NCBI GenBank assembly: GCA_031288185.1
Contig: JAITRZ010000059.1
Span: 1-37,515 of the forward strand
Length of the DNA stretch: 37,515 nt
Reading direction: 5' to 3'
Source: Coriobacteriales bacterium
GTDB taxonomy: Bacteria; Actinomycetota; Coriobacteriia; Coriobacteriales; UBA8131
Each line of letters begins with the position of its first letter. Within the stretch, counting starts at the first letter, position 1. A model generated the notes under the pieces. It was not told the origin of the DNA and ran no database searches. It worked only from the letters and a program-made list of their open reading frames with translations. Both the position numbers and the translations under genes were made by a program. This document shows, piece after piece, positions 1 through 37,515 of the stretch.

Positions 1-83
1 GCGCTCATGTGTTCCCGCTCCCTTCAGTTTGCCTGTCTTTGTGGCGCTTTGTCTTGGTGCCTGTTTTGCTTCCTGTCTTACCT

Positions 84-116
84 GCTTGTGCTAACAGCGC
101 ATAGTATAGCACAAGC
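84..116 (-). promoter_or_regulatory. Extended -10 promoter inside a 10-bp inverted repeat, reading toward the left edge
   Basis: Positions 84-93 and 107-116 are perfect 10-base inverted repeats (GCTTGTGCTA and TAGCACAAGC) separated by 13 bases. On the minus strand the right arm contains an extended -10, TGC plus TATACT (103-111), with no good -35. Downstream, an ATG at 8-6 preceded by GGGAG could start a minus-strand gene that lies outside the window; only eight bases of it are visible. A repeat overlapping the -10 suggests an operator. The regulator is unknown. Confidence 0.4.
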
Positions 117-242
117 GCGGGAGTAAGGGTGCATACGGGGGGCGTGTTGGCTTGTGTGAGGGGAAGTGCCTGGTAGGTAATTGATGGTTGCTATCCCTGA
201 TTACCAGCCAGAGAATAAAAGTCCCGGGCAGATACATTGTGG

Positions 243-251
243 TGCTACAAT
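243..251 (+). promoter_or_regulatory. Extended -10 element for the aldo/keto reductase gene
   Basis: TGC followed by TACAAT lies 36 bases before the ATG at 288, which would give a transcription start near 258 and a leader of about 30 bases carrying an AGGAAG ribosome-binding site. No matching -35 is seen 17 bases upstream, as is common for extended -10 promoters. Confidence 0.4.
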
Positions 252-287
252 ACAGGCGCGTAAAAATTTCCCAGGAAGAGCCTGCCT

Positions 288-1448
288 ATGATCTATCGTG
301 TCAATCCTAAAAACAAGGATCAGATTTCACAACTGGGCTTTGGCTGTATGCGTTTCCCAAAGGATGATGCCGATGTTGAACAGCAGGTTGTCTATGCCAT
401 TGAACATGGCGTGAACTATTTTGACACCGCATATATCTATCCCCACAATGAAGAACGATTGGGAAAAGTATTGGCAAAAGGGTACCGGGACAGAGTGTTT
501 ATTGCCACAAAAATGCCTTCCTACCTCATAAAAAGAACCGAATCTTTTAGTCGGATGTTTAACACGCAGCTCAAGCGGCTACAAACTGATCACCTCGATT
601 ATTACCTGATACACATGCTTACCAACACAGGCGAGTGGAAGAGGGCGTGTCAGATAGGGATGCGTGATTTTATCGATGAAAGAAAAGCCTCAGGCCAGAT
701 AAGCAACATCGGATTTTCCTACCATGGTGGCCTGCAGGAATTCAAAGATTTGGTGGATGTCTATAATTGGGACTTCTGCATGCTTCAATTTAACTATTTA
801 GATGAGAACAACCAGGCCGGGAAAACCGGTTTGGAGTATGCTGCTGCAAGGGGGATTCCGGTTATGATAATGGAACCTCTGCGGGGCGGCAGACTGGCTG
901 CCAATCTGCCTAAAGAAGCGTTGCGTGTGTGGGAAAACGCGCCAACTAAACGCCCGCCTGCTGAGTGGGGATTGCGGTGGGTATGGAATCACCCAGATGT
1001 CCTTACCGTCTTATCCGGCATGAACACCCTGAGAATGCTAAAAGAAAACATCCGGATTGCCTCAGATGCACAGGCCCATGAGCTCTCAGGGGCGGAACGA
1101 GCGCTTTATGACGAGGTCTGCCGGGCATTGCTTGGGCAAGAAACTATCACGTGTACAGGATGCAATTATTGTATGCCGTGCCCAAAAGGTGTTGACATTC
1201 CCTTGTGTTTTGCGTGTTACAACGACAAAAAAACCGGCCTAGGCAACAGATTTACGCTTGAATTTCAATATATCCAAAGAACATATAATCATCAGGCTTC
1301 GTTGTGCGTCGAGTGCGGGACATGCGAGAAACACTGCCCACAAAGCCTCAAAATTCGCAATGAACTGAAGAAGGTAGCCAGAGAGATGGAGGGCCTGCTG
1401 TATTATCCAACACGATTTATGGTCAAAAAAATAATGCATCTAACGTAA
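288..1448 (+). CDS. Aldo/keto reductase with C-terminal [4Fe-4S] ferredoxin domain
   Basis: The 386-residue protein has an N-terminal aldo/keto reductase barrel. Asp46 and Tyr51 sit in a DTAxxY-type motif, a lysine follows in IATKMP, and a histidine in YLIHML, together matching the usual catalytic tetrad. The C-terminal third carries two cysteine groups, CTGCNYCMPC and CVECGTCEKHC, as in the ferredoxin-tailed aldo/keto reductases common in anaerobes. It probably performs NAD(P)H-dependent carbonyl reduction in the cytoplasm, with electron transfer through the clusters; the substrate is not evident. The ATG at 288 is preceded by AGGAAG at good spacing. It is a single-gene unit with its own extended -10 promoter. 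Family assignment is firm; physiological role is unknown. Confidence 0.88.
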   Translation: MIYRVNPKNKDQISQLGFGCMRFPKDDADVEQQVVYAIEHGVNYFDTAYIYPHNEERLGKVLAKGYRDRVFIATKMPSYLIKRTESFSRMFNTQLKRLQTDHLDYYLIHMLTNTGEWKRACQIGMRDFIDERKASGQISNIGFSYHGGLQEFKDLVDVYNWDFCMLQFNYLDENNQAGKTGLEYAAARGIPVMIMEPLRGGRLAANLPKEALRVWENAPTKRPPAEWGLRWVWNHPDVLTVLSGMNTLRMLKENIRIASDAQAHELSGAERALYDEVCRALLGQETITCTGCNYCMPCPKGVDIPLCFACYNDKKTGLGNRFTLEFQYIQRTYNHQASLCVECGTCEKHCPQSLKIRNELKKVAREMEGLLYYPTRFMVKKIMHLT

Positions 1449-1724
1449 CGCAGGCTGCGACAGACTGCAACCGGGCTGGCCACGACTGAGGGACGGTTGG
1501 GCTGGCAGCCTACTGCTTCTTGATTTCAGTGACCTTCTCATCTCGTTACAGTGAACCCTCCCGCGAAGCAGTAAACGGGGTTCGTATAAGTGTCACCTAG
1601 CTCCAGTGTAGCAATTTTTCTGTCTAACAAGGCACGGAGCTTTAACTGCGAGGGAGCGTATCTTACTACGTGGCCAACACAGGAGACGTACAGAAATGCA
1701 GCCCGGCAGAAAAAGGGGTAAGCT

Positions 1725-1812
1725 TGGTGCGGGTGAAAGGACTTGAACCTTCATGAGGGTAAACCTCACATGGACCTGAACCATGCGCGTCTGCCAATTC
1801 CGCCACACCCGC
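1725..1812 (-). tRNA. tRNA-Leu (anticodon CAG), CCA end encoded
   Basis: Read on the minus strand, the acceptor arms GCGGGTG and CACCCGC pair over 7 bp, followed by discriminator A and an encoded CCA (1725-1727). The anticodon stem CATGG/CCATG closes the loop TTCAGGT, giving anticodon CAG (plus-strand CTG at 1776-1778). A long variable arm (TGAGG/CCTCA) and a T-loop TTCAAGT are present. The long variable arm and anticodon identify a class II leucine tRNA. Nothing else recognisable lies in the surrounding gap (1449-1869). Confidence 0.95.
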
Positions 1813-1869
1813 ACTGACGGCAGGCAGCTATGGTAACATATTGGCTTTGTGTAACCAAGGAAGGGTAGG

Positions 1870-2823
1870 GTGATTATGCAAAAAGGGCAGCGAGCGGGCC
1901 ACACACGGCAAGCGCAGGAAAATGGCTCTCAGCAACCAGCTAGCGTAATGCAGAAAACTCAGGCAACGCAATCGCCCGGCGACGAACCATCGCGCCTCTG
2001 GCAACCTGCCTCTCCCCTCCCCCCTGTGGTAGTGGATATTCACAATCACATCTATCCGGAAAAGATCGCCGCCAAGGCTGTTGAAAGCGTTGGGCGTTTT
2101 TATGGCATTGAAATGTCTGCCGACGGAAGCGCCCGTAACCTCCTGAGCATCCAGCAACAGGCTCACATCAGCTATTCGCTGGTATGTTCCGTAGCCCTGA
2201 AACCTGATCAGGTGCAAACTATCAATGACTTTATCGCCGCCGAATGCCAAAGGCACCCCTCCTTTATTGGCTTTGCTACCATGCATCATGACTTTCCCAA
2301 CAAAGCCGCCGAGATCCAGCGCGTTTGCGACCTGGGGCTTACCGGCTTCAAGCTGCATCCGGACTCGCAGGGTGTTAACGTGGATGATCCGCGACTGTTA
2401 GAATTTTATGCGCTGATTGAGGACAAGCTGCCACTGATGCTGCACTGCGGCGACTACCGTTTTGACAATTCCCATCCTCATCGCACCCAACGTGTCTTAA
2501 GGCAGTTTCCGCTTCTGAAGGTAAACTGCGCCCATTTTGGCGGTTGGTCACTGTATGATCTGGCCGTGGAATTTCTCGAACATGAGCGTTGCTTTTTGGA
2601 CATCTCCAGCGCTTCAGTCTACCTGGGTCCACGCCGTACCACTGAGCTTATCCACCACTATGGCGCAGAGCGCATTCTGTTTGGTTCAGATTTTCCGATG
2701 TGGCATCCCGGCACAGAGCTTGAGCGCTTTTACCAAAACGTCCTTACCCCTGCCGAGCGGGAACAAATCCTCTGGCACTCTGCCGAAGCCTACCTGGACA
2801 GAGACTTGAAGCCGCTTTTCTAG
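1870..2823 (+). CDS. Amidohydrolase-family metal-dependent hydrolase (Amidohydro_2 type)
   Basis: The 317-residue protein is a TIM-barrel metal hydrolase of the amidohydrolase-2 type. The metal-binding HxH is at residues 58 and 60 (HNHIYPEK). Later signatures are KLHPDSQG, LHCGDYRF, NCAHFGG and the terminal FGSDFPMWHP with the catalytic aspartate. The family includes decarboxylases and hydrolases of small cyclic or aromatic acids; the substrate here cannot be read. The first 50 residues are glutamine- and alanine-rich and unlike the family core, so the start is uncertain. GTG at 1870 sits very close to the SD-like AAGGAAGGG, and ATG at 1876 has better spacing. The gene converges on the minus-strand DUF1461/truA group. 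Confidence 0.8.
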   Translation: MIMQKGQRAGHTRQAQENGSQQPASVMQKTQATQSPGDEPSRLWQPASPLPPVVVDIHNHIYPEKIAAKAVESVGRFYGIEMSADGSARNLLSIQQQAHISYSLVCSVALKPDQVQTINDFIAAECQRHPSFIGFATMHHDFPNKAAEIQRVCDLGLTGFKLHPDSQGVNVDDPRLLEFYALIEDKLPLMLHCGDYRFDNSHPHRTQRVLRQFPLLKVNCAHFGGWSLYDLAVEFLEHERCFLDISSASVYLGPRRTTELIHHYGAERILFGSDFPMWHPGTELERFYQNVLTPAEREQILWHSAEAYLDRDLKPLF

Positions 2824-2990
2824 GAGGTCTCACAACGGACAGAAGGCAGAAGACGGCCACTTCTAGGGAGTCTCGCCAGAGAACGGATCTTTGCAGGAGG
2901 TCTCACAACAGACAGAGGACAACTGTTGCCAAGAGGTCTCATCAGGAAAAGGTCGTTGCCAAGGAATCACCGCCAAGGAATCTCACAACA
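2823..2990. repeat. Degenerate direct repeats after the amidohydrolase stop codon
   Basis: The gap between two convergent genes is built from irregular copies of AGGAGGTCTCACAACRGACAG, shortened or altered in each copy. Good copies start at about 2823 and 2895, with weaker ones near 2934 (AGAGGTCTCATCAGG) and 2976 (AGGAATCTCACAAC). No ORF with coding character is seen. The first copy begins at the TAG stop, so the array may be a decayed extension of the gene. Confidence 0.55.
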
Positions 2991-2991
2991 A

Positions 2992-3657
2992 TTACGGAAT
3001 GGCCGTCTTGGCCGTTTCCTGTGTATGTCCCCTTCTCCCTATAAAGAAGCCCCCGGCCACGCAGACCAGGCAGAGTGTTATCGTAGCTGCTGTCCAAACC
3101 AAGGCGCAACCCAGCCAAAACGGCTCTGGTAGAGCCCTTATCAGCAGCGAATCGGCCGGAAACACCCAGCTTCCGGCTGCAAAGAACAGACCGTGCAGCA
3201 GCCTGAAAAAGGTCGTAAAGTCAAGCCAGACCGCCAGAGCCAGCAACGCCGCCAGGCACAAAGGAATAGCGCCTCCCTCTATAAGCGGCCTGCGGAGGGC
3301 ACCCAGGCCACGGCGACGAACAAGCTGGATACCGCAAATTACAAGCGCCAGCATTACCAGGACGGCAGCCGCCTCACAACTAAGGAATACCACACGTACA
3401 TCCAGCAGATGAGTCAGGGCTTCGGCAGTGATGGCACTTCTGTAGTCTGTACCGGTTGGCAGAAAGGCCTGGTCATTACCCAGGCTAAAATCTCGCACCG
3501 CATCGGCCAGCTCCACTAACTGCTCATGGCTAAAACTGCTTCCAGAACTGTCTACATAAGCCTCAGCCAGCCAATGGGTCACCGGCGGCGATAGCGTAAT
3601 CATCAAGGCGGCAAGGGGGCAGAACAACGCGCATAAAACAGTTGCTAAAATTCGCAT
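2992..3657 (-). CDS. DUF1461 / TIGR01906-like integral membrane protein
   Basis: The predicted 221-residue protein has an N-terminal membrane segment or signal anchor, an extracytoplasmic region with FSHEQLVELADAVRDF and an HLLDVR motif, then about three hydrophobic helices separated by short basic loops. This layout resembles the DUF1461 family, whose function is unknown. ATG at 3657 is preferred because it begins directly before the hydrophobic segment and has GGAGG 11 bases upstream; a longer reading to 3693 adds 12 unlikely residues. It lies 66 bases after truA on the same strand. The call is by overall pattern. Confidence 0.65.
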   Translation of the reverse strand: MRILATVLCALFCPLAALMITLSPPVTHWLAEAYVDSSGSSFSHEQLVELADAVRDFSLGNDQAFLPTGTDYRSAITAEALTHLLDVRVVFLSCEAAAVLVMLALVICGIQLVRRRGLGALRRPLIEGGAIPLCLAALLALAVWLDFTTFFRLLHGLFFAAGSWVFPADSLLIRALPEPFWLGCALVWTAATITLCLVCVAGGFFIGRRGHTQETAKTAIP

Positions 3658-3723
3658 AATAACTACCGCCTCCACGGTGGTTCCCAACCTCACCGTGGTT
3701 CACCATGAACAGAGATACGCACG

Positions 3724-4563
3724 TTAGTAGCGTACACGCCACAGTGTCAGGCCCTGAGCTGGGGCGGTGGGCCCGGCACTTTGCCGCTGGCAGGCTGCAA
3801 GCGCGGCGCTGATCCATTCAGGAGCGCGCCGGCCCAACAGCACCTCCACCAGCGATCCAACCATAATACGCACCATGGAATGCAAAAAAGCGTTGCCGAT
3901 AACCTGGATAATCAAACACTGCTCACCCAGATGCTGGGCACCAAAGACGTGAACATGCAGCAGGTTGCGGTGGGTGGAAAGCCCCTGCGCGGCCAGCCTA
4001 TCAGCAGTTTTTGCCACACAGAATGACTTAAAGTCCTGTTCGCCTTCAAACAGGCGGGCGGCTGATTTAAGCGCGGCCACCGACTCCAGACCAACCGGAG
4101 GAACCCACCAAACATAGGGCGCAAGGAACAGGGGCGGCGTGGGGCTGGGATAGAGGCGATAACGGTATTCTCGGGCCTGGGCAGAAAAGCGAGCTGAGAA
4201 GTTAGGCTCTTTGGCCTCAATGCCCTTTATAACAATGCCTGCAGGCAAAAGGGCGTTGAGGGCCGTTTGTAGGCCGGCAAAGTTCTGCTGTTGTAGCTCG
4301 GCCTCAGAAACACCACACGAGACTACCTGACCCAGAGCGTGTACACCGGCATCAGTGCGGCCAGCACCCTGGATAAGCACAGGGCGGCGCAGTACCGTTG
4401 CCAGAGCTTCTTCTAGCTCACCTTGGATGGTCACACGGCCATCCTGGCGGGCGAAACCGCTGAAATTGTCTCCACGATACGCTACCGTCAATGCCAGAGC
4501 CGCTGCCGCCTGGAGCTCGAAATCCCTCTGTACGTTTTCTGCTTTCACCTTGGTACCCGGCAT
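3724..4563 (-). CDS. truA: tRNA pseudouridine synthase A
   Basis: TruA isomerises uridines 38-40 in the anticodon stem of tRNAs. The protein has 279 residues, close to the usual length. The N-terminal YRGDNFSGFARQ motif and the catalytic GRTDAGVHA motif (Asp71) are intact, followed by YRYRLYPS and, near the C-terminus, SMVRIMVGSLVEV, all typical of the family. The first 20 residues are an extension, and the ribosome-binding site before ATG 4563 is weak (only AGGG is visible), so a downstream start is possible. In Coriobacteriia truA is often near ribosomal protein genes; here its upstream neighbour is an intergenic region with repeats and then a DtxR-type regulator. Confidence 0.93.
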   Translation of the reverse strand: MPGTKVKAENVQRDFELQAAAALALTVAYRGDNFSGFARQDGRVTIQGELEEALATVLRRPVLIQGAGRTDAGVHALGQVVSCGVSEAELQQQNFAGLQTALNALLPAGIVIKGIEAKEPNFSARFSAQAREYRYRLYPSPTPPLFLAPYVWWVPPVGLESVAALKSAARLFEGEQDFKSFCVAKTADRLAAQGLSTHRNLLHVHVFGAQHLGEQCLIIQVIGNAFLHSMVRIMVGSLVEVLLGRRAPEWISAALAACQRQSAGPTAPAQGLTLWRVRY

Positions 4564-4658
4564 CCCTATGTTGCTTGAAGCCCAGAATTAGTGTGCGTGT
4601 TACCGGTCGGTTGATTTGGTGTCATTTTCCGTTCACTTGCCGTTATCGTATCTCGACA

Positions 4659-4904
4659 TTAGCCCATCATAATGGAATATGCGTGAAGGCTTTTCTCCAC
4701 CCGAACGCGCATGGGAGCAATTCCATGGGCGGCGCAGCAGCAGTAGCGTCGCATTCCCTCCTTGCAGAAGTGGCTCGGTGCCTCCAGCTGGGCCACTTCG
4801 CCTTTATCCAACAGAATGTCAAACTCTCCCGTATCTACAGCCAAATCTCGCAGGAACCGCTTCGCATTCTTATCCAGCGCAGCATTGCACCTGTCAGCGT
4901 ATGC
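4659..4904 (-). pseudogene. Possible broken small gene of about 80 codons, unrecognised
   Basis: On the minus strand, 81 codons are open and have coding-like composition (motifs KRFLRDLAVDTGEFD and HFCKEGMRRYCCC, rich in cysteine), but the frame opens at a TGA (4907-4905) with no ATG or GTG near its beginning. One frame over, an ATG at 4908 has GGAAAG seven bases upstream but meets a stop after four codons. A single-base change joining the two would give a normal gene. The alternative is a TTG start at 4844, or no gene at all. No family is recognised. It lies between the DtxR-type gene and truA on the same strand. Confidence 0.3.
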
Positions 4905-4915
4905 TCATGATAGAC

Positions 4916-5085
4916 TTTCCATGTTCGACAGGCTCATGTTCACAATGGGCCTTCCATTCGCAACGGGCCTCTGTTCATGGCGGGCTTATGCGCGATGGAC
5001 TTGCCGCATAGTCACCAAGGAGATCGTAGATCCTCTCGTATCACCGCGCGACAGGCTGACCGTTCACGACGGGTTGACACTCTTC
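4916..5085. repeat. Degenerate 17-base direct repeats downstream of the DtxR-type gene
   Basis: Read on the minus strand, the gap contains successive units GCCCGCCATGAACAGAG, GCCCGTTGCGAATGGAAG, GCCCATTGTGAACATGA and GCCTGTCGAACATGGAA. Two related copies (CCCGTCGTGAACGGTCA and GCCTGTCGCGCGGTGA) reach back over the end of the regulator gene. A rough consensus is GCCYGTYGYGAAYRKRA. The gap from 4564 to 5063 holds only these repeats and the possible broken gene. Confidence 0.5.
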
Positions 5086-5483
5086 CATTTTTCCATGAAA
5101 GATACCCAGAGGCCCAGGGTCTCGTCGCTGATGGCGTGTTCCATCTTGCAGGCTTCTTCAGCCGCCTGCGCGCTTTCCACCCCTAAAACCGCCGTGAGGA
5201 ACTTGTGCAGAACGTCGTGGCGGCTTTGCACACCACGGGCATAATTGATCCCTCGTCTGGTCAGGGTTATATCGCCGTAATGCGGCTGCTGCACAAACCC
5301 AACGGCCTTTAGGTTGCTAAGTGCCTTGTTCACGCTGGCTTTAGAGACATCAAGTTTGGTAGCCAGGTCTACTGAGCGAACTGACCCCTCCGCGCCGCCC
5401 AGTTGATAGATGGCTTCAAGATAGTCTTCATTGGATGCTGTCAGTTTACCCATGTTGGAATTGTCGCTGGTTACTCTGGCCAT
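5064..5483 (-). CDS. DtxR/MntR-family metal-dependent transcriptional regulator
   Basis: The 139-residue protein has the DtxR-type winged helix near the N-terminus (EDYLEAIYQL, then DLATKLDVSKASVNKALSNL and YGDITLTRRG). The dimerisation domain includes SRHDVLHKFLTAVLGV and ACKMEHAIS, whose His, Cys and Glu residues are the usual metal ligands. There is no SH3-like third domain, so it resembles MntR more than DtxR/IdeR. It probably represses metal-transport genes when Mn(II) or Fe(II) is bound. ATG 5483 has GGGAG seven bases upstream, and a second ATG at 5453 also fits the family's usual start. A TATAAT -10 lies at 5519-5524. No metal transporter is seen in the window, so its targets are elsewhere. 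Confidence 0.88.
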   Translation of the reverse strand: MARVTSDNSNMGKLTASNEDYLEAIYQLGGAEGSVRSVDLATKLDVSKASVNKALSNLKAVGFVQQPHYGDITLTRRGINYARGVQSRHDVLHKFLTAVLGVESAQAAEEACKMEHAISDETLGLWVSFMEKWKSVNPS

Positions 5484-5518
5484 GTTATTCTCCCATACCC
5501 ACGCTTTTAACGTTGTTG

Positions 5519-5524
5519 ATTATA
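5519..5524 (-). promoter_or_regulatory. TATAAT -10 box upstream of the DtxR-type gene
   Basis: A perfect TATAAT (minus strand) lies 35 bases before the ATG at 5483. No convincing -35 is seen at 17 bases, so the promoter may depend on an activator. AACGTT and GTTATAATCAAC are small palindromes nearby and could take part in autoregulation. Confidence 0.4.
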
Positions 5525-5643
5525 ACCGACCTGCTCACAGAAAGGGTTTGCGACTAAGATCTCTCCGTGGCAGACACTGCGGAGGCACGGTTTACGCGAA
5601 GGGGAATGCCGCAAGTGTCACCTCCAGGGCCAAAGAGACATTC

Positions 5644-7461
5644 TCAACGCCTTTGCCGCGACGAGGAGGGGGGAGGCATTGGTTTTTTGGCCGATGCGCC
5701 GTTTGGGACAGGAGACGTTTTGGCCGATGCGCCGTTTGGGACAGGAGTTGGCTTTTTGGTCGATGTGTTGTTTCCCGCGCTACCGCCTACCAAATCTGCG
5801 GCTGAGGTCAGCTCACGGTCCTGTTCCAGCGGCATGGTATCAACCAGTTCGATAAGTTCCTGTTGGGAATGCACGTTGAGCTTGCGATAGATACGCCACG
5901 TATGGGTATTGACCGTACCTTCAGCGATGTAGAGTTTTTGGGCAATGTAGGCGGCATTGCGTCCCTTGGCCAACAGGTAAAATACGTCAAGCTCACGGTT
6001 GGAGAGCAGGTAAGTGTTTGCCACCTTTTCACAGCGACGAACAAAGCGACCGCGGTTTTCAAAGGCGGCATACGGCGGGCCGCCCTTCTCGGCAGAATCA
6101 GAATCCTCGGAAATTGCCATTTCCATAATTGATTTAGCGCGCGGCATCAGAAAGTAGCCTAACAGCATGCAAATAATCATCAGCGTGGTAAAAACCGTGG
6201 GGCCACTGTCAAACTGCGGATTGTCCTGTAAGGTTAGAAACAGGCCGGTTCCCACCAACATCCCCGCAAACAGAAAACCCAGCCCCGTGCCTGTAACCAG
6301 TATGGGCGAGATGCGGTAACGATGCGACATCTCACAAAACTCTACCCAGATCATAAAGAAAAACAGGATAAAGCAGCTAAATACCAGCAGGGTCAGGGGC
6401 AGAACCTCATGCAACATGCTGGTGAAAAAGAGCATGATTGACAGCAAGGGGATAACAAAACGGTAAAAAGAGTCATATTCATCAGCACGATTAACCGTTA
6501 AAAGGAGGATCACCACAAGCAGGGCTAGCAGGGCTGCGGCCACCAAGAGCATGGCGCCCAAACCAGCCGGCAGATTGCTGTCTGAGCCGGAGACAAGGGT
6601 AAAGCACCAACAGGTTAATGGTCCAAAGGCAATACCAAACAGAAACGAGGGACCTCCCATGCGCGCCATGAAAAAGGGTCGTTGCACACGCAAACGGTGA
6701 AAGGTAGGAATCTCCAGCAAACCGGGCACCGCCACCCGAGCGCCGGAGGCGTCGTACTCAAAGCGCTGGGGCTGGGTGAGTGCCTGAAAACCGTGTAGAG
6801 TAAACAACAGGAGCCCCACTTGCAAAAGCGGGAGAAAACCCAGGATGATACCACCAAGGTCAGAACCAGCAAACTGCCTGAGCATCCCAAAACCAACAAA
6901 GGCCAAAGCCTGGCCAAAGATGGTATTTAAGACGATGGAGGGGGTTTCTTGGCGGCGAAATACCTCGCTCCATATCAGAGTAAAAAAGCCTGCGGTTGTT
7001 CCACAAACCAGATAGGCAAACAACGCAAGCGGATAAAGCTCCAGACGCAAACTCTGAAACAGTATCACCGTGCCAAAGGCCAGCAGCACCGCCATGCAAA
7101 GCTGAACAGAACGCATGCGGATAAAATACGTGATACGTCGGCCAATTATCGCCATGACAAGGGCGGTAGCCATAAACAGTAAAAGCGGCACAACATTAAG
7201 GGTGTTGATAATCTGGGTAGGCTTAGTGGCGGATAGTTGCAGGATAGGAAAAGAAGCAAACAAAATAGCATATATCCAGATAAGGTTCAGACAACTGCCA
7301 AATATCATAGCTGGGGAGAGTGCTCGCACGTAAAGGCGAAGGTTTTGGGTGCCATGAGGGTTGTTAACACTGGCGTAAGGGGAAGCGTTTATGTCCGAAC
7401 CGTCAGGATGTACGGCTGCGCTCTGTTCGGTGCTGTGTTTGGTGCTCGAGTTGGTATTCAC
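5644..7461 (-). CDS. LuxR-type regulator with N-terminal multi-pass membrane domain
   Basis: The 605-residue protein has about 12 hydrophobic segments over residues 45-470, followed by a LuxR/NarL-type HTH at roughly residues 495-555 (LSNRELDVFYLLAKGRN, then AEGTVNTHTWRIYRKLNV). This architecture is a large family in Eggerthellaceae, where several members control nearby molybdoenzyme or dehydroxylase genes in response to small-molecule substrates. Its place at the end of the molybdoenzyme island suggests it regulates that island; this is inference. The final 45 residues are a low-complexity tail with repeats of PVPNGASAKK, encoded by direct repeats with a 33-base period (5687 and 5720). The start is GTG 7461 with GGAG upstream. 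Confidence 0.88.
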   Translation of the reverse strand: MNTNSSTKHSTEQSAAVHPDGSDINASPYASVNNPHGTQNLRLYVRALSPAMIFGSCLNLIWIYAILFASFPILQLSATKPTQIINTLNVVPLLLFMATALVMAIIGRRITYFIRMRSVQLCMAVLLAFGTVILFQSLRLELYPLALFAYLVCGTTAGFFTLIWSEVFRRQETPSIVLNTIFGQALAFVGFGMLRQFAGSDLGGIILGFLPLLQVGLLLFTLHGFQALTQPQRFEYDASGARVAVPGLLEIPTFHRLRVQRPFFMARMGGPSFLFGIAFGPLTCWCFTLVSGSDSNLPAGLGAMLLVAAALLALLVVILLLTVNRADEYDSFYRFVIPLLSIMLFFTSMLHEVLPLTLLVFSCFILFFFMIWVEFCEMSHRYRISPILVTGTGLGFLFAGMLVGTGLFLTLQDNPQFDSGPTVFTTLMIICMLLGYFLMPRAKSIMEMAISEDSDSAEKGGPPYAAFENRGRFVRRCEKVANTYLLSNRELDVFYLLAKGRNAAYIAQKLYIAEGTVNTHTWRIYRKLNVHSQQELIELVDTMPLEQDRELTSAADLVGGSAGNNTSTKKPTPVPNGASAKTSPVPNGASAKKPMPPPSSSRQRR

Positions 7462-7594
7462 TGCTGAGGCGCTCCAACGATACGGGAAAAAGAACCTTAA
7501 TCGGGAAAAAACGCAAGAACATCAAGAGAGAACAACATGGCAGGACACAATCCCCAGACAAAGCACGAGCAAACAACTTGTCAAGGTACAGGCT

Positions 7595-7623
7595 ATCATA
7601 TCCAGAGCGAGAATAAAAAGCAA
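7595..7623 (-). promoter_or_regulatory. Sigma-70-type promoter of the LuxR-type gene
   Basis: On the minus strand, TTGCTT (7618-7623) and TATGAT (7595-7600) are separated by exactly 17 bases. The predicted leader before GTG 7461 is about 130 bases. The sequence match is moderate, with no direct evidence. Confidence 0.45.
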
Positions 7624-7683
7624 GGCTGCCGTGTAGGTTCCCATAATTTGAAGCAGCGAATGGTGTTTTAGTAGGGCGGCATC

Positions 7684-7805
7684 TCCAGGAGTTGCATATC
7701 TCCTCTGGGCGCTCACGGTTTGACACCCCGAAACACCATTTGGTGTTTCGGGGCAGAACAATCTGCGGGGCTGAGACGACTTTGGTCGCCTCAGCCCCGC
7801 AGATT
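7684..7805. repeat. Cluster of strong palindromes between the 223-residue gene and the LuxR-type gene
   Basis: Three inverted repeats follow each other. The first, near 7684-7708, is imperfect (CCAGGAG and CTCCTCTGG). The second, 7726-7753, is a perfect 13-base pair of arms (CCCCGAAACACCA and TGGTGTTTCGGGG) two bases apart. The third, 7760-7805, has 21-base arms with a single mismatch around a TTTG loop, followed on the plus strand by TTTT. It could terminate transcription from the operon upstream, but the T-run is on the plus side, where no gene reads. The density of palindromes also resembles a repetitive extragenic element. The rest of 7462-7962 holds the regulator's promoter and nothing else clear. 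Confidence 0.75.
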
Positions 7806-7962
7806 TTACACGTATTTTTTTGCACCGACAGCAGCCAACCTCACCACGTGCGCAAATATGTTTCAGTGCAAGACAGAAGATTGTGCCAATGAACCTAAAT
7901 ATCTCACTGCGCGCAAACCCGCCACTGTCTCGCTGCCCAAACTCTCAAGCTCATCGCACACC

Positions 7963-8634
7963 TCACCGCACACGCAAGCCGGTCACAAGAGAGCCCGCGA
8001 CACCGTCATCGTTCACATCCTCAACCAAGCGGTTAACCTTCTCAAGCATCGCGATAGCATCGTCGTAAACCTCGCCAAAGAACTGGCGTCCTGCGTCAGC
8101 GTCGAAATAGTAGGGTTGGTATTCATCCAGCACCTTGAAGAGGCTGTTATTCTCTAACGCTCGGCGCGTTGTTTTAATGTAGTTTTGATCATGGCCAGAT
8201 GCGTCCAGTAAGCCCTTGAGGAGAGCAGGCAGCCTATCGTAATCTGCGTACTTGTGTATATACGCAGTGACCGTAGCGTCCTTTGCCAAATTAAACTTAT
8301 CAAACTTGGCCTGGAGCTTAACAAAGCTCGGCACAAAATCAAGTCTGTCATCGGGAAATCCAGCATAATAGTAGGCGAGCATAAACTGCTCTATGCTGTT
8401 GTAAATGGTGTAAAAAAAGGGTATGAGTGAACGCGCGTCGGAGGTTCCCGCCGGAGGCGCGCCATGAGCCTCGACATAATCTTTATAGCGCCCCTCATTC
8501 ATCATATCGTCAAGATTGCCGGTGGTCATTGCATCGTATTTTTCTATGAGATTTTTAACTAAGAGCAGGTACTTACCAGCAGACATCCAAGCAGTCTTGG
8601 CTAAAAGATAGGAAAATTCATCGGCTTGAGCCAT
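7963..8634 (-). CDS. Unknown helical protein of the molybdoenzyme island
   Basis: The 223-residue protein has no recognised domain, signal peptide or membrane segment. It is predicted to be largely helical, with many Tyr, Phe, Asp and Lys residues (for example YNSIEQFMLAYYYAG and FFGEVYDDAIAMLEKVN). No metal-binding cysteines are visible and it does not show the TorD/DmsD chaperone signature. It starts at ATG 8634 with an AAGGAG-type site (CTAAGGAGAAAAGGC) upstream, lies 80 bases after the OFA transporter on the same strand, and is followed by the palindrome cluster. Being last in the row, it may be an accessory or binding protein of the island. Function is not assigned. Confidence 0.7.
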   Translation of the reverse strand: MAQADEFSYLLAKTAWMSAGKYLLLVKNLIEKYDAMTTGNLDDMMNEGRYKDYVEAHGAPPAGTSDARSLIPFFYTIYNSIEQFMLAYYYAGFPDDRLDFVPSFVKLQAKFDKFNLAKDATVTAYIHKYADYDRLPALLKGLLDASGHDQNYIKTTRRALENNSLFKVLDEYQPYYFDADAGRQFFGEVYDDAIAMLEKVNRLVEDVNDDGVAGSLVTGLRVR

Positions 8635-8714
8635 GCCTTTTCTCCTTAGCTATTTCGTGTGTTCTGGGTTGACGTTTGCGGCCGCAAGGCAGGTGATCAC
8701 CGCGAGGCGGGCGT

Positions 8715-9995
8715 TTATTGTAGCTCTTTGGCAATGGTGGCAAGGTCTGCCTTATACACCTTGCCAAAAGCCAAAGTGGCCACAAGGGCTCCCGCCGCGA
8801 GCACAGCTAAGATGGCATAGATGATGGGCCCGTTGGCACCAGCCGGCGAGCCTAACGCAGCAACAATGATAATGTTGATAACGGCGGCTGACGCGATGTT
8901 GCAATTAGCGATACCTAAGTTCATCGCAAATCCCAAGGCGCCATACCGCTGACGCGCGTAGGCAGAGGCCATGACCGGCACCGAGCCATAGGGCATGGCC
9001 ACTAGGATGGCGGCAACTATGTACAGGGAGCCTAACTGCAGGGCTAGCGAGACAGACAGGCCTATCATAGTAGCGATGGCTAATACCGAGGACAGTAACA
9101 TAACCGGCAACAGGCCCACCTTATCAAAGATAGCGCCGTTGATGATGCGACCAACACCATTCATGGTGGAAACCAGGCCAACGAGCAAAGCACCAAACCC
9201 AACAAAGATAGTGTCATCAAGATGCAGTGTGGTGGCTCCCTGTGCCGCAGTCCCAATTAAGGTAAGGCCACAGGCGATAATAAAAGTGGCCCAGACACAA
9301 TAAATCCAAAAGACCTTGGTCTTGAGTATGGGTTGTTGTTGGGTAGGACTCACTTTGGCCTTGGCTGTTGCGCCCTCAAGCCCCAGTTTGGTTCCAATAT
9401 CCTTGGGTGCGGGCTTGACAATAAACGCCAAGGCAAGCATGACTACAAAGGCGACAATGGCGATGATAATGAACACCGTAGTCCAGTCCATAATGCCAAA
9501 CATAGCGTTAGCCACTGAGCCAAACACCAGGGAGGAAATGCCAAAACCCATCATTTGCACACCGGAACAAAGGCCGATGCGATCAGGAAACCAGGGATTA
9601 ACAAGCGAAATGATTGCGTTATAGGCAATGCCACAACCTGATCCAGCAAAGACACCGTAGAACAAAAACAGGGCCCATACATCTAAGCCAGCCCCGTAGG
9701 CGGTGAGAATGAAACCTGTTGCCATCAAGATGGCGGCTACGATAATGGTGAGCTTTGCAGAGGTTTTCTTGATAAGCTGTGCCCCACCCAGAGCTGACAG
9801 GCAAAACGCAAACATTGAAACTTGGAATACCTGCGGCAGAAATGGGCCATAGCTGGTGAAATGTTTGCCGATGGGAGCGGCAAAAATTGACCAGGCATAA
9901 ATAAGACCCAGTATCAACAAGGTGATGGTGGCACTTATAAGGTAGACAATTCTTCTACTCTTAATCTGGCCAATGGACAACTCTGTAGAACTCAT
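8715..9995 (-). CDS. MFS transporter, oxalate/formate antiporter (OFA) type
   Basis: The predicted 426-residue protein has 12 hydrophobic segments. Near the N-terminus, LGLIYAWSIFAAPI is typical of OFA-family carriers, and MGFGISSLVFGSV and FDKVGLLPVMLLSS follow the family layout. OFA members exchange or import small mono- and dicarboxylates. ATG 9995 is chosen because GAGGAGG sits five to six bases upstream; a longer reading to 10040 adds 15 residues without a better site. In the island it could export the product or import a second substrate. The family assignment is good; the substrate is inference only. Confidence 0.85.
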   Translation of the reverse strand: MSSTELSIGQIKSRRIVYLISATITLLILGLIYAWSIFAAPIGKHFTSYGPFLPQVFQVSMFAFCLSALGGAQLIKKTSAKLTIIVAAILMATGFILTAYGAGLDVWALFLFYGVFAGSGCGIAYNAIISLVNPWFPDRIGLCSGVQMMGFGISSLVFGSVANAMFGIMDWTTVFIIIAIVAFVVMLALAFIVKPAPKDIGTKLGLEGATAKAKVSPTQQQPILKTKVFWIYCVWATFIIACGLTLIGTAAQGATTLHLDDTIFVGFGALLVGLVSTMNGVGRIINGAIFDKVGLLPVMLLSSVLAIATMIGLSVSLALQLGSLYIVAAILVAMPYGSVPVMASAYARQRYGALGFAMNLGIANCNIASAAVINIIIVAALGSPAGANGPIIYAILAVLAAGALVATLAFGKVYKADLATIAKELQ

Positions 9996-10051
9996 GTAGG
10001 CCTCCTCATAGCCTTGCTGCCAAGCAGTGTTTGGCATCACTGCGCTGTCTT

Positions 10052-10237
10052 CTATCGGGTGCCGGGACGCACCCGCTTAACACTAGTTGGATCAAGCGTC
10101 GCGCCACATTTCTTACATTTTTTCGCGGTGGGACTATTAAAGGTATTGCATTGCTCGCAAAACCCACGGGGAACGATCTTGGATTGAAACCCGCCCTGGC
10201 AGCGCCCGCAGCCAGAACAACCATAACCACAAGACAT
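10052..10237 (-). CDS. Small zinc-ribbon protein (61 residues)
   Basis: The short cysteine-rich protein begins MSCGYGCSGCGRC and then has a classic zinc ribbon with CEQC and CKKC knuckles at roughly residues 27-44. It ends in a basic tail. The ATG at 10237 has an AAGGAG site at good spacing. Such ribbons bind Zn(II) and often act as adaptors for protein or nucleic acid partners. It is the second of two adjacent zinc-ribbon genes within the island, which argues for a real, functional pair. The partner is unknown. Confidence 0.78.
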   Translation of the reverse strand: MSCGYGCSGCGRCQGGFQSKIVPRGFCEQCNTFNSPTAKKCKKCGATLDPTSVKRVRPGTR

Positions 10238-10361
10238 TGCGCAACTCCTTCATGTTCTGCTCAAAGCAAGGGCCCACACGGCTGCAACAGTCGTATGAGC
10301 CCTATACATATCCCTTGGGGGACATCGGCTTTGGGCTACCCACTAGCCACAGAGAGCCAAA

Positions 10362-10676
10362 TCAGGCACCGGGCGGTTTGGGAGCACCAGGAGCACCAGG
10401 AGCCTTGGGGGCACCAGGAGCGCCGGGCGGTTTAGGAGCACCAGGTGCCTTGGGAGCGCCAGGGGCACCAGGAGCACCGGGCGGTTTAGGAGCACCAGGG
10501 GCACCTCCGCCCATAGCACTGGCCATCTGGGCCTTGTACTCATCCTCGTACTTGCTTAAATCAGCCTTACAAAACGGACATTTCTTCATGACAACGCCGC
10601 CAATTACCATTAGCTTTTTACCGCATTCCGGACATACTGGATCGGGCATGTCCACGCCCGCTGGCCTAAAACACAT
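10362..10676 (-). CDS. Zinc-ribbon protein with proline-rich triplet-repeat tail (104 residues)
   Basis: Residues 1-60 carry two knuckles, CPEC and CPFC, separated by a short beta region, and a linker ending in YEDEYKAQM. From about residue 60 to the end, the sequence is a regular triplet repeat in which position 1 is Gly or Lys, position 2 is Ala or Pro and position 3 is always Pro. About 15 triplets are present, encoded by GC-rich tandem DNA repeats (10365-10503). This resembles collagen-like or polyproline II segments, with lysine in place of some glycines. ATG 10676 has GGGAG five bases upstream; a TTG at 10688 would add four residues. Function is unknown. Confidence 0.75.
   Translation of the reverse strand: MCFRPAGVDMPDPVCPECGKKLMVIGGVVMKKCPFCKADLSKYEDEYKAQMASAMGGGAPGAPKPPGAPGAPGAPKAPGAPKPPGAPGAPKAPGAPGAPKPPGA
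10365..10503. repeat. Tandem 9-base-unit repeats encoding the GAP/KPP tail
   Basis: The 3' part of the zinc-ribbon gene is composed of repeated units such as GGAGCACCA, GGAGCGCCG and GGCGGTTTG, arranged in higher-order blocks that stay in frame. Copies vary mainly at third codon positions, which suggests selection on the protein and not only recent slippage. Confidence 0.75.
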
Positions 10677-10822
10677 ACAATCTCCCAACTAGGTTGCCTG
10701 CACTAACATCCCCATCATAACACATTTCCTGCTGGCCTAAAAAAGCTAACCGGTAAGCAGCCGTTCAAGGCACTTGGCCACCTCTTCCTGGCTTTTTGAG
10801 GCGGCCAAAGACAAAACCCGCC

Positions 10823-11128
10823 TTAAGCGAGGCCCGTGCCTTTGATGGCTTTTTCGTTCTTGGCCTTATCGCCCACCATTTCAGCTCCCTTGATGATCTC
10901 GCTCTCGGCCTCATTGCCACTAAGCCGAGTGGTCTGATAGCCACGCATTGGTTTGATGTTGAACGCTTTCTTAGGTGGCACGTAAAACACGCCAATCTTG
11001 CCCAAACCGGCCTTATCCGTGCCAAGTATGGCATAAACATCCTCCGGTGTCTTGCCATCTGCAAGCTTTGCATTGAGCCAGGTCTGCTGCTCTTCAGTGC
11101 TCAAATCAACAAATTCATCAAAAGTCAT
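10823..11128 (-). CDS. Small soluble protein of the molybdoenzyme island (101 residues)
   Basis: The protein starts MTFDEFVDLSTEEQQ and has a helical N-terminal half (WLNAKLADGKTPEDVYAILG followed by GLGKIGVFYV) whose spacing resembles a helix-turn-helix of the type seen in small phage or plasmid regulators. The C-terminal part is polar and lysine-rich. ATG 11128 has GGAGGG eight bases upstream, clearly better than an in-frame start at 11227 that runs into a hairpin. No signal peptide, cysteine or membrane segment is present. DNA binding is only a suggestion from pattern. It follows the ferredoxin gene after a strong hairpin. Confidence 0.7.
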   Translation of the reverse strand: MTFDEFVDLSTEEQQTWLNAKLADGKTPEDVYAILGTDKAGLGKIGVFYVPPKKAFNIKPMRGYQTTRLSGNEAESEIIKGAEMVGDKAKNEKAIKGTGLA

Positions 11129-11213
11129 AGCAGTACCCTCCTTCAAAATCCTAGTCGCGTCCATTGCCACGGGCCTAAACAGGCAATGTTTCGGCGGCAA
11201 CGAACCTTGGTGA

Positions 11214-11238
11214 GTGGCCCCGCCCAAGGCGGGGCCAC
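11214..11238 (-). terminator. Perfect 11-bp hairpin after the ferredoxin gene
   Basis: GTGGCCCCGCC and GGCGGGGCCAC form a perfect stem with a three-base CAA loop, 13 bases past the ferredoxin stop. No run of T follows on the minus strand, so it is more likely a partial terminator, a 3'-end stabiliser or a processing site than a full intrinsic terminator. Confidence 0.6.
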
Positions 11239-11251
11239 CGTCAAAATGCCG

Positions 11252-11605
11252 TTACGGCTTGATGATGCTTACCTTATGGCCTATCTCCAGGGCACGCTTG
11301 GCCAGCTCATCAACCGGGCCTATCTCGATGCAGAAAGCCAGGCAGTGTTTAACACACGATGCCTTCTTTCCGGCTTCAAGACGGTCAACGCATAAATCAC
11401 ACAGTGCTGTGGGCACCGGGATATAATCCCAATCCCACGCATCAGGGTCATCCTCATCTAAATGGTAGGGACCCTTCTCCAAAACTACAATACCGGGCTT
11501 TTTGGCCAGGTCTGTCTTAAGGTGGTATTTGCAAGCCACCTCGCAGGTGTGGCAGTTGGAGCAATACTTATAGTCAAACAAAAGACCATAGTTCTCGTAT
11601 GCCAT
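11252..11605 (-). CDS. Two-cluster [4Fe-4S] ferredoxin subunit paired with the molybdoenzyme
   Basis: The 117-residue protein has cysteines C15, C18, C21 and C25 (CxxCxxCxxxC) and a second group C69, C72, C84 and C88, with an additional C92. This is the layout of one half of a DmsB-type electron-transfer subunit and fits two [4Fe-4S] clusters. It probably passes electrons to the molybdopterin enzyme encoded 29 bases upstream. There is no signal peptide or membrane anchor, so the pair should act in the cytoplasm. ATG 11605 has AGGAGG upstream. The acidic insert between the two cysteine groups (LDEDDPDAWDWDY) is not typical of DmsB and may be partner-specific. Confidence 0.85.
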   Translation of the reverse strand: MAYENYGLLFDYKYCSNCHTCEVACKYHLKTDLAKKPGIVVLEKGPYHLDEDDPDAWDWDYIPVPTALCDLCVDRLEAGKKASCVKHCLAFCIEIGPVDELAKRALEIGHKVSIIKP

Positions 11606-11634
11606 TTCATAACCTCCTTCAAAGGCGACTTGTC

Positions 11635-14136
11635 TTAATACTGAACTTCCAGAGAAAGTCCACTCGGTGCGGGAATTACCCCATCGGCAACATAGGTTGG
11701 CCTGTTCTTCTGCTTCTCCATGGCTGCGGCGATACCAGGTCTGTGCGTGCTGTGATAGTCAAGCACGCGCGCTGGATCAACGCCTTCGTCGGCAACCAGC
11801 TCATCCAGATCCTTAACGATGTCGTAACTCTTCTTTAGCTTGAGACCATGCAGGTCATCAACCTTCTTGATAGAACAGAACACGCTCTTCATCGGAGCGC
11901 CAAAACCAAGGCGGCCGATATCAAAGTGCGGCACCAGGTTATTGATGTTGGACTTCCACACACCAAACAGATTAGGCTCTTCGCCGTCCTGCTCCGGATA
12001 CCACCAACCATGGCGGGTGTGTACTACGCGCGGATCGATAGTGATAACCAAAGTAGCCTTTTGACGCGCCCGACCAAAAGGATTCTCCACCTCCACCCAA
12101 TCGCCTTCCTGGATGCCGTACTTGGCAGCAGTGTCCGGGTGAATCTCAATATCGGGATACTCGCGAAAGTGGCGCAACGTGGGGAACATGCGGTGCTCAG
12201 AGTGGAACGTGTTGTACTCACGAGCGCCCGTGCACATCATAAGCGGATACTTATCGGCCAGCTCAGGATGGCTCACCGGGCTCCAACGTGGCTCTTCAAA
12301 GTAGGGCAGCGGATCCTCGCCCCAGGCATCAAAGAGTGTTGAATACAGCTCTACCAAACCGGTAACGGTGTTAAAGCCAGGTTCGCCGTCAAAGCGCAAC
12401 AGGCCCTTTTCATATTTGCGATAGGTAAAACCGGGTTGATACAGGCCAATGCGACGCAACTCATCAAAGTCAAAGCCCAGCTCTGGCAGAGTCTGCTTGG
12501 AGAAGAAGTCTGGGACGTACTTATCACGCGTATCGCCCTCAAAGACGTTCCAGGTTGAGGTACCGTCTGGGCCAGCGTTGTTGAGACGCTTGCCAAACTC
12601 AATGCAGACCTCAACGTCAGACATGGTTTCACCAACACGTAAAGCCTCGTTCATGGCACCCAAAAAGACCGTGTTGCGGCCATAGTGGGTGATAACGATA
12701 GCGTCATGCTCACAAACCGTGGGCAGGGGCAAAAAGACATCACCACAGGCCATGGCCGTGGGGGTCATGACAAGATCCTGCACCACGACAAACTCAGCCT
12801 TGATGTAGGCATCATGCCACCGAATCGGAGCGGCGCAGCAGGTAGGAGCCAGGTTGTTTGAGCTGTTGAACCACAGCATCTTGATCTCGTAGGGCTCGCC
12901 GGTTTCCAGCACATCCAAGGTAAAGTCTGGATGGGTTGTCGCCATGGCGTTAGACAGTGCCGGATACTCAGCAGAACCCAGGCGCTTGTCCCACAACTCA
13001 GGAGCCAAATCCTTACGGGTCTCCATGCGCCACTTGCCCAAAAGCGATGAGGGTGGGCCTACGCAAAGACCGCCAGGAATGTCGATATTGCCGGTTATCG
13101 CCTGAAGAGCGATGGTGATATGACCAACCTGCGTACCGTTGGGGCTTTGGTCAACGGCCAGGCCCCAGGCGATGGAAACAGGCTTCTCAGCCATAGCGCG
13201 AGCGACCTTTTTTATCTGCTCAACAGGCGCCCAAGTAACCTCAGAAACAAGTTCTGGGGTGTACTGCAAGACACGCTCCTTAAACTCATCCCAACCAAAG
13301 CACCACTGGTCAATCCACTCTTGATCCTGAAGATTTTCAGTAATAATGACGTTGGCGATGCCAAGGCCGATAGCGGCATCGGTGCCCGGCTTTATCTGCA
13401 AGTTCATGTTGCCTTCGCGTGCGCCCAACCACGTGATGCGCGGATCAATCATGATAATCTTGGTGCCCATTTTCATCATGTCAATGAGGGCATGGCCAAA
13501 CAGGCCGTCGCCGTTGGAGGCCAGGGGCATTTTACCCCAGCAAACAATGTACTTGGGCAGCTCAAACTCAGGGTTGTCGTAGCGATCCTCAAAGTAACCG
13601 GCAAAATCGATCTCAGGATAGCCAGCGCCCAGGATGTAATCGGTGATAGAACACCGCGGTCCGTAGCAAGACCAACCGGATTGCGCATAACAGACATTGG
13701 GAGTTTGCAGGGTTGAGAAGGCAAGCGGATAATAGTAGATGCAAGCCTCGCGGCCCGTACCACCAATTACCAGGATCGACTCGGCACCATAGGTCTCCTT
13801 AAAGTAATTGACCTTGCCGCAGACCAAATCAAACGTCTCGTCCCAACTGATACGCTCCCATTTGTCTTTGCCTCTGTCCGCAGGATCACGCTTCATCGGA
13901 TAAAGGATGCGTGAGGGGGAGTGCACTATCTCAGGAAAGTCCAACGCACGAATGCACAGGCGCCCCTGGGTAATGGCGTGTTCCTCATCTCCTTCCACGT
14001 CAACCAACTTGCCGTCTTTGACGGTTAGCCACATACCACAGCCAACCGGGTGGTCACCGGGTGGTGACCAGCACGTGGTGCGCACACTGACAGAACCGTC
14101 AGGGTTTTGCTTCTTCCACTCTCTACTCATTGCCAT
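11635..14136 (-). CDS. Cytoplasmic molybdopterin oxidoreductase, DMSO-reductase superfamily (dehydroxylase/hydratase-like)
   Basis: The predicted 833-residue protein has the DMSO-reductase superfamily fold: an N-terminal iron-sulfur region, KWERISWDE near residue 92, bis-MGD binding stretches, and a C-terminal molydopterin dinucleotide-binding domain (GDWVEVENPFGRARQ, TRHGWWYPEQ). There is no Tat signal, so it works in the cytoplasm. The cluster region is odd: C22, C33 and C61 are present, with C33 and C61 at the canonical x27 spacing, but the position expected for the second cysteine is Asp28 (CWSPPGDHPVGCG). The Mo ligand may be Cys157 or Cys162. With a ferredoxin and an aromatic-acid transporter beside it, a reductive dehydroxylase or related activity is plausible but not shown. 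ATG 14136 has GGAGGAAC upstream. Confidence 0.85.
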   Translation of the reverse strand: MAMSREWKKQNPDGSVSVRTTCWSPPGDHPVGCGMWLTVKDGKLVDVEGDEEHAITQGRLCIRALDFPEIVHSPSRILYPMKRDPADRGKDKWERISWDETFDLVCGKVNYFKETYGAESILVIGGTGREACIYYYPLAFSTLQTPNVCYAQSGWSCYGPRCSITDYILGAGYPEIDFAGYFEDRYDNPEFELPKYIVCWGKMPLASNGDGLFGHALIDMMKMGTKIIMIDPRITWLGAREGNMNLQIKPGTDAAIGLGIANVIITENLQDQEWIDQWCFGWDEFKERVLQYTPELVSEVTWAPVEQIKKVARAMAEKPVSIAWGLAVDQSPNGTQVGHITIALQAITGNIDIPGGLCVGPPSSLLGKWRMETRKDLAPELWDKRLGSAEYPALSNAMATTHPDFTLDVLETGEPYEIKMLWFNSSNNLAPTCCAAPIRWHDAYIKAEFVVVQDLVMTPTAMACGDVFLPLPTVCEHDAIVITHYGRNTVFLGAMNEALRVGETMSDVEVCIEFGKRLNNAGPDGTSTWNVFEGDTRDKYVPDFFSKQTLPELGFDFDELRRIGLYQPGFTYRKYEKGLLRFDGEPGFNTVTGLVELYSTLFDAWGEDPLPYFEEPRWSPVSHPELADKYPLMMCTGAREYNTFHSEHRMFPTLRHFREYPDIEIHPDTAAKYGIQEGDWVEVENPFGRARQKATLVITIDPRVVHTRHGWWYPEQDGEEPNLFGVWKSNINNLVPHFDIGRLGFGAPMKSVFCSIKKVDDLHGLKLKKSYDIVKDLDELVADEGVDPARVLDYHSTHRPGIAAAMEKQKNRPTYVADGVIPAPSGLSLEVQY

Positions 14137-14204
14137 AATGTTCCTCCTTCTTGGGATGCTTCTGGACAATACGAACACTGCTGTATCCTTACTGCCTCAA
14201 GCGG

Positions 14205-14374
14205 GCAAGCGCGTACCCACTTGCGACAGCGAGAATCAAAGTTGCGCCACGGGGACTGCCTGTGGCTTGAGGGCCTGAGCCCTCAGAAAACGCACGCGCC
14301 CAGAGAACGTACGGTTCTCAAAGAGCCTGTGCTCTTAACAGGAGGGCTCAACCGCCCAAGTAGCGGCTGAGCCC
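14205..14374 (-). promoter_or_regulatory. Array of six consecutive hairpins upstream of the molybdoenzyme gene
   Basis: The 252-base gap before the molybdoenzyme folds into successive hairpins: 14344-14374 (12-base arms, one G-T pair), 14321-14336 (AAGAGC/GCTCTT), 14303-14319 (GAGAAC/GTTCTC), 14268-14285 (TGAGGGC/GCCCTCA), 14246-14266 (GCCAC/GTGGC) and 14205-14224 (GCAAG/CTTGC). The first could end transcription behind the small membrane protein gene. The rest make a long structured leader. This could be an attenuator, a riboswitch or a processing region; no known riboswitch class is claimed. Confidence 0.5.
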
Positions 14375-14388
14375 TTGTTGTGAAAAAG

Positions 14389-14601
14389 CTACTTCTTTCC
14401 GCCTTTGGCTATCTCCAAACCAGCAAAGATGAAAAAGTGGATAAAGGGAAGTATCAAAGCCAGAATCATAAGCGGCAAACGGACGGTTGCGTAGGCCGCA
14501 TTACCTGTCAGCAACAGCGGACAGAAGATGCAGGCAATAAGCATGTAGGTCAAAATTACCATCATGCTCCAAAAAGCAATATCGTTTTCTTTTCTTTCCA
14601 T
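14389..14601 (-). CDS. Small two-helix membrane protein (70 residues)
   Basis: The protein has a short polar start, two hydrophobic helices (about residues 10-32 and 42-62) and a basic end (EIAKGGKK), so both termini are probably cytoplasmic. ATG 14601 lies 11 bases after the stop of the AAHS transporter, with GGAGG in that gap, so the two are translated together. Cysteines at residues 24 and 27 lie in or near the first helix. It may be a small partner or assembly factor for the transporter. No family is recognised. Confidence 0.72.
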   Translation of the reverse strand: MERKENDIAFWSMMVILTYMLIACIFCPLLLTGNAAYATVRLPLMILALILPFIHFFIFAGLEIAKGGKK

Positions 14602-14612
14602 GACATGCCTCC

Positions 14613-16145
14613 TTATGACTTTACGGCTTCAGTTACGAGGGTATCGAGATCCTTGCCGCCAGTCTCACGACGCAGGAAGACGAAGGTGCAGAGCAGGCCG
14701 ATAGCCGCCGGCGCCAGCAACAACAGCATGATCTGGTTCCAATTGCCGCCAAAAATTGGCGTAATCGCACTAAAGACAATAGGCGCTGCGGCCCCGCCAA
14801 AGCGGGCGAAAGCCTGACACCAGGCAACCCCGGTGTTTCGCACCTGCGTGGGATAACTCTCTGGCATCAGCGGCTGTACACCAGTGATGGCAAAATTCAT
14901 CGCAAAACCGATGAGGAAGAACAGGAACATGCAGTAGGCAAACGCACCTGGGCCAACGGTAAGGGCAAAGATAACAACCGCTACCATCAAGAACAGCCAG
15001 GAGAAGATCAGGGTGCGCTTACGGCCAAACTTATCGGAAAGGAAACCGACCGTTACGTTGGAGCAGATAGCAGCCACATTGTTGAAGGTCTGCATGGCCG
15101 AGGCATCAGCGGGTGTATACCCAAAGCCCGTCATCATGGGCACCATCCAGGGATTGAGACCATAGACAAACACCTGGCCAATAAAATACAACGTCCAGAT
15201 AGCTGCGGTGGCCACGATAAATCTGCTTGAGAACAGAACCTTGGGGTTGGCGCTGGCGACCTTGGGCGGAACAATCAGGTTAGCAGCGTCAAGGGTGCCA
15301 AAGTCCTGGGTGCTGTTGGCGGTTAGAGCACGCAGCCGCTCCACTGCCTTTTCAGTGCGACCAGAATTTGCGTACCAGTGAGGGGTTTCTTTCATGAGTA
15401 GACCAAGCAATGCGCCATAGAGCACCGGGAGCACACCTATCAGGTAGGCCATGCGCCAGTTTTGGGTCTGTCCTGCCAACTGGGTTCCGTCAGCGCCGGT
15501 AAGCGAGTAGATTTCAGACATCGCGTCGGACGCAAACGGGATGACGATGGCATCCTTGATCCCATTGAGGTTTGTGATAACCAAACCGGCCAATACCCAG
15601 CCAAAGACCATGAAGGCCATCCCAAAGGTTACAAACACACCGCGATTTTTGGAGGGAATGGTTTCTGAGAAATAGGTGGTCACTACCGGGATACAGGAAC
15701 CAACGCCCAAACCAGCGATAAGCCTGGTGGTGGCGTAAAACGCAAAATCGGTGGCGTAGGCCTGGGGCAGCGTAAAAGCGCCATAGAAGATGATCGCGAT
15801 GACCAAGGTCTTTTTACGGCCGATCTTATCAGACAGGATACCGCCTAACGCGCCGCCGATAACCATGCCCAAAAGACCCCAGGTTGATATGGAACTTCCC
15901 AGTGCCTGCAGTTGGGCCTTGCCCTCTACAACCTTGACAATTGAGGTATTAGCGGTATCACCACCAAGGGCGATAAAATGCTGCAGGGTGTTGGCCACGT
16001 TAGCCGTGGTTTGGCTGGCGACCATGAAGTCATAGCCATCAAAGATCATCGCAAACCCAAGAAAGAAGAACGTCACCCAGGTGAAAGGGTTGACGCCCAG
16101 CTTGTCGATAATCTCTGAGACCGTAAATCGATTGCTTTCTGACAT
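14613..16145 (-). CDS. MFS transporter, aromatic acid:H+ symporter (AAHS) family
   Basis: The 510-residue protein has 12 hydrophobic segments. The first carries the AAHS-type DGYD motif (FAMIFDGYDFM), the loop after segment 2 has GGILSDKIGRKKT and the later loop has GFLSDKFGRKRT, the two MFS signature loops. A large loop lies between segments 6 and 7. AAHS carriers import benzoate-type and other aromatic or carboxylic acids with protons. It starts at ATG 16145 with GGAGGATAA directly upstream. As the first gene of the island, it most likely brings in the molybdoenzyme's substrate. The exact substrate cannot be read from sequence. Confidence 0.88.
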   Translation of the reverse strand: MSESNRFTVSEIIDKLGVNPFTWVTFFFLGFAMIFDGYDFMVASQTTANVANTLQHFIALGGDTANTSIVKVVEGKAQLQALGSSISTWGLLGMVIGGALGGILSDKIGRKKTLVIAIIFYGAFTLPQAYATDFAFYATTRLIAGLGVGSCIPVVTTYFSETIPSKNRGVFVTFGMAFMVFGWVLAGLVITNLNGIKDAIVIPFASDAMSEIYSLTGADGTQLAGQTQNWRMAYLIGVLPVLYGALLGLLMKETPHWYANSGRTEKAVERLRALTANSTQDFGTLDAANLIVPPKVASANPKVLFSSRFIVATAAIWTLYFIGQVFVYGLNPWMVPMMTGFGYTPADASAMQTFNNVAAICSNVTVGFLSDKFGRKRTLIFSWLFLMVAVVIFALTVGPGAFAYCMFLFFLIGFAMNFAITGVQPLMPESYPTQVRNTGVAWCQAFARFGGAAAPIVFSAITPIFGGNWNQIMLLLLAPAAIGLLCTFVFLRRETGGKDLDTLVTEAVKS

Positions 16146-16323
16146 TTATCCTCCAATACTCCGAGCTTAACTGTGGAACCTACTTGTAATGGAACCTGCT
16201 TCGGAAAAACCCGCGCCACATCGCACCACCTCAGTTGAACCGCGCTATCCTCCTGACGCGGCACGTCCTCCTGCGACACAGGGCAGTACCCAAACTCACC
16301 TCCTCAACGCATCCGCCCTACAA

Positions 16324-16353
16324 AATTTATGAGAAGATTATCCTGAGAAGCAA
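16324..16353 (-). promoter_or_regulatory. Candidate promoter of the molybdoenzyme island
   Basis: On the minus strand TTGCTT (16348-16353) and TAAATT (16324-16329) are 18 bases apart, giving a leader of about 170 bases before ATG 16145. The leader holds several SD-like AGGAGG motifs, one before a GTG at 16279 that opens a 68-codon frame overlapping the transporter start. The remainder of 16146-16514 shows nothing else recognisable. Confidence 0.35.
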
Positions 16354-16514
16354 GGTGTGAGGTGTCATAGGGGCTTTATGATTCATCTCATACAACGGTA
16401 ATAGCCATCTTATTGTCCGCCGATTGGCCCGTGTGAAGCCGGTTGGAGGCGGGCGAACAGCGATGATACGCAACAGAGACAATGCGTTTTACTGGTAAGG
16501 AAACCTGAACGCGC

Positions 16515-17639
16515 TTAAATGCCCAAACTGGCCCGAATGTTCAACCACAACAGGTTAAAGGAGTCGCGCAGAGGCGCTGAAAGCGAAAATATGACGATCA
16601 CCACCGCCAAGGCAGCCAGGAGCATAATGAGCACCTGCCAGGAAGGAGGCGCGGCGCGATAGAGCTTGCTGACGCCCTTGGCATCAACCAGACGAGTACC
16701 AACCTTCAGGCGTACCAGAAATGAGGAGGCCATACCGCTGCGTCCCTTGTCAAGGTACTCAACAAGATTGGAGTGAGTGCCCAAAGCTACAATCAGATCG
16801 GCCTTCTTCTCCCAGGCCAGCAGCAGGGCCAGATCCTCACTGGTCGCCGCCAAAGGCCAGGATTCAGCCTTGATGCCCAAAGATTCCAGGCGCCGCGCAG
16901 AAGGACAGCTTCCGTTAGCATACGCATGAGGAATAACCTCAGCCCCACTTAGCAGGGCCTGGTCGCTCACTGAATCCATATCGCCAATAATGATGTCAGG
17001 TTGAAACCCAGCTTCCAGGATAGCGTCCGCTCCCCCATCAACGCCAATCAACACCGGACGCACCTCACGGATATAGGGTCTGAGTGCGCGCAGATCTTCC
17101 TGATAATCATAGCCACGCACAACCACCAATACGTGACGGCCGTGAATGTTGGAGCGAATGCTGGGTACCCAGGGATCATAGATAAGAGCGACAGATTGCT
17201 CATCTAAGTACGTTACGGTATTTTGCACAAACTGCTCAAGTTCGCTGTCCATCGCCAGTTCAGCGGCGGTAAGTTCCAGCGCAACCCGTGCCGCGTCCAA
17301 GACCGTGCCCGTGCCCAAAATCTGGCTGCCAGAGCTAATCTCGCCGCTGTCGCTGATGTGCAACTCGTCACCGTTGTTAACCTTAGCAAACAGTTCTGGG
17401 CCAACGTTGTCTATAAGCAGGATGCCCGCGTCTACCACTATCTGCGGTCCTAGGTTGGGATAGCGGCCACTGATGGAAGCGGCTACGTTGATGACTGCTT
17501 TGACCCGGCAAGCGACCAGCGAATCCGCCGAGACCCTATCAATGTCCTGGTGGTTGATAACCGCGATGTTTTCTGGTCCCAGACGCTTGACCAGCTCTTT
17601 GGTCTTGGCTCCCTTGAGCGCGATACCCGATACGCTCAT
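16515..17639 (-). CDS. steA: SteA-like cell-division protein, thiamine pyrophosphokinase-like fold
   Basis: The predicted 374-residue protein matches actinobacterial SteA in order of motifs: VINVAASISGRYPNLGP near residue 50, IGVDGGADAILEAGF with PDIIIGDMDSVS near residue 205, TSEDLALLLAW near residue 260, and a single C-terminal membrane helix (about residues 335-355). SteA is a membrane-anchored protein of the division ring in corynebacteria and is thought to work with SteB. The domain resembles thiamine pyrophosphokinase but is probably not one. ATG 17639 fits the family start; a TTG at 17675 would add 12 residues. It is the last gene of the recN/dxs row, and no SteB-like gene follows. Confidence 0.85.
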   Translation of the reverse strand: MSVSGIALKGAKTKELVKRLGPENIAVINHQDIDRVSADSLVACRVKAVINVAASISGRYPNLGPQIVVDAGILLIDNVGPELFAKVNNGDELHISDSGEISSGSQILGTGTVLDAARVALELTAAELAMDSELEQFVQNTVTYLDEQSVALIYDPWVPSIRSNIHGRHVLVVVRGYDYQEDLRALRPYIREVRPVLIGVDGGADAILEAGFQPDIIIGDMDSVSDQALLSGAEVIPHAYANGSCPSARRLESLGIKAESWPLAATSEDLALLLAWEKKADLIVALGTHSNLVEYLDKGRSGMASSFLVRLKVGTRLVDAKGVSKLYRAAPPSWQVLIMLLAALAVVIVIFSLSAPLRDSFNLLWLNIRASLGI

Positions 17640-17718
17640 CGTCTTACCCAAACGAAGGGCTGTCTGCTCCCACAATTGTTGAGGCGGGATTCCAGCGTAC
17701 CTGCGCGGTTCTTCTTTA

Positions 17719-19572
17719 TCATGTACTCTCCGTGGCGCGTTGTCGCCCCTTTGTGCCGCCCTTGCCCGAAGGCATCGTGTTTGCTGAAGGCACCACGTTG
17801 CCTAAAGCTGCCGCGTTGTCTGAAGGCATCGTGTTTTCCGAAGAAGAAGTACCGGTCGCCTCTTCCCCCGCTTCTGGCCGGATAGGATGAGCGTGTGCAG
17901 TGGCTGGCGCGACTGCGTGTACGGTGGCCAGCGCGACTTTGTCGGCGGTGGCCTGATCAAGCAAGCGACGCGCATGAAAGACGGCGACGTCATCCTGGGT
18001 GCCAGAGAGCATCCGGGCCAGTTCAAGCAGGCGATCCTCGCCCTGGACGCGGGTAATCAGGGTTTCAGAACCCTGGGAATCCTGCTGCTTGCGCACCACC
18101 AGATGCACGTCTGCCCAGGCCGCTATCTGCGCCAGATGGGTGATGACGATGACCTGATGGCTCTGCGCCAGACGGCCCAGGTGAACAGCCAAGGTCTGAG
18201 CGGTCTTGCCACCGATGCCCGCGTCTATCTCATCAAACACGAGCGTCATGGCCCGATGACCCTGCGGTTGCAGACTCTGGAGAGCTAGCATCAGGCGAGA
18301 CAGTTCGCCGCCGGAGGCTATCCTGGCCAAGGGGGCAAAGCGGGCCGCAGGCTCCGGGCGATACAGCAGCTCAAGGCGCTCTGAACCCTTCAGTGTCCAG
18401 TCTTGAGGTTGTAAGGTGGTCGCCGCAAACTCAAAAGCCGCCTGAGGCATCGCCAGCTCGCCTACTGCCTGGGCCAGCTGAGCGCAGAAGCGTTGAGCGA
18501 AACTGTGCCGACAGTTGGCCAGCGCGGCGGCGGCGGCGGTTCTTTGCTGTTCAAGCTCGGCCAGGCGGCTTTCAGCAGCCTCAAGGCGCAGTGGCCCGTC
18601 CTCGGCATCAGCTAACAGCAGTTCAGCCTGCTGGCGCAGGGCCATTATTTCCTGAAGCGGCCCAAAACGGCGGATTAGTCCTTCCAGCTGACCCAAACGA
18701 TTGAGCGTCTGCTCAAGAGCTTCAGGGTCAAACTCAACGCTGTCGCGGTAGCTGCGCAGGTCGCGGGCCAGCTCAGCAGCGCTAACCTCCAGGCTTTGCA
18801 ACTGGTTGGCCAGCGCATCCAGCGCAGGATCCAGCCCCATCAGACCCTCCATCCGGGCAGCAGCCTGGGCCAGGCTGTCCACAGCCCTGCCCTCACCGCG
18901 CAACTCCCGCAGTGCTGCCTCGGCGGCGGCGACCAACTCCTCACCATTTTGCAAAAGGGGCAGAGTGGCGCGCAGATCATCATCCTCACCAGGCTGGGGA
19001 TTAACCTTGGCGATTTCTCGCAGCAGGAAGGACGCTTGCTCGCGACTGGCAGCTGTGCTGCCTACGGCCTCTTGCAGCCGCTCCCTATCGGCCTGGGCCT
19101 GAGCATGGGCACTAAAAATCTCCTGATAGGCCAAAAGCGTCCGGGCTAGGGTCTGCCCGCCATACGCATCCAGCAGCCTCAGTTGTTCAGAAGCGCGTAG
19201 CAGCGACTGGTGTTGGTGCTGACCATACAGATCAACCAGCGGCCCAATGCTCTGAGCCAATGTCTTGACCGTGACCAGGCTGTCATTGAGATAACAACGC
19301 GAACGACCATCGGCTCCAAGCCGCCGGCTGACAAGGTATTCTGGGGAATCCGCCGCAGAACCGGTACTAAACAGCGCCTCCAGCCGCGTCTCGGTAGCTC
19401 CACTGCGCACCACACTGCTGTCCGCGCGCTCACCCACCAGCAATTTCAAGGAGTTGATCAGAGCCGTCTTGCCAGCGCCGGTTTCGCCGCTTAACACCGT
19501 TAGTCCAGGAGCAAACTCCAGCTCTGCGGCCGCAATGAGGGCCAGGTCTCGGACGCGCAGTTCAAGTAACAT
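17719..19572 (-). CDS. recN: DNA repair protein RecN
   Basis: RecN is a cohesin-like SMC-type ATPase used in double-strand break repair. The predicted 617-residue protein has Walker A (GETGAGKT, residues 29-36), a long central coiled region, the ABC signature ASGGELSRLM and Walker B LVFDEIDAGIGG. ATG 19572 lies inside the end of nadK, an 11-base overlap that suggests coupled translation. The family is normally about 550-570 residues; the extra C-terminal tail of about 50 residues is low-complexity, with repeats around NTMPSDN, NVVPSAN and NTMPSGK that come from direct DNA repeats (about 17755-17840). The core is intact, and the tail is probably dispensable. Confidence 0.93.
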   Translation of the reverse strand: MLLELRVRDLALIAAAELEFAPGLTVLSGETGAGKTALINSLKLLVGERADSSVVRSGATETRLEALFSTGSAADSPEYLVSRRLGADGRSRCYLNDSLVTVKTLAQSIGPLVDLYGQHQHQSLLRASEQLRLLDAYGGQTLARTLLAYQEIFSAHAQAQADRERLQEAVGSTAASREQASFLLREIAKVNPQPGEDDDLRATLPLLQNGEELVAAAEAALRELRGEGRAVDSLAQAAARMEGLMGLDPALDALANQLQSLEVSAAELARDLRSYRDSVEFDPEALEQTLNRLGQLEGLIRRFGPLQEIMALRQQAELLLADAEDGPLRLEAAESRLAELEQQRTAAAAALANCRHSFAQRFCAQLAQAVGELAMPQAAFEFAATTLQPQDWTLKGSERLELLYRPEPAARFAPLARIASGGELSRLMLALQSLQPQGHRAMTLVFDEIDAGIGGKTAQTLAVHLGRLAQSHQVIVITHLAQIAAWADVHLVVRKQQDSQGSETLITRVQGEDRLLELARMLSGTQDDVAVFHARRLLDQATADKVALATVHAVAPATAHAHPIRPEAGEEATGTSSSENTMPSDNAAALGNVVPSANTMPSGKGGTKGRQRATEST

Positions 19573-20443
19573 GCTCGTGTTCCATTCCCGATAGCAGGCG
19601 AACAACCTTGGCATAAAAATCCGGAGCGTCATAGTTGAGCAGAAGCAGTTCTTTTTGCGCGCGTTTTACGAGCACAGACACAATATCTCGCTCACCATCC
19701 GCGTTAGCAAGCATCTGACCGTCAATGTAGGCCACTGCGCGCTGGCCACTGCGTGCAAGGGGAAACAGACTGATGGTATCCTCCGGGCCGCAGACAAAAC
19801 TGACGGAACGCAGATTGTGGGCCGAGATGGGCACAACACACAGGCCCCGTTGATCTGGCGTTAGGAGGGAACCGCCAGCTGACAGCGCGTAGGCGGTTGA
19901 GCCGGTAGCCGTGGCTACAACCATGCCGTCCGCTCGAAATTCTGGCAGGGCATGGTCATTGATAGCGACCCGCACGCGAATATCACGTCCCAAGCTCTGG
20001 CGACCCAGCACAATCTCGTTCAAAGCCTGATACTGAGCGTGGGAACCGTCGCTAAAGGAGATGTTCGCGCTCAACATCACCCGGCGCTCCTTGGTCAGCC
20101 GCCCCTGCAAAAAAGCCTCGAGCGCGGGCAGCAGGGATGCGGAATGGGCGCCCGTCAAAAATCCTAAACTGCCAAAATTTATACCAATTAAGGGAATATC
20201 TGCCAGGGCCGCGACACGAGTAGCGCGCAGCACCGTGCCGTCGCCGCCCAGGGCACAGACCAGCGCAAAGCGCCTGCCATGAGCAACCAGATGCTGAAGC
20301 GTTGAGGAGCCAATCAGCAACTGGTCGGCATCCACTACACTGGAGTGAACCTGCCGCTCAGCCAACCACTGCTGGGCCTCGGCGGCAGCCTGAGAAGCCT
20401 TGGCGTTGATGGTAGGAACAACAAACAGAACTTCTGTCGCCAT
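19562..20443 (-). CDS. nadK: NAD kinase
   Basis: The enzyme phosphorylates NAD+ to NADP+. The 293-residue protein has the GGDGT motif at residues 66-70, FGSLGFLTG shortly after, and the conserved ATATGSTAYALSAGG region, all intact. ATG 20443 has GGGAGG eight bases upstream. The gene lies between tlyA and recN, the usual order in Gram-positive bacteria, and overlaps the start of recN. Nothing unusual is seen. Confidence 0.95.
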   Translation of the reverse strand: MATEVLFVVPTINAKASQAAAEAQQWLAERQVHSSVVDADQLLIGSSTLQHLVAHGRRFALVCALGGDGTVLRATRVAALADIPLIGINFGSLGFLTGAHSASLLPALEAFLQGRLTKERRVMLSANISFSDGSHAQYQALNEIVLGRQSLGRDIRVRVAINDHALPEFRADGMVVATATGSTAYALSAGGSLLTPDQRGLCVVPISAHNLRSVSFVCGPEDTISLFPLARSGQRAVAYIDGQMLANADGERDIVSVLVKRAQKELLLLNYDAPDFYAKVVRLLSGMEHEHVT

Positions 20444-20497
20444 GCGTCACACCTCCCGCGCGCTTATGACGCGCGTTTCTGGAAACGAAAAAGCGCA

Positions 20498-21412
20498 TCA
20501 AATCCCTGATATGAATTGTTGCGCGTCAATAGTAGCAGGCAAGCCGCAATGTTGGGCCCAGACAAAAAACTCGCGGTTGCCCTTCTGCCCTCCCGGCTGA
20601 GAATATGTCAGGGCTTGGGGGGCCAGATCGGCCTCCCGCAAGCTCTCTAGCACCGCCACTATCGCCTGTACATGCACTGCGCTCTGGCACACCACACCGC
20701 CGCTTGCCGCCGGTTGAGGCACCTCAAATTGTGGCTTGATAAGCGCAATGAGGTGACCCGGCTGGCCAAGCAGCGCGGCTAAAGCGCAACTGTGCCGTGC
20801 CAGAGGCGTAAAGCTGAGATCGACCACTGCCAAATCAAAGGGCGCGCCCAGGAGTTGTGGCTTGATGTGGGCAAAGTTTGCACGCTCCCACAGGTGTATC
20901 CGCGGGTCATTGCGCAGGCGCCAATCAAACTGTCCATAGCCAACGTCTACCGCAGTCACAGACTGCGCGCCTCTGGTTAACAGGCAGTGGCTAAATCCGC
21001 CGCTGGAAGCGCCGATATCAACGCAGCGCAGGCCATCTACCGCAAAGCCAAAGCGCTCCAGGGCTCCCTCCAGTTTATCGCCACCACGAGAGACAAAGCG
21101 CTTGACGGCCTTTAGGTGAACCGTAGCCTGGAGGAAAGGACGGTATCCCGCCTGAGTGATAATCACTCCGTCAACGCTCACGAGTCCGGCCAGACAGGCT
21201 CGCTTCGCGCAGGCCAGGTTAGGGCAGAGGCCCAACTGCACCAGACGTTCATCCAGGCGAGGACGACAGGGCTGCCGGCGGGGAGAAGAGAGGGAGCGCG
21301 TAGCGACAGGCGCGCTTTTATCGGGAAAAGAGGAGGAGCGTGCCACGATGGGCTCCTGCCTGCGGGAAGAAGAGGAGGAGCGTGTCGCGTCCCGTGTCTT
21401 TTTCCTACGCAT
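20498..21412 (-). CDS. tlyA: TlyA-type rRNA 2'-O-methyltransferase
   Basis: The 304-residue protein combines an S4 RNA-binding domain (RLDERLVQLGLC, residues 54-65) with an FtsJ-like methyltransferase core (CVDIGASSGGFSHCLL, then AVDVGYGQ and LAVVDLSF). TlyA methylates ribose positions in 16S and, in some species, 23S rRNA. ATG 21412 lies inside the dxs end, so translation is probably coupled. The first 50 residues are a Ser/Arg-rich extension made from about three degenerate copies of a unit around RSSSS, SRRQ and SSPRRQ (DNA 21255-21400), not part of the family. A start nearer the S4 domain remains possible. Confidence 0.92.
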   Translation of the reverse strand: MRRKKTRDATRSSSSSRRQEPIVARSSSFPDKSAPVATRSLSSPRRQPCRPRLDERLVQLGLCPNLACAKRACLAGLVSVDGVIITQAGYRPFLQATVHLKAVKRFVSRGGDKLEGALERFGFAVDGLRCVDIGASSGGFSHCLLTRGAQSVTAVDVGYGQFDWRLRNDPRIHLWERANFAHIKPQLLGAPFDLAVVDLSFTPLARHSCALAALLGQPGHLIALIKPQFEVPQPAASGGVVCQSAVHVQAIVAVLESLREADLAPQALTYSQPGGQKGNREFFVWAQHCGLPATIDAQQFISGI

Positions 21413-23291
21413 TAAGGTGCTCGTGTATCCGCGACGCGACGCGCTCAGGTATCAGACCAATTTGCTCAAACAGGCATTCTTGGCTGCCGTGGCTGATAGG
21501 AACATCGGGTATACCCAGGGTCAAAACCGGTGGGCGCTGGGGCGCGGTCGCCAGCATTTCCAGCACCGCCGAGCCAAAACCGCCCGTTATCGTACCATCC
21601 TCCAGAGTGACAACCAGACGGGTTTGCGCGGCTTCTGCCACCACTGCCGCATCGACAGGTTTGGCCCAGAGCATGTCATAGACACTGGCTTCAATCCCCT
21701 GAGCGGCCAACAACTTGGCACTGGCCTGTGCCAGGGTAACCATCTTGCCCAGAGCCAAGAGAGCTACATCCTGTCCCTGACGCAGCTGACGGGCCTGGCC
21801 CAGTGGTAACAGCGACGGTTTCCCATTGGTTGCTAGGTCTTCTGGAGCAGACCCTGGAACGCAACCACGCGGATAGCGAATGGCTACCGGGCCATCGCTT
21901 AGGGTCAAGGCGGTGTGCAGGCCATCACGCAGGCTGGCGGCATCAGAAGGAGCAATGATACGCATGGAGGGCAGTGATCGCAGATAGGCCAAATCCAAGA
22001 CCCCGTGATGGGTTGCGCCGTCTTCTCCCACAAGGCCACTGCGATCAAGACACAGCACCACGTGCAGATTCTGGAGGGCCACATCCACGGCGAGCTGGTC
22101 AAAAGCTCGCTGCAGAAAACTGGAATAGATGACCACCACCGGCTTTTTGCCCGCCAGCGCCAACCCGGCCGCGAGAGCCACGGCGTGTTCCTCAGCAATA
22201 CCCACGTCAATGAAGCGGCGGGGAAAGGCGGCAGCAAAACCGTCCAGGCCGGTACCCGCAGGCATGGCCGCCGTTATTGCCACGATATCATTATCACGTC
22301 TGGCCTCAGCCAACAGGCTGGAGCTAAACACCTGAGTGTATGTCTGTCGCGTATTCTGGGTTGCAGCTGCTCCGGTTGCCGGGTCATAGCAGCTTACGCC
22401 GTGAAACGCCTCGGGGCAGGCGGCAGCCGGCGCATATCCCCTACCCTTTTGAGTGATCGTATGCACCAGAACCGGCCCCCGGTAGTTTCTGGCCGCGTTA
22501 AAGGCACTTATCATATCAGAGACAGCATGGCCGTCTATCGGCCCAAGATATTTGATACCCATATCCTCAAAAAACATGCCGGGCACCACAAGTTTCTTAA
22601 AGGAACTCTTGGCGGCCTCTCCAGCGCTAACCAAAGCGCGGCCAGCGCGTCCAATGCGCTCAAGCCCTCCCTCAACGGTGTCGCGGGTTACGCGGTAAGG
22701 CCGGCTCATTCGCACGCGACCCAGATAAAGCGACAGAGCCCCAACGCTGGGAGAAATGCTCATTTCATTATCATTTAAGACGATAGTTAGATCGCACTGG
22801 TCGTGTCCTATCTGATTGAGCGCTTCAAAGGCCAGACCGCCGGACAGCGACGCGTCTCCTATCAGCGCCACGATCTCACGATGATCGGCATCCAGATCGC
22901 GAGCCTTAGCCAGGCCGCAGGCTATAGAAAGGGAATCAGAGGCATGGCCGGAATCATGAGCGTCGTAGATGGATTCCTGGCGTTTGGGAAAACCGCTAAT
23001 ACCACCAAAACACCTGAGAGTGTCAAAGGCAGCGTTACGTCCGGTAATCAACTTGTGGGCATAGGACTGATGGCCAACATCAAACACCAGCCGATCACTG
23101 GAAAAGTCAAACACGCTATGCAGGGCCAGGATGATTTCCACTGCGCCAAGTGATGAGGCCAGGTGGCCACCGTTTTTGGCGGTCACCTCTACCAGACGCT
23201 GGCGGATCTCTTTCGCAAGCTGCTTGAGTTCCTCAACGGTTAGGGCGCGGAGGTCATCAGGACGTTCGATATTTTTGAGCAGTGAAGGCAC
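21405..23291 (-). CDS. dxs: 1-deoxy-D-xylulose-5-phosphate synthase
   Basis: The enzyme joins pyruvate and glyceraldehyde-3-phosphate in the first step of the MEP isoprenoid pathway. The 628-residue protein has FDVGHQSYAHKLITGR near the N-terminus, the TPP-binding stretch IGDASLSGG with LNDNEMSIS, MPAGTGLDGFAAAFP, and the EEHAVALAAGLA catalytic region, in the normal order and length. GTG 23291 matches the family N-terminus, but no clear SD sequence precedes it. It sits 24 bases after xseB and overlaps tlyA by 8 bases. Confidence 0.95.
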   Translation of the reverse strand: MPSLLKNIERPDDLRALTVEELKQLAKEIRQRLVEVTAKNGGHLASSLGAVEIILALHSVFDFSSDRLVFDVGHQSYAHKLITGRNAAFDTLRCFGGISGFPKRQESIYDAHDSGHASDSLSIACGLAKARDLDADHREIVALIGDASLSGGLAFEALNQIGHDQCDLTIVLNDNEMSISPSVGALSLYLGRVRMSRPYRVTRDTVEGGLERIGRAGRALVSAGEAAKSSFKKLVVPGMFFEDMGIKYLGPIDGHAVSDMISAFNAARNYRGPVLVHTITQKGRGYAPAAACPEAFHGVSCYDPATGAAATQNTRQTYTQVFSSSLLAEARRDNDIVAITAAMPAGTGLDGFAAAFPRRFIDVGIAEEHAVALAAGLALAGKKPVVVIYSSFLQRAFDQLAVDVALQNLHVVLCLDRSGLVGEDGATHHGVLDLAYLRSLPSMRIIAPSDAASLRDGLHTALTLSDGPVAIRYPRGCVPGSAPEDLATNGKPSLLPLGQARQLRQGQDVALLALGKMVTLAQASAKLLAAQGIEASVYDMLWAKPVDAAVVAEAAQTRLVVTLEDGTITGGFGSAVLEMLATAPQRPPVLTLGIPDVPISHGSQECLFEQIGLIPERVASRIHEHLNA

Positions 23292-23315
23292 GTTGGTAGA
23301 AAAACAGATGGCAGG

Positions 23316-23837
23316 CTAGTCTTTGGACGACGGCGAGAAATCGGTCACTGAATCAACGTCACCAACAGGATCGCTGTCGTCACCAGCCAGGCCAACGGCC
23401 GGGTCGGCAGCAGGTACGCGGCCGGAAGCCAGATCCGTATCAACGGCCGGGTCTGTACCGGCAACCGGCTCAACACCAGCCGGGTCGGCGAAGGCGGCCA
23501 TATCGCTGCCGTCGCTTGGCAGATTGTTGGCGGCAGCAGCCGAGGCGATGTCGCTGGTAGTGTCCCCCGCGTTGGCAGTATCCTCTTCAACTGTTCTAAC
23601 GTCGGCAGGCTCGGTGACTGCGGGCAGAGATGTCGCGAGCAATGCGTCACCAGCGGCAGCCAACTCATCACTGCTGAAGTCAGTCTGTTCCAGTTTCTCG
23701 ACACAACGACCCCCAATGCGCAAAGCCTCCTCATAGAGATTGAGACTCTTTTCCAGGGGAACGTCTTTGGAACGCACCTGCACAACTATCTCTTCCAAAC
23801 GCTTGCGCAGGTGTTCATATGAACTCTTGTCATTCAC
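23316..23837 (-). CDS. xseB: Exodeoxyribonuclease VII small subunit with acidic C-terminal extension
   Basis: The N-terminal 60 residues match XseB: YEHLRKRLEEIVVQVRS, VPLEKSLNLYEEAL and GGRCVEKLEQ. XseB binds the large subunit XseA to form a single-strand DNA exonuclease. The family usually ends near residue 80; here about 110 extra residues rich in Asp, Ala, Pro and Val follow, made of drifted repeats such as DPAVDTD and ADPAVGL. GTG 23837 is favoured over GTG 23840 by its spacing from AGGAGG. No xseA gene lies in the usual place just upstream, where only 80 bases separate it from nusB. Confidence 0.88.
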   Translation of the reverse strand: MNDKSSYEHLRKRLEEIVVQVRSKDVPLEKSLNLYEEALRIGGRCVEKLEQTDFSSDELAAAGDALLATSLPAVTEPADVRTVEEDTANAGDTTSDIASAAAANNLPSDGSDMAAFADPAGVEPVAGTDPAVDTDLASGRVPAADPAVGLAGDDSDPVGDVDSVTDFSPSSKD

Positions 23838-23920
23838 CACTTTCCTCCTTACGCATCCTTTCCCCCCTTTTCCACGGCTGGTTTACCTGTGAGCCAACGC
23901 CAAGTTTGTCTCAACGTACT

Positions 23921-24397
23921 TTAATGCTCCTCACCTGGCTGTAACGCCTCACCTGGCTGTGGCTTCTTGCCGCGCAGGGTCTTGTCGATGTTGCCTAATA
24001 CCCCATTGATGAACCGAGGCGAGTCGTCATCGCCGCCAAAGACGCGCGCCAATTCAACCGCCTCATTAATGGTTACACTGATGGGCACTTCGCGCACGTA
24101 TTTCATTTCATAGACCGCCAAACGCAACACGCACAGATCCACCAACGGCAGCCGCTGCAAAGACCAGTTTTTTGCGGCCTGACCAATGAGGGCGTCGACT
24201 TCATCAAGATGGGCGCAGGCACCCTTGAGCAACCTCCAGGTAAAACTACTGGGCATGCCCACCTCGACCATCAGGCACTCTGTGGTAGCCAAACGATCCA
24301 GGGCGCTGCCGGTCACCTCATACTGATAGAGTAGTTGCAGGGCCTGTTGCCGGGCCAGACTGTGTTGATGTTGAACAGCGGCCACGTTTGCGCTCAA
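23921..24397 (-). CDS. nusB: Transcription antitermination factor NusB
   Basis: NusB binds boxA RNA with NusE (S10) to prevent termination in rRNA operons. The 158-residue all-helical protein has ARQQALQLLYQYEVT, LPLVDLCVLRLAVYEM, ISVTINEAVELARVFG and the terminal FINGVLGNI signature. TTG 24397 overlaps the asp23 stop by four bases (TTGA); GTG 24385 is an alternative. The last ten residues contain PQPGEALQPGEE, an in-frame duplication encoded by two copies of CCTCACCTGGCTGT with an 18-base period (23929 and 23947). Confidence 0.92.
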   Translation of the reverse strand: MSANVAAVQHQHSLARQQALQLLYQYEVTGSALDRLATTECLMVEVGMPSSFTWRLLKGACAHLDEVDALIGQAAKNWSLQRLPLVDLCVLRLAVYEMKYVREVPISVTINEAVELARVFGGDDDSPRFINGVLGNIDKTLRGKKPQPGEALQPGEEH

Positions 24398-24738
24398 GCC
24401 CTAAAGGCAAGGCCGTCAATGGTAATGTCCACACGGTCAATGCTGATACCAGCCTGAGAAAGCAGGGCATCGGCCACCGCCGCGCGTACCCGCTTGGCCA
24501 GTTCCTGCAACTGGAAGCCATAGTAGGCCCAGATACGCAGATCGACTTTCAGCAGTCCCTCATCCTCCAGGATAAGGACACCGGGTACGCCGTGCTTCTT
24601 TGAAACGCCGCTGAGAAGCCCAGACTGACTGCGGCCGCCCACAGAGGCCACCCCATCCACCTGCGCCACTGCCAGGGCGACGATGGTTTCGATCACCCCA
24701 GGCGCAATGATCACTTGTTGGGTCTGTTCTTTGCTCAT
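24394..24738 (-). CDS. Asp23/Gls24 family envelope stress protein
   Basis: The 114-residue protein has the family pattern: IIAPGVIETIVALAVAQVDGV near the start, the VKVDLRI-like LLKVDLRIWAYYG strand, and a final amphipathic helix ending VDITIDGLAF. Asp23/Gls24 proteins are linked to cell-envelope stress and often sit beside nusB and accBC in Gram-positive bacteria, as here. The ATG at 24738 overlaps the accC stop by four bases (ATGA), suggesting translational coupling. The family is clear; the biochemical role is unknown. Confidence 0.9.
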   Translation of the reverse strand: MSKEQTQQVIIAPGVIETIVALAVAQVDGVASVGGRSQSGLLSGVSKKHGVPGVLILEDEGLLKVDLRIWAYYGFQLQELAKRVRAAVADALLSQAGISIDRVDITIDGLAFRA

Positions 24739-26075
24739 AGCTTCCTCTCCAAAAAGTCAGTACGGGCCTCTCCCGCAATAAAGACCGCGTCACGCAGGAG
24801 CCGACGGTGAAAATCGATGGTGGTTTTGATACCCTCGATCTCAAATTCATCCAGGGCACGACGGGCGCGCGCCAAAGCCTCTGTTCTATCCTGCCCCCAC
24901 ACTATCAGTTTGGCTATCAGGGAATCATAGTGGGGTGGCACCGTATAACCGGCGTAGACGTGGCTGTCCACGCGCACGCCCGGACCACCCGGCAGGCGCA
25001 GCCGGTGGATGGTGCCGGGAGAAGGCCAGAAATTATGAGCGGGATCCTCGGCGTTGATGCGCAATTCGATGGCATGACCAACCGGCTGGGCAGGTAGACG
25101 CTCCAGAAAACTGAGCGGTTCGCCGGCGGCCACACGAAGCTGCTCCTTGATGATGTCGATAAGGGTAACCTGCTCAGTAACGGGATGTTCGACCTGTACC
25201 CGTGTGTTCATTTCCATAAAGTAGAAGTTGCCGTCGTCGTCCAGAAGAAACTCCACGGTGCCGGCATTCACATAGTCTACCGCTCGTACCGCCGCCAGAG
25301 CTGCCTCCCCCATCCGAGCGCGCAGCACAGGATCAAGGGCCGGCGAGGGCGCTTCTTCGACCAGTTTTTGGTGACGACGCTGCACCGAGCAGTCGCGCTC
25401 AAACAGCTGTACGGCATTGCCGTGGCTGTCAGCCAGAACCTGAAATTCGATGTGCCGGGGACGTTGAATGAGCTTTTCCAGATAGACCGTGCCATCGGCA
25501 AAGGCTGCCAGGGCTTCGGCGCTGGCTGAACTCAGTGCCTGCTCCAACTCGCCGGGATTGGCGGCAGCGCGCATTCCCCTGCCACCACCACCGGCGCTGG
25601 CCTTGATCAGCACCGGATAACCAACCGTATCCGCAAAACTGACAGCGTCATCCAAACCACCTACTGCTCCGTCACTGCCAGGCAGGGTGGGCACCCCCAC
25701 ACGCTGCATGGTCTGACGAGCCTGGCTTTTGTTGCCCATCAACGCGATGCTTTCAGGAGAAGGACCCACCCACATCATGTCGTTATCCGCTACCATGCGC
25801 GCAAAGTCTGCGCTTTCAGCTAAGAAGCCATAACCGGGATGTATAGCCTCAGCACCACGGGAAGAGGCGGCGGCGATTATGGCTGGGATATTGAGATAGG
25901 ACTGGGCTGCGGCCGCCGGACCGATGCGCACGCTCTCATCTGCCTCCCGTACCGCCAGGGTGTCAGCGTCAATTTCAGAGTAGACCTGAACACTGGCCAC
26001 GCCCAACTCCCGTAAGGCGCGTACGATGCGCAGGGCAATTTCCCCTCGGTTGGCTATCAGCACTTTTTTGAACAT
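24735..26075 (-). CDS. accC: Biotin carboxylase
   Basis: The enzyme uses ATP and bicarbonate to carboxylate biotin on its carrier. The 446-residue protein has KVLIANRGEIALRIVRA at the start, HPGYGFLAE, the ATP-grasp glycine loop ASAGGGGRGM, and FMEMNTRVQVEHPVTE, all intact. It is the partner of the carboxyltransferase-carrier fusion encoded directly upstream. The two are separated by 108 bases that contain two 32-base direct repeats. The ribosome-binding site before ATG 26075 is weak. It could serve pyruvate carboxylation, fatty-acid synthesis or both. Confidence 0.94.
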   Translation of the reverse strand: MFKKVLIANRGEIALRIVRALRELGVASVQVYSEIDADTLAVREADESVRIGPAAAAQSYLNIPAIIAAASSRGAEAIHPGYGFLAESADFARMVADNDMMWVGPSPESIALMGNKSQARQTMQRVGVPTLPGSDGAVGGLDDAVSFADTVGYPVLIKASAGGGGRGMRAAANPGELEQALSSASAEALAAFADGTVYLEKLIQRPRHIEFQVLADSHGNAVQLFERDCSVQRRHQKLVEEAPSPALDPVLRARMGEAALAAVRAVDYVNAGTVEFLLDDDGNFYFMEMNTRVQVEHPVTEQVTLIDIIKEQLRVAAGEPLSFLERLPAQPVGHAIELRINAEDPAHNFWPSPGTIHRLRLPGGPGVRVDSHVYAGYTVPPHYDSLIAKLIVWGQDRTEALARARRALDEFEIEGIKTTIDFHRRLLRDAVFIAGEARTDFLERKL

Positions 26076-26078
26076 TAT

Positions 26079-26173
26079 GCGTACTCGCTGGTGCAGAAGC
26101 GGGTGCCGTCCAACCCCGTGGCGGCCTGCGCATGTACTGGCGCGTACTCACTGGTGTGAGAGCGGGTGTCGTT
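26079..26173. repeat. Two 32-base direct repeats between the carboxyltransferase fusion and accC
   Basis: Positions 26079-26110 and 26142-26173 share the frame GCGTACTCRCTGGTG followed by AGCGGGTGYCGTY, with few differences. The period is 63 bases. They fill nearly the whole gap and overlap the accC leader. Confidence 0.7.
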
Positions 26174-26183
26174 CATCCTGACG

Positions 26184-28136
26184 CTAATCATCCGGCGTCA
26201 GGTTTCCGACCGTGTCCGCCAGAGGTTGATCGATGGCCGGTTCAAGGTAGAACAGCACCGTATCCCACTCCACAGGGCTGGCATTAGTGACACAGACCTC
26301 ACGAATCACACCCATCTGTTCAGAACTGATCTCGTTCATCAGCTTCATGGCCTCAACAATACACAAAGTCTGGCCAGCCACAACTTCAGTACCCACTTCT
26401 ACAAATGGTGGCTTGTCCGGGGCTGGTGCCGCATAAAAGGTGCCAACCATCGGCGATTTAACGGGCAGCCAGGTGAGTGGGCGCTCAATGCCATCGGGAT
26501 TGACCTCGGCCCTGGTTGAGGGAGCGGCGGCGCGAGAGGCGGCCACGCTGGCACCACTGCCTTCTGCCGGCGCGATAAGCGGCGCGTCAGGAGCGCCAGC
26601 TACAGCGCTGGTCTTAAACTCACCCAGGGTGGTGCCAGCGGCTCGAACCGTGACCTTAGAGCCGGCCTCCTCTACGCTGACCTCACCCACCCCGGTTTCC
26701 TCAACAATTCTGATGAGCTCACGAATCTGATTCATGTCCACGGTTTCCACCTCCTTGGTGGCCGCGGACTCTTCTTCCATCAGCCACGGCGTTTTTTCTG
26801 AAGTGCGATGCTTGGAAAGATAGGTGCGGGCCTCATTGGGAAACAGCGCCCACATCAGTACGTCTTCCTCAGTCTGAGCTAAATCGCCTGCTTCTTTAGC
26901 AACTTCTGCGTACGTCGTGGTAGCGAGTGTTGAAGGCGGGGTCTCCGCGTCTAACGGTTGCTGGTCACCCAACACCCTTTTTACCACGTCTTTATCCAGA
27001 GGTCCGGGAGCTTGGCCATAGTAACCGGCAATATAGTCTTTCATCTCAGTGGAAATGACGCTCCAGCGCTTGCCAGTGAGCACGTTAAACACCGCCTGGG
27101 TGCCAACAATCTGGCTCATCGGCGTAACCAACGGCGGATAGCCAACCTCTGCCCGCACCCGGGGAATTTCTTCCATCACATCTGGCAGGCGATCTGAGGC
27201 TTTTTGCACCTCCAACTGGCTTACCAGGTTGCTCATCATGCCGCCGGGCACCTGGTGGTTGTAGACCTGCATATGAATGAGCGAACTAACACCACGCTTG
27301 TAGTTGCCGCGCTGGCGTACCCCTTCCCAGTACTCGCTTATTTCAAACAGGGTGTCAAGATCCAGGCCGGTGTCATAGCCGCTTTCCTTCAAGGCCGCTA
27401 CTATCATCTCCACCGCCGGCTGGGAGTTGCCAAAAGCCAGAGGGGCGCTGGCCGTGTCAACAATAGCCGCGCCGGCCTCGGCAGCCTTGATATAGTTGGC
27501 CGGAGCCATGCCGCCCACATAGTGGCAGTGCACATGCACCGGCAGCCCCACATTCTCACGCAGGGCCTTGACCATCCGCTCCGTGCGATAAGGGGTGAGC
27601 ATACCGGCCATGTCCTTGATGCAGATGGAGTCGGCGTTTAATTTCTTTAACTCCAGGGAATACTCAATGTAGCTGTCCAGGGTATGCACGGGACTCATAG
27701 TATAAGAAATTGCCCCTTCAAAGTGGGCACCGGTTTCAGTGATGGCCCTGGCGCAGTCCCGGACATTGCGAATATCGTTGAGGGCATCAAAAACCCTGAA
27801 CACGTCGATTCCGTTGCGGTGCGCGGCCTTGACAAAACGGTCAACTATCTCAGCAGAATAGTGATGGTAACCCACCAGGTTCTGGCCGCGCAGCAGCATG
27901 GATAGCGGGGTATTGGGGCAGTGTTTCTTGATGGCTCGCAACCGTTCCCAGGGATTTTCATCCAAAAAACGCAGGCAGGTGTCAAAGGTGGCTCCGCCCC
28001 AGGACTCAATGGCCCAATAGCCCACCTCATCCATCTTGGAAAGGATGGGCAGCATCTCGCCGATGCTCATACGCGTGGCCCACAGCGATTGATGGGCATC
28101 ACGAATGGTTGTATCCATGATGTGCAAGGTTCTCAT
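26184..28136 (-). CDS. Carboxyltransferase (PycB/5S type) fused to an AccB-type biotin carrier
   Basis: Residues 1-460 are the carboxyltransferase domain of pyruvate carboxylase subunit B, oxaloacetate decarboxylase alpha and transcarboxylase 5S: DTTIRDAHQSLWATRM at the start, CIKDMAGMLTPYR with the catalytic lysine, and HCHYVGGMAPANY. After a linker, residues 475-635 look like a full AccB: the N-terminal QIRELIRIVEETGVGEVSV element and the biotin site EAMKLMNE (Lys598). The fusion would transfer carboxyl groups from carboxybiotin made by the adjacent AccC, most likely to pyruvate. The AccB-style carrier hints that it may also serve acetyl-CoA carboxylase. ATG 28136 has AGGAG upstream and an extended -10 at 28164. 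Confidence 0.9.
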   Translation of the reverse strand: MRTLHIMDTTIRDAHQSLWATRMSIGEMLPILSKMDEVGYWAIESWGGATFDTCLRFLDENPWERLRAIKKHCPNTPLSMLLRGQNLVGYHHYSAEIVDRFVKAAHRNGIDVFRVFDALNDIRNVRDCARAITETGAHFEGAISYTMSPVHTLDSYIEYSLELKKLNADSICIKDMAGMLTPYRTERMVKALRENVGLPVHVHCHYVGGMAPANYIKAAEAGAAIVDTASAPLAFGNSQPAVEMIVAALKESGYDTGLDLDTLFEISEYWEGVRQRGNYKRGVSSLIHMQVYNHQVPGGMMSNLVSQLEVQKASDRLPDVMEEIPRVRAEVGYPPLVTPMSQIVGTQAVFNVLTGKRWSVISTEMKDYIAGYYGQAPGPLDKDVVKRVLGDQQPLDAETPPSTLATTTYAEVAKEAGDLAQTEEDVLMWALFPNEARTYLSKHRTSEKTPWLMEEESAATKEVETVDMNQIRELIRIVEETGVGEVSVEEAGSKVTVRAAGTTLGEFKTSAVAGAPDAPLIAPAEGSGASVAASRAAAPSTRAEVNPDGIERPLTWLPVKSPMVGTFYAAPAPDKPPFVEVGTEVVAGQTLCIVEAMKLMNEISSEQMGVIREVCVTNASPVEWDTVLFYLEPAIDQPLADTVGNLTPDD

Positions 28137-28163
28137 AGCGGCTCCTAAGAAAGTGCGTAGCCT

Positions 28164-28172
28164 ATTTTAGCA
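28164..28172 (-). promoter_or_regulatory. Extended -10 promoter of the carboxylase-to-steA row
   Basis: TGC followed by TAAAAT (minus strand) lies 28 bases before ATG 28136. A TTGCAC -35 is 19 bases upstream, slightly too far for a standard promoter. The gap 28137-28427 otherwise holds only short repeats: GGCAGGTCA at 28220 and 28238 (period 18) and a partial copy near 28349. Confidence 0.45.
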
Positions 28173-28427
28173 ACTAATAGGGACAGAAGTGCAAACAGTC
28201 GCGCAATCGTTCCCAGGACGGCAGGTCATAAGAGGATGGCAGGTCAGGGGCCTACCTTGAGAGGTGCGAGGCGCCTGGATCAAGGGTTTGAGAGGAAAAG
28301 GACGAGTGGGCTCAACAGTCGGGCGACAGATGATGAGATGGAGCTGACGGCAGGTAACTGACGCGCAAGAGCAGACGGCGAGGAAAACCGCCAAGCGCGC
28401 GGAGTCAATAGAAGGGGAAACAGGGGC

Positions 28428-28988
28428 TCAGGCGCGGGTGATGTAGCGTCCATCCCTGGTATCAATGCGCAGCGTATCACCAATCTCCACAAAAGTTGGC
28501 ACCTGCACAACGGCACCGGTTTCCAGGGTCGCCGGTTTATTGGAGCCCTGCACAGTGTCCCCCTTAAAGCCAGGTTCTGTGGTGACCACTTCCAGTTCTA
28601 CAAACATCGGCGCCTCCACCGCTATCAGCTCGCTACCGGCATACTGTAAAGTGGCGGTGTCGTTTTCCTTGAGCCACTTGATAGCCTCACCTACCTGCGC
28701 GGCATCAAGCGTGATCTGCTCGAAATTATCCTTGTTCATGAAATGATAACTTTGGTCGTCATGGTAGAGGTACTGCATCTCCTGAGATTGCAGATGAACT
28801 TCCTCAAACCTTTCACCGCTGCGAAAGGTCAGGTCATTAACCCGGCCCGTACGAATATCACGGATCTTGGTGCGCACAAAAGCCCCACCCTTGCCCGGCT
28901 TGACGTGTTGAAACTCAATGATAAGGCTTGGTTTGCCGTCAATTAAAAGAGCCTTGCCGTTTCTGAAGTCTGCTGTGGAGATTGCCAC
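28428..28988 (-). CDS. efp: Elongation factor P
   Basis: EF-P rescues ribosomes stalled on polyproline. The 186-residue protein has the usual three-domain length, the loop HVKPGKGGAF with tip Lys33, and the C-terminal signature GDTLRIDTRDGRYITRA. Polyproline-type tails exist in this window (the zinc-ribbon and LuxR proteins), which would need it. GTG 28988 has AAAGGA upstream. It is the first gene of the housekeeping row and has its own extended -10. No lysine-modifying EpmA/EpmB genes are seen nearby. Confidence 0.94.
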   Translation of the reverse strand: MAISTADFRNGKALLIDGKPSLIIEFQHVKPGKGGAFVRTKIRDIRTGRVNDLTFRSGERFEEVHLQSQEMQYLYHDDQSYHFMNKDNFEQITLDAAQVGEAIKWLKENDTATLQYAGSELIAVEAPMFVELEVVTTEPGFKGDTVQGSNKPATLETGAVVQVPTFVEIGDTLRIDTRDGRYITRA

Positions 28989-29030
28989 GCCGCTGTCCTT
29001 TCCGCGTGTCTTGAGTCTGGGTATGGTTGC

Positions 29031-29039
29031 ATTATAGCA
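29031..29039 (-). promoter_or_regulatory. Extended -10 promoter of efp
   Basis: TGC plus a perfect TATAAT (minus strand) lies 42 bases before GTG 28988. No recognisable -35. It sits just past the truncated acetyltransferase stop at 29057, so the truncation may have placed the promoter directly behind that relic. Confidence 0.6.
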
Positions 29040-29056
29040 AGGTTGCGTGTTTGTGG

Positions 29057-29485
29057 TTACGGCGCGACTTTGTGGCGGTGTGTTTCGCCATCACCATCAA
29101 TAAATTCTGGAGTACAGTGATCATCCCGCGCCAATTGGGCAATAAGCATGCCAGGAAAAGCCTTAAAGGTATTACGCCCCGGTTTTGAGCCTAATACTTT
29201 CTCTTTTCTGGTTCTCCTTATATTGTTATAATCAGTAGCGGTAATTGCCAATGTAAAGAATGCGGCAACCGGCAGGAATTCATCCACTGCACCAGATGAT
29301 GTGTCCAAAATAAGATAGGTTCTGCTAAAATCCTTGGCTTCATAGGTTGTGGCTCTATTATGGGTGAAGTCTTCGAGTTGTCGATCACGCAAACAATGAA
29401 ACTTCCTTAAAACGGCAGCAAGAAGTTCCAGCACACTGCTGACCTCAAGGAAAGACCCTAGTGAACAAACCTGGTAGCCTGCCAC
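29057..29485 (-). pseudogene. C-terminally truncated GNAT acetyltransferase, toxin-like
   Basis: From GTG 29485 the frame gives 142 residues. The middle (TTYEAKDFSRTYLIL, then FFTLAITATDY and KVLGSKPGRNTFKAFPGML) matches a family of GNAT proteins that often act as toxins beside a small antitoxin. Members normally run about 170-180 residues and end in the acetyl-CoA-binding and C-terminal strands. Here the match stops after LIAQLARDD and the frame ends 20 residues later, next to the efp promoter, so the C-terminal third is missing. The GTG overlaps the stop of the small upstream gene (TAGTG). It is probably inactive. Family assignment is from pattern only. Confidence 0.6.
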
Positions 29486-29668
29486 TATGCCGTGCTCGTC
29501 TGCATTAGGACAGCAACCCAACGTTCAACGTCTTCATCAGATGCGTCGTCAAAAAAACTCGCTACGCTTACTGAAAGGTCTATCGTTGGCAGTCTCCAAC
29601 AACCCAATCATTCGATCAGCCATATCATCATCTAAGACTACTATTTGCCCAATGCTTGATGTCGCCAT
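29485..29668 (-). pseudogene. Frameshifted small gene upstream of the acetyltransferase, antitoxin-like
   Basis: ATG 29668 has AAGGAA eight bases upstream. The frame reads MATSSIGQIVVLDDDMADR and on for 39 codons, then stops at TGA within a run of seven T on the minus strand (A7 at 29551-29557). With one fewer T, the frame continues as DDASDEDVERWVAVL and ends at TAG 29485, exactly overlapping the GTG of the acetyltransferase. This 60-residue acidic product and the coupled stop-start are typical of an antitoxin ahead of its toxin. The frameshift may be real decay or a sequencing error in the homopolymer. Confidence 0.5.
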
Positions 29669-29784
29669 GATACGCTTCCTTCAAATAAACCCGGTATGTA
29701 CTAACCCCCTCATGGCATCACAGCCTCGGTGTGTCATACAGCAGGCAAAAGGGGGAACAAAAACGGAAGAGTTGCGAAAACCGG

Positions 29785-29865
29785 CCAGATCAGACCGATT
29801 AGCACCCTGCACCAGATCAGGCCGAGTGGCACCCCGTACCAAGTCAGGCTGGGAAGCGCCCTACA
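29785..29865. repeat. Three tandem 27-base degenerate repeats
   Basis: Copies start at 29785, 29812 and 29839. Each begins CCAGATCAG or CCAAGTCAG and contains a GCACCC or GCGCCC block. The array lies immediately after the stop of an ABC ATPase gene. A short CTACAGATAC duplication follows at 29862 and 29875. Confidence 0.75.
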
Positions 29866-29874
29866 GATACCGTC

Positions 29875-30525
29875 CTACAGATACAAAATGGTATCCGCCT
29901 GCTTCGCAAGCCGCTTTTCATGCGTGGCAAAAAGCAGGCCCGCATCCCCGGAGCGCACCCGTCTAAAAAGCGCTTCGACAACCGTGTGGGCATTGGCATC
30001 ATCAAGATCATTAGTTGGCTCATCAGCGATGATCAGCGCCGGACAGAGAAAGAGGGCGCGAGCTGTGGCAACGCGGCGTTTCTGGCCAACACTTAGTTGG
30101 TGGGGATAGTGATAGAGGCGATCTTCAAGGCCAAGGGCGGTCAGTGACTTTTTTGCTCGCTCGGCAATCTCTATCTTGGACAGCTTTTGGGTTGCCGTAG
30201 GAGCAAAACGCGCCGGTACGATAACGTTTTCGATGGCACGCAGGGATCCAATAAGCTGAGTATGTTGAAAGAGAAAACCAATTTTAGTCGCCCGCAGATG
30301 AGAGCGTTCGTTGTCATCCTGGCAGGCGGTTTCCCTGTCATCAATGACAACGTCGCCCGCGCTGGGCACTAGAAGGAGCCCTGCGATGGAGAGCAGAGTT
30401 GATTTACCCACCCCAGAGGGAGCAACAATGGCCAGGCTTTGACCTCTGTCAAGCGCGCATGAGATCCCCTGAAGGATGCGCTCAGGGCCCAGGTTTTTGC
30501 TGACATCCCGCATGCGCAAAAGCAT
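29875..30525 (-). CDS. ABC transporter ATP-binding protein, LolD/MacB type
   Basis: The 216-residue protein has the size and layout of LolD/MacB-type ATPases. Walker A is APSGVGKST, with Ala replacing the usual first Gly; the Q-loop is FLFQHTQL; the signature is LSVGQKRR instead of LSGGQ; Walker B is ALIIADEPTNDLDD; the switch histidine is in FATHEKR. It likely powers the FtsX-type permease encoded 47 bases upstream. ATG 30525 is preceded by an AGGAAGGG site that is part of a 21-base duplication. The altered motifs may weaken ATP hydrolysis, but all catalytic acidic residues are present. Confidence 0.85.
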   Translation of the reverse strand: MLLRMRDVSKNLGPERILQGISCALDRGQSLAIVAPSGVGKSTLLSIAGLLLVPSAGDVVIDDRETACQDDNERSHLRATKIGFLFQHTQLIGSLRAIENVIVPARFAPTATQKLSKIEIAERAKKSLTALGLEDRLYHYPHQLSVGQKRRVATARALFLCPALIIADEPTNDLDDANAHTVVEALFRRVRSGDAGLLFATHEKRLAKQADTILYL

Positions 30526-30537
30526 CGGCGGTATCCC

Positions 30538-30574
30538 TTCCTGCGAACGCGCTGATCTTTCCTGCGAACGCGCT
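30538..30574. repeat. 21-base-period direct repeat around the ATPase ribosome-binding site
   Basis: TTCCTGCGAACGCGCT occurs at 30538-30553 and 30559-30574. The copies contain the SD-like GCAGGAA on the minus strand, so the duplication also doubled the ribosome-binding region; the second copy overlaps the end of the permease gene. Confidence 0.7.
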
Positions 30575-31775
30575 AACCAATGTCAACCTGCTGCATGACC
30601 GTGGCCGGATCAAGCCGGTTGACCTGGCGCAGCGGCATGACAATAGCGCAGGCAGCAAAACAGAAAAAGACAAGGCAGATGGCAATAACCCCCCCTGCCA
30701 CTGTCCAGGGTGGCAGGGCCGTAAAGGGAAACGCACTCGCAGACTGCGTGAATGAAAACATAACTTGAAAAAGCAACAGGCCAATAATGACGCCGCACAG
30801 GGCACCTGTACCGGTGATGATAAGAGCCTCACCGCCAATGACCACCTTTAGATTTTTGCGCGTTGCTCCCAGCGCGCGATAGAGGGCCATCTCTGATTTG
30901 CGTTCCCAGACCAGAGAGTAGAAACGGGCAATAAACTGCAACAGAGAGGCCAGGGCAAGGATGCTTCCCGCCACCAGCATAACTGCAAAAACTACCTGCA
31001 ACTGCCGGGTAGAATCAGCGACAGCCTGGGAGCGTTCCACCACCCTGACACCCTGGGCCTCTATCTTGTTTTTGATGATATAGGGCTCCTGTCCCTCCTC
31101 ATAATCTAGGAGGATCGCAGAAACCAGTTTCTGGGGCGAACCATAGGTGTCCCAGAAATGCTGAAGCTGGGCCGTGCCCGCGACAAGTTCACGCAAACGG
31201 TCAATGTTCATGAACACCGCATTATCCAGATCGGTGCCGCTTGGCTCCAGGTTGGCCACAACGCGCACCTTATGGCCCAAAAGAGAGCCGCTGCCTGACT
31301 CAAAACCGCTGACGTTGCGTCCTATGAGCACCTCATCTGTGCCCAACCCTTGGTCGATGGGATAGCTCGCAAAAGGCCCGATAAGCCAGTCATGAGAAGC
31401 GTCAATGCCAATAATCCGTATCTCGTTGCTTGTTGAGCAGCAACTCTCAGCCAGGGTTTGACCATAAAATTGCGCAGCGACACGCTTGACTCCTTTGATG
31501 TTGGCTATCTGCTCGACCATTCCTGAGTCCATATAGACGGGAGCGGCGACACCGGTAAACAACAGGTCGGCATCGGTAAGATATTCAGTAGCCTGACGGG
31601 GAACAACAAGAACCTGCGCCCCGCCTCGTTCCTTGGCAAGGGCGACACCCCGCTGCATACCGCCATAGAGCAACAGGAGCGCGACAAAGGCAGTAATACT
31701 CACAGCGGTTGTAAGTATTACTGCGATTGTCTGAATGCGATGCATGCGCAAACTCTGAACTATCAATGAGAGCAT
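30573..31775 (-). CDS. FtsX/MacB-family ABC transporter permease
   Basis: The 400-residue protein has the FtsX-type layout: one N-terminal helix (about residues 13-38), a large extracytoplasmic domain of about 220 residues, and three C-terminal helices with the conserved ERKSEMALYRALGATRK loop. A vicinal cysteine pair (ESCCST) lies in the extracytoplasmic domain and could bind a metal or form a disulfide. Such permeases move lipids, peptides or lipoproteins, or transmit force across the membrane. It is followed by its ATPase, and it stands in the same row as an importer of a different ABC type. ATG 31775. The substrate is unknown. Confidence 0.85.
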   Translation of the reverse strand: MLSLIVQSLRMHRIQTIAVILTTAVSITAFVALLLLYGGMQRGVALAKERGGAQVLVVPRQATEYLTDADLLFTGVAAPVYMDSGMVEQIANIKGVKRVAAQFYGQTLAESCCSTSNEIRIIGIDASHDWLIGPFASYPIDQGLGTDEVLIGRNVSGFESGSGSLLGHKVRVVANLEPSGTDLDNAVFMNIDRLRELVAGTAQLQHFWDTYGSPQKLVSAILLDYEEGQEPYIIKNKIEAQGVRVVERSQAVADSTRQLQVVFAVMLVAGSILALASLLQFIARFYSLVWERKSEMALYRALGATRKNLKVVIGGEALIITGTGALCGVIIGLLLFQVMFSFTQSASAFPFTALPPWTVAGGVIAICLVFFCFAACAIVMPLRQVNRLDPATVMQQVDIG

Positions 31776-31836
31776 ATCAGATCACTACGGTTTTCATATC
31801 TGCTATTGTAACTATTACTATTAGCCGTTGTTGCAC

Positions 31837-32955
31837 CTACTTGCTACCACCATACCAGGCGCCTGCCAACGTGACAAGGTTCTCGACATACGTCTCATAG
31901 GCTGCCGGATCGGTTGGAGCATCGTCCAGCGCCCCCGCATCATTACAGATGTCCCAGTTGGCGCGGATAGACTTTTCATAGGCTTCCCGGTCGCCGCCGC
32001 CAAAATAATAGGAGGAAAGCAGGCGCTCATGAATGTCGATGGTTTCAGACTCGCTGGGGGCCACAAAACCAAAGTTCTCTAGGATGGTTGCGCTAGAGGC
32101 GACATAGCCGCCTTCCTGGATTATCTTGGCCGCCTCTCCTGGATTGGCCATGATGAACTCATCAGCCATCTGGAAGGCTTTGGCAACGCGGCTGGCCAGC
32201 TCAGGGCCGTTTGCTTTGTCCAGCGTGAGCTGGTTCATTGCCAGAAAACAGCAGGTGTAGCCCGCAAAGGGAGCATCCTTGGCATTGTTGAAGATCTTGG
32301 TGGCTCCCAACAGGTTTGCTACTTCTGGGTAGGGATCAAAGTGCGCAAAAGCGTCGATTGAGCCTGAAAACAGGGCGGACAACGTGGCCGGACCGCCGCC
32401 GTTGACAACCCAATTTACCTTAGATGGGTCGGCTCCCGCTTTGGTCATGGCAGAAGACAGAAAAATCTGCCCCATATCCTGTGCCGCAAAGGTACCAACG
32501 GTCTTGCCCTCAAGGTCTTTGACGCTTGTGATGCCGGAGCTCGCGCTGGCAACACCTTGGATACAACCGGTGTGAACGTTGTCAATGAGTTTTACCGGAG
32601 TGCCGTTTTTGATCATAGGAAAGAAGTTGGGTGTGGCCTCAAAAAAGTCCAGTTCACCATTGGCAAGCGGCTCGGCGGTACCAGCCGTTATAAGCAATGG
32701 TTCAGCGTCGACGCCACATTCCTTGAAATAGCCCTTCTCAAAAGCCACATAGATGGGCGCTTCACAGGTGCCACCCCAGTATCCGATGACGGCCGGCAAG
32801 CTGGCCGGAGCGGTAGTGGTTGTTGTGGTGGGAGTGTTGTTGTTTATTGGTGGTTCTGTCTGAGTACAACCAGAAACAAGGGACGCAGTGGCCGCTGTGG
32901 CGACCACTCCCGCAGATACTTGCAGAAACTTCCTTCTTGAAATTGCCTCTTTCAT
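31837..32955 (-). CDS. Substrate-binding lipoprotein of an NMT1/SsuA-type ABC importer
   Basis: The predicted 372-residue protein starts with a Tat signal (SRRKFLQ), a hydrophobic stretch and a lipobox ending LVSGC, followed by a Thr-rich linker. The mature part resembles periplasmic-binding proteins for nitrate, taurine, sulfonates or thiamine precursors: GYWGGTCEAPIYVAFEKGYF near the start and ANGELDFFEATPNFFP later. It should sit on the outer face of the membrane and deliver its ligand to the permease encoded upstream. ATG 32955 has GAAAGG upstream; a longer frame to 33009 is unlikely. The ligand cannot be read from sequence. Confidence 0.88.
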   Translation of the reverse strand: MKEAISRRKFLQVSAGVVATAATASLVSGCTQTEPPINNNTPTTTTTTAPASLPAVIGYWGGTCEAPIYVAFEKGYFKECGVDAEPLLITAGTAEPLANGELDFFEATPNFFPMIKNGTPVKLIDNVHTGCIQGVASASSGITSVKDLEGKTVGTFAAQDMGQIFLSSAMTKAGADPSKVNWVVNGGGPATLSALFSGSIDAFAHFDPYPEVANLLGATKIFNNAKDAPFAGYTCCFLAMNQLTLDKANGPELASRVAKAFQMADEFIMANPGEAAKIIQEGGYVASSATILENFGFVAPSESETIDIHERLLSSYYFGGGDREAYEKSIRANWDICNDAGALDDAPTDPAAYETYVENLVTLAGAWYGGSK

Positions 32956-33105
32956 GATCAAAACCTTTCTCTCGTGTTTTTCTCGCCCGCCCCCTCTGTA
33001 AAGGAGCATGACTTTTTTTCGACCGCAACCGCCACGTCTTTACCCTCACTCGCCCCCTCTGGTGGGGGCTGCGACCCTGACGTGATCCAAACCCTCACAT
33101 TCTCG

Positions 33106-33915
33106 CTATACGCGCATGGGATATTGCACCTCCTCCATCGTTAGTTCTTCTGTAACCACACCTGAAAGTCGATCAAAAACGTCGCGCCGCTTGACAATAA
33201 ACGCATCGTCAACACGGTCGCGCGGATGAGGCAGGTCTATGATTATCTCTCCGATGATCCGACCAGGGCGAGGCGACATGATTATCACCCTATCGCACAG
33301 ATATATCGCCTCTTCGATGTCATGGGTCACCAGAAGGTAAATAGCGCCTTTAAGCCGATGCATACGGATTATCTCTTCTTGAATAGCCATACGCGTAAAA
33401 GCGTCAAGGGCCGACAAAGGCTCATCCAGCAGTACCAAACCGGGATCCTGTATGAAGGTTCGAGCCAATGCCGCCCGCGAGGCCATGCCGCCCGATATTT
33501 GGTAGGGATAGGACTTCTCAAAACCACCCAGACCCATCATCTCAATGTATTCGCTGACCTTATTTTCCTGACCCTTAAAAACCTTACGAGCCTTGAGCCC
33601 AAAGGCGATGTTTTCATAGACGGTTAACCAATCAAAAAGCGCGGCACTTTGAAAAACCAATCCGCGGTCATAGTGGGGGCCGGTCACCGGTGCGCCATCA
33701 TAGAGCAGGGTGCCGCCCTGCTGTTTGTCCAAACCTGCTACCAGCCGCAAAAAGGTAGACTTGCCGCAACCCGATGGTCCAACGATACCAACAATCTCGC
33801 TGCCCTTCACCGAAAGGCTCACCTTATCCAAAACCAGGAGCTCGGATCCAAACTGATTGGTAAAGATACGGGTAACATCCTGTGCCAACAGGCTGTGCTT
33901 GCTTGCGTTTACCAT
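33106..33915 (-). CDS. ABC importer ATP-binding protein, SsuB/TauB type
   Basis: The 269-residue protein has canonical motifs: Walker A GPSGCGKST, Q-loop VFQSAALFDW, signature ISGGMASRAALARTF (an altered LSGGQ), Walker B LVLLDEPLSALD, and switch histidine in LLVTHDIEEA. It belongs to the nitrate/sulfonate/taurine importer ATPase group. ATG 33915 overlaps the permease end by seven bases, so the two are translated together. It is followed by a gap of about 150 bases before the binding-protein gene, in which nothing distinct is seen. Confidence 0.9.
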   Translation of the reverse strand: MVNASKHSLLAQDVTRIFTNQFGSELLVLDKVSLSVKGSEIVGIVGPSGCGKSTFLRLVAGLDKQQGGTLLYDGAPVTGPHYDRGLVFQSAALFDWLTVYENIAFGLKARKVFKGQENKVSEYIEMMGLGGFEKSYPYQISGGMASRAALARTFIQDPGLVLLDEPLSALDAFTRMAIQEEIIRMHRLKGAIYLLVTHDIEEAIYLCDRVIIMSPRPGRIIGEIIIDLPHPRDRVDDAFIVKRRDVFDRLSGVVTEELTMEEVQYPMRV

Positions 33916-34925
33916 CTAATAAGCCCTTTTTGCCACTTGAGAACATGGTCTCGAACCTTAAATAACAGGGTGATGAGCGTAAAGAAGATGATGATAAAGA
34001 CACCAACGGTTGAATAGACGCGCCCATATTCTCCCCAACCCTGCGCCCAGGTGATGTACCAACCCAAACCGGCTTTAACCCCAAGCATCTCGGCTGCCAT
34101 CAGGGCTGAGAAGCTGTTTGAGAGCCCCATGAACATGCCGGTAAAGATCGCCGGAAGCGACGAGGGCAACGCCACATGCAGCAGAAGATACGCGTCACTG
34201 GCACCCAGGACACGGGCAGCCTCAATAAGACGCTTGTCAGTATCGCGGATGGACGAGGAAAGCATCAACGTAAAGGGAAACCACATTGCCAAGGCGATAA
34301 GAAACAAACCGGCGGCATGAGACGTTGGCATGAAGGCAACGGCTATGGGCATCCAGGCAGCGCCGGGAACCGGGCCTATTATCTTGAGAACGGGGCTGAG
34401 CCAGTAGCTGCAAAGCCGGCTCCAACCCATCAATAGGCCGGAGATAAAACCGGTGACAGACCCAATAGCCAGTCCGGTAAGCAGCAGTTGCAAAGAGGCG
34501 AGGAGGGATTTGCCCAACTCTGCCGTGTGGGTTGTAAAGGTCGAGAGTGTCTTATCAGGACTAGGGATGAAGGGCAGCCTTAGGATGCCAGTTTTGAGGG
34601 TACCGATGTCCAAAGCTTCCAGCAACAGAAACAGCACCAGTAAAAGCCCACTAAGATGTAGCATTACAGCGCGCAATTTGGGAAAGAAACAGGCAAAAAT
34701 CATGAATACAAGGTAGATAAGCAGGCATACAAACAGCGTAAGACTGTAGGCAGAGGGCTCATACTGCGGGGGATAAACGTCTGGCAGAGCCAGGTGCAAA
34801 CCCAGGGCAATAAGTATGCCCGCTACGGGCAACAGCAGAAAGACTACCTCTCTCAGCGTCGCCATCCGCCTTGAAGGCATGGGCAAAAAACGCGTCTGTT
34901 TGCCCAGTTGAGAAGCAGGCATCAT
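33909..34925 (-). CDS. ABC importer permease, SsuC/TauC type
   Basis: The 338-residue protein has about three N-terminal helices beyond the usual family core, then a standard BPD-type permease with the EAA-loop EAARVLGASDAYLLLHVALPS and GLGWYITWAQGWGEYGRVYS near the end. It is longer than SsuC/TauC (about 260 residues) because of that N-terminal extension. ATG 34925 overlaps the stop of the preceding gene. With the binding protein and ATPase it forms one importer. Confidence 0.88.
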   Translation of the reverse strand: MMPASQLGKQTRFLPMPSRRMATLREVVFLLLPVAGILIALGLHLALPDVYPPQYEPSAYSLTLFVCLLIYLVFMIFACFFPKLRAVMLHLSGLLLVLFLLLEALDIGTLKTGILRLPFIPSPDKTLSTFTTHTAELGKSLLASLQLLLTGLAIGSVTGFISGLLMGWSRLCSYWLSPVLKIIGPVPGAAWMPIAVAFMPTSHAAGLFLIALAMWFPFTLMLSSSIRDTDKRLIEAARVLGASDAYLLLHVALPSSLPAIFTGMFMGLSNSFSALMAAEMLGVKAGLGWYITWAQGWGEYGRVYSTVGVFIIIFFTLITLLFKVRDHVLKWQKGLIRW

Positions 34926-35428
34926 GCGCCGTCTTGAAACCGAGGTTTGACGGCCCCATCAGGGTCAGCTTTGGCCCACTGAATGATGGCGATAAGCGCA
35001 ACCAGCGCACAGACACCCCAGATCAGAGGCGCGGTAATTTGACAGTCCATGCTGCCACCGTCAACCATGCACAGCGTCATCATCTCTCCGCCGTCAGCCA
35101 GGCTTTGCGCCCCTCCGTCAGATGAACAGATACCGATGCCAAGCGGGCTGGGCAAAAAGCCGGCCGTGGCCGCCAACAGCAGGAAAGCGACAGCGGCAAC
35201 ACGACGACCCTCCTTTGTTGTAAGGGTAAATTGCCCCAGGCTGCCCAGTGCTCCAACGCCAAACAGGACAGATGTCGCCAGAAAGGACCAGTGACACCTC
35301 ATGGGCACGGCCCCTGTCTCAGTAGGAATAAGCGCGTCGCAACCACCCGGATAGATGCTAACTCCCACACCCACCAACATCAGCAGCAAGAGAACCGCAG
35401 TGGTTATTCGGTACGCAGTAGCGCTCAT
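34922..35428 (-). CDS. DUF4418-like four-helix membrane protein
   Basis: The predicted 168-residue protein has four hydrophobic segments. A conserved-looking MRCHWS motif follows the first helix, and cysteines recur in the loops (GGCDAL, GICSSD, TLCMVDGG, MDCQIT), the pattern of the DUF4418 family, whose function is unknown. ATG 35428 lies directly after the radical SAM stop (TAATATG). A longer open frame to 35701 overlaps the radical SAM gene and is an artefact. It ends overlapping the importer permease start. The cysteine-rich outer loops could bind metal or a ligand. Confidence 0.72.
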   Translation of the reverse strand: MSATAYRITTAVLLLLMLVGVGVSIYPGGCDALIPTETGAVPMRCHWSFLATSVLFGVGALGSLGQFTLTTKEGRRVAAVAFLLLAATAGFLPSPLGIGICSSDGGAQSLADGGEMMTLCMVDGGSMDCQITAPLIWGVCALVALIAIIQWAKADPDGAVKPRFQDGA

Positions 35429-35429
35429 A

Positions 35430-36458
35430 TTATGCGGCGTTTTCCTGGGTGAGCATCCAACCGGGAGACGGGCCCTGGAGCACGTCCCAACCAGCATCGC
35501 GAAAGACTTTCTTGCAAAACTCGATGCTAACTCCTCTTCCACCTTTCTCAGTACGCTTTTCAGTGTCACGGGGATTGGTTCCAACCTCAGCCCAGGCCAA
35601 GTTTGCGCCCATAGCCGAGGCCAGGTCAGTGCCGCCAGCGCAGTTAAGGCGCGGCTGAAGCCCGGCAGCCAGGCGATAGACCGCAATGTTGCGTCCAGCA
35701 ATAAGATTGTTAAGCTGGCCGTATTTTGCCAGCAGGGTGCCAGGAATCATGATGCGCTTTCCCACGCCAGCGGACAGTGCCCCAGACTCGATACAGATGC
35801 GTGTTTTTTCTGTAAGCTCTTCTGGTGTATGCTCCGGGCCAACCGGCTCGACACAGGTAGAAAGCGACAGGCCGGCCGCGCGTATATTCTTAAAGGTTTC
35901 AAGGCGGGTCTTAACCGGTATGGTTGTAGTGACCCCTTCGCCCATGCGCACCGCATGGTAACATCCGTTGAAGCCAGCGGCCTTGAGCTGCTGGGCCTGT
36001 TCCAGGCTCATGTCGCCGGTGTTGGCCAAAAGCGGCATATCCCTGCTAATGACCTCGCGCACGGCCTGCCCCATTTCCAGCAATTTCTCAAAGCGATACG
36101 TTGCGGTAACCATCATCAAAAGGGCGTTGGCGCCCTGTTCCTCGTAGATCTGGACGTATTCCACCACCTCCTCCTTTGACATCTCAAGCCTACCCTGACG
36201 CACCTTGTTGCAGACGGCAAAGCTGCAAAACTGACAGTTTTTTGGGCAGGGCGAACCGTTGAGGCCAATTTGGGCGTGCACCTCGGCGATGTTGTTGGAG
36301 GATTGTCGCTGCAGCTGACGGCCAGCCCACATAAGGTAGAAAGCCTCCGGCGTTTCTGGGTCAGTCGCATACAGCGTCCGAATATCCCCATCTGACAGGC
36401 CGTTACCTTCCAGGCCCTTATCGACGATGTCATAGATTGCCTGCCTGCTTTGCTCCAC
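35430..36458 (-). CDS. Radical SAM protein, BioB-like
   Basis: The 342-residue protein has the radical SAM cluster motif CPKNCQFC (CxxxCxxC) near residue 75, then a TIM-barrel fold in the style of biotin synthase, HydE and MqnE: MMVTATYRFEKLLEMG, LLANTGDMSLEQAQQLKAAG and CYHAVRMGEG. It lacks the extra cysteines and arginine needed to call it a true BioB with confidence, and no other biotin genes are near. It uses SAM and a [4Fe-4S] cluster to make a radical, on an unknown substrate. GTG 36458 has AGGAG seven bases upstream. It is the first gene of a seven-gene operon with two ABC systems. Confidence 0.85.
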   Translation of the reverse strand: MEQSRQAIYDIVDKGLEGNGLSDGDIRTLYATDPETPEAFYLMWAGRQLQRQSSNNIAEVHAQIGLNGSPCPKNCQFCSFAVCNKVRQGRLEMSKEEVVEYVQIYEEQGANALLMMVTATYRFEKLLEMGQAVREVISRDMPLLANTGDMSLEQAQQLKAAGFNGCYHAVRMGEGVTTTIPVKTRLETFKNIRAAGLSLSTCVEPVGPEHTPEELTEKTRICIESGALSAGVGKRIMIPGTLLAKYGQLNNLIAGRNIAVYRLAAGLQPRLNCAGGTDLASAMGANLAWAEVGTNPRDTEKRTEKGGRGVSIEFCKKVFRDAGWDVLQGPSPGWMLTQENAA

Positions 36459-36574
36459 TGGTTATCTCCTAAACAGACGTTTTGTTGCCTCCAACCAAAA
36501 ATCCGCGACAGCTTGGCGCGAAAGCTCGGCCGTGTTTCACGATAGGGAGGGCTGTGTTTCCTAACCAGCAAAGC

Positions 36575-36627
36575 AGTATAGCGGCGATAGTTGTTTAAGT
36601 CAACTAGTAGTTACTATCTTATAGTGA
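36575..36627 (-). promoter_or_regulatory. Sigma-70 promoter with overlapping inverted repeats, upstream of the radical SAM operon
   Basis: On the minus strand TTGACT (36598-36603) and TATACT (36575-36580) are exactly 17 bases apart, the best promoter in the window. The -35 lies inside TAGTTG-N7-CAACTA, and just upstream is ACTAT-AAG-ATAGT. The repeated ATAGT/ACTAT half-sites around the promoter look like an operator for a dimeric regulator. The gap to the GTG at 36458 leaves a leader of about 110 bases. Confidence 0.65.
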
Positions 36628-36730
36628 ATGGGTGGGTGAGGTGTAGCACACCCAAAACAAACCCTGCCGAAAAGTCTCTTTGAATAGAGAGAAATATTCA
36701 CAGGGCAAGGTTTCAGACAAGTGTCCTCGC

Positions 36731-36739
36731 TGCTACAAT
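36731..36739 (+). promoter_or_regulatory. Extended -10 directly before the CdiA-like toxin ATG
   Basis: TGC plus TACAAT ends six bases before ATG 36746, so transcription would start at or next to the ATG, giving a leaderless mRNA. No SD sequence is seen before this ATG, in line with that reading. Confidence 0.4.
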
Positions 36740-36745
36740 TGCCTG

Positions 36746-37134
36746 ATGCAGAAATCAGAAGGAAAGATAATCATTCCAAGTGGCGTTAACATCTGGCCGC
36801 ATGAGTTAAAAACGGCTCAGACGCTGGCAGCAGTCGGGCATACTGTCGCGTTCATCAGGAAAAGCGAATGTGAGCGAGAACGTAGCGCGGATGCCTATAT
36901 TGACTTGGTAAAATGGGAACTAAAAGCTCCCAACGGAAGCTCGATCAGCCTTGTGGAAAAAACCTTCGTCGAGCCGTCAAACAAGCCGGTAACATTGTTT
37001 TTGATTCACACCGGGTAAAGCGGATACCGGACAGTGCGCTTAAACGGGAATTAACCAAATGGGCCCAGGAAATCAAGGGTATCAACAAACTGAAATTTGT
37101 CAACCGTCACAGAGTTGTCATTGACATCAAGTGA
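36746..37134 (+). pseudogene. CdiA C-terminal-type tRNase toxin domain, frameshifted
   Basis: From ATG 36746 the frame reads KIIIPSGVNIWPHELKTAQ, RSADAYIDLVKWELKAP and SSISLVEK. At a run of six A (36957-36962) the frame breaks, and the match resumes one frame over as NLRRAVKQAGNIVFDSHR and KFVNRHRVVIDIK up to the stop at 37134. Adding one A restores a single protein of about 130 residues. The pattern matches the CdiA C-terminal nuclease domains that are common as free-standing proteins in Firmicutes and Actinobacteria and cut tRNA in rivals. No delivery domain, signal peptide or immunity gene is seen. The break may be real or a homopolymer sequencing error. Confidence 0.65.
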
Positions 37135-37158
37135 GTGGCTTGGTACATTAGTTTCATC

Positions 37159-37199
37159 GAAACCCCCGAAAGGTGCGTAAGTACCTCCTCCGGGGTTTC
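37159..37199 (+). terminator. Terminator-like hairpin after the toxin-domain gene
   Basis: GAAACCCC (37159-37166) and GGGGTTTC (37192-37199) pair, with an inner AGGT/ACCT stem. A weak T-rich stretch (CCTTACGTTTTA) follows. It lies 24 bases after the stop. The rest of the gap to 37380 shows nothing recognisable. Confidence 0.55.
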
Positions 37200-37380
37200 C
37201 TTACGTTTTACTGCGGTTATCGAGATGAGTAATCCTTTTGGGCTGACAGCCGTACTTATAGTTTGGCACTGCGCTCTTTGCCCTTCTCCCTATTCGCTCC
37301 GCCGTTCACTATGCTGTCTACATTCCGTTTGATTGCTCCGTACTCGTGCGCCTGGATTGCTCTACCTCGTCTTTAGTTAT

Positions 37381-37515
37381 TTATGACAGATTCATGCGAA
37401 AAGCGGGGCGGACGGCGAACGTGCTGCTCGTGCCGCCGAAAGTGACTGAGCCCGTAGAGGCGTTGACCATAGCGACCCCGTAAGTGAAGAGGCGCGGAGA
37501 GCGAAGCCAGTAGTA
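37381..37515 (-). CDS. C-terminal end of a DUF6273-like protein (partial, runs off the right edge)
   Basis: On the minus strand, the last 44 codons of a gene are open from the window edge to TAA at 37381-37383. They read YYWLRSPRLF, then VNASTGSVTFGGTSS and a terminal FAVRPAFRMNL. This WLRSP ... GVRPAF-type ending is typical of DUF6273 domains, found at the C-termini of cell-surface and other secreted proteins of Firmicutes and Actinobacteria. The rest of the protein is outside the window, so its location and role are not known. Confidence 0.75.
   Translation of the reverse strand, partial: YYWLRSPRLFTYGVAMVNASTGSVTFGGTSSTFAVRPAFRMNLS

Follow-up and report, generated by a model that had tools for sequence, protein, structure and literature searches.

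What does a cytoplasmic molybdoenzyme do when it is encoded in a single run with two carriers, a ferredoxin and several small proteins that bear no familiar name? The question is raised by a 37,515-nucleotide stretch of Coriobacteriales DNA (the window), in which nine ORFs lie on the minus strand at 7963-16145 with the gene of a LuxR-type membrane regulator adjoining at 5644-7461. A preliminary description had proposed here a candidate new reductive pathway for an aromatic or carboxylic acid, with a set of accessory small proteins that matched no nameable system. The nine-gene run and its neighboring regulator are present as described, and Pfam and NCBIfam assignments of MFS, molybdopterin oxidoreductase, and GerE support the AAHS and OFA carriers, the DMSO-reductase-type enzyme, and the LuxR-type protein, respectively. 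From the AAHS gene to the gene of a 223-aa protein, the intergenic gaps are 11, 252, 29, 123, 146, 124, 53, and 80 bp, and 501 bp separate the run from the regulator gene. Comparison of the neighborhoods of enzyme homologues found the surrounding genes conserved, with a similar, largely kept gene order in ~10 other Coriobacteriales loci; the arrangement in the window is therefore not due to chance. Within the order, the host, a termite-gut bacterium, falls in family f1 (33 genomes) and the Gordonibacter and Eggerthella genomes in another, f5, and a literature search for molybdoenzymes of termite Coriobacteriales returned nothing on point.

The catalytic subunit (833 aa, 11635..14136, minus strand) contains the domains PF00384, PF01568, and PF04879 of a bis-MGD molybdoenzyme. 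Its best solved relative is acetylene hydratase (2e7z, 217 bits, 4e-63), which is the closest solved enzyme for all catechol dehydroxylases (PMC7028382). Neither a twin-arginine motif in the first 40 residues nor any TM window was found, consistent with the cytoplasmic, Tat-less enzyme of the preliminary description. The Cys of the motif SGWSCYGPR aligns with the Cys of acetylene hydratase that we take to be the tungsten ligand. Because it lacks a Tat signal and is accompanied by a small 4Fe-4S partner, MFS carriers, and a TM-LuxR regulator, the enzyme matches the Gordonibacter type (PMC7028382, PMC12771579); on the basis of Pfam, trees, and a motif survey, it is accordingly classified as the catalytic subunit of a catechol dehydroxylase of the Gordonibacter type, soluble and Tat-less (PMC7028382, PMC11887054).

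A characterized reference point is provided by Gp Hcdh (Unk-9), the hydrocaffeic acid dehydroxylase of Gordonibacter, a proven reductive dehydroxylase with a published length of 770 aa (PMC11585353). Orthologues were recognized here by linkage to a homologue of the regulator HcdR, a length of 770 aa, and the listed host genera. A single homologue of E. lenta HcdR stands out in Gordonibacter (48%, 500 bits; next match 77 bits), and one in Ellagibacter (44%, 403 bits). In Gordonibacter, where the enzyme is 770 aa long, this homologue is encoded beside the L150-type locus, and in Ellagibacter it lies ~10 kb or less from the enzyme; by this identification of our own, the L150-type loci probably hold Gp Hcdh orthologues. 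In a careful tree built without the Fe–S region, the window enzyme and the Gp Hcdh-type enzymes form an 18-row clade (bootstrap 100, SH-aLRT 99), which was recovered in a second tree as well, and the sister relation of the window group and the Gp Hcdh group inside it has moderate support (81/82). Rows for the probable Dodh and for Eadh fall outside this clade but inside the same family. The refuting condition set in the preliminary description thus has a split outcome: the enzyme groups firmly with a characterized clade, but one whose substrate is related to that proposed rather than unrelated, and the genes around it are conserved. Identity between the window enzyme and the probable Gp Hcdh orthologues is 57%. 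In Raoultibacter, an enzyme like that of the window coexists with one like Gp Hcdh, and the former adjoins a Na+/sulfate-symporter-type (PF00939) carrier in place of AAHS, from which we conclude that the functions diverge.

Members of this clade differ in their Fe–S ligands. The window enzyme presents C22, D28, C33, and C61 at the FS0 site (CX5DX4C), with Asp replacing one of the four cluster Cys, and is followed by a 117-aa electron-transfer subunit (11252..11605, minus strand; DmsB-like, TIGR02951, 2e-12) with the motifs CX2CX2CX3C and CX2CX11CX3C. The nine Cys of this subunit suffice for two [4Fe-4S] clusters, in line with the two-cluster ferredoxin proposed earlier, and in almost every related locus the enzyme is followed by a homologue of it. 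The FS0 cluster has been lost in the Raoultibacter paralogues, and in Gp Hcdh-type enzymes every Fe–S Cys is gone from the catalytic and small subunits alike. Ligand loss in the clade, as newly seen here by sequence, is stepwise, from the Asp of the window enzyme through the cluster-less Raoultibacter paralogues to the Gp Hcdh-type enzymes with none.

The first gene of the run encodes an AAHS-type MFS aromatic-acid/H+ symporter (510 aa, 14613..16145, minus strand; TIGR00895 1.1e-55, MhpT 1e-38), a likely phenolic-acid importer. It is 52-53% identical (~525 bits) to the AAHS carriers of the Gp Hcdh-type loci L150, L153, L156, L162, and L164, and shares 36% identity with its counterpart at L185, the probable Dodh locus; in some termite relatives, the enzyme is 86% identical to that of the window but the AAHS only 52%. 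Only 11 bp after the AAHS gene lies that of a 70-aa protein (14389..14601, minus strand), whose two TM windows bear out the two-helix membrane protein described earlier. This protein matches part of the fused AAHS ORFs (~560 aa) of L150, L153, L156, L162, L163, and L164 (E 4e-11 to 2e-08), which identifies it, newly here and by sequence match, as a split-off C-terminal extension of the carrier. The second carrier is of the OFA type (427 aa, 8715..9998, minus strand; SfMCT NF049980 1e-55, TIGR00890 9e-39) and is likely a product exporter or second transporter. An AAHS and OFA pair also occurs at L185, where the OFA carrier is 38% identical to that of the window. The regulator (605 aa, 5644..7461, minus strand) is a multi-TM LuxR-type relative of HcdR and VadR with a GerE domain (2e-15) and a hydrophobic N-terminal region; it is closer to the regulator beside El Vadh, its best E. 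lenta match (166 bits), than to HcdR, and hence does not qualify as an HcdR orthologue.

Family, clade, gene content, the missing Tat signal, and conserved linkage, all of which the sequence shows, point to an inducible, cytoplasmic catechol-dehydroxylase respiration system, a reading we consider probable, with hydrocaffeate or a close phenylpropanoid relative as the most likely substrate. AAHS and its split two-helix extension would import a 3,4-dihydroxyphenyl acid, from which the molybdoenzyme would reductively remove a ring hydroxyl with electrons delivered by the two-cluster ferredoxin subunit. The OFA carrier may export the product, and the TM-LuxR protein would induce the cluster in the presence of substrate. 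The earlier proposal of a reductive molybdoenzyme system with ferredoxin, transporters, and TM-LuxR was thus right, an aromatic acid being the probable substrate; the pathway is not wholly new, being most likely the dehydroxylation of a hydrocaffeate-like phenolic acid. With family and mechanism unchanged, the system could instead act on a different acid of the catechol or pyrogallol kind (caffeate, protocatechuate, gallate, DOPAC, or a fragment of lignin), which we regard as somewhat unlikely. Specificity among catechol dehydroxylases is strict and narrow (PMC11887054), and since 57% identity lies below the published cutoff of ≥60%, the substrate may differ from hydrocaffeate; the AAHS and OFA pair is shared with the probable Dodh locus, and other lignocellulose phenolics are abundant in the termite diet. 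Against this, both the enzyme tree and AAHS favor the Gp Hcdh group over Dodh (39% identity for the enzyme and 36% for the carrier).

Directly after enzyme and ferredoxin in every clade member except L012, and in one other lineage outside the clade, is the gene of a conserved protein without Cys, here termed U101 (101 aa, 10823..11128, minus strand; corrected start 11128). Both the family, present in 65 of the 397 genomes of the order, and its position across the clade are newly recognized here by sequence comparison. U101 is a candidate third subunit or assembly factor, and would act as a cofactor-free partner docking on the enzyme/ferredoxin pair, probably via its conserved C-terminal tail. 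The AF2 model has four helices and a beta hairpin followed by a disordered tail. A known fold was sought among PDB structures and rejected, as all matches were insignificant (E > 1), with many HTH and winged-helix proteins among them. These weak matches, the HTH-like helices and hairpin, and the lack of a Cys able to hold a cluster would suit a small DNA-binding regulator co-transcribed by chance; we consider this unlikely, since U101 trails enzyme and ferredoxin in loci of Coriobacteriales and of Peptococcaceae, both with and without a LuxR gene in the fetched stretch, conservation runs into the disordered tail as a docking peptide would require, and U101 is absent beside all 58 enzymes scored with intact FS0 Cys. 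In raw counts, an intact FS0 ligand set occurs in none of 38 U101-linked enzymes vs 58 of 89 without U101; the middle categories here were assigned mechanically, and some of their entries are outgroups whose ligands are spaced differently. An association of U101 with loss of FS0 was set aside as a statistical claim, as the tree holds only three U101 changes and an independent-pairs test cannot reach significance.

Like U101, further small partner proteins accompany this branch of enzymes in several bacterial families. The MCFRP-family protein (10362..10676, minus strand; corrected start 10676, MCFRPA...) combines an N-terminal zinc ribbon (CX2C...CPXC) with a Gly/Ala/Pro repeat tail. Of the 397 genomes of the order, 106 contain the family, with up to 18 copies, and 27 of 30 sampled copies lie ≤1.5 kb from a dehydroxylase or its small subunit; that such zinc ribbons accompany many Gordonibacter-type enzymes is, as a sequence-level association, new here. 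A 61-aa protein (10052..10237, minus strand) has eight Cys in an N-terminal CX3CX2CX2C and a C4 zinc ribbon, and comes after MCFRP in the termite group, Raoultibacter L152/L017, L013, and L165. Together, the two ribbons may serve metal-cofactor assembly or electron input. The all-helical 223-aa protein (7963..8634, minus strand; AF2 pLDDT 90), present, of the examined loci, solely in those of the termite-gut group, keeps its position after OFA in L001, L003-L009, and L045 and is possibly a dedicated chaperone. It has no Pfam family and its AF2 model no PDB fold match; a TorD-like chaperone was rejected for lack of a TorD/NarJ family or fold match. The earlier verdict of no nameable system fails for the enzyme, a Gordonibacter-type catechol dehydroxylase with five of the nine genes in the Gp Hcdh-type locus, and stands for the accessory small proteins, whose association with the enzyme is conserved from phylum to phylum and which are not described in the cited catechol-dehydroxylase literature. 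Two small protein families absent from that literature are thereby named.

It is possible, and we offer this tentatively, that the branch swaps Fe–S wiring for a new protein partner, with U101 as a true third subunit that occurs where the cluster at the active site has changed; at the end point, Gp Hcdh would then work without a cluster in either subunit, its "ferredoxin" having turned into a cluster-free scaffold. A redox-neutral enzyme performing hydration, as acetylene hydratase does, or hydroxyl transfer, as pyrogallol transhydroxylase does, might also account for the ligand erosion, which would be expected if no electrons had to flow, and acetylene hydratase is the best solved homologue, but this is very improbable given the nine-Cys ferredoxin kept in the window, the weak match and different small subunit of pyrogallol transhydroxylase, and the proven reductive activity of the clade relative Gp Hcdh (PMC11585353). 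Among catechol dehydroxylases, Gp Hcdh is reported to have the highest transcription in human gut data, and the Gp Hcdh-type enzymes, very probably including it, lack all Fe–S cluster Cys in both the catalytic and the small subunit, whereas published accounts describe two subunits, one of them an iron–sulfur electron-transfer partner. How electrons reach such an enzyme becomes a directly testable question, for which the window enzyme, with an Asp-substituted cluster site and an intact ferredoxin, is a useful intermediate. Furthermore, the range of a human-gut polyphenol enzyme class now takes in termite guts, members of the Peptococcaceae, and a Desulfuromonas.

Among known systems, pyrogallol–phloroglucinol transhydroxylase (4v4c) is likewise a bis-MGD enzyme acting on phenolic rings, but scores only 34 bits to the window enzyme and has a larger, three-cluster small subunit, where that of the window has 117 aa and nine Cys. 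Acetylene hydratase (2e7z, 727 aa and thus shorter) shares the aligned Cys of the active-site region, but is a hydratase that acts alone, without a ferredoxin subunit, and its FS0 motif is CX2CX3C, whereas the window has CX5DX4C and a dedicated ferredoxin. The Eggerthella-type enzymes (Dadh, El Hcdh, and El Vadh) belong to the same acetylene-hydratase-related superfamily branch and have related TM-LuxR regulators, but are exported three-subunit membrane enzymes whose accessory set differs and comprises, among others, a TorD-like chaperone and a protein with a helicase domain (PMC11887054). Dodh and Eadh1-3 are, like the window system, two-subunit and cytoplasmic with MFS and LuxR neighbors (PMC12771579); they are 39-44% identical, lie outside the clade, and have intact FS0 Cys and no U101. 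Dodh is labeled probable only, having been recognized by a single published qPCR primer that aligned with one mismatch, while a search for the second primer did not find it; Gs Vadh was not identified, L151 having an MFS carrier but, among the ORFs tested there, no LysR. Gp Hcdh comes closest, being soluble, without a signal, and in the same well-supported clade, although it differs in length (770 vs 833 aa), in the loss of all Fe–S ligands from both subunits (three Cys plus Asp and a nine-Cys ferredoxin in the window), in the fusion of AAHS with the two-helix domain, and in a gene run without the second zinc ribbon, OFA, and 223-aa protein. Catechol dehydroxylases split into putatively isofunctional clusters at ≥60% identity (PMC11585353), a level above the 57% found here, yet AAHS (53%), MCFRP, the enzyme itself (57%), the small subunit, and U101 form a core that the two loci share, and each also has a TM-LuxR gene.

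The window enzyme (11635..14136, minus strand; 833 aa) contains three Molybdopterin/Fe4S4 Pfam domains and, on sequence inspection, neither a Tat motif nor a TM helix. Its top solved relative is acetylene hydratase (217 bits), likewise reported as the best solved relative of catechol dehydroxylases (PMC7028382); pyrogallol transhydroxylase reached 34 bits only. Several paralogues (29-51% identity) occur in its own genome, and dozens are found in the genomes of Gordonibacter, Raoultibacter, and Ellagibacter. A careful tree, from which the Fe-S region was left out, placed the enzyme in an 18-row clade (support 100/99), a placement with which a larger quick tree agrees; within the clade, its position as sister to the Gp Hcdh group has moderate support (81/82).

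Reference enzymes were located in genomes via published descriptions. A genome that matches a dadh primer exactly served as Eggerthella lenta. In the cluster that follows dadh, the longest enzyme (635376-638810) was assigned as El Vadh, and the only enzyme there with about 60-64% full-length identity to El Vadh is El Hcdh (published identity, 60.6%; PMC11585353). The regulator about 7 kb from El Hcdh was assigned by position as HcdR. In both Gordonibacter (48%, 500 bits) and Ellagibacter (44%, 403 bits) one homologue of it stands out, the next match in Gordonibacter reaching 77 bits; the published identity between the regulators Unk-9R and HcdR is 44% (PMC11585353). The Gordonibacter homologue flanks locus L150, which displays the order LuxR, AAHS carrier, MCFRP, enzyme, small subunit, U101. 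Gp Hcdh is 770 aa long, with Gordonibacter, Raoultibacter, and Ellagibacter among its host genera (PMC11585353); L150-type enzymes have the same length in the first two genera and in several others, and 771 aa in Ellagibacter. Since HcdR-homologue linkage, enzyme length, and host genera all fit the published descriptions, L150-type enzymes are very probably Gp Hcdh orthologues. Through these enzymes, which share 57% identity with the window's, Gp Hcdh would be the closest CHARACTERISED relative of the window enzyme. Probable Eadh1-3, recognised by an adjoining Eah-like amidohydrolase, and probable Dodh are only 39-44% identical and fall outside its clade.

In a motif survey, most family members carry the normal Cys set at FS0, the Fe-S cluster site of the catalytic subunit. 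The window enzyme and its termite relatives display Cys, Asp, Cys, Cys, and the normal ligand set is missing from L013, L017, L152, and L165. All Gp Hcdh-type enzymes lack the four cysteines, leaving zero ligands (SNTWSPPGSHPVGYG...GRVN). Their small subunit has also lost its cluster cysteines (FSGNHAAEIAC...TSIFSEHWG), with one or two unrelated Cys left, whereas the window small subunit keeps nine Cys. Such 'ferredoxins' devoid of cluster cysteines are encoded at L150:10182-10541 and L153:8696-9091, and also in L156, L160-L164, L167, and L168. Judged from these sequences, Gp Hcdh-type enzymes would be cluster-free in both subunits. The Gp Hcdh small subunit was termed 'accessory' and molybdenum was reported (PMC11585353); the word 'iron' is absent from the main text of that paper, and the general type has been described with an iron-sulfur partner (PMC11887054). 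No statement of a cluster-free state was found in this literature on them (PMC11585353, PMC11887054).

Homologues of U101 (10823..11128, minus strand) occur in 65 of 397 Coriobacteriales genomes. In the fetched loci, the gene directly follows an enzyme/ferredoxin pair, the two exceptions being L146, where a fragment of an enzyme lies nearby, and L169, where only distant enzymes lie alongside. When mapped onto the enzyme tree, U101 is present throughout the window/Gp Hcdh clade except in L012, and in a separate lineage (L042, L091, L155), amounting to three changes in total. In the AF2 model, four helices plus a hairpin precede a tail that is disordered yet includes strongly conserved residues (KPMRGYQTT..SGNE or RAWGGYTSTK.TGNE). 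That second dehydroxylase lineage (L042, L091, L155:6040-8439) has lost the FS0 cysteines and has a U101 homologue; in the neighbouring L096/L099, FS0 is lost and U101 is not detectable. The association between U101 and FS0 involves too few independent events to be tested statistically.

MCFRP zinc ribbons are found in 106 of the 397 genomes, with 8-17 copies per genome in Gordonibacter and Raoultibacter; the genus Eggerthella is absent among the matches listed. A dehydroxylase or its small subunit lies within 1.5 kb of 27 of 30 sampled copies. The window's MCFRP (10362-10676) bears a long C-terminal Gly/Ala/Pro repeat tail whose length differs among relatives. In the 223-aa helical protein (7963-8634), the pattern NxIExxxKxYxY following a helix reminded us of HEPN-type proteins; neither a database nor a fold match accompanies this likeness.

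The nine genes run from 16145 to 7963 on the minus strand in ORF calls, followed on that strand by the LuxR-type gene (to 5644). Small gaps and a common direction suggest one or few transcripts. The preliminary description had the genes right and two start codons wrong. The host genome (1.81 Mb, 89% complete) belongs to a different Coriobacteriales family from that of Gordonibacter and Eggerthella; its closest kin, judged from isolate-series codes, are presumably termite-gut genomes.

In the proposed pathway, AAHS would import a phenolic acid, a ring hydroxyl would be removed reductively at molybdenum with electrons supplied by the ferredoxin subunit, and OFA would export the product, with the TM-LuxR protein inducing the cluster. 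We infer the substrate, as well as any roles of U101, MCFRP, and the 61-aa and 223-aa proteins. Because the action of Gp Hcdh on hydrocaffeate sustains ATP formation (PMC11585353), a role in anaerobic respiration is, by analogy, likely.

The core of enzyme, ferredoxin, U101, and MCFRP extends to Peptococcaceae (L011 and L065, the latter contig holding only the end of the enzyme), and in L012, from a Desulfuromonas relative, enzyme and ferredoxin occur with an MFS carrier but without U101. A MAG labelled Gracilibacteraceae (L005) contains the entire termite-type locus with an 86% identical enzyme, either a binning error or a recent transfer. Raoultibacter possesses a window-like paralogue (L152/L017) in addition to its Gp Hcdh-like one; beside it lie PF00939 Na+/sulfate-symporter-family and MFS carriers (L152:4741-6156, 6238-7515) and no AAHS, hinting at a different substrate. 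Most Gp Hcdh-type loci encode an AAHS carrier 52-53% identical to the window's, compared with 36% for the probable Dodh locus. The window's 70-aa two-helix protein reads as a split-off domain of this carrier, since its matches fall within the fused AAHS carriers (560 aa) of Gp Hcdh-type loci, which exceed the window's AAHS by about 50 aa. What the termite group has in addition is a 61-aa zinc-ribbon protein, the OFA carrier, and the 223-aa helical protein.
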